Part shown: positions 1-49,041 of the stretch, piece after piece
Layout: each line of letters starts with the position of its first letter
Numbering within the stretch: position 1 is the stretch's first letter
Source of the DNA: Deltaproteobacteria bacterium
Lineage (GTDB): Bacteria; Myxococcota_A; Polyangia; HGW-17; SLPX01
DNA length: 49,041 nt
NCBI GenBank assembly: GCA_021162935.1
Contig: JAGGXR010000032.1
Location: forward strand, 1-49,041
Direction: 5' to 3'
Position numbers and translations under genes: made by a program
Notes under the pieces: generated by a model
Told to the model about the DNA's origin: nothing
The model's input: only the letters and a program-made list of their open reading frames with translations
Database searches by the model: none

Positions 1-1262
1 TTCGGGTCTGCGACGAATTCCTGGCCGTCGAGGTGGCTGCCGATCATGTCTGGGTACTCGAATTCACCGACCCACTCGTTGGCATCAGCAGCGAACGAGT
101 AGATACGCCTGGCGTATTCATTCGAGGCGTACCACCGATGTTCGACAGGGTCGTAGGAGTTCTGGTGAATCCGCATCGTGTCCGAGTCGATGACCTTGTT
201 TGTTTGGCCCGTTGCAATGACGTATTCGAACAGGTCCCCCGTGTTTCCATCTGATCCCTGCGGATTTTCCTGGGGAAAGTAGAACCTGTCCGCTGTGACG
301 TACATTGCGTTCATGCTTGGAAAGCCTGAATGGATGTCGTAGGTCTCCACGAACGTCAGGGTCCGTTCTTCGATAGGGCCTTGGGCATCCGGGTTGTCCG
401 GATGTTGGTTGGGCTCCAGTTTCCCATCACCGTCCGAGTCGAGCAGGGTGATCCGATAGACGTCCACGTGTTCTCCGTCTCGATTCGCAAAGATGAGATC
501 CTGGTAGCAGTCCACGTCTGCGCCTGAATAGGCGTATCCGTGAGATGAGTCCCGGATGAGGCCGTCGTCCGCTGTGAAGCTGGCGAACTTGTAGTACACG
601 CCGGTCACGTTTTCGTCGTTCGGCCCTGGTGGGTTTCCAACGAGAGGAATGGGCACACAGGTTCCCGACGCAGCGTCGCACTTCGTCAGAGCCGTGAATG
701 GGTCGCACGTGGCCACGTCGGTCCATGACCCTTCATCGTTGGCGCATTGCCGGACCGTGTTTCCGAAGCAAGAGAACGTGCCGGCCTTGCAGAGTTGACA
801 GATCCCGTTCGTGCAGGCACCGCTTTCGCAGTCTTCGTCTCCGTTGCATTGCGACGCAACGGGGCAGGGCGGACAGACGCCGCCGCAGTCCTTGTCGGAC
901 TCGTCCTGGTTCTGGATGCCGTCGTGGCAGGACGCAGGTGTGACACAGGCAGGCGTGTCGCCCGAGTCGTCACACACCTGGTTCGCCTCGGCACAGTCCT
1001 GCTGGACGGTCCATGCGAGGCAGCCCGGTGCATCCTGAGCGCAGACCTTCAAGATCGTGCCATCGCACTGTAGGACCCCTGGCGTTGTGCAGGAATTCGT
1101 GCATTGAGATCCGTCGCCAGTGACCTGACCATCGCCGAGTCCGCTGGCATCGCCGGTTCCTCCGTCGCCCGATCCTCCTCCTGTCGAATCATCTCCGCAA
1201 GCTCCCGCACCGACAACCAAGACGACCGCCAGGATTTTTGCGAACAGGTCAGACCTTGCCAT
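1..1262 (-). CDS. Cys-rich lipoprotein, array copy 1 (3' end outside window)
   Basis: The frame is open from an ATG at 1262 to the window edge, about 420 codons with no stop, so the C-terminus is missing. The protein starts with a signal peptide ending GAGAC, a lipobox-like site, followed by a Gly/Asp/Ser linker, a Cys-rich module (DCGGVCPPC, then SGACTNGIC) and an EF-hand-like loop DSDGDGKLEPNQ. The missing part would be the beta-propeller end seen in its three neighbours. A GAAAGG ribosome site lies upstream, and only 18 bp separate it from the stop of copy 2, so it is probably cotranscribed. It is clearly a paralog of 1281-2750, 2770-4266 and 4528-6012, but the stretch between the Cys module and the propeller differs most. 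The function is unknown; I infer a surface-exposed, calcium-binding lipoprotein. Confidence 0.88.
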   Translation of the reverse strand, partial: MARSDLFAKILAVVLVVGAGACGDDSTGGGSGDGGTGDASGLGDGQVTGDGSQCTNSCTTPGVLQCDGTILKVCAQDAPGCLAWTVQQDCAEANQVCDDSGDTPACVTPASCHDGIQNQDESDKDCGGVCPPCPVASQCNGDEDCESGACTNGICQLCKAGTFSCFGNTVRQCANDEGSWTDVATCDPFTALTKCDAASGTCVPIPLVGNPPGPNDENVTGVYYKFASFTADDGLIRDSSHGYAYSGADVDCYQDLIFANRDGEHVDVYRITLLDSDGDGKLEPNQHPDNPDAQGPIEERTLTFVETYDIHSGFPSMNAMYVTADRFYFPQENPQGSDGNTGDLFEYVIATGQTNKVIDSDTMRIHQNSYDPVEHRWYASNEYARRIYSFAADANEWVGEFEYPDMIGSHLDGQEFVADP

Positions 1263-1280
1263 AGTACGTACCTTTCTCAG

Positions 1281-2750
1281 TTAGTTTTGGTGCGTCGGGT
1301 CGGTGTAATGCGACAAGTCGCCGCCGCCCAGTTCGTAGAATGCCTGTCCTGCTCCTGCCCAGAAGTGGTTCAGTGCGCCGTACCCCATGCCTTCGACCAC
1401 TTCCGTGTTCGGGTCGTCATACTTGAACAGATTGAGTTGGATCCAGTTGCCGGTTGCGTCCTTGGTGTACTGGCCAATGTAGTCGGAGGTCATGTCCGAA
1501 ACATACAGGTAGCCGATACCCGTGTTCGGGTCTCGGACGAACTCTTCGCCATCGAGATGGCCCCCCACCATGTTCGGGTACTGGAACTGGGGTACCCAGA
1601 CGCCTGCGTCGTTGTCGAAGGCGAAGATGCGGCGGGCCTGTTCGTTCGAGCCATACCAAACGTGGTTCACGTCGTCATAGCCCGACTGCCCAACCCGGAG
1701 GTCGGCGCCGTCCACGGCCGTGCTCGTCTGGCCCGTGGCCATGACGTATTCCATGATGTCTCCAAGGGACGAGTAGGTCGTGTAGTAAATCTTGTCTGCC
1801 GTGACGTAGAGTTCGTCGCTGCCTGCCCCGCCGATTTGCAGCGGATAGGAGTGATCGAGACTCATGGTGCGTTGCTCGATGGGGCCTGGGTTGTCCGGAT
1901 TGTTCGGATGCTGGTTGGGCTCCAGTTTTCCGTCGCCATCCGAGTCGAGGAGCGTGATTCGATAGGCATCGACTTTTTGGCCGCCGCAGTTTACGTAGAC
2001 CAGATCCTGGTACGAATTGACGTCATAGGCTGAGTTGCAGACCCCGTCGGCTTGCGTGAAATGCGCGAATTTGAAGTAGACGCCCGTGACGTTTTCATCG
2101 TTGTTGCCCGGCGGGTTGCCGGTGATCGGGATCGGGACACATGTCCCGGTCGTGGCATTACACATCGTGGCGCCGTCTCTGGGAAATGGATCGCAGGTCG
2201 CCCCATCGATCCAGGACCCTTCGTCGTTGGCGCATTGTCGGACCGTGTTGCCGAAGCAGGAAAACGTGCCGGCCTTGCAGAGTTGGCAGATCCCGTTCGT
2301 GCAGGCGCCGCTCTCGCAGTCTTCGTCTCCGTTGCATTGCGACGCAACGGGGCAGGGCGGACAGACGCCGCCGCAGTCCTTGTCGGACTCGTCCTGGTTC
2401 TGGATGCCGTCCGCGCAGGTTTCGGGAGTCACGCAGGTGGGCGCATCGCCCGAGTCGTCGCAAACCTGGGTCGTGTCCGCGCAGTCCTGTTGAACTGTCC
2501 AGATGACGCAGCCCCTTCCGTCCTTGATGCAGACCTGGACGGCCGTTCCCTCACAGCGGACCGCGTCGATGGTGTCACAGGTGTTCGTGCAGTCGCCACC
2601 GTCACCCAAAACATGTCCATCTCCAAGTCCGCTGGCATCGCCGGGACCTCCGTCGCCCGATCCTCCTCCTGTCGAATTATCTCCGCAAGCTCCCATTGCG
2701 AGAGCCAGGGCGACTGCCAAGATTTTTGCGACAACATGAGACCTTGTCAT
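1281..2750 (-). CDS. Cys-rich, propeller-type lipoprotein, array copy 2
   Basis: This is a complete 489-residue copy. Residues 1-22 form a signal peptide ending in a lipobox-like MGAC, and residues 23-52 are a Gly/Asp linker. Residues 54-204 hold about 20 cysteines, including DCGGVCPPC and ESGACTNGIC, a pattern common in extracellular proteins of Myxococcota. Residues 269-280 fit a DxDxDG calcium loop. Residues 285-489 contain blade-like repeats (LYVTADKIYY, HVWYGSNE, YLYVSDMTSD), which suggest a beta-propeller. The ATG at 2750 follows an AAAGGA site. The 3' neighbour starts 18 bp downstream and the 5' neighbour ends 19 bp upstream, which fits one operon. No enzymatic motif is recognised; surface adhesion or ligand binding is inference. 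Confidence 0.9.
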   Translation of the reverse strand: MTRSHVVAKILAVALALAMGACGDNSTGGGSGDGGPGDASGLGDGHVLGDGGDCTNTCDTIDAVRCEGTAVQVCIKDGRGCVIWTVQQDCADTTQVCDDSGDAPTCVTPETCADGIQNQDESDKDCGGVCPPCPVASQCNGDEDCESGACTNGICQLCKAGTFSCFGNTVRQCANDEGSWIDGATCDPFPRDGATMCNATTGTCVPIPITGNPPGNNDENVTGVYFKFAHFTQADGVCNSAYDVNSYQDLVYVNCGGQKVDAYRITLLDSDGDGKLEPNQHPNNPDNPGPIEQRTMSLDHSYPLQIGGAGSDELYVTADKIYYTTYSSLGDIMEYVMATGQTSTAVDGADLRVGQSGYDDVNHVWYGSNEQARRIFAFDNDAGVWVPQFQYPNMVGGHLDGEEFVRDPNTGIGYLYVSDMTSDYIGQYTKDATGNWIQLNLFKYDDPNTEVVEGMGYGALNHFWAGAGQAFYELGGGDLSHYTDPTHQN

Positions 2751-2769
2751 GGTACCATTCCTTTCTCAG

Positions 2770-4266
2770 TCAGTTTTGGTGCGTTGGGTCGGTGTAATGC
2801 GAGAGGTCGCCACCGCCCAGTTCGTAGATAGCTGAGCCAGCGCCCGCCCAGAAGTGGTTCAGAGCGCCGTAGCCCATACCTTCGACGACTTCGCCGTTTG
2901 GATCATTGTATTGGAACAGATTGAGTTGGAGCCAGTTGCCCGTTGCGTCCTTGGTGAACTGGCCGATGTAGTCGGACGTCATGTCCGAAACATACAGGTA
3001 GCCGATGCCCGTATTTGGGTCTCGGACGAATTCCTGGCCGTCGAGGTGGCCGCCCACCATGTCCGGATACTGAAATTGGGGCACCCATACGTTTGCGTCT
3101 GAGTCGAATGCGTAGAGGCGTCTTGCGTATTCGTTGGACGCATACCACACGTGCTCCACGTCATCGTAGGATATTTGATGAACCGTAAGGTCCGCTCCGT
3201 CGACCACCTTGTTCACCTGGTTCGATGCCATGACGTATTCGGAGATGTCTCCTTGTTCTGGGTTGGGGGGGAAGTAGAGTTTGTCCGCCGTGGCGTAGAG
3301 TTCGGTCAGACTCCCGGTTCCGGTCGTGACGTCGTAGGTTTGTACCAACGTCAAGGTGCGTTGTTCAATCGGGCCCGGGTTGTCGGGATTGTCCGGGTGC
3401 TGGTTGGGCTCCAGTTTTCCGTCGCCGTCCGAATCGAGCAGGGTGACGCGGTAGCAGTCGATGTGTGCTCCACCGCGATTCGCGTAGATGAGGTCCTGGT
3501 ACGAGTCCACGTCATAAGCCGTGACCAACAGACCATCGGCGTTCGTGAAATGCGCAAATTTGTAGTAGACGCCGGTCACATTCTGATCATTGTTTCCCGG
3601 CGGGTTGCCGGTGATCGGGATGGCGACACAGGTCCCAGACGTGGCGTCGCACATCGTTGAGTTCGTTGGAGAGAAGTCGTTCGTGAAGGGATGGCAGGTC
3701 GCTCCGTTGATCCATGACCCTTCATCGTTGGCGCATTGTCGGACCGTGTTTCCGAAGCAAGAGAAGGTGCCGGCCTTGCAGAGTTGGCAGATCCCGTTCG
3801 TGCAGGCACCGCTCTCGCAGTCATCGTCTCCGTTGCATTGCGACGCAACGGGGCAGGGCGGACAGACGCCGCCGCAGTCCTTGTCGGACTCGTCCTGGTT
3901 CTGGATGCCGTCGTCGCAGGTTTCGGGAGTCACGCAGGTGGGCGCATCGCCCGAATCGTCGCAGATCTGGGTGGTGTCCGCGCAGTCCTGCTGGATTTTC
4001 CAGACGTGGCAGCCGTGTTCGTCCTCGAAGCAAACCTGGACGGCCGTTCCTTCACAACGGAGGACATCGAGCGTGTCACATGTGTTGGTGCATTGGTAGG
4101 CATCACTGTCGCCATCTCCTGGGACATGTCCATCTCCAAGTCCGCTGGCATCGCCGGTTCCGCCGTCACCCGAGCCTCCTCCTTCTGTCGAATCATCTCC
4201 GCAAGCTCCCGCACCGACAACCAGGATGGCTGCCAAAATACCGGTGATGACGCCGCTCTTCTTCAT
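2770..4266 (-). CDS. Cys-rich, propeller-type lipoprotein, array copy 3
   Basis: This 498-residue copy appears to be the first gene of the copy 3-2-1 transcription unit. I chose the ATG at 4266 over one 39 bp upstream because AAGGAGG stands seven bases before it and the protein then begins directly with a signal peptide (MKKSGVITG, lipobox-like GAGAC). The order matches copy 2: linker, Cys-rich module, DSDGDG calcium loop, blade-like repeats and the shared HYTDPTHQN end. Its N-terminal linker (GDGDSDAYQCTN) and the first part of the Cys module are nearly the same as in copy 4, while other segments are closer to copy 2. This mosaic pattern suggests recombination among copies. The function is unknown. 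Confidence 0.9.
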   Translation of the reverse strand: MKKSGVITGILAAILVVGAGACGDDSTEGGGSGDGGTGDASGLGDGHVPGDGDSDAYQCTNTCDTLDVLRCEGTAVQVCFEDEHGCHVWKIQQDCADTTQICDDSGDAPTCVTPETCDDGIQNQDESDKDCGGVCPPCPVASQCNGDDDCESGACTNGICQLCKAGTFSCFGNTVRQCANDEGSWINGATCHPFTNDFSPTNSTMCDATSGTCVAIPITGNPPGNNDQNVTGVYYKFAHFTNADGLLVTAYDVDSYQDLIYANRGGAHIDCYRVTLLDSDGDGKLEPNQHPDNPDNPGPIEQRTLTLVQTYDVTTGTGSLTELYATADKLYFPPNPEQGDISEYVMASNQVNKVVDGADLTVHQISYDDVEHVWYASNEYARRLYAFDSDANVWVPQFQYPDMVGGHLDGQEFVRDPNTGIGYLYVSDMTSDYIGQFTKDATGNWLQLNLFQYNDPNGEVVEGMGYGALNHFWAGAGSAIYELGGGDLSHYTDPTHQN

Positions 4267-4323
4267 GACACGCCTCCTTGAGGGTGAGCCAAATGCTCTG
4301 TCCATACTGCTTCCATGATTGGT

Positions 4324-4352
4324 ATGATATCACGGAGTATGATCGGGTACAA
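4324..4352 (-). promoter_or_regulatory. Predicted sigma70-type promoter of the copy 3-2-1 operon
   Basis: On the minus strand TTGTAC (4352-4347) and TATCAT (4329-4324) are separated by 17 bp. Transcription would start near 4317, giving a leader of about 50 nt before the ATG at 4266. The 261-bp gap between copies 4 and 3 is the only large gap in the array, which fits a separate promoter here. Confidence 0.5.
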
Positions 4353-4390
4353 TACGTGCATAACGTGTAATTACTAATACTTAATGTGTC

Positions 4391-4413
4391 GCGCGAACGG
4401 TTGCGCGAACGGT
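4391..4413. repeat. Two 11-bp direct repeats upstream of the array promoter
   Basis: The sequence GCGCGAACGGT occurs at 4391-4401 and again at 4403-4413, a 12-bp period of about one helical turn. It lies roughly 40-65 bp upstream of the predicted -35 box of copy 3. This position fits an activator binding site, but no regulator is known. Confidence 0.4.
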
Positions 4414-4527
4414 CTGGCATGTTCGATGGCCGATGCAGCGAGCGGATCTGGGAATCGTGGATTTTAGGCAGGCACCTGGAGATCTGGCTTGTTCATGAGA
4501 AAATGGCGGTATAGGATCCGGAGCACT

Positions 4528-6012
4528 TCAGTTTTGGTGTGTCGGGTCGGTGTAGTGGGAGAGGTCGCCACCGCCCAGTTCGTAGATAGCTGATCCAGCG
4601 CCCGCCCAGAAGTGGTTCAGAGCGCCGTAGCCCATTCCTTCGACGACTTCCTGGTTTGGATCATTGTATCGGAACAGATTGAGCTGGATCCAGTTGCCGG
4701 TTGCGTCCTTGGTGAATTGGCCAATGTAGTCGGATGTCATGTCCGACACGTACTCATATCCGATACCCGTGTTCGGGTCTCGGACGAATTCTTGGCCGTC
4801 CAGGTGGCTTCCGTACATTTCCGGGTACTGAAACTGGGGCACCCAGACGCCTGCGTCGTTGTCGAAGGCGAAGATGCGCCGGGCACCTTCGTTGGATCCG
4901 TACCATACGCCGTCCACGTCATCATAGGAGAGTTCGGAAATGCTCAGGTCGCTGCCGTCGACTGCTGTCGTCACCTGTCCCGAGCCCATGTCGTATTCGA
5001 AAATTTTGCCGTTTTGGTTGTTTCGAGGAAAGTACAGCTTGGTGGCCGTTGCGTATATTTCACTGATGCTTCCGCTTCCCAGGGTCACGTCGTAGGTCTG
5101 CACGAGTGCCAGGGTGCGCTGCTCCATGGGCCCGAGATTATCGGGATTGTCCGGGTGCTGGTTGGGCTCCAGTTTTCCGTCGCCGTCCGAATCGAGCAGG
5201 GTGATGCGGTAGCAGTCGATGTGTGCTCCGCCGCGATTCGCGTAGATGAGGTCCTGGTACGAGTCTACGTCGTAGGCTGAAGTCAACAGACCATCGGCGT
5301 TTGTGAAATGGGCAAATTTGTAATAGACGCCCGTGACGTTTTCATTGTTGTTGCCCGGTGAATTGCCGGTGATGGGGATGGGGACGCAGGCTCCCGCGGT
5401 GGCATCACACATCGTGGCGCCGTTCTGCGGGAATGGATTGCAGGTCGCCCCGTTGATCCAGGACCCTTCATCGTTGGCGCATTGCCGGATCGTGTTTCCG
5501 AAGCAAGAGAAGGTGCCGGCTTTGCAGACCTGACAGACCCCGTTCGTGCAGGCACCGCTCTCGCAGTCGCTGTCGTCGTTGCACGTAAAAGACACGGGGC
5601 AGGGGGGGCAGATGCCGCCGCAGTCGGTGCTCGACTCGTCCTGGTTCTGAATGCCGTCGTCGCAGGTTTCGGGAGTCACGCAGGTGGGCGCATTGCCCGA
5701 ATCGTCGCAGATCTGGGTGGTGTCCGCGCAGTTTTGCTGGATCTTCCAGACGTGGCAGCCGTGTTCGTCCTCGAAGCAGACCTGGACGGACGTTCCTTCA
5801 CAACGGAGGACATCGAGCGTGTCACATGTGTTGGTGCATTGGTAGGCGTCACTGTCGCCATCTCCTGGGACGTGGCCATCTCCAAGTCCACTCGCATCTT
5901 CGGGGCCACCGTCGCCCGTTCCGTTCGACCCCGAAGGGCTGGGACCACAGGCAGCTGGCATCAGGAGGAAAACTGCGGCAGTAATGATAATGGAACGTGT
6001 AAAGGACTGCAT
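4528..6012 (-). CDS. Cys-rich, propeller-type lipoprotein, array copy 4
   Basis: This 494-residue paralog is the first copy of the array in transcription order. The ATG at 6012 follows AAGGAGA with good spacing. The signal peptide ends LLMPAAC, with Pro at -3, so the lipobox is not canonical. The Cys module differs from the others at DCGGICPPCPVSF. It is followed by a DSDGDG calcium loop, blade-like repeats (WYGSNEGARR, YEYVSDMTSD) and the common HYTDPTHQN end. It is separated from copy 3 by 261 bp that hold another promoter, so it may be transcribed alone or read through. A moderate promoter (TTGGTC, 18 bp, TAAGAT) upstream on the minus strand overlaps the 28-bp repeats. The function is unknown. 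Confidence 0.9.
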   Translation of the reverse strand: MQSFTRSIIITAAVFLLMPAACGPSPSGSNGTGDGGPEDASGLGDGHVPGDGDSDAYQCTNTCDTLDVLRCEGTSVQVCFEDEHGCHVWKIQQNCADTTQICDDSGNAPTCVTPETCDDGIQNQDESSTDCGGICPPCPVSFTCNDDSDCESGACTNGVCQVCKAGTFSCFGNTIRQCANDEGSWINGATCNPFPQNGATMCDATAGACVPIPITGNSPGNNNENVTGVYYKFAHFTNADGLLTSAYDVDSYQDLIYANRGGAHIDCYRITLLDSDGDGKLEPNQHPDNPDNLGPMEQRTLALVQTYDVTLGSGSISEIYATATKLYFPRNNQNGKIFEYDMGSGQVTTAVDGSDLSISELSYDDVDGVWYGSNEGARRIFAFDNDAGVWVPQFQYPEMYGSHLDGQEFVRDPNTGIGYEYVSDMTSDYIGQFTKDATGNWIQLNLFRYNDPNQEVVEGMGYGALNHFWAGAGSAIYELGGGDLSHYTDPTHQN

Positions 6013-6076
6013 AATACATCTCCTTCGGCAAGGGCCATAACCCGAACCCTAATCCTAAGCTATCTTACCATTTCTT

Positions 6077-6132
6077 GGATCGGGGGACCAACAAGAAATT
6101 GAGCGGATCGGGGGACCAACAAGAATTTGAGC
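6077..6132. repeat. 28-bp tandem direct repeat between divergent promoters
   Basis: Two head-to-tail 28-bp copies (6077-6104 and 6105-6132) each begin GGATCGGGGGACCAACAAGA and differ at one base. They sit between the minus-strand gene at 6012 and the plus-strand gene at 6201. One copy overlaps the predicted -35 of the minus-strand promoter. This is the layout of an operator shared by divergent genes. Confidence 0.75.
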
Positions 6133-6148
6133 TTTGATTACGGACGCG

Positions 6149-6176
6149 TTGACAATGAGGAACAGGACGTTAGTAT
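6149..6176 (+). promoter_or_regulatory. Strong sigma70-type promoter for the 6201 gene
   Basis: A perfect TTGACA (6149-6154) is followed after 16 bp by TAGTAT (6171-6176). The predicted start point near 6183 leaves a leader of under 20 nt before the GTG at 6201. The 28-bp repeats end 16 bp upstream of the -35 box. Confidence 0.6.
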
Positions 6177-6200
6177 CCTGCCGAGGTGCTGGTATAAGAC

Positions 6201-8489
6201 GTGTCGTTTCTGGGAAAAATATTTGGCAGGAAGGCCTGGAAAGTATACGATCCGGATCTGGATGAACTTCCGGATCCCGGGGACTGGGGGCTCCCTCAGT
6301 CGCCGGCCTTCCAGGATGCGAATCAGCAAGCGGCCGTCGTGTCCGAGGTCGTGCTGGACCGCATTGCCGAAAACGACACGTCCATGCCCGAGGAATTGCG
6401 GGGCTGTTCCGTTGTAGAGCGGCGTTATGCCAATGGTCAATCTCAGATTGTGTATCGGGCGGACGATGGATTCTGCGCGGAAGAAGATAAGGCAGAAGTC
6501 TTGATTTTGGCCTATCAGGCCGAGGTGAACAAGAATCGATCGATGCCTACGGTAGGATTTGCCGCTCCGTCGTCATCTCAGGCAGGCTCCTCCAGGTTGG
6601 ATCGTGGCTCGCTCGCATCAGCCGAAGGAGGAATGTTCCATTCGTCGGTGCCTTCTGCTTCTGGCAGCGGCAGGATGGCGTCTGCACCCAGTCGTTCCGG
6701 CCCGCCTTTGATCACGGCCGCTTCGCCGTTGGCGGTTCCTCCGCCGATTCCCGTTGGGCCGCAGTCTCATGGGCAATCGACGACGGGCTGGCCTGCACAT
6801 CCCCAGGTGCCGTCAGACAGGCGCTTCGATCCAGGGCGATCGCTGTCGCCTGGGGGGCCTGCGTCCACGGTCCTTTCACGAGATGCCGTATTCGGGGCGG
6901 ATTCGCCCCGATCCGCGGCTTCAGCCAAGGTCCCCAAGGCCTCTGGACCCAAGATGGAGGTTCTTGACCAGTTGCCCGACGACGAGTCGGTTCCCAAGGC
7001 ATTGAGGTCCGCGTTGATGGTTCGTCGCCCCGACGGCATTTTTTACGTGACGGAAGAGGGGCGTTTGGTTCCCAAGGAGGAGGCAGAGCAGTGGATCGAC
7101 CTGTGGGAACGGGCACACATGCCCGTGGTGGAGTCTTCCGGACCGCTGGTTCAGGAGATGTCTCCAGGACGGAACATGGCCGAATCACAGCCTCCTGCAG
7201 GTGAGAATGTTCGTGTGGAGTCCGAGTCCTATTTTCCTGTGCGGACGGTCGTCGACCGGGTGGAATCCGCTTCTGTCGCGAGTGGAGGACAGGGGGCGCA
7301 GACCGCAGATGGCGCGTCCGATGCTCTCGATACGACACCCCAGACGGGGACCGAGATCGAGGCGGGCGCGCTTCGCATGGAACTGACCGGGCGCCCGGTT
7401 CGTTCCGGTTGGGGCTTTGGAGATGGGCAGGACGAAGAGGACCCATGGGAAGCGGCCATTCAGGCGGTCTCGGCGCCGGCCGGTGGTTCACCGGCTGCCA
7501 CGCAGACCGTTTCAACGGGCGATGTCCCTTCATCGGTCGGAAGGACGACGTCGGCCGGTGGGGAGCCGCCCGGAGCTGCCGGTGTTGCCGCGGCAGCGGG
7601 AGTCGCTTCCGAATTGGCGCGAAGGCGGGGTGGAACGATTCCTACGTCGGATCACCAGGCCTGGGAACCAGAGGTGACTCCCACGGTGAGTCAGCAGATT
7701 CCAGATACTGCCGTTGCGGAGCCGATACCCTCTGGTGGTGCGGCGGGCAGTCCCACGGCTATCTCTCGGGAGGTCGAGGCGGACCACGGTCCCGCCTACA
7801 GACGGGTTATGAAGGTGGCCGAGGCGATTCGACAGGACGTGATCGCCGGTCACTGGGGGCTTGCGGAGGCTCGTGACGACGAGCAAGACGTGGTCGAACT
7901 CTGTCAGGATATGATCGACCAGTCATGGCCTGACGATCGTGTCGAGCGAGCCATTCGCCAATCGGCGATGGTTCGTGATGTCTTGATGGAAGCAGCAGAA
8001 CAGGGGGCCGTGCGTTTCGATCGCAGTCTCAGGCGTGAGTTGGAGTCTGGTACCCGGGTGATGCTCCTGCTGAATCCGGCTCGTGTGGATGAACTGGACA
8101 TGGCGCTCCTGTCCACGTTGGTCCGCCTTAGGACCGTGAAGGCGAAACGTGCTGTGGTCCTGCGTGAACTCGAACATCTGTTCGAATCGGTGGTGGTCGC
8201 CGATCTGGCAAATTACATGATGACGAGGAGCTTCGTCGAGGAATTCGGCTGGACATTGGATGCGGATGCACACGCGGTTCAGGGCAAGGTGGTCCGGCTG
8301 TCTTCCTTGAAACGTCTGCTCGCCGATCTCCTTTCCAGGCGTTCTGCCGTGGCTGTGAACGACATCATCGGCCAAGTGGAGCGCCGCCATGGAGTCACCC
8401 TCCACTTCTTGAAACCTGTCCTGATTTCAGCATTAAATCCCTTTTTTCAGCAGGTAGTCCGTCGGGTCGTTCACGGGCTGAAACACTGA
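6201..8489 (+). CDS. Large protein of unknown function with low-complexity centre
   Basis: I do not recognise this 762-residue protein. It starts at a GTG (MSFLGKIFGRKAW) with GAGGTG upstream and has no signal peptide or membrane segment, so it is probably cytoplasmic. Residues 1-115 look folded and acidic. Residues of about 116-530 are rich in Ser, Pro, Gly and Ala, with one better-conserved-looking island near 255-305 (VRRPDGIFYV). The last 230 residues are predicted helical and charged (YRRVMKVAEAIRQ to VVHGLKH), and include a block that could pack as a regulatory or nucleotide-binding domain, though no motif supports that. It has its own promoter and no operon partner. Its codon use looks like that of its neighbours. 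Confidence 0.85.
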   Translation: MSFLGKIFGRKAWKVYDPDLDELPDPGDWGLPQSPAFQDANQQAAVVSEVVLDRIAENDTSMPEELRGCSVVERRYANGQSQIVYRADDGFCAEEDKAEVLILAYQAEVNKNRSMPTVGFAAPSSSQAGSSRLDRGSLASAEGGMFHSSVPSASGSGRMASAPSRSGPPLITAASPLAVPPPIPVGPQSHGQSTTGWPAHPQVPSDRRFDPGRSLSPGGPASTVLSRDAVFGADSPRSAASAKVPKASGPKMEVLDQLPDDESVPKALRSALMVRRPDGIFYVTEEGRLVPKEEAEQWIDLWERAHMPVVESSGPLVQEMSPGRNMAESQPPAGENVRVESESYFPVRTVVDRVESASVASGGQGAQTADGASDALDTTPQTGTEIEAGALRMELTGRPVRSGWGFGDGQDEEDPWEAAIQAVSAPAGGSPAATQTVSTGDVPSSVGRTTSAGGEPPGAAGVAAAAGVASELARRRGGTIPTSDHQAWEPEVTPTVSQQIPDTAVAEPIPSGGAAGSPTAISREVEADHGPAYRRVMKVAEAIRQDVIAGHWGLAEARDDEQDVVELCQDMIDQSWPDDRVERAIRQSAMVRDVLMEAAEQGAVRFDRSLRRELESGTRVMLLLNPARVDELDMALLSTLVRLRTVKAKRAVVLRELEHLFESVVVADLANYMMTRSFVEEFGWTLDADAHAVQGKVVRLSSLKRLLADLLSRRSAVAVNDIIGQVERRHGVTLHFLKPVLISALNPFFQQVVRRVVHGLKH

Positions 8490-8599
8490 AACGCTCGACT
8501 CGAAAGCATTGGCGAGGCTGATTGGGGAAGTTTGTGGGCGATGGCGTCGATGGGGCGCGCTCCTGCGGCTGCTGCGATAGGGGGGTTAGGGGAAGTCCT

Positions 8600-9916
8600 T
8601 CAGGGCACGAGCAGGATCGGGTCGGCAAATCCAGGAGCAAAGCCGGTGGCCAGGACGTCGGTTGTGATTTCGCTGCAGTCGCCAGGGTGGAACACGCGGA
8701 TTCCCGGGGTGCTGTAGCTGCCGTCGGTGACCAGGAGGTCGCCTTCGCTCGTCAGGGCGGCATCCGTGATTTGGTCGAAGGTCCCTTCGGTGATGCAGGA
8801 ATCGATGTTGCTTCCATCCAGACAGAAGTGCTTGACGGACGTGGCGTAGGTCTGCGGATTCATGACCACGGCAAAGCCGCATCCCTGTCCATCCAGGGTG
8901 AAGTCGGTGACGACTCCTCCCAGGTCGGAGCAGGTGACAGCGGATTCAGCGGTCATGGCATCGAGGTCCACGACCGCGATACCGCCGCAGTCTTCCGCCT
9001 GCCAACTGGCGGCGCAGGCCACTGCGACTTTGTGGGCGCCGGTGACGGCCAGGATTGGGCTGACCGGATTCTGGTAGGGTAGAGTGATTGCTTGGACGCC
9101 GGATTGATTCGGGTCTGCATCCACGATGGTATCGGTGGTCGTGTCGATCACGGCGAGAGCGCCGTCGCCCGACGGAGCCATGTTCGGGTCATTGTGGTTC
9201 AATCGCTCGATGGCCACGATGAGCTGTGCGCCGTCGAGGTACAGATAGGACATTTCAGGCAACCCGTCATTGTCAGCCAGGCCAGCCAGGTCGATGCTGC
9301 CCACGATTTCGGTGCCCGGTTGAGCCGTCGGGTCCACGATGGTCATCTTGGCGGCGTCGAATTTGCTTACGTAGCACCGGCAGGTGGACGTGCAGGCGAT
9401 GTCCTGAGGATTCGTTCCCACTCCGACACTGAATTGGGTGACCAATGAAAAATTTTGGCCGTCGAGGATCGTGAGGTTATCGGCGTTGTATCGCCCCAAC
9501 ACCCAGAGTTTATGGTCGAACCAGCGAGTCACGGCGTCTTCGGGAACCTGGGCGACATCAGCGCTTGCGGCCAGTGGATCCAGGGTGACCACCGACAGGC
9601 CGCCTCCATTGCCGTAGCTCGACGTGGTGATCATGGCGCGGTGGTGCGGCGTTTGCGTCCGGTCGCCGGGATCACAGCCCACTGAACCGTCGATATCGCC
9701 GTCCGGGAGCGCGTCCGACCGTGGTCGGCTGTCCGTGATGTCGCCGTCTTGCTTGGTTTGAGCATCTTCGACGGACGCATCCACCTGATTGTTGCTGTTG
9801 GACGTATCGTCGTCTGAGCAGGCAGACAGTCCTGCCAAGGACAGCAACCCTAGGGCGAGGGTCGCGATAGCTCGGAGCGATGGTCCTCTGTGCGTGGTCG
9901 AATCAACATGCATCAT
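8600..9916 (-). CDS. YncE/BtuG-like beta-propeller lipoprotein in the cobalamin operon
   Basis: This 438-residue lipoprotein has a signal peptide ending LSAC (Cys33), an Asn/Asp-rich linker to about residue 75, and then blade-like repeats: LSVVTLDPL, DHKLWVLGRY, LTILDGQNFS, CRCYVSKFD, MTIVDPTAQ, LAVIDTTTD, IAVVDLDAM and LLVTDGSYS. This is the look of a seven-bladed YncE-like propeller. It starts 69 bp after the btuB stop, with no terminator between, behind a good AAGGAG site, so it should share the cobalamin riboswitch. In Bacteroides, BtuG is a propeller lipoprotein that binds B12 outside the cell and sits on BtuB. The same role here is inferred from context and fold pattern, not from recognised BtuG sequence signatures. 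Confidence 0.8.
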   Translation of the reverse strand: MMHVDSTTHRGPSLRAIATLALGLLSLAGLSACSDDDTSNSNNQVDASVEDAQTKQDGDITDSRPRSDALPDGDIDGSVGCDPGDRTQTPHHRAMITTSSYGNGGGLSVVTLDPLAASADVAQVPEDAVTRWFDHKLWVLGRYNADNLTILDGQNFSLVTQFSVGVGTNPQDIACTSTCRCYVSKFDAAKMTIVDPTAQPGTEIVGSIDLAGLADNDGLPEMSYLYLDGAQLIVAIERLNHNDPNMAPSGDGALAVIDTTTDTIVDADPNQSGVQAITLPYQNPVSPILAVTGAHKVAVACAASWQAEDCGGIAVVDLDAMTAESAVTCSDLGGVVTDFTLDGQGCGFAVVMNPQTYATSVKHFCLDGSNIDSCITEGTFDQITDAALTSEGDLLVTDGSYSTPGIRVFHPGDCSEITTDVLATGFAPGFADPILLVP

Positions 9917-9985
9917 CCGTTCTCCTTCCGTTCAGTGGGCCCGCTGTGGGGAGCAGGGCGAGCGTTTCATGATCTCGTCTTCGGA

Positions 9986-12055
9986 TCAGTGTTTCCAATT
10001 CGCGGTGACGAAAAAGGTCCTTCCCGGCATGGGATAGCCTGCATAATCGGCCAGAGACTGGCGGATGGTTCCCAGATGCGTGTTCGGGGGGGCCGGGATC
10101 GTCTCGGTGATTTGACCGATCAGATTTCGGCCTTCCACGGTGATGGTGAGTCCTTCCACCCATGGCGCCACCTTGAGGCCGATGGCCAAGAAAATGCGTC
10201 TTCCGCCCTGAGACCGATTGCCCAAGTCCCGATAGAACGGCGATAGGTACTGCACCTCGCAGTAGCCTCCCAGCCCCCAGCGGTGCCAGGTTTTTGCCCA
10301 GTCGAATCGGGCGAACACATCATGTTTCGTCCGGCCCGGTAGTTCATTTCCCTTCATGTTGGTGGTCGGCCCCAGGTACGTGGTATGCGTAAACGTGTAG
10401 TTGACGGTCATCTTCGTGTGCCGGAACAGCCAGACCGTGGCGCTGGCCTCGAGTCCGGCGATCCATGCGTTGCCCCAGTTTTGCGCGACCAGGGCTCTAG
10501 CGGTGGGCAACAAGAAGATGAGGTTGCTCGCACGCCTGCCGAAACCAGCCACTTCGACATCGAGACGATTGACCCACCAGGAGCGAAATCGTCGCGAATA
10601 CTTTGGACCGAAATCCATGTTCCAACCATTTTCTGGTTCGAGGTCCGTGTTTCCACGGACGATGCCGTGCTGTCCGAACAGTTCCATGAATGTGGCCGGT
10701 CTGAAGTAGCGGCCTGCATTGGCCTTGAGACTGAGGCCCGACGTGATGGTGACCGAAGCGCCGAGCCTTGGGCTGGGGAGCCAGGCAATCCGATGCGACT
10801 GTTCGAGCCAGTCCGACAGGATGTCGACACGGACTACGGGGGCCAGGTACAGGCGACCATGAGCCAGAAAGATTTCGTCCCGGATCGCGATTCCCGATGA
10901 CAATCGTGAACGAACGGGACTCCAATCCGCAGCATCGAGGCGTTCCATATCCCGATAGAACTGGGCTGACAGGTCCGGTATCACGCTCAGAATTTGGTGG
11001 GTCCCCCAAAAGTACTGGAGCCGGGCAGTCAGCCCAGTGCTCCAGTTGTGCTGGATCGAGTCGGTTCTTCCCACGGACAGGAGTTTGCCCTCGGGATTCG
11101 AGAAGTGCTCTCGAAAAAACAGTCCATAGAGGCGGGCCATGACCGCGATGGGCAGTCCTGCGGGACGACTTCGATCCAACTGGATGCTGAGACCCTGACG
11201 CAGGTAGCTGTAGAAGGGGCCTTCTATGGGAGGTTGACTTGCGGTTCCCGCCAATTGTGACGATTTCCACGCCAGATTCTCGACGACGGCCAGCTTGAGT
11301 CGTCCCACGTGGCGAACCCGACCCAGAAATTGGACCTGGTTGAACGCGTTGTTGTCCCGTTTGCGAAATTGGTCGTCTGCCGGCTGATACGGTGTCTGAT
11401 GATCGTCGAAATAGCGGAAGCCTCCCTGGCTGCCTTGATAGGCGGCCGACAGGACGTATCCCCAAGAGCCAATCGATTGAGCCCGCTCGAGGCCGACTCG
11501 TCGCATGTACCAGCAGCCCATCGACGCGAAGACCTCGTGGGTCGCCTTGGCCGTGGGAAATCGAGTGACCAGGTTGATGCCGCCACCCATGGCGGACGAG
11601 CCGAATTCGGCTGGGAGGAAACCGCGAAAAATCTCGATGCGATCCAACAGAAAGAATGGCAGGGTAGACAGATCCACCGCGTCGGCCCCTGCTCGATTGA
11701 GGGGAATGCCGTCCAGGAAGACGGCGATCTGTTGGGGGGAAGAGCCTCGGATGAGAACGGCGCTGAAGGCGCCCAGACCGCCGAGGGAGCGGACCTGGAC
11801 TCCCACAGTCTCGGAGAGAACCTCGGGCAATGTGGCTGCCTCCTGGGCGGCTCGTTCTTGGTCGATGGTGGTAGAGAAGGCGCTTGGATGCGCTGCTGCG
11901 TCTTCGGGTTCAACGGGGCGATCGTGAACTTGTACGTCCTGGACATCGAGCGGTCGGGCTTGGGCAGAGGGCGCGATCCACGTGAGGAAGACGGCCCCCA
12001 GGGGTAGAAGCATTGCCACACGGAGGCGGCCGATGGTCCGACGAGATTTCAACAC
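9986..12055 (-). CDS. btuB: TonB-dependent outer-membrane cobalamin receptor, BtuB-like
   Basis: This protein takes up vitamin B12 across the outer membrane with TonB energy. The plug domain is clear (LPEVLSETVGVQVRSLGG, then VLIRGSSPQQIAVFLDGIPLN and SSAMGGGINLVTR), followed by a long beta-barrel ending FFVTANWKH. The cobalamin substrate is supported by the riboswitch directly upstream. I chose the GTG at 12055 because GGGGTGA stands five bases before it and the product (689 residues) then begins with a basic n-region and a signal peptide cut after AQA. An ATG at 12142 would add 29 unlikely residues and lies inside a hairpin. No inner-membrane BtuCDF genes are in the window. Confidence 0.9.
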   Translation of the reverse strand: MLKSRRTIGRLRVAMLLPLGAVFLTWIAPSAQARPLDVQDVQVHDRPVEPEDAAAHPSAFSTTIDQERAAQEAATLPEVLSETVGVQVRSLGGLGAFSAVLIRGSSPQQIAVFLDGIPLNRAGADAVDLSTLPFFLLDRIEIFRGFLPAEFGSSAMGGGINLVTRFPTAKATHEVFASMGCWYMRRVGLERAQSIGSWGYVLSAAYQGSQGGFRYFDDHQTPYQPADDQFRKRDNNAFNQVQFLGRVRHVGRLKLAVVENLAWKSSQLAGTASQPPIEGPFYSYLRQGLSIQLDRSRPAGLPIAVMARLYGLFFREHFSNPEGKLLSVGRTDSIQHNWSTGLTARLQYFWGTHQILSVIPDLSAQFYRDMERLDAADWSPVRSRLSSGIAIRDEIFLAHGRLYLAPVVRVDILSDWLEQSHRIAWLPSPRLGASVTITSGLSLKANAGRYFRPATFMELFGQHGIVRGNTDLEPENGWNMDFGPKYSRRFRSWWVNRLDVEVAGFGRRASNLIFLLPTARALVAQNWGNAWIAGLEASATVWLFRHTKMTVNYTFTHTTYLGPTTNMKGNELPGRTKHDVFARFDWAKTWHRWGLGGYCEVQYLSPFYRDLGNRSQGGRRIFLAIGLKVAPWVEGLTITVEGRNLIGQITETIPAPPNTHLGTIRQSLADYAGYPMPGRTFFVTANWKH

Positions 12056-12077
12056 GACGATCACCCCGCGTCTTTGC

Positions 12078-12163
12078 CAGATTTCGCCGTTCGATGAGGT
12101 GATGTGGAGGCGTCGGTCAGGTGTCGGACCGGCCTCCTTCATCCCCGAGGAGGGCGAAATCTG
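12078..12163 (-). promoter_or_regulatory. Candidate expression platform of the cobalamin riboswitch
   Basis: Directly after the aptamer, CAGATTTCGCC (12163-12153) can pair perfectly with GGCGAAATCTG (12088-12078). Inside it, CCTCCT (12153-12148) can pair with AGGAGG (12138-12133). There is no run of T after the stems, so control of translation or RNA folding is likelier than termination. The btuB ribosome site lies just beyond the 3' arm. Confidence 0.5.
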
Positions 12164-12167
12164 ACCG

Positions 12168-12380
12168 TGCGGGCCGGTCTCCTGGCTTGCTGGATCGTCC
12201 TACTCGCGGCGCCTTCCCGGCGAGACAACCATCTCCGCTCACATGCGTACGGCCCTTGGGGCCCCGAAGTGATCGACTTCTCGTCAGTGGCCTGCTGCCG
12301 CTTTCGTACCCAGTTACAGTGGCGGGGGCCGCGCCGGATTTTCACCGGCTTCCCTAGGGAGACGAACTCCCCGCCCGCAC
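12168..12380 (-). promoter_or_regulatory. Cobalamin (adenosylcobalamin) riboswitch
   Basis: The minus strand carries the hallmark conserved blocks: GGGAAGCCGGTGAAAATCCG, then GCGGCCCCCGCCACTGTAA, a variable arm, and the 3' block GCCAGGAGACCGGCC. The closing P1 helix is visible as GTGCGGGC (12380-12373) pairing with GCCCGCAC (12175-12168). It precedes btuB by about 110 nt. Binding of cobalamin normally lowers expression of the downstream genes. A TTGACA at 12459-12454 with a poor -10 (CACATT) 17 bp on is a possible promoter. Confidence 0.96.
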
Positions 12381-12660
12381 GAACAGCAGTTTTTTTCGGC
12401 AGGGCAAAGCCCTGTCCGAGTGCTTTGGCAATGTGCCCCTGCAGGTCCTGGTTGTCAAGGCTCACGCGAACCAAGCGATTGAGGCTCATTCGAAGCAGGC
12501 AATTGACTTGTTTCGGAGTTGCTTGTGGCGCGTATCCCCGTGTATTTTGGAAGTCTGCGCGATCTGGACCGAGTCCTCGATCACACGATTGCATACATGA
12601 ATCAGAAGCCGCACGAGATCGCGTATTGTCGTCGGGCATTGCTGGCGGCGACCCATGCGG
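12381..12660. other. Stretch without a confident gene
   Basis: Between the riboswitch and the terminator of the next lipoprotein gene I see no supportable gene. A hairpin CAGGGC-AAA-GCCCTG lies at 12400-12416 without a T-run on its downstream side in either direction. Open frames on both strands here have no family resemblance and no good ribosome site. Confidence 0.5.
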
Positions 12661-12708
12661 AAAAAAAGGCGGGCGCTGACGGTAGGCGGTTGTCCGGTGC
12701 CTCGCCCG
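12661..12708 (-). terminator. Candidate rho-independent terminator after the 12709 gene
   Basis: On the minus strand CGGGCG (12708-12703) can pair with CGCCCG (12675-12670) around a loop that may hold a second small stem (AGGC/GCCT). The T-run at 12667-12661 follows closely. It begins directly after the TGA of the lipoprotein gene. The long loop makes it less than ideal. Confidence 0.5.
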
Positions 12709-13269
12709 TCAGAAAGTCGGTGGCAGGCAGACCGTTTGGCCAATCGCGCCTCCGGGATCCTGACAGCTGTAGCCGTCGGCCTGGCGGCAATCCCCGTCTC
12801 CACTGCAGGTCTTGAAGCACTTGCCTTGGCCAGAAAACCCGCTACAGATTGCACCTGTGCCGCATGGGTCCGGGTCGTTGTTCGCAGGAGGTGTGCAGCT
12901 CGCGGAGCAGTATCCGTTCTTGAACTGGATGATGGCCACGGTCGTCATGCAGTCTGCTGTGAGACTTTGGGGCGCTGCGCAGTCCGAGGCGTCTGTGCAG
13001 GGATCGCCGATCGCGCCGTTGCCGTTCCCCCCTCCGTCAGGCGATGGCGCTCCGTCCTGGATGACGGCGGAATCCACGCCTGAGCCATCCTGCTGCATCG
13101 TGCCGTCTTGGTTCGACGCGTCTGAATTCGTGCTGCTGTCCACGGCCGCATCGTGGCCGACCTGATTGTTCAGGTTTCCTCCGCTGCTCGAATCGTCACT
13201 GCAGGCTGCCAATGGAAGCCATGCCGCGGCGATACCGACCGCCATCACTGCTATGAATCTTGTACGCAT
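12709..13269 (-). CDS. Small Cys-rich lipoprotein
   Basis: This 186-residue lipoprotein has a signal peptide ending LAAC (Cys23) and then a Ser/Asn/Asp/Gly-rich linker to about residue 85. A compact domain follows with about ten cysteines (GDPCTDASDC, NGYCSASC, GDGDCRQADGYSCQ). The C-terminal pattern resembles the small disulfide-rich repeats common in surface proteins of Myxococcota. The ATG has AGGAGG eleven bases upstream. A candidate terminator follows the stop, so it is probably not cotranscribed with the riboswitch operon downstream. The function is unknown. It is likely anchored in the outer membrane, since +2 is Ser rather than the inner-membrane retention Asp known from E. coli. Confidence 0.85.
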   Translation of the reverse strand: MRTRFIAVMAVGIAAAWLPLAACSDDSSSGGNLNNQVGHDAAVDSSTNSDASNQDGTMQQDGSGVDSAVIQDGAPSPDGGGNGNGAIGDPCTDASDCAAPQSLTADCMTTVAIIQFKNGYCSASCTPPANNDPDPCGTGAICSGFSGQGKCFKTCSGDGDCRQADGYSCQDPGGAIGQTVCLPPTF

Positions 13270-13689
13270 GATCTCAAATCCTCCTATTTTAGCGAATTCG
13301 CCATCTCAAGGAACATACCTTCCCCTGTTTTTCGACAGGAATATGCTACACCCATCCAAAATGTTTGGTCCAGGACATTTTTTGTCGTAGGGGAAGCGAC
13401 CGGAAAGGCTTCAGTTCACCGCTCTGAACTGTTCCACGGGGACAAGGAGTCCCATGGCCGGATCGCCGTAGCTGGTTCCGAAGTTGTTCTGGCTCAAGAT
13501 GTGTTGGGTGACGGCGATGGCCTTGGTCGCCAATATTCGAATCCCACGAACCAAAAACTTGACGTGGAGCCAAAAAAGTCGATATTCGAATCACACTGCA
13601 GTAAACGGCTCCGGTCCGTCAGTCCCTGCTTGCGTTGCTAAGGATCGTTCTCGTCGGATACAGCGAATGCGATGATAGGAGTGGTGCGC
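13270..13689. other. Intergenic stretch between lipoprotein and ddl
   Basis: About 420 bp lie between divergent genes. On the minus strand an open frame of about 58 codons (13590-13415 region, reading IRILATKAIAVTQH and ending VPVEQFRAVN) looks protein-like but has an in-frame stop upstream and no start codon with a ribosome site. It may be the remnant of a gene. Otherwise only promoter functions for the two flanking genes are expected, and I cannot point to clear boxes. Confidence 0.4.
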
Positions 13690-14700
13690 ATGGATTGGAA
13701 GCAGAGGAAAATCGGTGTATTGATGGGCGGGCTGTCAGCGGAGCGGGATATCTCCATGGCAACGGGGGAGGCCGTCCACCGAATCCTCGTGGAGCAGGGA
13801 TACGACGCCCACAAGATTTTCGTGGACCGAGACCTGGACCAGATGATTCGGCAGTTGGATGTCGAGGTGGTGTTCAACGCGCTGGATGGCCGGTACGGTG
13901 AGGACGGCTGCGTCCAGGGAATGCTGGAATTGTTCGGTATTCCGTACACTGGTTCCGGGCCCCTTGCTTCGGGGCTCGCCATGGACAAAGTGAGGGCCAA
14001 AGAACTGTTTCGGCTCTACAATCTCCCCACACCTCCCGGGTATGATTTGGACCGTAGGGCCATGGCGGACTTGGACATGGTGCACGGCACATTCGGATAT
14101 CCCTGCGTGGTGAAACCAGTTCAGGGAGGGTCCAGTGTGGGAGTGGCCATGGTCCAAGATGCCGAGGCGTTGGAGAGCGCCTGTGAGACTGCCTTGCGTT
14201 TCGACGATCGGGTGCTGGTCGAACGGTACATCGACGGCATCGAGATGACCGTGGCTATTTTGGACGGTGAGACGATCGGCGCTCTGGAAGTGGTGCCTCC
14301 GAATGGAATCTATGATTTCCGGGCGAAGTATACGCCGAATGTCTGCGAGGTCCACCATCCGCCACGGCTGTCTCCAGCCCGATACAAGGGGGTGTTGACG
14401 CAGGCGGTCAGGGCGTATCAGGCCTTGGGCTGCAGCGGCCTTGCTTCGGTGGATATGGTGCTGTCTGACTCGGGTAATGAATTCATTCTCGAGGTGAACA
14501 CGCAGCCGGCGTTGAGCCGTACGAGTCCCATGGTCACGCTTGCCCGAGCCGAGGGAATGGAATTGGCGGACTTGGTGGAGGCCATGTTGGACCTGATTGG
14601 CCTGCATTCCTCGGACCGGGTGTCCGGGGACAGACGGATGCGGCAGATGCGCTTCGACGGTACGGAACGGCGTGCGGCCAGCATGGCGAAGCCCCATTAG
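13690..14700 (+). CDS. ddl: D-alanine--D-alanine ligase
   Basis: This cytoplasmic enzyme joins two D-alanines with ATP for peptidoglycan precursors. The 336-residue protein shows the family signatures in order: LMGGLSAERDIS, GRYGEDGCVQG, PYTGSGPLASG followed by MDK, KPVQGGSSVGV (ATP grasp loop), ERYIDGIEMTV, YDFRAKYTP (omega loop Tyr) and FILEVNTQPALS. I chose the ATG at 13690 because AGGAG stands eight bases before it; an ATG 18 bp upstream has no such site. Two usually conserved spots differ: His-Gly before GEDG is Asp-Gly, and NTxPG is NTQPA. It stands apart from the usual mur/fts cluster. The family call is firm; the exact C-terminal substrate cannot be read. Confidence 0.93.
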   Translation: MDWKQRKIGVLMGGLSAERDISMATGEAVHRILVEQGYDAHKIFVDRDLDQMIRQLDVEVVFNALDGRYGEDGCVQGMLELFGIPYTGSGPLASGLAMDKVRAKELFRLYNLPTPPGYDLDRRAMADLDMVHGTFGYPCVVKPVQGGSSVGVAMVQDAEALESACETALRFDDRVLVERYIDGIEMTVAILDGETIGALEVVPPNGIYDFRAKYTPNVCEVHHPPRLSPARYKGVLTQAVRAYQALGCSGLASVDMVLSDSGNEFILEVNTQPALSRTSPMVTLARAEGMELADLVEAMLDLIGLHSSDRVSGDRRMRQMRFDGTERRAASMAKPH

Positions 14701-14902
14701 CGGCTGGCGGGTATTTGCTCCTGTCGATTCGTTTGGATTTTGGCCCTTTGGCCGATGATGCCGTCGGGCGTCCCCGATCCATCCGATGTTTGACCAACAG
14801 GCATGGTCGTGTTTTACTTGATTCAAGAGGGAAAGGGGCGCACGGGATCGTCGAGTTGACGGTTGATCGACGCTGACGCCCTCGTTGGAGGCGGTTGCTC
14901 GG

Positions 14903-17020
14903 ATGGCGAGGTTCTGGACGGCTCTTATTGGAACGGCGACATTGATGCTCGGCGTGGCGTCCTTTCGTCTCGTGTTCGCCTCTGGCCCCGTTTCCGCTCC
15001 CGGCAGACCCGGTGCCTCGACGAACGGCACTGCGGCGCGGGATGCTGGGGTGGTCGATGCAGCCATGGCCGGACGGGGCTCCGGGATGGGGGCTGCCGGG
15101 AGGATTGCGGACGGTAGGCCGGACTCTGGTCTTCCTTTGGACGTAGGGAATCCCGCCGATGCTGTGATACGTCGTACTCAGTCTTCTGCTTCGGACGGGG
15201 GGATTCGGCAGGGCGTCGGTCCCACGGCGTCCTCGGTGGACGGTGGGGATGGCGGACCGTCCGTGATCCGAACAGGGGGCGATGCCGGTTCGGTGTCCGC
15301 CCGGGGTGACTCCCAGCCGTCCGCCCGTGCTGCCGACATCAAAGAAATTCTTCACGCCCGGCAACGCCTGACTTCGGCGGACCCTGCTGCACGGGCCGCT
15401 GCGGCTCGGCTCTTGGGCCTGGCCGGAGATCTTCCATCCATGGACGGCCTGCTCGCGGCTCTCAAGGACATGGCCCCCCAGGTGCGGGAGGCGGCGGCGG
15501 ATGCTCTCGGTGTGATGGGAAATCAGCGGGCTGCGGCAGCGTTGCTTCCTCTCCTCAAAGACGTGAGTGTCGGTGTCCGACGCGCTGCAGTGGCTGCGCT
15601 CGGGGTCGTGGGGAATCGATCGGTGGTTCCTCAGATTCTCACGCTTTCTTTTGATCGATCGGCGGCCGTTCGGAGAGCCGTGGCACGATCGCTCGGCGCA
15701 CTCGGGGATCGATCGGCTGGGCCGTCCCTCGTGTCCCTGTTTGCGGACGTGAATGCCATGGTCCGGGTCGAGGCCGTCCGAGCTGTTGGGCGAATGGATT
15801 ACAGTGCCGCTTCGTCGGACCTGATCCGCATGCTTGGAGATCCCAGGTGGCAGGTTCGACGGGCCGCTTCAGATGTGTTGGTGCGCTTCCATTCGACGGC
15901 AGGTCCGGTTCTCATCTCCGCTTTGGCGAGCCGACGGTGGCTCCTACGCAGCCAGGCGGCTGAGACGTTGGGCAGGATGAAGGAGGCCGAAGCCGGTCCC
16001 GCTTTGATGGACGCACTCCGAGATCGGAATCGCCATGTACGTGCGGCTGCGGCCCATGCCCTGGGGGTTATCAGGGTGTCTGCTGCGGCTCCATTGCTCG
16101 TTCGGGCCCTGCGGGATCGCGACCTGTTCGTTCGACGCCAGGCCGCCCTTGCCTGTGGCCGCGTTTGTCTGAGTGATGCGTCGCCATCCGTGGCGCGCCT
16201 GCTCTTCGATGCGGAAGATATGGTCCGTCTCGCTGCCGCCGAGGCGCTCGTTGGGATGGGAGATGCTCGGGCCGTTCCAGCGCTGTTGAGAGCGGCAGGG
16301 CGGCCACCGGCCTATGTGCGGGAGGTGGCGGTCAAGGCTCTGGGGCGCATTGGGGATATGCGCGCTCTGCCGGTGATCGTTGCCAGGCTCGTGGACAAGG
16401 ATCTGTTGGTGCGGAAGGAGGCCGAACGGGCCTGTGTGGGCCTTGGCCCTAGTGCGATTCCCGTGCTCATAAAGAAGACGAAGGATTCGAATCCATCTCT
16501 TCGGTCCGGAGCCGTCAGGGCGCTTGGGTGGTTTCGGGAACAGTCGGCGGCCAAAACCGTCGTGGCAGCATTGGAAGACAAGGATTGGTCAGTGCAGGCG
16601 GCAGCGGTCCAGGCGCTCAAAAGAATGGGAGCCTTGGCGGTTTCGTCGGTTCTGGCGGTCCTCGATACCGGTAGCACTCAGGCGCGAGTCGGTGCGATCC
16701 GGGCTATGGGAGAGATGGGGCAGGTGGCCGCCGTGCCTCGGTTGCTGAGCATGCTTAGAGGGGCTTCGGTCGTCATGCGGGTGGCGGCGGCGGAGGCTTT
16801 GGGTAAAATTGGAGACCTTTCGGCACTCGTTCCTTTGCTCAAGCTTGCGCATTCGAAAAACTGGAGGTTGCGGCGCGGCGGAATCATCGGTCTTGGCTCA
16901 TTGGGATGCAAACGCTGCCGGGAGGCGGTCAATCGTGCCTTCAGGGATGTGAATGGTCGCGTTCGTGCCGCTGCTTTCCAAAGTCTGGCGAGGCGTCGTT
17001 CTGGACATCCGTTGCCGTGA
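14903..17020 (+). CDS. Exported HEAT-repeat protein
   Basis: This 705-residue protein has an N-terminal hydrophobic segment ([18 protein letters not shown]), then a Gly/Ala/Asp-rich low-complexity region to about residue 145, then roughly 17 HEAT repeats of about 31 residues (consensus VRxAAAxALGxxGDxxAxPxLLxxL) to the C-terminus. Such PBS-lyase-type HEAT arrays act as scaffolds for protein binding. No catalytic motif is seen, so the partner is unknown. I chose the ATG at 14903 because GGAGG precedes it by eleven bases and the signal sequence follows at once. The gene lies 200 bp after ddl and 112 bp before queF, without evident functional link. Confidence 0.88.
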
Positions 17021-17132
17021 GATGAGGCTCTGTGGGCCAAGTCGGGCCCTTCTTGTCACGGAGGTCATTTTCTGCAAAGAAGGGGCGGTAGATACTCGAA
17101 GAACCACCATGTTCGCAAGGAGTAAGGAATCA

Positions 17133-17513
17133 ATGGCGACACAGCCGAGCAAGACACTGGAAACCTTCCCGAATCCTAATCCAGAACGGGACTATGAGAT
17201 TCGAATACAGACTTCGGAATTCACGGCAGTGTGTCCTGTGACCGGGCAGCCTGATTTCGGAACCATTATCGTGACGTACGTACCGGATACACTCTGCGTG
17301 GAACTCAAGTCCTTGAAGTTGTATCTCTGGTCCTATCGGGGGGAAGGTGTTTTTCACGAGGCGGTGACGAACAGGATCCTCGATGACCTCGTGGCGGCTT
17401 GTCATCCGAGACGGATGGAAGTGCGGGGCGAATTCAACGTTCGGGGTGGACTCCAGACGAACGTGGTGGCACGCTACGAAGCATCTGGTCCGTCGACGGG
17501 CGCTCTTGAATGA
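17133..17513 (+). CDS. queF: NADPH-dependent preQ0 reductase (7-cyano-7-deazaguanine reductase)
   Basis: QueF reduces the nitrile of preQ0 to the amine preQ1 in queuosine synthesis. The 126-residue length and the single domain fit the short, unimodular class. [13 protein letters not shown] carries the nucleophile Cys34 and the proton donor Asp41, and [13 protein letters not shown] is the QueF signature for NADPH binding. I chose the ATG at 17133 since AAGGAGTAAGGA precedes it; longer versions of the frame run back into the HEAT gene. No preQ1 riboswitch pattern and no other queuosine gene is seen nearby. Confidence 0.95.
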
Positions 17514-17614
17514 TTTGTGGGGGTTGCAAACGGCTGTCGGTATGATTCTGGCTGGGCCGGGGGCGGAGTGGACAGGGGCCTATCGGTTTTTGGTAAGGGA
17601 AGGGACCAAAAAAA

Positions 17615-18715
17615 ATGTGGACGACGGAACAGGACCGGCGGGTCTTGGGGTGGCAGCCTCGGTGGAAAACACTGGTGTCTCTGCCCGTTTTGCTGGCAGT
17701 CCTTTTTTCGGGGAGTTTCGCCGTTGCGGCGCCTCCTTCGGAAACAGCCGAGCGAAACCATTCGTTTCGGCCGGTGGTCGTCCTCATCGTGTCAAGGAAG
17801 GATGCAAAGACGGCCGAGTCCATGATCGAGATTGTTTCTGGACAACTCGCATCGCTCCCGGTTCGATTCAAGGCGGTTTTCGTCGATGATTTGGGTTCGA
17901 CGCTGCCGGTGCAAGCAGGGAGAGCCAGCCGAATCGCGGCTCACAGTCACGCCATGGCCGTGTTTTGGGCCGACATCAGTCTGGGACGGCAGATTTTCGT
18001 GTACCTGTCTCAGCGCGCAGGAGGGCGCATCCTGGTGCGGACGGTTTCGGCGGGCCATCGTGCCCTTGCGGATCGGATTTTGGCTCTTGCCATCGTGGTG
18101 GAGACCTCGGTGCGTGCCTTGCTCCGTGGAGCCAGAATCGCGTTGGCGCCCCCAGCGGCCAAGGCTCTTGTCGTGGCCCCGTCCCGTACGTGGCTGGATG
18201 TGACTGCAAGCTATGGTTTTTTCCCTGTTGCCAGAGGCGCCCTAGCGGTTCACGGTGCCCGATTGAGCCTTGGGCTCCGGGCTACTTCCCATCTGACTGT
18301 TTTTGCCGCCTACCGATTGCTGGTGGCCGCTTCCGTAACCAATGAAGACGTGCACCTGACGCTTCGCTCACATCCTATCGAACTCGGCCTTCGAGCTGGA
18401 TGGTTTCTATCCAGGTTTGGATTTGCTGGCGGGGCCTCCGTATGGGTGGATCCATTGACCTGGACGGCAATTCCGGTGCGTTCGGGTGTTTGGGTGGTGC
18501 CGCCGAGCAGCCGCTGGAACGTTGGGGCCACCATCTTTGGCCGCGTGGAATGGATTCCGGTCAGGCAGGCGGCTTTGGTTTTGGATATCGGCCTGGATGC
18601 GCCCTTCCTGGAGAAGCGCTACGTTTCTCGCATTTTGGGAGAGAGCCACTCTGTGGTCAATCCGTGGAAAGTGCGACCTTGGATTGCACTGGGACTGCGC
18701 CTGACCCCGTTTTGA
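17615..18715 (+). CDS. Exported protein with predicted outer-membrane barrel
   Basis: I do not recognise a named family. The 366-residue product has a signal sequence (LVSLPVLLAVLFSGSF, cut after AVA) and an alpha/beta-like region at about 50-180 (RPVVVLIVSRKD, AVFWADISLG). The C-terminal half, with alternating hydrophobic residues and many aromatic and glycine residues, ends in Phe (LGLRLTPF), as outer-membrane barrels do. It precedes the ECF sigma and anti-sigma genes by 80 bp on the same strand. A place in the same envelope-sensing cluster is therefore likely, either as the sensed component or a target. A ribosome site AAGGGA precedes the ATG. Confidence 0.8.
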   Translation: MWTTEQDRRVLGWQPRWKTLVSLPVLLAVLFSGSFAVAAPPSETAERNHSFRPVVVLIVSRKDAKTAESMIEIVSGQLASLPVRFKAVFVDDLGSTLPVQAGRASRIAAHSHAMAVFWADISLGRQIFVYLSQRAGGRILVRTVSAGHRALADRILALAIVVETSVRALLRGARIALAPPAAKALVVAPSRTWLDVTASYGFFPVARGALAVHGARLSLGLRATSHLTVFAAYRLLVAASVTNEDVHLTLRSHPIELGLRAGWFLSRFGFAGGASVWVDPLTWTAIPVRSGVWVVPPSSRWNVGATIFGRVEWIPVRQAALVLDIGLDAPFLEKRYVSRILGESHSVVNPWKVRPWIALGLRLTPF

Positions 18716-18795
18716 GTTTCCTGGTTGCATTCTGCAGCCGCTGTTCATTCACCCAAAAATGTTTCGTCGTGCACTAGTTAATACAGAAAGGGATC

Positions 18796-19473
18796 ATGGA
18801 CGAAGATCGCCATAGGAAGAGCGTTGTGAACAGCCAAGCTGCAACAGCCACGATGAGTCCAGTGGTGAGCATGGATTCGGTGCGCCTTGCCAGGGACGCT
18901 TCTTCGGACCCTCGGGCGGCCAGACGTGTGGTCGAGAAGGTGCTCCCTCGGATCCGGCATCGTATCGCGCTGCTGGTGCCGTTCGATGCCGAAGCGGCGG
19001 ACCTCGAGAACCAGTGTCTGCTCGAGGTCTTTCGTTCTCTGGGTCGATATCGTGGTGAGGCGTCTTTGGCGACCTGGGCGGATCGGATCACGTATCGGGT
19101 GGCCATGCGGGCCCTCAAGCGTAGGAGACGTCGGGAACGAACCGTGCTGCTGGCCGCTTCGGAGCGGATCGAGAGTCATTCGTTGGGGGCTGGTGCCCTC
19201 CCGGCTCCCGATGAGCAAACTGCTCATCATGCAATGATGGGGCGGCTGCAGGAGCATCTTGGATTGTTGCATGAGACCCAGCGGACCGCCGTGGTGCTCA
19301 AGGTATTCTTGGGACATTCCATGAAGGAAGTGGCAGCCATCATGGGTGCCCCGTTGGAAACGACCAGGAGTCGCGTCAAGACGGGACTTTCCGACCTGCG
19401 GAGACGCGTGGAGCGAGATCATCCCTTGATGGAGCTTTTGGGCAGGCAGACGGATAGTGCGAGGACGCCATGA
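18796..19473 (+). CDS. ECF-family RNA polymerase sigma factor
   Basis: This protein of 225 residues directs RNA polymerase to a regulon of its own. Region 2 is seen at about 70-120 (LLEVFRSLGRYRGEASLATW, with core-binding and -10 recognition residues) followed by a basic RRRRRE. Region 4 is seen near 155-205 (LHETQRTAVVLKVF, KEVAAIMGAPLETTRSRV), a helix-turn-helix that reads the -35. The stop overlaps the start of the anti-sigma gene by four bases (ATGA), so the two are translationally coupled. GAAAGG precedes the ATG. An extended N-terminus of about 35 residues is not typical of small ECF factors, and a later start is possible. Confidence 0.9.
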   Translation: MDEDRHRKSVVNSQAATATMSPVVSMDSVRLARDASSDPRAARRVVEKVLPRIRHRIALLVPFDAEAADLENQCLLEVFRSLGRYRGEASLATWADRITYRVAMRALKRRRRRERTVLLAASERIESHSLGAGALPAPDEQTAHHAMMGRLQEHLGLLHETQRTAVVLKVFLGHSMKEVAAIMGAPLETTRSRVKTGLSDLRRRVERDHPLMELLGRQTDSARTP

Positions 19474-20939
19474 AACAGGCCAACAACAATAGGAGTTCCG
19501 ATGGTCGTTCCGGCTGCGAACTGTGCGACCAGGTGGTCATGCAGCTTGCCATGGAGGAGCCGGTACCCCAGGAGATGGCAACGGCCTGTCGGCAGCATAT
19601 GGCTGTCTGCAGTCGGTGTCGTGCCTTAGCGTCCATGTCGGCGGTGCTGTCGGAGCCGCCGGAAGTGGATGAGGTGGATATTGCCGCCGCCGTGGCCATG
19701 GTGGGTCAGGCGAGCAGGACCCCGTCTCGGAAATGGGGCTTGGTCGCAGCGGCCGTCGCCACCGCGGCAGCCGTTGTTGGCGGCCTTCTGTTCGTGCGTC
19801 TTCGGGGGGGGGAGCATCGATCGGTGCCGTCATCGGTGCCGTCTATCGGCCAGGGCCAGGCGACGCTGCACGTCGCCTCGGGTTGTCTCGTTCGTTCGTG
19901 GAAAAGGCCTGATGGCCGCAGTTCATGCCTGCCCGTGGATGCGCAGCTTGCGTTGGGACAGATGTACGAGACAGGGGCGGAGGGGGCACGCTTCGTCTAC
20001 AAAGACGAATTGGCGGTGCTAGTTGGGGCTGGGGCGACCCTGTCGGTGCGGAAAGCTGAGCCGAGGCGGACTCGAATTCGCCTGACGCAAGGCCTGGTGG
20101 CGTTGCGCGTCAAGCCGGGTCGTGGCAACCATGTCGAGGTGGTGACCAAGCTGGCCCGAGTGATCGTCAAGGGAACCATCTTTGCGGTTCGCGTGGCGAA
20201 GCAGGACGTCATTGTCTCCGTGTGGCGTGGTCGGGTGGCCGTCGTGTCGACCCGTGGCGGTTCCGAGACCATGGTGTCCGCCGGTCAGGCCTATTCCGTT
20301 TCTCGTGGGCGGAACCTGTCCATGGCGGATCCCGATCGTTTGGCCCTTGCGGGTCTGGTTGGGCCCGGCAAGCAGGTCAGTGGCCCAAACGGGCCGGACC
20401 GTTCATCGGGGACCGGAGACCGAGCCTTGGCCTTGCAGAAGGCGAACCGATCTCGTGCGAATGCGGCGGCGGGGCGGGCGCCGCGTCACGCTCGCGGGCA
20501 TACGTCGGACCGCCGTGATGGGGGGGGCGCAACCCTGGGCCCCGAGACGACTGTGCCCACTGCGCTCGATCTGGTACGCAAGGCTCAAACCTGTCGACGA
20601 CAACACAAATGGTCCTGTGCATTGGGCCAGTATCGGACGCTCCTTCGAGAGCATCGGGGCTCGGTCGTGACCACGGCGCTCGTGGCCATGGCGGAGATCG
20701 AACTCCGCCACATGGGCAGGCCGAAGGCCGCCCTCACGCATTTCGAACAGTACCTCAGGCGCAGGCCTACCGGTTCCGTTGCGGCCGAAGCGCTCTATGG
20801 AAAGGCTCGAGCCTTGCGTGCCCTGGGCCGACGAGGTTCGGAGATCCAGAGTCTGCGCTCCTTCCTGAAACGCTATCCCAACGCCATCTTGGCGGCCCGC
20901 GTTCGGGATCGCTTGCGTTCCCTCGGAGCGCTTCGCTAG
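19470..20939 (+). CDS. Anti-sigma factor with zinc finger, FecR-like domain and TPR end
   Basis: This 489-residue inner-membrane protein probably holds the ECF sigma factor inactive. Residues 16-50 show a ZAS-type zinc motif (CELC, then HMAVCSRC). A single membrane segment lies near 89-108 (WGLVAAAVATAAAVVGGL). The periplasmic part has a FecR-like domain at about 140-275 (GARFVYKDELAVLV, VKGTIFAVRV, VSVWRGRVAV), a Ser/Arg-rich linker, and a C-terminal region with TPR-like helices (ALGQYRTLLREH, EALYGKARALRALG). FecR domains pass signals from the envelope to sigma factors; the TPR end would add a protein-binding surface. Its start overlaps the sigma gene stop. Confidence 0.88.
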   Translation: MKQANNNRSSDGRSGCELCDQVVMQLAMEEPVPQEMATACRQHMAVCSRCRALASMSAVLSEPPEVDEVDIAAAVAMVGQASRTPSRKWGLVAAAVATAAAVVGGLLFVRLRGGEHRSVPSSVPSIGQGQATLHVASGCLVRSWKRPDGRSSCLPVDAQLALGQMYETGAEGARFVYKDELAVLVGAGATLSVRKAEPRRTRIRLTQGLVALRVKPGRGNHVEVVTKLARVIVKGTIFAVRVAKQDVIVSVWRGRVAVVSTRGGSETMVSAGQAYSVSRGRNLSMADPDRLALAGLVGPGKQVSGPNGPDRSSGTGDRALALQKANRSRANAAAGRAPRHARGHTSDRRDGGGATLGPETTVPTALDLVRKAQTCRRQHKWSCALGQYRTLLREHRGSVVTTALVAMAEIELRHMGRPKAALTHFEQYLRRRPTGSVAAEALYGKARALRALGRRGSEIQSLRSFLKRYPNAILAARVRDRLRSLGALR

Positions 20940-21108
20940 CCTTTTTTCCGAGAGTCTAGCCTTGTGTCGAGGCGGCTTTCTGCTGTATTCTTTAAAAGAG
21001 GCTGATATTTTAGGTGGCTGTTGTGGCTCCGTGTGCTTAGGGCCGACCGATCAGGTGCGACAGGTATGGATGTGCCTTGGATATGGCGACATCCAGGAGG
21101 ATGGAGAT

Positions 21109-22986
21109 ATGAATATGTTGAGGTATTGGGTTGGTGTGGTGGATGTTCTGTTGGTCAGTGGTGCCGCTTTGGTGCTCGGGTCCTGCGGCCCCAAAGGAGG
21201 TGGCGGTCACAGTGGTTGGGGCGATGCATCGGTGCCGTCCGATGGGACGATCGCAAACCTGTGCCAGGGGCATGGCGGTCAGTTTGTGTGTGATGGGAAT
21301 TCCATGATCACGTGCAACGACGAGGGCGTGGAGGTTGCGAGACAGGACTGCGCAAGCATGCGTTGCGTCCAGGGAAGTGGGTGCGTTTTGTGTGCTCCGG
21401 GGCAGGTCCATTGCCAGGGGAATCTGGTGATGAAATGTGGCGATGACATGATGCATTGGGAGGAAGGAGAAACCTGTGATCCGGATCAGGGGCAGGTCTG
21501 CGACGAAGAAAGCGCGGGGTGCATGGATCTTTGTCAGAAGGCTGCAGAGACCAAAGCAAACGTCGGATGTGAGTATCTGGCTGTGGACATGGCGAATGTG
21601 GACGAGGCCCAAGCCAACGACGGCTGTTTCGTGGTGATCGTCAGCAACGTGCAGACGGCGGGCAACGCAACCGTCACCGTCGAGGATGCGCAGGGGAATG
21701 TTCTGGATTTTCCCGGGCACGGGACGGAACGGTCCATTGCGCCCGGAGAATTGGCTGTGTTCGTCATTACCGGTGCGAGCGGGCGGTGCGACGAGACTCC
21801 GGCGGTGGCGAACGCAGCGGGCATGACGTCCGGTGTCGAGCCGGGCACCGTGTTTATTGTCAAGAGCACGCTGCCGGTGGTTGCCTATCAGATAAATCCC
21901 TACCAGGCAGCGAGCACGCATACCACGGATGCATCGCTGCTCATCCCCACGGCAGCTTTGGGGGATCAGTATATGGTGGCGACCTATTTTGGGTTGAATC
22001 GCAACGGGATGGCCTATCCGTCATCCATCAGCATCGTTGCTGTGCAGGACAACACGACCGTGACCGTGTCTCCGACCGCGGGGATGAAGGCAGGAGGCGA
22101 TGTGCCTGCCAGCGGGACCTTCAACGTCACCTTGAATGCACATGAGCATCTCCAGATCATGTCGAATGGATACGAGGACCTGACGGCAAGTGTGGTGACA
22201 GCCACGGCGCCCGTGGCTGTGTTTTCGGGTAATGCCTGTACCGATGTGCCTATGGGCGAGGGCTATTGCGACCATCTCGAAGAGCAGATTCCAGCCATCC
22301 AGTCCTGGGGCTGGACGTACGTGGCGGCGTTTCCTCCTCGCAGGAAGACCGAGAAGACCGTCTGGCGGATCATTGCTGCCATCGACGGCACGCAGGTGTT
22401 CTTCGAGCCCGCCACCGTGCATGATCAGGTCGTTCTCAACGGAGGAGAAATGCTCGAACTGGAGACGGACCGTTCCTTTCTGGTTCAGTCCGCATCGACG
22501 CAGCCCGACGCCCAGGAGCAGCCGCCGATTCTGGTCGTGAACTATCTCAACGGTGCCGAGAAGACCGCGGAGGAATCAGGGACGTCCATCGGCGCTTTGG
22601 GGAATTTGCGAGGTGACCCGGCCATGACCCTATCGGTGCCGGTGGAGCAGTACCTCAATTCGTACGTGTTCCTGTCGGATCCTTCTTATGCGTATAATTA
22701 CGTGATCGTTGTGCGAACCGATCCGAATCAGATCATTCATCTGGATTGCTTCGATCCGATTCCAGATGGCAAGTTCGAATCCGTGGCAGGGGATTATGGA
22801 CGTGCCAAGGTCGTGTTGTCTGCTGAGGACGGCAGCCAAGATGGTACCTGTGCCAGCGGTGCCCATCGCATCTATTCGGACAAGCCGTTCGGAATCTGGG
22901 TGTACGGGTATTTTGCCGATACGTCGTATGGGTATCCAGGCGGCATGAATTTGGAGCAGATCAACGACGTGGTGGTCGTGGAGTAG
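21109..22986 (+). CDS. Lipoprotein with IgGFc-binding-type domain
   Basis: This 625-residue lipoprotein has a signal peptide ending VLGSC (Cys26) and a short Gly-rich linker. A Cys-rich module follows at about 45-150 (GQFVCDGNSMITC, VLCAPGQVHC). The large C-terminal part carries repeated beta motifs (FIVKSTLPVVAYQINPY, DNTTVTVSPTAG, TAPVAVFSGNAC, SWGWTYVAAFPP, YSDKPFGIWVYGY) typical of the IgGFc_binding N-terminal domain. That domain occurs in surface proteins of Myxococcota and in human FCGBP, and probably serves adhesion. I chose the ATG at 21109 because AGGAGG precedes it; the open frame upstream has no such site. No terminator is clear in the 169 bp before it. Confidence 0.9.
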   Translation: MNMLRYWVGVVDVLLVSGAALVLGSCGPKGGGGHSGWGDASVPSDGTIANLCQGHGGQFVCDGNSMITCNDEGVEVARQDCASMRCVQGSGCVLCAPGQVHCQGNLVMKCGDDMMHWEEGETCDPDQGQVCDEESAGCMDLCQKAAETKANVGCEYLAVDMANVDEAQANDGCFVVIVSNVQTAGNATVTVEDAQGNVLDFPGHGTERSIAPGELAVFVITGASGRCDETPAVANAAGMTSGVEPGTVFIVKSTLPVVAYQINPYQAASTHTTDASLLIPTAALGDQYMVATYFGLNRNGMAYPSSISIVAVQDNTTVTVSPTAGMKAGGDVPASGTFNVTLNAHEHLQIMSNGYEDLTASVVTATAPVAVFSGNACTDVPMGEGYCDHLEEQIPAIQSWGWTYVAAFPPRRKTEKTVWRIIAAIDGTQVFFEPATVHDQVVLNGGEMLELETDRSFLVQSASTQPDAQEQPPILVVNYLNGAEKTAEESGTSIGALGNLRGDPAMTLSVPVEQYLNSYVFLSDPSYAYNYVIVVRTDPNQIIHLDCFDPIPDGKFESVAGDYGRAKVVLSAEDGSQDGTCASGAHRIYSDKPFGIWVYGYFADTSYGYPGGMNLEQINDVVVVE

Positions 22987-23057
22987 CGCCGGTCCATCGA
23001 AGTCTCTCCGGAACCAGTTTTCGATCAGGATAGGTCATCATCTCGGGGGCGACAGTC

Positions 23058-24890
23058 TCAGTTGGACGATTTTCGCCCGACAGGTCGGTGCTTCCAGGGG
23101 AGGCGGACTCCTGGTTCACTGATCGTGACCGATTCGTGCTCGTATTCTGTTTCGACGAACCTTGCCAACGCCTGCTGGATGTCGAGCAGTGTCGGGAGCC
23201 TTACCAGTTCGTCAGCCATTGCTGCAGCTTTTTCATAGGAGATTTGGCGAATGGCTCGTCGCACGGGTGGCAAGGCCGCCGGTGGCATGCTGAGCTCGTC
23301 CACACCGATGCCCAGGAGCACCAGTGCGTACAAGGGTTCGCCGGCCATGGCGCCACAGACCGATACTCTCAGACCTCCATCGTGAGCAGCCTCGACGACG
23401 TTCTTGGTCATGCGGATGATGGCTGGATGGAGCGGACGATAGAGGTGCGCCACGTGTTCGTTGGATCGATCGATGGCCAGCGCGTACTGGATCAGGTCGT
23501 TCGAGCCAATGGAGAAGAAGTCGCATTCTTTGGCGAGATCGTCGGCTAGGATCGTCGCCGAGGGCATTTCGATCATGATGCCGACGGCGATTTGCGAGGG
23601 CATGGTGAAGCCTTCGTGTTCCAGCTCAATGGTGGCTTCATCAAGGATCGATCGAGCCGCTCGAAGTTCACTGACGTCGGAAATCATGGGGAACATGAGC
23701 CGAAGTTTGCCGCCGTTGACACTTCGTATCATGGCTCGAAGCTGGGTTTTGAACACGTCTCGGTGTTCGAGGGCCAGACGCGTCGACCTCAAACCGAGGG
23801 CGGGATTGGGACTCGGGTGCAACCGGAACAACTGAGCAGCCTTGTCACCGCCCAAATCAAAGGTGCGAAAGGTCACTGGGCGATTGGTCATGGTGAGCAC
23901 GACGGACTGGAGATCCTCGATCAGTTCCTCTTCGGTGGGGAACGTCGACCGGCTCATATAAAAGTATTCGGTTCGATACAGACCGATACCTTCCGCCCCG
24001 TGTTCCAGCGCCGTTTGTGCCTCGTCAGCTAGCTCGATGTTCGCCAGGAGGATGACACGGACACCGTCGGTCGTTTCGGCAGGAAGTTGACGATCTTGGA
24101 GAAGGGACCGTTCCAGGACCATCAGGTCTCGGGCTCGGGACCGATACTGCGCAATGGTCTGGGGAACCGGGTCGACGAGCACCGTCCCTTCATGGGCATC
24201 GACGACGACGAAGCTGTCTTTATCGATCTGAGACCAGACCTGTTCGATGCCGACGACCATGGGCAGCTCGAAGGCCCGGGCAACCAATGCCGAGTGGGAT
24301 GTCAGACCTCCAACCTCGCTGACGAACCCTGCCACGGCGCAGCGCTGAAGCTGTACGACGTCGGCCGGGCTGAAGTCTCTTGCCACCACAACCGCATCGG
24401 GAGGCGCATGCACGCTCAGGTCGCCTTGCCCGACGAGATTTCGAAGGATCCTGTCGCTGACGAACTGGACGTCGGATCGACGCTGTCGAAAGTATTCGTC
24501 GTCGATGTGGGAAAATACCTGGAGGATCTGGTCGGTCGTCTTCAGAGTGGCCCATTCCGCATTGATGCGTTCTTCTTCGATTCGTCGGATCGTACCGCTC
24601 GTGAGCAACTCGTCCCGCAGCATGACCTGGTGGGCTTCGAGAATGCTCAGGGGGTCCTCATGGTCTTCGGTCAGCTTCTCCCGGAGATGTTGGAGCTGTT
24701 GGATGGATTGGTCCACAGCCCGAAGGAATCGGTCCACCTCACCGGGAACATCGGCGGGGCCGAGATGGCGGTGGGCCACCGAGACGTCGCGACTCTTCAG
24801 AACATGCGCCCTGCCGATGGCGATGCCCTTCGAGACTGCGACGCCGGTCAGGACACGTTCGCCGGAGGTTCTGTCTTCCTCACGGATCAC
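23058..24890 (-). CDS. ptsI: PTS enzyme I (phosphoenolpyruvate-protein phosphotransferase)
   Basis: Enzyme I takes phosphate from PEP and passes it to HPr. The 610-residue protein begins with the N-terminal domain (GVAVSKGIAIG), carries the phospho-His in GGLTSHSAL (His199), and has the PEP-binding signatures LYRTEYFYM, FRTFDLGGDK and the C-terminal FFSIGSNDLIQY. It lacks the GAF domain of nitrogen-type EI (PtsP), so by length it is a standard EI. It starts at a GTG behind AAAGGGGG and overlaps the end of ptsH by 11 bases. The operon contains no sugar-specific permease. Confidence 0.96.
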   Translation of the reverse strand: MIREEDRTSGERVLTGVAVSKGIAIGRAHVLKSRDVSVAHRHLGPADVPGEVDRFLRAVDQSIQQLQHLREKLTEDHEDPLSILEAHQVMLRDELLTSGTIRRIEEERINAEWATLKTTDQILQVFSHIDDEYFRQRRSDVQFVSDRILRNLVGQGDLSVHAPPDAVVVARDFSPADVVQLQRCAVAGFVSEVGGLTSHSALVARAFELPMVVGIEQVWSQIDKDSFVVVDAHEGTVLVDPVPQTIAQYRSRARDLMVLERSLLQDRQLPAETTDGVRVILLANIELADEAQTALEHGAEGIGLYRTEYFYMSRSTFPTEEELIEDLQSVVLTMTNRPVTFRTFDLGGDKAAQLFRLHPSPNPALGLRSTRLALEHRDVFKTQLRAMIRSVNGGKLRLMFPMISDVSELRAARSILDEATIELEHEGFTMPSQIAVGIMIEMPSATILADDLAKECDFFSIGSNDLIQYALAIDRSNEHVAHLYRPLHPAIIRMTKNVVEAAHDGGLRVSVCGAMAGEPLYALVLLGIGVDELSMPPAALPPVRRAIRQISYEKAAAMADELVRLPTLLDIQQALARFVETEYEHESVTISEPGVRLPWKHRPVGRKSSN

Positions 24891-25179
24891 GGAACCCCCT
24901 TTCCACTAATGCAACGAGAGCCGCGACTGCCTCTTCGGCGTCTGGCCCCTCGGCTCGAATAATGAGGTTGGTGCCGGATCCTGCCGCGAGCATGAGTAGT
25001 TCCATGGCGCTCTTGCCGTTGACCTCGTCACTATCACGTACGATCGAGATGGAGGACGTGAATTTCTGGGCACATTGAGCAATCAGGGTGGCAGGCCGGA
25101 CGTGCAGGTCTTCGTTGGCGTCCAGTTCCACGGTGCCTTCCACTCGGGCCGATTTGGCTACGTTTTTCGGTTCGTTCAT
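24880..25179 (-). CDS. ptsH: Phosphocarrier protein HPr
   Basis: HPr carries phosphate from enzyme I to EIIA proteins. The 99-residue product shows the active site LHVRPA (His26) and the regulatory-serine region VNGKSAMELL (Ser57), the place an HPr kinase would modify. The N-terminus is about ten residues longer than in most HPr proteins. I chose the ATG at 25179, which overlaps the rapZ stop as ATGA; a GTG nine bases upstream is the alternative. It is placed between rapZ and ptsI in a coupled operon. Confidence 0.94.
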   Translation of the reverse strand: MNEPKNVAKSARVEGTVELDANEDLHVRPATLIAQCAQKFTSSISIVRDSDEVNGKSAMELLMLAAGSGTNLIIRAEGPDAEEAVAALVALVERGFRDP

Positions 25180-26033
25180 GGTGTCCACTGCTCTCGATCC
25201 ATGTCACGATGTCGGATGCTCGGAAAAATACCGATCTGTTCCAGGTTTTCTTTGACCTTGAGTGCCATGGCCACGGACCGATGGCGACCGCCGGTGCAGC
25301 CGATGGCAATGGTCAGATACGTTTTGCCTTCCTTGGCGTACCGTGGCAGGGCGAAGGTCAGAAGGTCCATGGTCCGTTTGAGGAATTCCCGGGCGTCATC
25401 CGAATCCGAAACATATTCTGCTACCCGTCTGTCCGTGCCTGGCAAAGACGCCAATTCTTCCACGAAAAATGGGTTCGCGAGAAAGCGGACATCGAATACC
25501 AAGTCCGCTTCGAGGGGAAGACCGTGTCGGAATCCGAAACTCTCGACCGTGATCGACATCTCATTCTTGGCTGTGCCGTATCGGTCCCACATGATGCGTT
25601 TGAGGCCATGGGGGGTCAGCGCGTCCGTGTCGATGAATGTGGTCGCTTCCCGACGCAGACCTTCCAGAAGGCGGCGTTCCTCACCGAGAGCCTCCACTAG
25701 GTTTTCGGAGCCCAGTGGATGCTTGCGCCTCGTCTCGGAGAATCGGCGCAGGAGAGTGTTTTCCGTGGCATCGAGGAAGAGCACGTCGATGTGGTTGCCT
25801 CGTTTTCGGATCTGTTGAGCCAGTTCATCGAAGCGTTTCAACGTGTCGCCGGAACGGGCGTCCACGACGACCGCTGCCTGGTCCACGTTCTGTGTGCGCT
25901 CCATCAAATCGACGAAAACGGGAAGAAGGGGGAGTGGGAGATTATCGACTGAATAGAACCGGAGATCCTCCAAGGCGTGCAACGCCGCGGTCTTTCCCGA
26001 TCCGGATACGCCGGTGATGATGACGACCCTCAT
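25176..26033 (-). CDS. rapZ: RapZ/YvcJ-family nucleotide-binding protein
   Basis: This 285-residue protein has a Walker A motif at residues 8-15 (GVSGSGKT) and the family landmarks YSVDNLP, DVRFLANPFF and the C-terminal block IAIGCTGGRHRSV. In E. coli RapZ steers the small RNA GlmZ and so glucosamine-6-phosphate synthase; in other bacteria the role is less clear, so only the family is certain here. It starts at an ATG overlapping the ptsN stop by four bases and ends over the start of ptsH. This coupling suggests joint regulation with the PTS. Confidence 0.95.
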   Translation of the reverse strand: MRVVIITGVSGSGKTAALHALEDLRFYSVDNLPLPLLPVFVDLMERTQNVDQAAVVVDARSGDTLKRFDELAQQIRKRGNHIDVLFLDATENTLLRRFSETRRKHPLGSENLVEALGEERRLLEGLRREATTFIDTDALTPHGLKRIMWDRYGTAKNEMSITVESFGFRHGLPLEADLVFDVRFLANPFFVEELASLPGTDRRVAEYVSDSDDAREFLKRTMDLLTFALPRYAKEGKTYLTIAIGCTGGRHRSVAMALKVKENLEQIGIFPSIRHRDMDREQWTP

Positions 26034-26500
26034 CCTTTCCCCTTCGTTTCGTCGAATGCCACGAGGACATCGTGCATGGCGTGTGCGTCGTCGGCCTCGA
26101 GCAGTCTGGTCTTCATGTCGGCATGGCCGAAGAGTCGGGAAATCTGACCGAGAACCTGGATGTGCGTGTGCATCTCCGATTCAGGAGTGATGACGGTAAA
26201 GAACAGATGGGTCAGAGAGCCATCCGAAGCTCCAAAGGGGACTCCCTGAGGACTTCGAGCCAGGCAGCACAAAGGTTCGCTCAGGACAGCACTTCTTCCG
26301 TGGGGGATGGCGATGCTTTCCCCCATGGCCGTGCTTTGGATCTTCTCGCGTTCGAGAAGGATCTGTTCGAGTTCGTCGGCGGTCAAATGGCTCGATCGTG
26401 TTGCCATGTGCCGTGCGATCTGTCTGATGAGATCGTTTCGGCCGGCTGCCGTGATATGAGACAGGATGTCGTCGATGGTGAGGATTTTGGACAGGTACAT
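26030..26500 (-). CDS. ptsN: PTS EIIA-Ntr regulatory protein
   Basis: This 156-residue EIIA protein of the fructose/nitrogen type carries the phospho-acceptor in AIPHGRS (His67). Unlike sugar EIIA it usually acts as a regulator of potassium, nitrogen or envelope functions. The rest of the domain (LFFTVITPE, LGQISRLFG) fits. The ATG at 26500 lacks a clear ribosome site; a GTG at 26512 is an alternative. Earlier starts would precede the predicted transcription start. It is the first gene of ptsN-rapZ-ptsH-ptsI. Confidence 0.93.
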   Translation of the reverse strand: MYLSKILTIDDILSHITAAGRNDLIRQIARHMATRSSHLTADELEQILLEREKIQSTAMGESIAIPHGRSAVLSEPLCCLARSPQGVPFGASDGSLTHLFFTVITPESEMHTHIQVLGQISRLFGHADMKTRLLEADDAHAMHDVLVAFDETKGKG

Positions 26501-26532
26501 CTTTTGTTTCACATGGATGCAAGTGTCCTTCG

Positions 26533-26560
26533 TTAGTACTCCGCCGCCGAGGAAAGTCAA
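26533..26560 (-). promoter_or_regulatory. Predicted promoter of ptsN-rapZ-ptsH-ptsI
   Basis: On the minus strand TTGACT (26560-26555) is followed after 16 bp by TACTAA (26538-26533). Transcription would begin near 26526, giving a leader of about 26 nt to the ptsN ATG. The match is good for the -35 box and fair for the -10 box. Confidence 0.45.
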
Positions 26561-26614
26561 GGTTGCTCGTCATGAACGGGCGCGGGCCTTGCCTTTGGTG
26601 GGGCCTGGAACTCG

Positions 26615-27820
26615 CTATTCGTCCAATGGGCGTCTTGGTGCGATGAGTTGTTCTATGGTTGTTTCGTGGATCGATCGTCGGCAATCCTCGATGCGGTGGA
26701 AAAGGTCATCCACCGCATCCGAGTTGGTCCTGACCGCCTCAGTGGTGGGCAGACCAAGGATTTGGGAGGTGGTGACCTGCGATGCCAGACGGACTGGCAC
26801 GTACCTAGGCAGGTCAGACTGCACGCGTGATAGAATGCCTCGGTCCTGGAGCCGCTCGAGTTGCCTCATCACGTCCGGCAGGGACATCCGCTGCTCCACA
26901 GCCAGGTCCGATGCGTCCACCGGCCCCTTGCCCCGTGCATACTTTCTGAAGATGGAGACTGCCAGCTTGAGCAGGATGCGGTCGTCGCGTTCGCCGATGG
27001 CGGCCGGTGGGCTGTCCAACACGCGACCAGCCACGGCACCGAGCAGGACGGCACTCCAGGAGATGTCCATCCAAAGGAGGAGCACCGGCAGGGCGGCAAA
27101 TCCGCCGTAGATCGTCTTGTAGTTGTGGAAGGCCAGTTTGGCGAAATACAGGGAGAAACCATACTTGGCCGCTTCGAAGGCAACGGCGGAAATGAATCCG
27201 GCGACGACTGCGGATGTCCAGGGGACCGATCGGTTCGGTAGAATTCTATTGGCGAGGATGAGGAGCACCCACGTGGCTATGAACGGGACCACCAGACGTG
27301 CCAGGGCGAACTGCCTGAGCAACGAAGCTCCCTGGATGATGGACAGACCCGTGGCCATTGGGCCGAGCGTGGCCAAAGCCCAGAAAATGGTGATCTTCCA
27401 GACCCATGGTCGGGGGCGTTTGGTCTGCCAGATGTGATTGAAGGATGACTCGACGTTTTCGAAAAGGGCAAAGGTGACCGCCAGTGACAGGAGTACGCCC
27501 ATGACACCCAGGGCCCCGGTGCGGATGTTGTGGGCGAACGTGGTCACATAGGATGTGATTGAAGTGCCCCGCAGGGGAAAGATGTGGCGACTGATGAATC
27601 GGACCACAGCATTCTCTCCGTCCGACTGACCGAGGACAGCCAGGATGCCCACGGTCATGGCTGTCAGCGGGACGAGGGAGAGGGCGGTGACGAAGGCGAG
27701 AGCCGCGGCGCGATGGGGGCATTCATGGGCCTTCCATCCCTGATAGACCTGGCTCCAATATCTTCGTGTCACCATGGGTCTGAGCGAATCTACGATGATT
27801 GCTGCAGAGCCCAGTTGCAC
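26615..27820 (-). CDS. YihY/BrkB-family inner-membrane protein
   Basis: This 401-residue protein has an N-terminal membrane domain of about six helices (residues 35-280) with the family landmarks AAALAFVTALSLVPL, SFNHIWQ and the VLLLWMDISWSAVLLG block. A soluble tail of about 120 residues follows. The tail (LPDVMRQLERLQDRGILSRV) looks like a winged-helix fold, as in the long members of this family. The function is not settled; older notes linking BrkB to ribonuclease BN are wrong for the E. coli homolog. It starts at a GTG behind GGAAGGAG. The neighbour upstream, a coiled-coil lipoprotein, ends 40 bp away and may share the transcript. Confidence 0.92.
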   Translation of the reverse strand: MQLGSAAIIVDSLRPMVTRRYWSQVYQGWKAHECPHRAAALAFVTALSLVPLTAMTVGILAVLGQSDGENAVVRFISRHIFPLRGTSITSYVTTFAHNIRTGALGVMGVLLSLAVTFALFENVESSFNHIWQTKRPRPWVWKITIFWALATLGPMATGLSIIQGASLLRQFALARLVVPFIATWVLLILANRILPNRSVPWTSAVVAGFISAVAFEAAKYGFSLYFAKLAFHNYKTIYGGFAALPVLLLWMDISWSAVLLGAVAGRVLDSPPAAIGERDDRILLKLAVSIFRKYARGKGPVDASDLAVEQRMSLPDVMRQLERLQDRGILSRVQSDLPRYVPVRLASQVTTSQILGLPTTEAVRTNSDAVDDLFHRIEDCRRSIHETTIEQLIAPRRPLDE

Positions 27821-27860
27821 GAGGAATCTCCTTCCCTACCGGACGAAACGTAGAATCGAG

Positions 27861-28625
27861 TTACTTCGTAGGTGTCGCCGAGCCGGTCTGTCCGTCTGGA
27901 GCTGGTGAGGGTTGGCGCTGGCCCTGTGGCTGGGGTTGAGGTTGAGGCTGAGTTTCTTGCGGTTGCTTGCGGATGGACGGCGCCCAGACTGGTAGGATTT
28001 CTTTTGCCAGTTCTTTGATTTGCGCGTCGGCCTTTTCCACCTGCTCGTCCAGGGCGGCCATTTTGAGCTTCAGTTTGGCGGATTGGCGCGCGAAACGGAA
28101 CTTCGGATACTTGGACGCGGCTCTGTGCTTGGTCTTGTGCATGGCCAGAACCACCTGTTCCATGTATTGGGCCTTGTGCACGTACTGCTGCCATTTGAGG
28201 AGCTTGAGGCGTTTCTTATAGAACTTGTACAGGAGCTTGCGATACTTGAGGTTCTGCTTGGCCAGTTGAACGTCTTCTCTGGCCTGCTCATAGGCACCTG
28301 CCGGGAGGTCGATGGGAATCTGCTTGTTCTTCAACTTCAGCGCCAAGGAAACCCGCTTCATACGAGTTTTTGCGGCATTTATCCAAATTTTGGCCATTTT
28401 GTAGTCGAGCTTTCGGATCTTGAGCTTGGCCTTTTCCATGCGGTAGTGGCGTTTGGCATCCAGCATTTCTTTCTGTTCATGGAGAGCTGGTGCGAGCTGG
28501 TCACTCGACAGTTCCTTCACGTAGACGGGTTTGACTGTGAACTTGACGATCTTGGGTTTGCCTCCGCATCCAACGAAAAGGGAGACTCCCACGATGCCTG
28601 CCACAAACAGTACACTGCGTTTCAT
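27861..28625 (-). CDS. Lys-rich coiled-coil lipoprotein
   Basis: I do not recognise a family. The 254-residue product begins with a signal peptide ending LFVGC (Cys20). Residues of about 40-215 are strongly helical and basic, rich in Lys, Arg, Leu and Gln (YKMAKIWINAAK, KYRKLLYKFYKKR), and probably form a long coiled coil. The last 35 residues are Pro/Gln-rich (QPQPQPQPQGQ). Such a shape suits a periplasmic or surface stalk, or binding to peptidoglycan or an acidic polymer, which I cannot test. It is followed after 40 bp by the YihY gene. Confidence 0.85.
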   Translation of the reverse strand: MKRSVLFVAGIVGVSLFVGCGGKPKIVKFTVKPVYVKELSSDQLAPALHEQKEMLDAKRHYRMEKAKLKIRKLDYKMAKIWINAAKTRMKRVSLALKLKNKQIPIDLPAGAYEQAREDVQLAKQNLKYRKLLYKFYKKRLKLLKWQQYVHKAQYMEQVVLAMHKTKHRAASKYPKFRFARQSAKLKLKMAALDEQVEKADAQIKELAKEILPVWAPSIRKQPQETQPQPQPQPQGQRQPSPAPDGQTGSATPTK

Positions 28626-28759
28626 TTCATGGCTCCTTACGAATGGGTTTTTCGTATGCTATCGCTGCCGACTCTGCGAAGCAAGGGATTCTTGTTTGTT
28701 TGCGATCGCGACGGCCCACGCTGTCTGCGCCGTGGCGTCTGTTTTTTCATCTCTGTGGT

Positions 28760-30595
28760 CTATTTTTCCGAAGTCACGGTTTGCCTCAAGAATTCTGAGA
28801 CGTCCGGGCTGAGTACCGCAAATTCCACACCAAAGCCAGGTCCGTTGATTTCAAGCTTGTCCTGATCCGTGACCGTGGTCCATGCGACGCGCCCTTGACA
28901 ACTCAGGCGCTTCAATCCGTCGTGCGAAGGAATGTACAGACAGAGCTGGATGGAGGTGCCTGGCACAATTTCGGCGTCGGTGGAGATGAACAGGCCTCCC
29001 AGGCTTAGATCTTTCACATAGCCGACCGCAGTGTTGTCTGTTCCGTTCAAACCGAATGAGACCAGAAAGGGCCGCTCCACCCTGGGCAAACGGCGGCGCC
29101 GTCCTCCGGGAAGCCCGGGTTTGCCGCCCGCCTCATGGTCGGAGTCATCCGCATAGAGGAACTGATCGATGAATTCGAGCACGGCGACGTCCGGTAGGGC
29201 CTCGTGGGCCTGAGGGACCATTCGGGAGGCATCCAGAATCTGGTAGTCCCCCGACGCCAATTCAAGGGTTTGAAGGCGATGTCGCGAACGTGTCTTGGGT
29301 GAGCCCGCTGGAGATGGAGGAGGCAGGTTGCCGACCACCTCGAATTCGCCCGATTTGAGTTCCAGGGTTTGAATTCGTTGGACCTTGTCCGTCGGGGTTG
29401 ACTGGTCGTCCTGGTTTGATGGGGCGGTTGCTGACGTGGTGGCGCCTGAGGCTGCATCGACCGCATCGTTTCTGAGTTGCGACTCCCCCCCAGGTCCTTC
29501 CTCAGGTGTGGGCGGGGGCTGTGGAGGGGCCTGGAGGAGTTCCATGCCTTCGAATACACGATTACGAAGCTCTTCGTTGTCCGGATTCGGGCGAATCGTT
29601 TTGGTCACTGCCTGGTAGAGGGCCGTGATGATGTATCCCTCGTGGTTTTCTCGTGTGTGGCGCTCAATGATCCCGGCCATGCGTCTGGCAGCCACTGCAG
29701 GGTCTTCGAGAGGCTTGCGGATGATATCCGCGACGCCGAATCGCAGGGCCTTGAGGGCTTGGTCCACGGTCGTCTGGCCGGCCAGCAGCACCACCTCGAC
29801 GTGGGGGTTGATGGCCTTGGCACGTTCGTAGAAGGCGACTTCGTCCATATCCATGGCTGCGGGATCCACGACGACCACGTCAATCGGCTCCGATTCCAGG
29901 AGGACGAGAGCCGTTGAACCACCTGGCGCCTGCTCAGCCTGCACTCCCTCTTTGGTCAGAGCCGCTGCGAGCGCGGTACGAAGCTGTTGGTCCGGGTCGG
30001 CGATGAGGATTTGGCCCGGCCTGATGACTTCGTTTCGATATCTGGCAAAGGCTTCGTCGAGACGATCGAGGAGTTCCGGCCTCGTTCCTTGGTGGGCTTC
30101 GATGGCCGATCGAAAGTCCCGGATCATCATCCCGCGGACCCTTCGGGCCAAGGAGTCCTGCCAGAGTCGTTTCGCCCTGGTTGCCAGTTCGGCCGGGTTG
30201 GATTCAGCGCCTGCCAGGTAATCGGTGACGCCTATCTCGATAGCGGTTTCCGCATCGCTACGATTCGGAGTCGATCCAACGAGAATGATGTGGGGCTCAT
30301 AGGGTCGAGATCGCACGAACCGAGCGAGATCGAGACCAGAAAGGTCGCCGAGATTTGTGTAGACGACCAGGAGATCGATACGTAATTGCTTCTGGTCGGG
30401 GTCGGTTTCGAGGAGTTCGATGGCGTCCATCGCGTTGCTTTGAGCCAACGGTTGGAGACCAACTTTCTTCAATTCGTTGATGAGGTGTTTTCGACGAGGG
30501 GTATTGGGAAACACCACCATGACGTGGCTGCGGCGTTCCTGTTCGACTCGGAAGCCAAACCATCGTTCGAGGAGTTCACGTTCGATAATGGACAA
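28760..30595 (-). CDS. Double-receiver protein with PilZ domain
   Basis: This 611-residue cytoplasmic regulator has two CheY-like receivers and a C-terminal PilZ domain. The first (about 24-140) has Tyr where the phospho-Asp should be (DLLVVYTNLG) and lacks the conserved Lys, so it is probably a pseudo-receiver. The second (about 194-310) keeps the Asp (VVVVDPAAMD) and the Lys (IRKPLE). A Pro/Ser/Thr-rich linker leads to PilZ at about 500-605, with Arg-rich RRRRLPRVER and DLSLGGLFI, the cyclic-di-GMP signature. It starts at TTG, supported by AGGAGG five bases before. No partner kinase is adjacent. The combination would link phosphorylation with cyclic-di-GMP. Confidence 0.9.
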   Translation of the reverse strand: MSIIERELLERWFGFRVEQERRSHVMVVFPNTPRRKHLINELKKVGLQPLAQSNAMDAIELLETDPDQKQLRIDLLVVYTNLGDLSGLDLARFVRSRPYEPHIILVGSTPNRSDAETAIEIGVTDYLAGAESNPAELATRAKRLWQDSLARRVRGMMIRDFRSAIEAHQGTRPELLDRLDEAFARYRNEVIRPGQILIADPDQQLRTALAAALTKEGVQAEQAPGGSTALVLLESEPIDVVVVDPAAMDMDEVAFYERAKAINPHVEVVLLAGQTTVDQALKALRFGVADIIRKPLEDPAVAARRMAGIIERHTRENHEGYIITALYQAVTKTIRPNPDNEELRNRVFEGMELLQAPPQPPPTPEEGPGGESQLRNDAVDAASGATTSATAPSNQDDQSTPTDKVQRIQTLELKSGEFEVVGNLPPPSPAGSPKTRSRHRLQTLELASGDYQILDASRMVPQAHEALPDVAVLEFIDQFLYADDSDHEAGGKPGLPGGRRRRLPRVERPFLVSFGLNGTDNTAVGYVKDLSLGGLFISTDAEIVPGTSIQLCLYIPSHDGLKRLSCQGRVAWTTVTDQDKLEINGPGFGVEFAVLSPDVSEFLRQTVTSEK

Positions 30596-30879
30596 TGCTG
30601 CCTCCTGTGGGTGCGTTCTTCGAGCCCAATTTGTCGCACGTGGGCGGACCGTTGCAAGAGGGTTGCGGCTTCATCGTTCGCACTGGGAGGAACAGTACCG
30701 TTGCATGGCGTTGGGTGCAAGCTTGTTTGGCGGGTTGCAAAAGGGGAAAGAAATGCGTAGATATGCAGGTGCAAGCAGCAGTTGACGGTCTGGACGATTT
30801 GGGGCGCTCGGATGGTCACTGCATGAGACGACGGGCCCCGGGGGGCGACACTTCGGGACAACACAGCAGGAGCAGATGA

Positions 30880-31443
30880 ATGTATGATACTTCGGACATC
30901 AGGAAAGGATTGAAGATTATCCACAACGGAGATCCATACGTGGTGGTGGATTTTCAGTTCGTCAAGCCGGGCAAGGGCAATGCGTTCACTCGGACGAGAA
31001 TCAAGAATTTGATCACTGGGTCTGTCTTGGACATGACGTACCGTTCCGGGGAGAAGCTCGAACCTGCAGACTGCGAAGAGTTTACCATGCAGTACCTGTA
31101 CAAGGAGGGTAGCAAGTACTGTTTTATGGATACGACCTCGTACGAGCAGGTGTTCGTGGAGGAAGAGATCATCGGTGACACCGTCAATTATTTGAGCGAT
31201 AATCTGGAGGTCAAAGTTCTGTTCTTCCAAGAGCGGCCCATCGGTGTGGAAGTGCCCATGTTCGTGGAACTGCAGATCGTGGAGTGTGAGCCCGGCGTCA
31301 AGGGCGACACGGCCACTGGCGCCACCAAGCCTGCGACTCTGTCCACCGGTTATGTGGTCAATGTCCCGCTCTTCATTCAGGAAGGCGAGTGGATCAAGGT
31401 GGACACCCGCGACGGAAACTACGTCGAGCGGATCAAGAAATAG
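30880..31443 (+). CDS. efp: Translation elongation factor P
   Basis: EF-P relieves ribosome stalling at consecutive prolines. The 187-residue length is standard and the three-domain fold is evident. The conserved loop KPGKGNAF holds Lys32, the equivalent of E. coli Lys34 that receives beta-lysine. The ATG has AGGAG seven bases upstream. The next gene is the EF-P lysyltransferase EpmA, overlapping by one base, which strongly supports the lysylated type of EF-P. The divergent gene at 30595 leaves a 284-bp control region in which I could not identify a convincing promoter. Confidence 0.97.
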   Translation: MYDTSDIRKGLKIIHNGDPYVVVDFQFVKPGKGNAFTRTRIKNLITGSVLDMTYRSGEKLEPADCEEFTMQYLYKEGSKYCFMDTTSYEQVFVEEEIIGDTVNYLSDNLEVKVLFFQERPIGVEVPMFVELQIVECEPGVKGDTATGATKPATLSTGYVVNVPLFIQEGEWIKVDTRDGNYVERIKK

Positions 31444-32483
31444 TGTTGGATGCCAATAGGATGGAGCCATTCCGCGAAGTGGATCGGTTGCGGGCACGGA
31501 ATCGGTCCGGCCGGAGTCGCAGGGCTCTCATCGAGCTGAGGGCCCGCATGACGGCAGCCTTTCGAGCCGGGTTGGACCGTCGTGGATATATCGAAATCCA
31601 CAGTCCCGTGCTCGTTCGTTCGCCTGGTACCGACCCGAATATCGAACCAATTTCCGTTCCTGGGTGGGGATACCTGGCGACCAGTCCTGAGTTCCAACTC
31701 AAGCGGCTCCTCGTGGGCGGCTTCGAACGTATCTATTCAGTGGGCCCGGCCTTTCGGGCCGACGAACGGGGACCGCATCACAATCCGGAGTTCGTCATCG
31801 CCGAATGGTACCACGTCGGCGTCGGGTATCTGGAGTTTGCCGAGGAGACGGAGGCGTTTCTGGCTGAGCTGGCTCAGGACGTGACCGGTTCGATGGTTGT
31901 GGATACGGCCTGGGGGCGGCTGGACCTGACGCCGCCGTGGCCGCGTCTGACCATTGCCCAGGCGTTCGAGCGCCTTGCAGGAATGCCTTTTTCCATGGAC
32001 CGGGATCACATGTACGAATCCGCCAGGCAGCAGGGGATGATCGTGCCCGATGATGCAGACTGGCAGGAATTGTTCTTTCGGGTCTTCGTGGAACGCATCG
32101 AGCCGAATCTGGGGGGAGACCGTCCCGTGTTCCTCATGGACTGGCCCGAGCCGTTGGCGGCCCTGGCCCGTACCCGCACGAATGACGACGGGCAGACCGT
32201 GGCCGAGCGGTTCGAGATTTTTGCCGGCGGGATCGAGTTGGCCAATGCGTATGGTGAACTGACGGAGGCCAGGGAGCAGTCGCGGCGGTTTCAGAGGGAC
32301 CTGGATCGGCGGCGGGGTTTGGGGCGTCCTGCATATCCTGGGGACGATCGGCTGGTGGCTGCTTTGGAGGAAGGGCTGCCTTCGTGCAGTGGGATTGCCC
32401 TTGGCATGGATCGCCTTGCCATGCTGTTGTTCGGCTGTGGCAGCATCGAGGATGTCATGGCCTTTACCATCGAGGAACTCTAA
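31443..32483 (+). CDS. epmA: EF-P--(R)-beta-lysine ligase
   Basis: EpmA (GenX/PoxA/YjeA) is a truncated class II lysyl-tRNA-synthetase-like enzyme that attaches (R)-beta-lysine to EF-P. The product (about 346 residues) lacks the anticodon-binding domain and shows class II motif 2 (FRADERGPHHNPEF, then AEWY) and motif 3 (GIALGMDRLAMLLFG). The GTG at 31443 overlaps the efp stop (TAGTG), implying coupling; an ATG at 31461 is the alternative. The aminomutase EpmB, which makes beta-lysine, is not in the window. Rnc follows after three bases. Confidence 0.93.
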   Translation: MLDANRMEPFREVDRLRARNRSGRSRRALIELRARMTAAFRAGLDRRGYIEIHSPVLVRSPGTDPNIEPISVPGWGYLATSPEFQLKRLLVGGFERIYSVGPAFRADERGPHHNPEFVIAEWYHVGVGYLEFAEETEAFLAELAQDVTGSMVVDTAWGRLDLTPPWPRLTIAQAFERLAGMPFSMDRDHMYESARQQGMIVPDDADWQELFFRVFVERIEPNLGGDRPVFLMDWPEPLAALARTRTNDDGQTVAERFEIFAGGIELANAYGELTEAREQSRRFQRDLDRRRGLGRPAYPGDDRLVAALEEGLPSCSGIALGMDRLAMLLFGCGSIEDVMAFTIEEL

Positions 32484-32486
32484 GCG

Positions 32487-33263
32487 GTGAGCAAAGAAGA
32501 TTCGGCAGACAAGCAGGACAGCGCGGTCCAAGATCCGTTGTTGCGTTTACAGGAACATTTCGGGTACCGGTTCAAAGACATGGACCTCCTCCGTACGGCC
32601 TTGACGCATCGGTCATATTCTCACGAGATGAGCCGGCCTAATCGCGAGGTACGGCACAACGAACGCCTCGAATTTCTTGGAGATGCGGTTCTCGGCCTCG
32701 TGGTCGCCGAGTGGCTCATGAACGCGTTCGAGGACGTGGATGAAGGAGATTTGTCTCGTGCGAGAGCGAGTTTGGTGTCAGAGGGAAGTCTGGCCGAGGT
32801 GGCCCGGACCCTCGGCCTGGGAGACGCTATGCGCATCGGGCGGGGCGAGGAGCAGACGGGGGGACGGTCCAAGAGTTCGATTTTGTCTGATGCGCTGGAA
32901 GCCACCCTTGCTGCCGTGTATCTCGATGGAGGGATGCAGTCGGTCGTGGAGGTGCTGCATCGGGTGCTTAAGCCATCTTTGGATCGTTTGATGGCCGGAG
33001 GTGGCCCGGTGGATTCGAAGTCACGACTCCAGGAGTTGGTCCAGGGGGGCATGCGCATCCTGCCACAGTATCGCGTCGTGGGCTCATCCGGCCCGGCGCA
33101 TGACATGGAGTTCGAGGTCGAGGTGGCCATTGCTGGTCACGTGGTCCTAACGGGACGTGGTCGAAGCAAGAAGCAGGCTGAGCAGGATGCGGCGGCAAAG
33201 GTTCTGAAATTGCTGGACGAGTCGCCTACCTCTCCGTCCTGGCTGTCGGGTGACGAATTGTGA
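32487..33263 (+). CDS. rnc: Ribonuclease III
   Basis: RNase III cuts double-stranded RNA in rRNA processing and RNA decay. The 258-residue protein has the catalytic signature NERLEFLGD at residues 58-66 and the second acidic site in SDALEATLAAVYLDGG. A double-stranded-RNA-binding domain lies at about 180-255 (SRLQELVQ to KKQAEQDAAAKVL). It starts at GTG three bases after epmA and its stop overlaps the next start (GTGA). The usual partner era is absent. Confidence 0.96.
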   Translation: MSKEDSADKQDSAVQDPLLRLQEHFGYRFKDMDLLRTALTHRSYSHEMSRPNREVRHNERLEFLGDAVLGLVVAEWLMNAFEDVDEGDLSRARASLVSEGSLAEVARTLGLGDAMRIGRGEEQTGGRSKSSILSDALEATLAAVYLDGGMQSVVEVLHRVLKPSLDRLMAGGGPVDSKSRLQELVQGGMRILPQYRVVGSSGPAHDMEFEVEVAIAGHVVLTGRGRSKKQAEQDAAAKVLKLLDESPTSPSWLSGDEL

Positions 33264-33904
33264 GTCCTTCGCGCAGGCGTCTTCTGTTCATAAGTGGGGT
33301 TTTCGTGCTGGGAAGTGGGGTCGCCGCCGTGGCTACAGGGCAGGCCTTGCTTTGGCGTCGGTCGTGGCACCCAGAGCATCGGTCGTACAAGGCCGACGAC
33401 CAGCCTGGTGCGGCGGGGCCGGCATCGTCCCGAAGACCGGCGTTGCATGTGGAGGAACTGAGGCCTAGACCGGTGGATTCGAAGTCATTGGACTTTCCTG
33501 GTGGGCATCCCAGCCGCCATGCGTTACAATTGGACCCGGTCCACGGGCAAGAGATTTCCAGGACGGCTGATCGTGTGCCTCATCGACTGTCCCTGGTCAT
33601 GCGGCGCAGGAAGGCTGAACTGACTGCTGATCAGAAAGGACGACTCGTCCGAGTGGCGACTGGAGTGATGGCGATGAGCGGGACCTGTCGGGTCATAGGG
33701 GTTGCATCCGAGCATTCCCTGCGGCGGCGGAACGTCCGGTTGGCGAGGAAGCGAATGAAACTCGTGGCGCACGTGCTGGAACAGGCCGGACTGGACAGGG
33801 AGCGTATGGTCATGAGGTGGAACGTGGCGCGTCGTGGTGTGCGGGGACTCCATCATGGCGCCGTGGTGCTCGTGCAGCATCGTCGGAGGAAGGTAAGAAA
33901 ATGA
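33260..33904 (+). CDS. Membrane-anchored protein with degenerate OmpA-like domain
   Basis: The 214-residue product starts at a GTG inside the rnc stop. An N-terminal hydrophobic segment (LLFISGVFVLGSGVAAVATG) would anchor or export it. The C-terminal 100 residues resemble an OmpA-like peptidoglycan-binding fold: a strand with GTCRVIGVASEHS, then a helix NVRLARKRMKLVAHVLEQAGL, then strands. The typical Asp and Arg that hold diaminopimelate are not clear, so the match is weak. It is coupled at both ends (GTGA and ATGA), placing it firmly in this operon. Confidence 0.65.
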   Translation: MSPSRRRLLFISGVFVLGSGVAAVATGQALLWRRSWHPEHRSYKADDQPGAAGPASSRRPALHVEELRPRPVDSKSLDFPGGHPSRHALQLDPVHGQEISRTADRVPHRLSLVMRRRKAELTADQKGRLVRVATGVMAMSGTCRVIGVASEHSLRRRNVRLARKRMKLVAHVLEQAGLDRERMVMRWNVARRGVRGLHHGAVVLVQHRRRKVRK

Positions 33905-34800
33905 GCCCTCTTTATGTGATATTGACAGTGGTGGGCCTTCTCTTGATAGCAGTGGGGGGATACCTGTTGGGACGTTGGTGGGAGGCCCGTCTCGTGGACC
34001 AATTTCGTGGCGACATGATGCGCGCGAAGGATAGTCTCGATCAGGAGCGAGAAGCCATGAGGTCGGCGTTGTCTGGTGGACACGATCCGGAACGCGGCGT
34101 TGGGTATGGTTGGGACGCCGTCGAGGCAGGAGAGGACGAGCCATTGCAGCAGGAGGCGGGTGAAACAGTGATCCACCGTCCATCGTCCGAGTTGTTGCAT
34201 GCTGCCATGCCTGGCTCGCGACCCTTCGCTGGGCTGCCGCCTGTGGATACTGGAGGTTTTACGGCCCCAGGGGCGCCTGTGCCGTTGGGCGAGCCGGCGG
34301 GCCGCGGCCTGACCGTCGAGATGGAACTGGAGATGGAGATGGACGCCGATGTCCCGGATAGAGAGCTTTCCCCTCAGGATATGACGCGGAAGATATCGCT
34401 GGATTCGGCCGATGAAATGGTCGCCCTGTCCCATCACGTCGATGTGTTGACCGAAGACCTTTCAGAGATGAGTCGGACGCTTTCACAGGCCCGCAAGCGA
34501 ATCAAGGAACTGGAAGAGGAGGGGAACAAGCGTAAGCGGCGCAATGCTGAGCTGGGCAGGCTGGTGGATCAACTGCGGGGTGAGATTCGCAGGAGGGACG
34601 ATCGTCTGCGTGCATTGCTATCGGAGCTTGGCGTTTCGGTTTCGACCAGTGACCTGGAAGGCCCCCTTGCGAGCCTTGCCGAGATGACCTCGGAGACAAA
34701 GCAACTCGACATTTCCGAACTGACCGGAAAAGATACCTTGTCGGGGGACCAGGACGATTCCAAGACGCCCATGGTGCCTCCTGCCCTGGATGGCCAGTGA
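33901..34800 (+). CDS. Single-pass membrane protein with coiled coil
   Basis: I do not recognise a family. The 299-residue product begins with a membrane segment (LYVILTVVGLLLIAVGGYL) and has a low-complexity acidic middle (including MELEMEMDAD). A coiled coil of about 70 residues lies at roughly 180-255 (HHVDVLTEDLSEMS, RKRIKELEEEG). The start ATG at 33901 overlaps the preceding stop (ATGA), and the longer open frame upstream is not needed. With its neighbours (OmpA-like protein, PP2C phosphatase, transglycosylase) it may form an envelope assembly or sensing complex; that is inference. Confidence 0.8.
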   Translation: MSPLYVILTVVGLLLIAVGGYLLGRWWEARLVDQFRGDMMRAKDSLDQEREAMRSALSGGHDPERGVGYGWDAVEAGEDEPLQQEAGETVIHRPSSELLHAAMPGSRPFAGLPPVDTGGFTAPGAPVPLGEPAGRGLTVEMELEMEMDADVPDRELSPQDMTRKISLDSADEMVALSHHVDVLTEDLSEMSRTLSQARKRIKELEEEGNKRKRRNAELGRLVDQLRGEIRRRDDRLRALLSELGVSVSTSDLEGPLASLAEMTSETKQLDISELTGKDTLSGDQDDSKTPMVPPALDGQ

Positions 34801-34839
34801 GGAGTACGTCAGTGAGAAGGTGGCTTTTGGTGCTGCCAG

Positions 34840-34848
34840 TGCTATAAG
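34840..34848 (+). promoter_or_regulatory. Possible extended -10 promoter before the PP2C gene
   Basis: TGCTATAAG at 34840-34848 fits an extended -10 element (TGN-TATAAG) in the 99-bp gap before the phosphatase gene, the only real gap in this operon. No -35 box is clear. Confidence 0.3.
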
Positions 34849-34899
34849 TGGGTCAAGCCCTGTTTCGGTGTTGAACCTCATGTTGGAAAGGAACTCTGG

Positions 34900-35652
34900 A
34901 TGCACGTCGAATCGTTTGGTCAGACGGATGTGGGCAGGAAGCGGGACCACAACGAGGACTCGTTTCTGTGCGACGACGACATGCACCTGTACGTGGTGGC
35001 GGATGGGGTCGGTGGGCATGCCAAGGGGGAGGTGGCGAGCCGAGAGGCCATCGAGCAGATTCAGGTTTGGTGTGTGGGCAATCAGGACGTGGTCCGAGCC
35101 TACGAAGCCAATCCCAATCCGGAAGGCCTCTACCACGTTCGCAGAATGCTCGAAAGCGGCATCCAGTCGGCCTGCTACATGGTCCATGGTATGGCAGAGT
35201 TGGACCCGGATCGCAAAGGGATGAGCACCACGGTTTCTGCGCTGCTCGTCGCTGGAAACCAGGTTTTCATCGGTCAGGTCGGAGATTCACGCGTCTATCT
35301 CTATCGCAAGGGGGTGGCTCTGCAGATCACCGAGGATCACACGCTCATCAATTACAAATTGAAGCACGGAATGATCACTGCGGAGCAGGCTGCGCACGCC
35401 AAGGGCAAGAACGTGATCACCCGAGCCGTCGGGCATAAGGATTACGTCCAGGTGGATGTCTTCGACATGTCTGCTCAACCCGAGGATCGATTCATGCTTT
35501 GTTCCGACGGGCTCCACGGCTATCTGCAGCCCGGCGGAGTAGAGAAAGGCATGGAAGGCCCCATGGATGTCTGTGCGCAGGGGTTTATCGACTTCGCGAA
35601 TGCCCGCGGGGGCAAAGACAACATTACGGTGGTGCTGGTCGAGGTTTCGTAG
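34900..35652 (+). CDS. PP2C-family Ser/Thr protein phosphatase
   Basis: This 250-residue metal-dependent phosphatase removes phosphate from Ser/Thr. The PPM motifs are all present: RDHNEDSF (metal-binding Asp), VVADGVGGHAKGE, GMSTTVSALLV, IGQVGDSRVYLYRKG, LCSDGLHGY and KDNITVVLVEV. It is of the bacterial Stp/PrpC type without extra domains. It would counter a Hanks-type kinase, but none is in the window. Its stop is directly followed by the ATG of the transglycosylase gene (TAGATG), implying coupling. Confidence 0.95.
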   Translation: MHVESFGQTDVGRKRDHNEDSFLCDDDMHLYVVADGVGGHAKGEVASREAIEQIQVWCVGNQDVVRAYEANPNPEGLYHVRRMLESGIQSACYMVHGMAELDPDRKGMSTTVSALLVAGNQVFIGQVGDSRVYLYRKGVALQITEDHTLINYKLKHGMITAEQAAHAKGKNVITRAVGHKDYVQVDVFDMSAQPEDRFMLCSDGLHGYLQPGGVEKGMEGPMDVCAQGFIDFANARGGKDNITVVLVEVS

Positions 35653-37929
35653 ATGGCGGTCAGGGCCTCTTCCTTCCGATGGCGCCTGGCCCTCGTGCTC
35701 TTTTCTTCATTGCTTGCGACGGACACGGGGGCTTTTGGTGCAACGCGTCCTTCGCTGGAGCACTTCAGGTGTCTCGGCTTTGCAGGCGCATTCGTCCAGG
35801 CAGGGCGTCTTCGTCTCGCTTCTTCGAAACTCGATCAATGTGGGGCTACGGCTTCGTCTATCCTCCACGCGGCAGTGACGGTCGTCCGCGCTGAGCTGAA
35901 AAAAGAGCAAGGTAGGACTTCCGAATCGCTCCGCATGTTGGCCCGTCTCGTGCAGGATGCGTCCGGTGACCGACTCCCCTATTCGGACCGGACCTTCATG
36001 CAGTTCATCAAACTGGATGTGGCCGATGCGCTCATCCAACAGGGCCGATCGAGGGAGGCGCAGTCTCTCCTGGATTCTTTGGTTGTGGCTCCATGGGCGG
36101 GCTGGTCCCGTGCGGCAATCATGCGTGCCAAACTCCTCGTGGCCTTGGGGCGGACAGGAGAGGCTGCCCAGGCCTTCGAAGATTTGGCCCGCCGGTATGG
36201 GGGAATGCCCATTGCAGCCTGGTATCGGTTACGGTCGGCGCGACTGTGGATTCGTCTTGGGAAGAAAGTCTGGGCCCATGGCCTGTTGACTGATGCTGCG
36301 GTCCTGGACGCCGGCAGTCGGTGGGACGGCATCATCCTGTCCCGACTGGGACGTTTGAAGCTGTCGACTTCCAGGCTTCGACGTCGATGCGACGGGTTGG
36401 CGCGTGCCTATCGTGTGAAAGAGGCCCTGAAATGCTACCGGGCCGTGGAGAAGAAGGGGCGATTGGGCAATGATGGGAGCCTGGCGATGGCCAGACTCTT
36501 CATGCTGGCAGGGGATTGTAGCAGGGCACTCGCTCTTGCCATGCGAGTTCGGAGGCGATCGGCCGGGGCTCGTGCTCTCGCGGACCGGATTCGAAGGGGA
36601 TGTCTGCGGAGGACCGGTCGGTTCGAAGATCTGGCCCGCTGGCTCCAGAAACGGGTTGGTGCCGGACGGGGAAAGCTGTCTCGTTTGGCGAACGCCGGGA
36701 GCCAGGCCGAGCGACTGGCTGCTGCCCGGGCATGGCTGGCGGTGGGCCGGTATCTCCGTGCCCTTGCCGTGCTGGCCAGACGGCCTCGGTCCGGCAGGGA
36801 ACGTTTCTTGAGGGGCTATCTCCTGGGCAGAACCGGGTCGTACGAGGAGGCTGTTTCGCAGTTGGCTGGTCTGTCTGGAGGGAGGCTCCATGGGAAAGCA
36901 GCGTATTGGAGGGCTGTTTTCCTACAGGCGGCGGCACGCAAGACGGAAGCGCAGCGGCTGTTCGCACAGGTCGCCCGGAAATGGCCGCTCGGGTACTATG
37001 GAACCTTGGCCAAGGCGCGTTTGTGGACGACGCTCGGTCCTCAGCACGGGGTCCATGCCATGGAGCAAGGCCTCATGGTGTCGTTTGTCCCGTCGGTCCA
37101 CGTCCTGCCCGCCGCTTTACGTACCCTCCTGTCCCAGAGACAGGGAGTGGCCAAATGGTATCGGATTGCATTGTGGCTTGCCCTGGTCGGACGAACCGAT
37201 GCGGCCCGCCTCCAGTTGCGATATGGGGCGATCTGTGGCGGCCTGACTGGTTTGCCGCGCCGCGTGCGTGCCATGATGACCCGGGAATTCGTGGGCGGCT
37301 GTCCCATTCGACGGATGCGTCCTGTGAGTCGCCGATTGGTGGGGAAGCTCGCTGCTTGGTTGGATGACTGGTCGCTGGTCCGTTGGTCGTGGACCGCTCA
37401 TGCCCGTTCGCTCCCGTTTCGGGAGATGGTGGAAGCCGACTCCAGACGATTCGGCATGCCAGCACCCTGGATCTGGGCGGTCATGGCGGCGGAGAGCGGA
37501 TTCGAATCCTGGGCCAGATCGCGGGTGGGGGCCGTCGGTCTCATGCAGATCATGCCGCATACGGGGCGGAGGATTGCCTCGTCGCTTGGCATGAAGCAGT
37601 ATAGTGGTCAGGATCTTTGGAAGCCCGAGACGAATATTCGGTTCGGCATCTGGTATCTGGCTCAACTCCATCGTAGTTTCAGACGCCAGTTCGTCGTGAC
37701 GCTTTGTGCATACAATGCTGGTCCCGATCAGGTTCGTCGATGGTTGCACCGAACGGGGGCACGTTCCATAGATGCATTCGTCGAAGAATTGCCCTACCGA
37801 GATACCGCGCGGTACGTGCGGCGGATTGTGACCCTTGCGCAGCAGGATCGGGCTGCAACGGGGCTGCCGGCGCCGAGGATGCTTTCCTTGAGGTTGGACC
37901 GCAAGGTGAAAAAAGATATCGATTTTTAA
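35653..37929 (+). CDS. slt: Soluble lytic murein transglycosylase
   Basis: This 758-residue periplasmic enzyme cuts peptidoglycan glycan chains with formation of anhydro ends. It has a signal peptide (RLALVLFSSLLATDTG), a long alpha-helical superhelix with TPR-like repeats (residues 40-560), and an SLT catalytic domain at about 590-720. The catalytic Glu614 is in MAAESGFES, followed by GAVGLMQIMP and CAYNAGPDQV. Its start abuts the phosphatase stop, so the two are coupled. It is longer than E. coli Slt70 because of extra superhelical repeats. Confidence 0.93.
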   Translation: MAVRASSFRWRLALVLFSSLLATDTGAFGATRPSLEHFRCLGFAGAFVQAGRLRLASSKLDQCGATASSILHAAVTVVRAELKKEQGRTSESLRMLARLVQDASGDRLPYSDRTFMQFIKLDVADALIQQGRSREAQSLLDSLVVAPWAGWSRAAIMRAKLLVALGRTGEAAQAFEDLARRYGGMPIAAWYRLRSARLWIRLGKKVWAHGLLTDAAVLDAGSRWDGIILSRLGRLKLSTSRLRRRCDGLARAYRVKEALKCYRAVEKKGRLGNDGSLAMARLFMLAGDCSRALALAMRVRRRSAGARALADRIRRGCLRRTGRFEDLARWLQKRVGAGRGKLSRLANAGSQAERLAAARAWLAVGRYLRALAVLARRPRSGRERFLRGYLLGRTGSYEEAVSQLAGLSGGRLHGKAAYWRAVFLQAAARKTEAQRLFAQVARKWPLGYYGTLAKARLWTTLGPQHGVHAMEQGLMVSFVPSVHVLPAALRTLLSQRQGVAKWYRIALWLALVGRTDAARLQLRYGAICGGLTGLPRRVRAMMTREFVGGCPIRRMRPVSRRLVGKLAAWLDDWSLVRWSWTAHARSLPFREMVEADSRRFGMPAPWIWAVMAAESGFESWARSRVGAVGLMQIMPHTGRRIASSLGMKQYSGQDLWKPETNIRFGIWYLAQLHRSFRRQFVVTLCAYNAGPDQVRRWLHRTGARSIDAFVEELPYRDTARYVRRIVTLAQQDRAATGLPAPRMLSLRLDRKVKKDIDF

Positions 37930-37960
37930 CTCCTTCATGCTGGCGAGGCTGTTTTGTGCC

Positions 37961-39544
37961 ATGAGTGAGGATCGACGCGCAGCGTCCGGAGACGTCCCAA
38001 GAGACGATCCAAGTTTGGACCCACAGCAGGATGCCGTGGTGCGGGCGCCGGTTGGTCCATTGTTGGTGGTGGCTGGCGCTGGGACGGGGAAGACGAGGGC
38101 GCTCGTGCACCGCGTGGCCGCCTTGGTGGAGGGTGGGGCGGATCCTGGTCGAATCATGCTGTGCACCTTCACCAATAGGGCCGCTCAGGATATGCTTTCC
38201 CGGGTGGAAGCGCTCATCCACATGCCCATCGACGAACTTTGGGCCGGAACGTTCCATCACATCGCCAATCGCGTCATGAGGACCTACGGCCCGAGGGCGG
38301 GAATTCCCTTGGACTATGAGATTCTGGATCGGGAGCAGGCAACGGCCCTCATGACAGGGTGTCTGGCCAGAGAGCGTCGCAAGGGCGGGCCATCTACGTC
38401 GGTCCTGTTGTCTATCTTGAGTCGTGCGGTGAGCCTTCGTCTGTCCATCGAAGAAACAGTGCTCCATACCTTTAGTCGGTTTTCTGACCGAACGGAAGAG
38501 ATCGTGGCTGCGCTGGCGTGCTATCAGCATGCCAAGGGGCGAGTGCGCGGCGTCGATTACGACGATCTTCTCTTGGGCTGGCACGCTCTGATGACGCGGG
38601 ACGCATCCCTTGCCGACGAGATCGCCCAGAGCTTTTTGCACGTCTTGGTGGACGAGTACCAGGACGTCAGTCCGATCCAGGCGGAACTGGTGGACTTGGT
38701 TGCGACCCGTGGTCACGGCAGCATCACGGTGGTTGGTGATGACGCCCAGTCCATTTATGGGTTTCGCGGGGCGTCGGTGGATGTGATGTTGGACTTTCCA
38801 AAACGATACCCGGATGCGGAGGTTCTGCGTTTGGAGACGAACTATCGGTCCACTCCACAGATTCTGGCCTTAGCCAATCGATCCATGGAGGGGAATCAGC
38901 GCCGTATTCCGAAGACGCTGTCGGCAGTTCGAGACGGCGGACGCTCTCCTGTCGTGGTGCGCCTGGACGACCCGAGCGCCCAGGCACGCTTCGTGTGCCA
39001 GCGGGTCATGGAACTGCATCGGACAGGAGGCTTGGCGCTTCGGGATATGGCAGTTCTGTACCGATTCCGCGCCCACAAGCAGGAACTCGAAATGGAACTG
39101 GAGCGTCGTGGGCTTCCTTTCATGATTGTGGAGCGGCTCCCAGGCGGTTTTGAGCCACCGGTCGGAGGGATCGGGACGGATGCCCCGGACGGGATGAGTC
39201 GGCCGGCTCAGGGCGCCCAGAGTCGTCTGGTGCTGTCCACGATCCATCAGGCAAAGGGATTGGAATGGAAGGTCGTGTTCATCTTGTGGCTGAGCGAAGG
39301 GGCGTTTCCGTCCGTTCCCACGCTCACGAGCGTTCAATCGGAAGAAGAGGAACGCCGCGTTTTTCACGTGGCGGTCACGCGCGCCAAGGATGAGGTATAT
39401 TTGTGCTATCCATCGACTTCCGTCCTTGCATCGGGTGAACGACGATCGCTTCGGATTTCACGTTTTCTCACCGAGTTGCAACCAGGTGCTCCCTACGAGA
39501 CATGGCAGGTCCTTCCAACCGATTCGGTCCCCGACCGTCGATAG
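37961..39544 (+). CDS. UvrD/Rep-family DNA helicase lacking most of the 2B domain
   Basis: This protein is a superfamily 1 helicase of 527 residues, about 200 shorter than PcrA or UvrD. The motifs run: Q motif DPQQDAVV, Walker A AGAGTGKT (38-45), Ia CTFTNRAA, Walker B VDEYQDVSP, III GDDAQSIYGFRG, IV ETNYRST, V STIHQAKGLEWK, and VI VAVTRAKDEVYL. The 2B insertion, normally between motifs IV and V, is replaced by a short stretch (VERLPGGFEPPVGG). I preferred the ATG at 37961 with GCGAGG upstream; one at 37937 has no ribosome site. The 2B domain is regulatory in Rep, so activity is still plausible. It is 31 bp after slt. Confidence 0.9.
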   Translation: MSEDRRAASGDVPRDDPSLDPQQDAVVRAPVGPLLVVAGAGTGKTRALVHRVAALVEGGADPGRIMLCTFTNRAAQDMLSRVEALIHMPIDELWAGTFHHIANRVMRTYGPRAGIPLDYEILDREQATALMTGCLARERRKGGPSTSVLLSILSRAVSLRLSIEETVLHTFSRFSDRTEEIVAALACYQHAKGRVRGVDYDDLLLGWHALMTRDASLADEIAQSFLHVLVDEYQDVSPIQAELVDLVATRGHGSITVVGDDAQSIYGFRGASVDVMLDFPKRYPDAEVLRLETNYRSTPQILALANRSMEGNQRRIPKTLSAVRDGGRSPVVVRLDDPSAQARFVCQRVMELHRTGGLALRDMAVLYRFRAHKQELEMELERRGLPFMIVERLPGGFEPPVGGIGTDAPDGMSRPAQGAQSRLVLSTIHQAKGLEWKVVFILWLSEGAFPSVPTLTSVQSEEEERRVFHVAVTRAKDEVYLCYPSTSVLASGERRSLRISRFLTELQPGAPYETWQVLPTDSVPDRR

Positions 39545-39581
39545 GTGGATGTCCCCCGTAGAGGCAAGTTATTTTGGGGTC

Positions 39582-39959
39582 TCAGGAGAGCCCTAGCAGC
39601 GCCTTCACCGTCTCGATGACCTGGGGGGCGCGGATGGGCTTTGTGATGTAGGCGTTCGCCCCCAGGGCGAGCGCGCGCTTGCGGTCTTCTTCGCCGCCTT
39701 CGGTCGTGATGATGACGATGGGCAGTCCCTGGTAGCGGTCATCGTTCCGAACGCGCTTGACGAGTTTCAACCCATCCATGATGGGCATGTTGATGTCGGT
39801 CAGGATGATGTCGAACTGATTCGACGCAAGCTGTTTGAGGGCGTCCAGCCCGTCATTGGCCTGGGCCACGTGGAGACCACGGATCCTCGCCAGGGCCAAG
39901 GCCAAGAGCTGCCGCATGGTTGGGCTGTCTTCCACGATGAGTGCTTGAAGTTCACGCAT
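39582..39959 (-). CDS. CheY-like response regulator
   Basis: This single-domain receiver has 125 residues. Phospho-Asp55 is in LTDINMPIMDG, the acidic pair in VEDSPTMR (Glu10 and Asp11), Thr85 in VIITTEGG and Lys107 in YITKPI. There is no output domain, so it must act by protein contact. The ATG at 39959 follows GGAAGAG, and its first bases overlap the upstream GAF gene by eight. No histidine kinase is adjacent, and the pair may serve a chemotaxis-like or motility system elsewhere. Confidence 0.95.
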   Translation of the reverse strand: MRELQALIVEDSPTMRQLLALALARIRGLHVAQANDGLDALKQLASNQFDIILTDINMPIMDGLKLVKRVRNDDRYQGLPIVIITTEGGEEDRKRALALGANAYITKPIRAPQVIETVKALLGLS

Positions 39960-40791
39960 GATTCTCTTCCAGCATCCTTCGGTAGGCGTCGATCGGTTGA
40001 AACTGGTCGGGTTTTTTGCCCAGGACAAAGGTGGATTCGAGGACTCCTGCGGCATTGTCCGTCAGGAGGCCGAAGAGGTCCAGGTCCAGTTGGACGATTT
40101 CGGTTTTTTGTTGGAGGAAGGAGAAGATGGCCACTAGGCCGCGAATTTCTTGGCCGAGTCTGAGGGGAACGCACACCACTGGTTCCGATTCCGTGGGCGC
40201 ACCTAGGCTGGTATCACGAACAGCCGGCTGCCCGGTCGAGACGGCATCCGCCACCAAGGCATTGTCCGTGGTGAGGACGGGCAGGTCCCGTGGTTCGGCA
40301 CCGTGGGCCGCCAGGGGCGAAAAAGAGGGACTGCTTCCATCGGCCAGGAAGATACCGAACCGACCCGCCCCGACGAAGTTGAGAAGGATTTCGATGACGA
40401 CTTGGGTCGCTGTTGGAAAATCCATGGTCGAGTGGAGTTGATACGAGGCGACGAACAGGTTCGCCATTTTCTCGTTCTCTTCTTCTATCGACTGGTACCG
40501 TTCCTTGTAACGAGCCGAGTCCTGTAGGATGGCCTCGTACCGCCGTCTGAGCGTTTCATGTTCCTTCTTGAGACTTTCAAGGATGCGTTGGAGTTTTTCC
40601 GCCGAGGTGTCCGGAGGGACGGATTGCCTGGCTGACTGCAGTTCGTCTTCCAGTTGGACGACGCGCATTTTGAGGCGTTCGTTTTCCGCAAGCAGTTCCT
40701 CGATGAACTGCTCCCCCTTGCGAAAGACTTGGCGGATGGTTCCTGCCTTTTCGTCGATGGGCGTTTCCTGGTTTTCGTCAGCGTCGTGCAC
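39952..40791 (-). CDS. Coiled-coil protein with GAF domain
   Basis: This 279-residue cytoplasmic protein has a coiled coil at about 20-110 (EELLAENERLKMRVVQLEDEL, cut short here), then a GAF-like domain at about 125-265 (VGAGRFGIFLADGS, VVCVPLRLGQEIRGLVAIFSF). GAF domains bind small ligands or sense redox. No kinase or cyclase part follows. I chose the GTG at 40791, which has AAGGAC eleven bases upstream; the open frame runs further up but without a start site. It overlaps the response-regulator gene by eight bases, so the two are probably partners. Confidence 0.85.
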   Translation of the reverse strand: MHDADENQETPIDEKAGTIRQVFRKGEQFIEELLAENERLKMRVVQLEDELQSARQSVPPDTSAEKLQRILESLKKEHETLRRRYEAILQDSARYKERYQSIEEENEKMANLFVASYQLHSTMDFPTATQVVIEILLNFVGAGRFGIFLADGSSPSFSPLAAHGAEPRDLPVLTTDNALVADAVSTGQPAVRDTSLGAPTESEPVVCVPLRLGQEIRGLVAIFSFLQQKTEIVQLDLDLFGLLTDNAAGVLESTFVLGKKPDQFQPIDAYRRMLEENHA

Positions 40792-40947
40792 CTGTTCGTT
40801 CGTCCTTCTTTGTCGTTTTGCGTCGGTCGTGCGGTCGGGGCCAAAGCCAAAATGCTGATCAGCGAGCAAGAAAAAGCCCTGCCTTCCACCTATTTTTGCC
40901 TTCACGAGAGATATCACAGGGAGGAACAAATGCAAGAACGTCGTGCG

Positions 40948-42165
40948 CTACAACGGAGGTAGGACCCGCATGAGTCGGTGCCGTCCTTCCACCAGAACGG
41001 AGCCGTCGAAGAGCATGTCTGCGGGCCCCTTTCCCGCGTCAGAGATTCGGGCTCGCCAGATTGGTCGCAGACCAGCGTTGAGGACGAGGACGTCGTGGCC
41101 GGCCACGACGAGAATCGTCCCCGAGCGGCCGCGACTCATCCAGGCGTGCGCAAACGTCGGGCCGAGTTGGGCCCGTGCGGACCAGGTGCCCGAAGGAGAA
41201 GCGGCGATGATCCCGCCCTGCGCCGTGGAGACGAGGATTTTTCCGGAAAGGTCTGTGAACGGGGCCGAGCGACCTGCTGTGGGTCCGACGAGTCCCCATT
41301 GGATTCGGCCGGAAGCCGTGACTTTGATGAGGATACTGAAGGTTCCGTGCATGGCGGATCGATGGCGGATGACCTTGAGGAGAGAGGGATGGATTTTTTT
41401 GAGGACTATCGACGATGTGAACATATAAAGAGTTCCGTCGGGCATCAGAACGGGGCTGTGGAGCAACGCCGTGTCAATGAGATGCACCTTCCACTTGAGG
41501 GTCCCGTCCTGTCTGACCGCGTACAGGGTACCGTTGTGGGTGCCGAAATAGATGACTCCTCCCGGACCCACGATGGGGCGGGTGCTGGGCAGGGCCTTGG
41601 TGCAGTACTTCCAGCGCCTGAACCCTGTTGCACTTATTGCATGGAGACAATGATCCCGGACACCCACATACAAAGTGCCCGAGAGGGAGACTGAGGGAGG
41701 CGTGCTTATCTTCTTGGGCAGCCGGAGACGCCACTTGACATGGCCTGTTCGGGTCATGGATTCCATCCACGTACCGGTGGCCAGGAATAGGGTGCCGTCC
41801 GCAGCCATGACCGGAGGCCAGATTTCCGAATGGGAGGAGATGACGTGTATCCACACATTCTTCCCTCGCATCGATAATGCTCCGAGAGCAGCCCTTCTGG
41901 TCGAGGCGCAGACGTAGATTCTGTTGCCGTTCGACAGGAATCTGCCCCAGGGATTCGGTCTGGAAAGCCCAGACCAGGACCAGGACATGGAGCCGCGAGG
42001 GACGTTGTCCAGGCGCATGACATTTGTCGGGTGCGGTTCGTTCTGGGTTGTGATTTCTCCGACCGCATTTGCCGGAAGGGGGCGTACGAGCCAGGACAAA
42101 GCGACCCCAATCGAGAGGGCTGCCTTTGGAAGCAGTTTTCTGGCCAAGCGGTTTTTTCTTTCCAT
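40948..42165 (-). CDS. Exported PQQ-type beta-propeller protein
   Basis: This 405-residue protein has a signal peptide (AALSIGVALSWLVRPLPANA, cut after ANA) and then repeated propeller strands of the type DGTLFLATG, SGTLYVGVRD, GTLYAVRQDGTLKWKV, DGTLYMFTSS and SGKILVSTAQ. These fit PQQ-like repeats, as in BamB and quinoprotein dehydrogenases. No catalytic or PQQ-binding residues can be asserted, so a scaffold or binding role is as likely. I chose the ATG at 42165 since GAGG lies six bases before it and the signal peptide follows. A 248-bp gap separates it from divergent mtaB. Confidence 0.85.
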   Translation of the reverse strand: MERKNRLARKLLPKAALSIGVALSWLVRPLPANAVGEITTQNEPHPTNVMRLDNVPRGSMSWSWSGLSRPNPWGRFLSNGNRIYVCASTRRAALGALSMRGKNVWIHVISSHSEIWPPVMAADGTLFLATGTWMESMTRTGHVKWRLRLPKKISTPPSVSLSGTLYVGVRDHCLHAISATGFRRWKYCTKALPSTRPIVGPGGVIYFGTHNGTLYAVRQDGTLKWKVHLIDTALLHSPVLMPDGTLYMFTSSIVLKKIHPSLLKVIRHRSAMHGTFSILIKVTASGRIQWGLVGPTAGRSAPFTDLSGKILVSTAQGGIIAASPSGTWSARAQLGPTFAHAWMSRGRSGTILVVAGHDVLVLNAGLRPIWRARISDAGKGPADMLFDGSVLVEGRHRLMRVLPPL

Positions 42166-42413
42166 CCGTGCCTCGATCCGAGCGTTTTGCCGGGTGCTCT
42201 TTCGGCAGCCCCTGTGGCGCTTCGCTTTTCCTTTGCAGTATCGACAGTGACTGCTATTTGTCAACTTGGGACGGGGCGTAAAGAGGTGGAGAATGTCGGT
42301 CACCCTGTTCAAGGATGGCTGGAGAGATGTTTGAAAAATGATGAAAAAACAATCGCTTATTGACGCTTATTCATGCTGTTTCGATGTTGTTTGTATTGAA
42401 TGGATTTCCCTCG

Positions 42414-43814
42414 ATGCCTGAACAAAACGCCAGGAGCACAGACGCGGCTGTCAAGGATGCTCCTTCGGATGGGACGGGTGGGCCCCAGCCAAGTTTCAGT
42501 ATCACGACTCTGGGTTGTCGGGCTAATCAGTCTGATTCGACCCAGGTGGCGGCTCTGCTGCGTCGTGCTGGATTCGAACAGAGATCATGGGGAGACCCGG
42601 TGGACGTGACCGTGGTCAACACCTGCACCGTGACGGGGGTCGCGGACCGTCAGTCACGGCAGGCCCTGTATCGGGCCCGGCGTGCGAGTCCCCATGGTGT
42701 GGTGGTCGTGGTTGGCTGTTGGGCGCGGCTGCAGGGAGCGACTTGGGAAGGCCTTGAAGGGGTAGTCGTGGCTTCTGGCGCGACGCCTCAGCGCATGGCG
42801 TTCGAGGTCCTGGCTGCAATCGGAGGTGGCGTCGAGCCAGATGCCGCACTGATGGATATCCGTCCGACGTCGATTCAGGGTCCGCTTCCCAGCGCTCGGG
42901 TTCCCCTTCGAATCCAGGATGGGTGTGATCAGAACTGTGCCTACTGTGCCGTACGATTGGCCAGGCCGAAACCTGTGAGTATGCCGTCGGATGTGGTGTT
43001 GGCGTCTTTAGAAGACTTGGGGGAAAAGGGCACCCAGGAGGTGGTTCTGACTGGTATCAACCTGGGGGCCTGGGGCAGGGAGCAAGCGGTTACCTCGGGT
43101 CCTTCGGATCTCGCCGGCCTGCTTGAACTCATTGCCGAACGGACAGACCTGCCGAGGATACGGATCAGTTCCATCGAACCCTTCGACGTATCCGATCGGC
43201 TCCTTGGAGTCATGGCGGAGCATGGTGACCGGGTTTGCGCACACCTCCATATGCCGCTCCAGAGCGGGTCGGACCAGGTCCTGCGGTTGATGAGGCGGCC
43301 CTATCGCGCCGAGGACTATCGTCTCGTGGTCCATCGGGCTCGGGAACTCATGCCCGACGTGTGTTTGGGCGCCGACGTGATTGCCGGGTTGCCGGGAGCG
43401 GGAGATGAAGCATTCGAATCCACGGCTCGCATGATAGAGGAGTTGCCCCTTTCGTATCTGCACGTTTTTCCTTTTTCCGCCAGGCCGGGCACGGATGCTG
43501 CGGATCTTGCGCCACATGTGGATATCCACGTGGCCAAGGATCGCGCAGCGCGGCTTCGAACCCTGTCGAAAAAGAAGCGTCTTGCCTTCTACGAATCGCA
43601 GGTCGGTCGGGTGCGGGATGTGGCCATGGAGGGACGGTTATGCCGCGAGACGAGACTTCCCGTTGGGATGACGGACAATTTCATTCCAGTCCGCGTACGG
43701 CAGGCGGTAGCCCCAACTGGGAGAAAATGCGTTGAAATCGTCGAGGTGCGGGACGACCTGGTGTTTGGTGTGCTTCGCCCCGACCACAGGAACGTCCAGT
43801 TGGAATCTCGATGA
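42414..43814 (+). CDS. mtaB: tRNA t6A37 methylthiotransferase
   Basis: MtaB converts t6A to ms2t6A at position 37 of tRNAs that read ANN codons, using two iron-sulphur clusters. The 466-residue protein has the N-terminal UPF0004 cysteines (TTLGCRANQSDS, NTCTVTG, VVGCWAR), the radical-SAM cluster in QDGCDQNCAYC, and a C-terminal domain near FIPVRVRQ. The spacing and LARPKP after the cluster fit MtaB rather than MiaB or RimO. The ATG at 42414 has only a weak ribosome site; no better start is in the frame. Confidence 0.93.
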   Translation: MPEQNARSTDAAVKDAPSDGTGGPQPSFSITTLGCRANQSDSTQVAALLRRAGFEQRSWGDPVDVTVVNTCTVTGVADRQSRQALYRARRASPHGVVVVVGCWARLQGATWEGLEGVVVASGATPQRMAFEVLAAIGGGVEPDAALMDIRPTSIQGPLPSARVPLRIQDGCDQNCAYCAVRLARPKPVSMPSDVVLASLEDLGEKGTQEVVLTGINLGAWGREQAVTSGPSDLAGLLELIAERTDLPRIRISSIEPFDVSDRLLGVMAEHGDRVCAHLHMPLQSGSDQVLRLMRRPYRAEDYRLVVHRARELMPDVCLGADVIAGLPGAGDEAFESTARMIEELPLSYLHVFPFSARPGTDAADLAPHVDIHVAKDRAARLRTLSKKKRLAFYESQVGRVRDVAMEGRLCRETRLPVGMTDNFIPVRVRQAVAPTGRKCVEIVEVRDDLVFGVLRPDHRNVQLESR

Positions 43815-44107
43815 TCCCCTTGGGAGGTACGCCGCGTTAGAGCCTCGTCCGGGACGAACGAGTTCGACGGATCCTGAATCCTGACAGGGTTACTGCTTCC
43901 CAGTGGCCAGCTCATAGCATTTGGTCGTGGTCGTGAACGGCACCGCACGGACAGAAAAGAGCCAGGCTCTAGGTCGGCCAGGCAGTACACGAGACATGAC
44001 TGCCCAGAGCAGCGTTTGCGGGTTGACAGGCCCGCCATCTGGTCTGAAGGTAGAAGAAGGGGACGTGCCCCTGGTTCGAAAACCTGTCACGCAACCAAGG
44101 ATGCATC

Positions 44108-45133
44108 ATGAACGGACGACGGCACCAAGCAGCAGCATTGTTTGGGGGACTGGCGGCGTTGGCCCTATCGGCCGGTTGCAAGCACGACTCCGCCAACGCA
44201 CGGCAAGATGCGGGGCGGGTGGACGGAGCGGGGCCCCTTTCGGATGCTTCCATGGATACGGGGCCGGGCCAGGATGCGTCCGAAAGGGACGCTGCATCCA
44301 CCGATGGAGGGCAGGTGCCCCTGGACGAATGCGATCTCCACGAGCCAGACTGGGTGTTTTGCAGCGGATTCGAAGAGGGCAACAAGGACATCTGGGACGA
44401 CTACGACGGAAATCCCGATGAGACGAATCTCATCACGGAGGATCCGGGTCCAAGGGGTCTGTCGGGCAACCACGTGATGCGGCTGAGGGCCCCCGAGGGC
44501 CGGGGCGGCGCCGACCTGGTCAAAGTACTGCCCGACACGTACGACAAGCTCTACGTGCGCTGGTACATCAAGTACGAAGACGGGTTCGACTTCAACGCGC
44601 GGAATCACGGGGGCGGTCTCTTCGGCGGAGCCAGAAATGACCTTGGACGGTCGGACTATCGGCCCAACGGAGACGACTGGTTCGGAGCCTACATGGAGTA
44701 TAGCACCGATGAGCACCGAAACCAGCTCTATGCTTACTACCGTGGAATGTACATGGACTGTGCTGACCCAAATGGACAATGCTGGGGTGACGTGTTTCCC
44801 TGCACCGTGGACGACGGGGAGGTCTACTGCACGAACCCGGCCCATCGAGAGACCGTGCTGCCCCCGAAACTGGAGACGGGACGCTGGTACTGCGTGGAAC
44901 TCATGGTGGATGCCGGCCATCCCTCGGCGGACGGATCGGATGCAACCGGGGCCTTCGATTTCTGGATCGACGGCGAGGAGATAGGACCTTGGACCAATCT
45001 GTGGCTGCGCATCACGCCGAACCTCAAGCTGACCATTCTCTGGATCAGCCTCTTCCATCACGCCGAGCATAGCGTCGAGGGCGTCATGTACGACAACGTG
45101 GTGGTGAGCAAGAGCCGCATCGGATGTCTGTGA
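44108..45133 (+). CDS. Lipoprotein with predicted jelly-roll (lectin/lyase-like) domain
   Basis: This 341-residue lipoprotein has a signal peptide ending LSAGC (Cys24) and an Asp/Gly/Ser linker to about residue 70. A globular domain follows with motifs such as LYVRWYIKYEDGFDF, GGGLFGGARND, WYCVELMVDAGH and FDFWIDGEEIG. The ordering of a WY strand, a GG loop and a late DFWIDG strand recalls concanavalin-like jelly rolls of polysaccharide lyases and glucanases. I do not see catalytic residues firmly. The ATG has AAGGA eight bases before. The 293-bp gap upstream holds no confident gene. A transposase remnant overlaps its end. Confidence 0.85.
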   Translation: MNGRRHQAAALFGGLAALALSAGCKHDSANARQDAGRVDGAGPLSDASMDTGPGQDASERDAASTDGGQVPLDECDLHEPDWVFCSGFEEGNKDIWDDYDGNPDETNLITEDPGPRGLSGNHVMRLRAPEGRGGADLVKVLPDTYDKLYVRWYIKYEDGFDFNARNHGGGLFGGARNDLGRSDYRPNGDDWFGAYMEYSTDEHRNQLYAYYRGMYMDCADPNGQCWGDVFPCTVDDGEVYCTNPAHRETVLPPKLETGRWYCVELMVDAGHPSADGSDATGAFDFWIDGEEIGPWTNLWLRITPNLKLTILWISLFHHAEHSVEGVMYDNVVVSKSRIGCL

Positions 45134-45348
45134 GGAAACGGAGCGAACAGCCCTTATCCGGCGTGACAGCGCCTACTTCACCTGGATATATCGGGTCAGA
45201 TCGCCGCCGGAGGTTTGCGGTGGAGTACAAGCTGCGCATCCTCGAACAGGCCGATGCCTGCAAGGGCAAGCCCGGCGCGTTTGGCGAGCTGCTGCGCAAG
45301 GACGGGCTGCGACTTTCGGCTCGCTGCAATGGAGAATTTGTCCCATGA
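45124..45348 (+). pseudogene. IS3 OrfA-like transposase fragment
   Basis: A frame of 74 codons contains RRRRFAVEYKLRILEQADAC and then FGELLRKDGL, the helix-turn-helix start of the OrfA transposases of IS3-like elements. It then loses the match and stops, so no OrfB or catalytic part is present. Its first bases overlap the end of the lipoprotein gene, and its last bases supply the ribosome site of the CPBP gene. It is a decayed insertion sequence. No inverted repeats were found. Confidence 0.7.
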
Positions 45349-46250
45349 ACCCAACGGATGCAGCGGAAAAAAATATCTGGTCCGACGATATCAAGGTTAC
45401 GGCTCTTCTCGCCGGCACATGTCTGGTGCTTTTCGTTACGAGGCGGCCCATGGCTCCCATCGCTAGCTTCGCTGAAGTCGGGCTGCGCGTCGTCTTCTTG
45501 GCACCACTGTTTATCTTCCTTGCCTGGAAAACCCGAAAACCAGCCCTAGTGGCCGGTGCATCGATTCTGCCATTCGCCTGGCAGGTGGCCGAAGACACGT
45601 TGAACCGAACCCCGAATCCGCCTGGGGTCGTTCACTACCCCACGGCCGGCAAGATGCTCGTCATCATTCTGACCGTTGTGGCGGTGGCCTGGATCGGCCG
45701 CGGACGATGGACGCAGTACGGCATCACACTCCGATTTCGAAAGGGCACGGCAAGAAGGGCGCTCATCATCGTACTTGGTGTTGTGATTTTTGAAATCGTT
45801 CTGGCTTTCTTGCTCGTCAAAACCGGTATTGTCTCGCACCAGGAGATTCAAAGGCAAAGCGCTGTTGGCAAAATGCCCCTCTGGCAGGCAGCCCTCTTCC
45901 AATTCGTGGTCGTAGGCATTGCGGAGGAATTTTCGAATCGAGGCTTTCTGCAGACCTACATTGACCGCCTCTTTGGAACCACGATCCGCATCTGGGACGC
46001 AGAACTTGGATGGGGATTTCTCATCACAGCCCTGCTTTTTACCGCTGCCCACATGTTGGAGGCCAGAACTTGGCCGCTGCATTTCATCTGGATGCCCGAA
46101 CAGTTCATCTTCATCTTTCCCTTCTCGTTGCTCGTGGGCTATCTGCGCGCCTACACAGGAACGCTCGTTCCAGCGATCCTCGTCCATGGCCTGTGGGACG
46201 GTATGGGCGCCGTGGTGCTTTCATACCTGTTCCTTCATTCCATTTTCTAA
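45345..46250 (+). CDS. CPBP-family intramembrane metalloprotease
   Basis: This 301-residue inner-membrane protein has about eight helices and the conserved motifs of the CPBP (Abi, CAAX-like) family. These are AEEFSNRGFLQ (the EExxxR site), FTAAHML (FxxxH) and HGLWD (HxxxD), which form the metal site within the membrane. Known members process prenylated or other membrane substrates or serve bacteriocin immunity; the substrate here is unknown. The ATG follows GGAGAA, which lies within the transposase remnant, and the stop is followed by another remnant on the opposite strand. This placement suggests gain by an insertion-sequence event. Confidence 0.92.
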   Translation: MNPTDAAEKNIWSDDIKVTALLAGTCLVLFVTRRPMAPIASFAEVGLRVVFLAPLFIFLAWKTRKPALVAGASILPFAWQVAEDTLNRTPNPPGVVHYPTAGKMLVIILTVVAVAWIGRGRWTQYGITLRFRKGTARRALIIVLGVVIFEIVLAFLLVKTGIVSHQEIQRQSAVGKMPLWQAALFQFVVVGIAEEFSNRGFLQTYIDRLFGTTIRIWDAELGWGFLITALLFTAAHMLEARTWPLHFIWMPEQFIFIFPFSLLVGYLRAYTGTLVPAILVHGLWDGMGAVVLSYLFLHSIF

Positions 46251-46270
46251 CCGCGATGCACAGCAGCGGT

Positions 46271-46516
46271 TCAAATCGCTCGGGTCCATATTTGTCTTCG
46301 AATGTCATTGCCGAGGTCTATCAGGCCCCCGTAAGATTTTCCCACAAGGCATTCATTTGATCGTTGAAGAATCACCTTGGCGCGAATGACCACCCGGTAG
46401 GGGAACCTGTACCTCCGACAAACCCGGCGCAGCTTCTTCCGTTCCGACGCCTTCAAGAATATTCGTCGCGTTGCCGCGGGACCTTGGCGCTTTTTCATTT
46501 CCCGAAGACCGCACAA
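46271..46516 (-). pseudogene. IS630-like transposase N-terminal fragment
   Basis: The minus-strand frame reads LKASERKKLRRV, then FPYRVVIRAKVILQ, which matches the pattern of the IS630-family transposase N-terminus (L-x-x-xER-x-x-L, PYRLVLRARIVL). After about 45 residues the match ends and a stop follows, with no DDE domain. With the fragment at 45124 it brackets the CPBP gene. It has no apparent function of its own. Confidence 0.6.
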
Positions 46517-46567
46517 GAACGCCGGAACGTGGATCCCCTGGCTTGAAAATCCTATCGGAACTCTTGA

Positions 46568-46601
46568 ATCGTCGAACTAGTCCTGGATCGTCGAACTAGT
46601 C
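46568..46601. repeat. 15-bp direct repeat with 19-bp period
   Basis: ATCGTCGAACTAGTC occurs at 46568-46582 and 46587-46601. The second copy covers the stop codon of the minus-strand zinc-ribbon gene. It may be a target-site duplication or slippage scar left by the neighbouring transposon decay. Confidence 0.7.
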
Positions 46602-47009
46602 GTCCACGGAGTTGGCCAGGCTGAGGATCAGTTCGACCGGGAGGCCTTTTTCTTTGATCACGGCCAGCGCCTGGTCGAATTCGCCCTTGTCGAGCCAGAT
46701 ACCCCTGCACGAGTCGCAGATGTCCACCTGGATGTTTCCGAGTTGGTGTTCGTGGAGGCTCCCCTCGCACACGGGACAGGGGGATGTGTGGTCGGATGGA
46801 ATCGGCGGTGCCTTGGTTTCGTCGACGCCGAGAGCCGACCTGAGGGTGTCGAGTTCGCTGTTGTCCTTGGCCCCGAGTTTTTCCAATTCGCCCCGGTCCA
46901 GCCAAATGCCGCCGCATTGCGGACAGATATCGACTTCGACGCCTCCGATGGTGGTGCGATCCAGCACGCTCGTGCACTTGACGCAAACGATGTTTTCTTC
47001 GGCAGGCAT
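46596..47009 (-). CDS. Double zinc-ribbon (zf-TFIIB-type) protein
   Basis: This small cytoplasmic protein has 137 residues and two copies of the zf-TFIIB pattern. The first is C9-x2-C12 with C29-x2-C32 and GGIWLDRGELE; the second is C78-x2-C81 with C98-x2-C101 and GIWLDKGEFD. The two are joined by a linker of about 35 residues. Such proteins are predicted metal-binding scaffolds, with no known enzymatic role. It is transcribed alone on the minus strand next to the transposase remnants; a repeat covers its stop. Confidence 0.9.
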   Translation of the reverse strand: MPAEENIVCVKCTSVLDRTTIGGVEVDICPQCGGIWLDRGELEKLGAKDNSELDTLRSALGVDETKAPPIPSDHTSPCPVCEGSLHEHQLGNIQVDICDSCRGIWLDKGEFDQALAVIKEKGLPVELILSLANSVDD

Positions 47010-47265
47010 GTGCTATGGTCTCCTGTGTGATACGTGTTGAGTTCGTGGTCCATCGTTGCGGGGCCGCTAAGATGTGCTAGACCATTTCAGTCGAGCCGCG
47101 CAACATGCTAGGCGGTTTGCCTGATTGTTATTTTTACATGTTTAAACGGACTCGGCGCAAGATGCAACCCTGGAGTTTCACTGTTGCCTGACAGCCTGCA
47201 GTTTGGGGGGAGGCGAAGGCTGGCGGGGAAAGTTGGCTCCAGATGATTCAAGGAGGTTTGACGAA

Positions 47266-48240
47266 ATGACCAACAGACGACCGTTGGCACTGGGGGTGAC
47301 CGTGTCGTTGGCGGTGGCTGCAGTGGGCCTGTGGGCCTGCAGTGACGATTCGGGCGGCGGAGGCCAGGTGGATGCAGCCTTGGATGCCGAAATCGTGGAT
47401 TCGGCGATCTCAGGCGATGCCAACCAGCACAGCGATTCGGCTGTCACCGGCGATTCGGCGACCACGAACGACGGCGCCACCCAGAATGACGGTGCCGAAG
47501 GGGACGGTGGCGGGCAGATTTACAATATCGATGTCTACGTGCGGGGCGATGTGACCGCCAAGACGTTCAATGACGGTTTTTCGGGTCAGACCCCGAGAAA
47601 TTTCACGATTGGATTTAGCCGCGTGGACCTGATGACGTCCGAGAACGACGCGACTCCCGTGACGGTCTTCGACTTCGGAAGCAATTATGTCGAGGTGGAC
47701 ATGCTGTCCGAAACCAAGATTGGCAGTGCGGATCTACGGGACATTCCCTCGGGTGTCTACACGTACGGTCGTGCCCTCCTGGTGATGGCTCGGTTCGATG
47801 TGGACGTGACCGTTCACACGATGATTTCGCCCACCGGTATTGCCGGCACGGCGACGGTGACGGCTGCTTTGAGCGATGCGACCATCGACGGCCATGCACG
47901 CAGTCAGGGATGGGCGCAGGAGGTCTTTACGATTCCGAACCTTCTGCCGATCACCAAGGACACCACCTTGCCCGACCTGCCAAGCACGGCTGCTGGCACC
48001 ATCGTCGAGGAGAATGGCAAAATGTGGCTCGTGTTTCCCCTCAATCCATCTTTGCCGGTGGCTCCGATTCCGAATATCGCCCACAAACTGACCATGGTGT
48101 ACGACGAGTTCGAGTCCTTCAGATGGGATGATCAGCCCACCTCTGGATACTCGGACGGCGTCTTCGATTCGGACCAGGACGGCAACACCGAACCCCTGCA
48201 GAACGTGGGCGCGACGGACTATCATATCATCGTGGAATAG
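47266..48240 (+). CDS. Lipoprotein with Asp/Ser/Asn-rich linker and beta-rich domain
   Basis: This 324-residue lipoprotein of unknown function begins with a signal peptide ending GLWAC (Cys25). A linker to about residue 85 is rich in Asp, Ala, Ser and Asn (QVDAALDAEIV, AVTGDSATTND). A domain with many short strands follows (YNIDVYVRGDV, VDLMTSENDATP, IPSGVYTYGRALL, MWLVFPLNPS). There are no catalytic motifs. The ATG at 47266 has AAGGAGG seven to eight bases before. It may be cotranscribed with the lipoprotein 176 bp downstream, though that gene has its own promoter. Confidence 0.87.
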   Translation: MTNRRPLALGVTVSLAVAAVGLWACSDDSGGGGQVDAALDAEIVDSAISGDANQHSDSAVTGDSATTNDGATQNDGAEGDGGGQIYNIDVYVRGDVTAKTFNDGFSGQTPRNFTIGFSRVDLMTSENDATPVTVFDFGSNYVEVDMLSETKIGSADLRDIPSGVYTYGRALLVMARFDVDVTVHTMISPTGIAGTATVTAALSDATIDGHARSQGWAQEVFTIPNLLPITKDTTLPDLPSTAAGTIVEENGKMWLVFPLNPSLPVAPIPNIAHKLTMVYDEFESFRWDDQPTSGYSDGVFDSDQDGNTEPLQNVGATDYHIIVE

Positions 48241-48363
48241 CGATCACGACTTTCCGAAAAAAATCTGAAAGAGCATCGGACCAGGGTGCCATCCCGGCTG
48301 ATTGCTGAGGCCTGTGGAATCATGCTGGGCCACCGCGTTGTTCAGCGCAGACATCAGAGAATG

Positions 48364-48391
48364 TGCTATAATCAGACCATCAGTCTGGTCT
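48364..48391 (+). promoter_or_regulatory. Extended -10 promoter with operator-like inverted repeat
   Basis: TGCTATAAT at 48364-48372 is a perfect extended -10 element. Just after it, AGACCA (48374-48379) and TGGTCT (48386-48391) form an inverted repeat with a six-base centre over the expected start point, as a repressor site would. No -35 box is clear, which an extended -10 can do without. Confidence 0.5.
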
Positions 48392-48416
48392 TGTCGGTCG
48401 TGAGTGGAGGTGTGTC

Positions 48417-49041
48417 ATGAGACGAAGAATCGATGCTATTTTGGGGCTGGCTTTCTTGTTTGCCCTGTCGTCGTCGGCTTGTGGGGGCCATTCGTCGAAT
48501 GGTGGCAATGGGACAGGCGATGCCGGGAACAACGCGAATTTCAACGGAGGGGATGGGGGCGGGGATGGCAACGTCGTGGACGCGGCTCAGTCCGACAAGT
48601 GTCCAAACGGCACGGATGTGGACCGGGACGGCTACGGAGAAGGCTGCCCGGCCGGGCCGGACTGCAACGATCAGAATGGCGCCGTCCATCCAGGTGCGGA
48701 TGAAATCTGCAATTACGTGGACGACGATTGCGATGGTGACACGGATGAAGGAGTGGTGACCGTGTGCGGGAACTGCTCTCCGTATTGTTCCTCGTTCGAC
48801 TTGGGCAGCGACCCGTTCCCCATGCCCGAGGACGATTCCAACGTGGATGCGAACGGAGTGAACCTGGATCCCAATGGCGATATCGTGCTGGACCGGACGC
48901 AGGTCAACTTCAACTTCTTGTGGATCGCGAATCGATACGATGCGGAAAGTCGGGGCACGATTTCCAAGGTGGACACGGTCAACGCCGTCGAGGTCGCCAG
49001 GTACTACACCGTGACCTGCTTCGGCAATCAGGCCTATCAAA
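48417..49041 (+). CDS. MopE-like metal-binding-motif lipoprotein (3' end outside window)
   Basis: This frame starts at an ATG with GGAGG six bases upstream and runs to the window edge, 208 codons so far. It has a signal peptide ending SSSAC (Cys22), a Gly/Asn/Asp linker, and at about 60-105 the motif DRDGYGEGC, CNDQNGAVHPGADE, CNYVDDDCDGDTDEG. That is the repeated 'putative metal-binding' motif first noted in MopE-like surface proteins, rich in DxDxDG-type loops for calcium. After a Cys pair (CGNCSPYC) a beta-rich domain begins (FNFLWIANR, GTISKVDT). It is probably a propeller, judging from the 'ISKVDT' strand, but the rest is outside the window. Confidence 0.9.
   Translation, partial: MRRRIDAILGLAFLFALSSSACGGHSSNGGNGTGDAGNNANFNGGDGGGDGNVVDAAQSDKCPNGTDVDRDGYGEGCPAGPDCNDQNGAVHPGADEICNYVDDDCDGDTDEGVVTVCGNCSPYCSSFDLGSDPFPMPEDDSNVDANGVNLDPNGDIVLDRTQVNFNFLWIANRYDAESRGTISKVDTVNAVEVARYYTVTCFGNQAYQ

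Follow-up and report, generated by a model that had tools for sequence, protein, structure and literature searches.

A divergent BtuBG-type pair, predicted to capture corrinoids, behind a cobalamin riboswitch in Myxococcota and other phyla

A TonB-dependent receptor and a propeller lipoprotein encoded behind a cobalamin riboswitch are best read as a divergent, widespread corrinoid capture pair of the BtuBG type. We predict, with a probability of roughly three in four, that the two proteins form an outer membrane module for corrinoid capture and import in which the lipoprotein serves as a BtuG-like surface lid. The window (the whole stretch of Myxococcota DNA that was analyzed, 49,041 nucleotides) carries them as a two-gene operon on the minus strand, in which the riboswitch is followed by the BtuB-like receptor and then by the lipoprotein. 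The features of the locus are as follows.

12155..12393, minus strand: cobalamin riboswitch aptamer (RF00174), operon leader (covariance model)
12056..12154, minus strand: likely expression platform, from the aptamer to the receptor start (RNA fold)
9986..12055, minus strand: BtuB-like TonB-dependent receptor (Pfam domains, family profile, model)
9917..9985, minus strand: receptor-lipoprotein intergenic gap of 69 nt, with an AAGGAG ribosome-binding site (sequence, terminator scan)
8600..9916, minus strand: BtuG-like seven-bladed propeller lipoprotein, 438 amino acids (AF2, Foldseek, homolog linkage)
9818..9916, minus strand: lipoprotein signal peptide with lipobox LSAC, the lipid-anchor Cys33 at 9820-9818 (sequence reading)
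9671..9817, minus strand: acidic tether, disordered and about 50 residues long, linking the lipid anchor to the propeller (pLDDT below about 56, mature residues 1 to 50)
9401..9412, minus strand: NPQD motif opening a blade, mature residues 137 to 140 (homolog alignment)
9254..9274, minus strand: acidic loop D-x-D-G-x-P-E ahead of a blade inner strand, mature residues 183 to 189 (homolog alignment)

The initial annotation had placed a riboswitch upstream of btuB, and the covariance model bore this out: RF00174 matched over its full length (model positions 1 to 189) and scored 104.6 bits (gathering score, 31.5; E = 3.1e-25), and this is the only cobalamin riboswitch in the whole assembly (5.13 Mb, 97% complete). 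The stretch between the aptamer and the receptor start is likely the expression platform and would carry the regulatory role; in the fold of 12200-12030 (z-score −2.5), a 13-bp helix, GGUCAGAUUUCGCC/GGCGAAAUCUGGC, is possible near the receptor start codon. The gap between the genes has the 69 nt claimed earlier and, as claimed, contains no terminator-like site on the lipoprotein strand, while an AAGGAG ribosome-binding site was read directly 5′ of the lipoprotein start. An unregulated promoter of the lipoprotein's own would have spoken against the initial proposal; a weak scan found no separate sigma-70-like promoter before the gene.

The receptor open reading frame opens at 12142 and ends at 9986, and the GTG at 12055, with a predicted signal peptide after it, is the likelier start. 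Plug (PF07715, 2e-16) and TonB-dependent barrel (PF00593, 7e-26) domains were found with Pfam. At 117 bits, the protein falls below the cutoff of the NCBIfam TonB-B12 model (599.7) and is therefore not an equivalog by that model. Its nearest solved relatives are BtuB proteins: the receptor-family profile (A5) found Bacteroides BtuB1 (8blw_A) first in the PDB, at 2.7e-45, and Foldseek with the receptor model (pLDDT 85) gave as its top matches, in order, BtuB3, XusA, PqqU, BtuB3, and BtuB1, with the best target TM score (0.85) to BtuB1. Deep splits in the receptor tree were poorly resolved, and we therefore make no claim on the direction of transfer.

The lipobox of the lipoprotein (residues 30 to 33) is also present in many homologs. 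Cys33 is followed by an acidic SDDDT stretch, and a second lipoprotein in the window (12709-13269) is likewise acidic at this position. The net charge is −32, with a family mean of −25. Across 24 homologs, NPQD is invariant and sits where strand 138-145 begins, and D183, D185, G186, P188, and E189 of the acidic loop are also invariant. Single-sequence searches of Pfam, NCBIfam, and the PDB gave no match, so that assignment as a propeller required profiles and a predicted fold. The DUF5074 model (PF16819), a propeller family reported beside B12 receptors, matched neither the window lipoprotein nor 49 homologs, and across the phylum it matched at other loci only. No relatives were found in viral contigs, and one relative that was searched against plasmid sequences had no match.

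Structure prediction, proposed earlier as a check, gave a confident propeller (AF2; pLDDT 88, pTM 0.85) whose closest solved structures are BtuG. The lipoprotein had initially been described as having about eight YncE-like blade strands; the propeller stands, but the count does not, as the model has about 27 strands, consistent with seven blades. In a Foldseek search of 350,542 PDB chains, ranks 1 to 16 were all BtuG1, BtuG2, or BtuG3 (E = 7e-15 to 1e-12; target TM score up to 0.80), at an identity of about 15%. XusB appeared at rank 18 and below, behind the 16 BtuG chains and 1l0q, and Escherichia coli YncE was at rank 25. Identification of the lipoprotein as XusB by closest structure was rejected on this ranking.

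Profile searches of the PDB gave a similar picture. The profile of 11 B12-linked homologs (A8; riboswitch present in 9, the other 2 lying on contigs short upstream) placed BtuG at ranks 1 to 9 (3.5e-10 to 6.5e-9), and the next fold, Lp49, followed at 1.5e-4, about five orders weaker. BtuG also came first with two further lipoprotein profiles (A2 and A4), and a related set from another phylum (A6) did not reach it. Profile-level homology to BtuG, found with the B12-linked set, was not found with a control profile of homologs lacking riboswitch and receptor (A7), which placed 1l0q and YncE first.

The pairing recurs in other genomes. The search for homologs beside btuB in Myxococcota, also suggested at the outset, covered 53 homologs with at least 3 kb of upstream DNA; a riboswitch was linked to 38, a receptor to 31, and either or both to 41. 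The remaining 12 had neither, indicating that the broad family is not exclusively B12 linked. In the reverse search, which started from riboswitches, 70 had enough DNA, and the lipoprotein followed 24 of these; counted by genome, it lay behind a riboswitch in 25 of 51. Alignments A2 and A3 lacked conserved stretches for a peptide scan, and a combined DNA motif (NPQD...DGxPEA) was therefore used. It gave 30 matches, 7 of which were dropped for want of a lipoprotein homolog by HMM. In all 23 of the retained loci, from named genomes including Eisenbacteria, Fermentibacteria, Caldithrix, and HRbin30, a receptor adjoins the lipoprotein homolog; 6 of these loci are contigs of the first Myxococcota set, and the two sets thus overlap. 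Encoding with btuB under a corrinoid riboswitch was accordingly found in the window and in dozens of homologous loci; beyond Myxococcota, the pairing reaches no fewer than four further named groups, in varied arrangements. A lack of such lipoproteins beside btuB in all related genomes was the last of three outcomes named initially as refuting the proposal, and as far as computation can tell, none of the three holds. In three loci (L046, L047, and L092), the riboswitch lies directly before the lipoprotein alone, and in one genome (G029), two diverging riboswitches serve the receptor and the lipoprotein apart.

The following mechanism is proposed. At low cellular B12, the ligand-free riboswitch would permit synthesis of receptor and lipoprotein. 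Cys33 and the acidic flexible tether would anchor the strongly negative seven-bladed propeller, on which the conserved acidic loops ahead of the blade inner strands probably line one face. Judging from fold, profile, and gene linkage, the most likely arrangement places the lipoprotein outside the cell above the receptor, binding corrinoids through its acidic-loop face and passing them to the receptor, as BtuG does. TonB energy would then drive the corrinoid into the periplasm, from which a BtuF-BtuC-BtuD-like set could bring it into the cell. Such a set, unlinked to the operon, is present on another contig (C81) as a BtuC-like permease with adjoining open reading frames read as the ATPase and binding protein. 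The host genome encodes proteins with B12-binding domains, and CbiC was absent from the 97%-complete assembly; the host is therefore probably a B12 auxotroph.

Several other explanations were weighed. Gene order in a single genome would allow that the lipoprotein gene merely follows btuB by coincidence and has an unrelated function, but linkage in several named groups, in differing arrangements, makes this so improbable that it can be set aside: with roughly one family member per genome, a random 5-kb stretch would hold one about once in a thousand. It is also very improbable that the ligand is a siderophore, heme, or another metal complex, captured by the propeller and imported by the receptor in place of a corrinoid, in the manner of XusAB. 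The closest structures do include XusA and XusB, and the lone receptor sequence matches XusA (9gbc) first in the PDB; however, a cobalamin riboswitch precedes receptor or lipoprotein in dozens of genomes, and BtuG ranks above XusB by structure, as does BtuB1 above XusA by family profile. Somewhat less remote, though still quite unlikely, is a lipoprotein of the B12 regulon on the inner leaflet, in the periplasm, taking corrinoid from the receptor and relaying it to the BtuF-like protein. Surface export is not readable from sequence, and a BtuF-like protein encoded elsewhere leaves place for such an intermediary, but the closest solved structures are all surface BtuG lids, and the receptor most resembles the lid-bearing receptors BtuB1, BtuB3, and XusA.

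The origin of the pair was initially left between convergence and spread beyond Bacteroidota, and the evidence now leans away from the former: since the profiles of both proteins rank Bacteroides BtuG and BtuB first, shared ancestry with wide distribution is favored, and distant homology to Bacteroidota BtuG, not convergence, probably explains the lipoprotein. Independent recruitment of an unrelated YncE-type propeller lipoprotein beside btuB, working alike, is the strongest competitor but seems doubtful. It would fit the low identity to BtuG, the position outside DUF5074, the other-phylum profile without a BtuG match, and the proneness of propellers to misranking; against it stand the margin by which the B12-linked profile prefers BtuG, the preference of the unlinked control for other propellers, and the agreement of receptor and lipoprotein in indicating Bacteroides pairs. 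Convergence concerns origin only and is compatible with the functional reading as a corrinoid capture pair.

More broadly, the chances seem evenly balanced that B12 capture by a receptor with a propeller lid is an ancient strategy spanning many phyla, among them Myxococcota, Eisenbacteria, Fermentibacteria, Caldithrix, and HRbin30, with gut Bacteroides BtuBG as one specialized branch, and that some lineages use the lid by itself, controlled by a separate riboswitch, to trap B12 without a receptor partner. Should a divergent family resembling BtuG be widespread in other phyla, lid-assisted B12 capture would be general, a function would be assigned to a large family without a Pfam or NCBIfam name, and studies of corrinoid cross-feeding would gain new candidate corrinoid binders. 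The origin of BtuG would become a testable question for which few purified proteins are needed.

We found no report of the propeller family outside Bacteroidota in the open-access literature. BtuJ (DUF4465) comprises extra B12-binding lipoproteins beside btuB, reported outside Bacteroidota as well, Myxococcota included; the window lipoprotein belongs to a different domain family, and the parts of that report consulted do not describe the present propeller family in Myxococcota (PMC13398666). BtuK1 (9s6c), a Bacteroides B12-binding protein, was at Foldseek rank 28, well behind BtuG. The XusA-XusB xenosiderophore system (9gbc and 9hqk; PMC13142918) likewise combines a TonB receptor with a propeller lipoprotein lid, and both its proteins are structurally near, but its substrate is a siderophore, it ranks behind BtuG and BtuB3, and the window locus has a cobalamin riboswitch. 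With BtuB1 and BtuB3 of Bacteroides thetaiotaomicron (8blw_A and 8p98_A) and E. coli BtuB, the receptor shares the Plug, the TonB-dependent barrel, and the cobalamin riboswitch, while departing from BtuB by the TonB-B12 model. BtuG is characterized by femtomolar affinity for corrinoids and by a stable association with BtuB. Earlier work described BtuG as occurring exclusively in Bacteroidetes and discussed it as a response to competition for B12 in the gut (PMC6143338, PMC10404256). Unlike BtuG1, BtuG2, and BtuG3 of B. thetaiotaomicron (8ptf, 8ptd, 8okv, and 8bmy; PMC6143338, eLife 2018; PMC10404256, Nat Commun 2023), the window lipoprotein comes from a family of Myxococcota and other phyla that lies outside DUF5074, some members of which stand alone behind a riboswitch. 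Like them, it is a very negative (−18e for BtuG2; PMC10404256), seven-bladed propeller lipoprotein encoded beside btuB in a riboswitch-controlled locus, and across the whole PDB no protein matches it better by structure or by profile.

The BtuG-like lipoprotein gene of the window closes a minus-strand operon in the order riboswitch, receptor, lipoprotein:

12393-12155, minus strand: full-length cobalamin riboswitch (RF00174, 104.6 bits)
ORF opening at 12142 and ending at 9986, minus strand: TonB-dependent receptor
9916-8600, minus strand: lipoprotein, with an AAGGAG ribosome-binding site and lipobox LSAC (Cys33)

From the sequence, the receptor more likely starts at the GTG at 12055, immediately ahead of the signal peptide, than at 12142. 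The initial annotation had the lipoprotein gene following the receptor gene after 69 bp without a terminator, as was confirmed: receptor stop and lipoprotein start are 69 nt apart, and no terminator-like site was found between the two genes on the minus strand. The 3' end of the operon abuts a convergent gene (6201-8489, plus strand). Within the 5.13-Mb assembly, the riboswitch is unique and the receptor is the sole close member of its family (751 bits; next best, 113 bits). In the RNA 3' of the aptamer, a 13-bp helix could fold close to where the receptor starts (RNA fold z-score −2.5), a plausible expression platform.

Just upstream of the riboswitch is a gene for a small 186-aa lipoprotein with a cysteine-rich domain (12709-13269, minus strand; LAAC-SDDSSS) and without a family match; because its start resembles that of the BtuG-like protein, the acidic start after the Cys of the latter is not specific. 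The window also encodes a further lipoprotein (4528-6012, minus strand; lipobox AAC), which is rich in Cys toward the N terminus and possibly propeller-like toward the C terminus and for which Pfam and NCBIfam gave no match, and a HEAT-repeat-like protein of ∼700 aa (14885-17020, plus strand).

The proposed propeller fold of the lipoprotein was borne out by prediction. Folding of the mature protein together with 23 homologs predicted, with high confidence (pLDDT 88, pTM 0.85), an all-beta structure in which ∼50 N-terminal residues form a disordered tether. Among 350,542 PDB chains, Foldseek ranks 1 to 16 were occupied by BtuG1, BtuG2, and BtuG3 only (E, 7e-15 to 1e-12; target TM, ≤0.80), followed by 1l0q, the siderophore lipoprotein XusB, Escherichia coli YncE (rank 25), and B12-binding BtuK1 (rank 28). 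For the receptor model (pLDDT 85), the order was BtuB3, XusA, PqqU, BtuB3 again, and BtuB1, the last with the best target TM (0.85); the receptor profile likewise found BtuB1, the partner of BtuG1, on top in the PDB (2.7e-45, whole length).

As a single sequence, the lipoprotein had no match in Pfam, NCBIfam, or PDB. Profiles from 49 Myxococcota homologs and from a partly overlapping set of 24 placed BtuG on top (4e-9 and 7e-8, respectively). With a profile from 11 relatives of the window protein (riboswitch found in nine, the contigs of the other two ending too soon upstream for a decision), BtuG took ranks 1 to 9 (3.5e-10 to 6.5e-9), and the next fold was Lp49 (1.5e-4). A control profile from 11 more broadly related propeller lipoproteins that lack both riboswitch and receptor (L051, L060, L061, L062, L072, L073, L074, L082, L087, L088, and L090) favored 1l0q and YncE, with BtuG at only 5.5e-6.

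A lipoprotein homolog was found in 83 of 379 Myxococcota genomes. The expectation that such lipoproteins adjoin btuB in this phylum was upheld: of the 53 places where a homolog had 3 kb or more of DNA upstream, 38 had a riboswitch (same strand, within 3 kb), 31 a receptor directly upstream, 28 both, 41 either, and 12 neither. The ten places with a riboswitch and no receptor call mostly have the riboswitch immediately ahead of the lipoprotein. The riboswitch is immediately 5' of the BtuG-like gene, with no family receptor directly upstream, at L040, L041, L046, L047, L056, L064, and L092, and a BtuG-like gene alone behind a riboswitch is possibly a free-standing B12 trap. On a Myxococcota contig (L050, 6156-17735), the entire cassette occurs twice as a seemingly identical inverted repeat, which could reflect recent duplication or faulty assembly.

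Selection bias was removed by starting from the riboswitch: 80 riboswitches were taken as found in 51 Myxococcota genomes, and 5 kb downstream was read. Behind the 70 with enough DNA were receptor and lipoprotein (20 cases), lipoprotein alone (4), or receptor alone (14); a lipoprotein match followed a riboswitch in 25 of the 51 genomes, some matches being weak (35 to 70 bits). With about one family member per genome, a random 5-kb stretch would hold one about once in a thousand. One genome (G029) has two diverging riboswitches, one for the receptor and the other for the lipoprotein; in two others (G014 and G019), the two genes are on separate contigs, each with its own riboswitch upstream.

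A DNA motif scan across named GTDB genomes yielded 23 true homologs (six loci repeating contigs of the first set), all with an adjacent same-strand family receptor and 13 with a riboswitch; Eisenbacteria, Fermentibacteria, a Caldithrix record, and HRbin30 are among their sources. The Fermentibacteria locus (L121:1196-5024, minus strand) reverses the window's gene order, with riboswitch, lipoprotein, and then receptor. Matches came from 19 of 100 genomes in the phylum to which the Caldithrix record belongs; 15 loci were fetched, of which 10 also had the receptor (on the opposite strand in one case) and seven a riboswitch at an E of <0.001, some weak. The lipoproteins of this phylum form a single clade (support, 0.89), and the family therefore looks old there rather than recently acquired.

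These linkage counts oppose a chance neighborhood of lipoprotein and receptor, which is disfavored. A siderophore role like that of XusAB is also disfavored, given the riboswitch linkage and the structural and profile rankings. Convergent origin with BtuG is possible, as identity between BtuG and the window lipoprotein is only 15%; distant homology is likely. It is not proven, because the profile of the relatives found in the Caldithrix record's phylum fails to reach BtuG and no family member matches PF16819 (DUF5074), a Pfam propeller family that is reported to occur together with TonB receptors and DUF4465 B12-binding proteins (PMC13398666).

The lipoprotein is acidic (net charge, −32; family mean, −25), and its conserved acidic motifs, NPQD and DxDGxPE, sit in loops immediately ahead of the inner strands of the blades in the alignment and predicted model; going by general propeller topology, these loops would point to one side, close to the central cavity. 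In BtuG2 (net charge, −18e), corrinoids are bound by a propeller face of negative charge, and the protein sits over BtuB2 as a lid (PMC10404256). By analogy, the window lipoprotein would capture corrinoid at the cell surface and hand it over, although it may act in the periplasm. A BtuC-like permease with adjoining ABC ATPase and periplasmic-binding-protein ORFs, read from the genome sequence, would finish the route inward. At locus L190 of this genome (4593-7762, minus strand), overlapping BtuC-, BtuD-, and BtuF-like genes form one apparent operon, without a riboswitch, beside a BamA-like gene. The host probably relies on imported corrinoid, because B12-binding-domain proteins are present and biosynthetic CbiC was not found in the 97%-complete assembly, a single missing marker being only moderate evidence.

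BtuG was called exclusive to Bacteroidetes on the basis of BlastP at 1e-10 in 313 gut genomes (eLife 2018; PMC6143338). That B12 capture extends beyond Bacteroidota is already an idea in print, since a later paper reports DUF4465 B12-binding lipoproteins, another domain family, in several phyla, including Myxococcota (FEBS Open Bio 2026; PMC13398666). We found no publication on this propeller family in the open-access papers searched. The window lipoprotein is not assigned to DUF5074, for want of a match, and by all computed signs works like BtuG.
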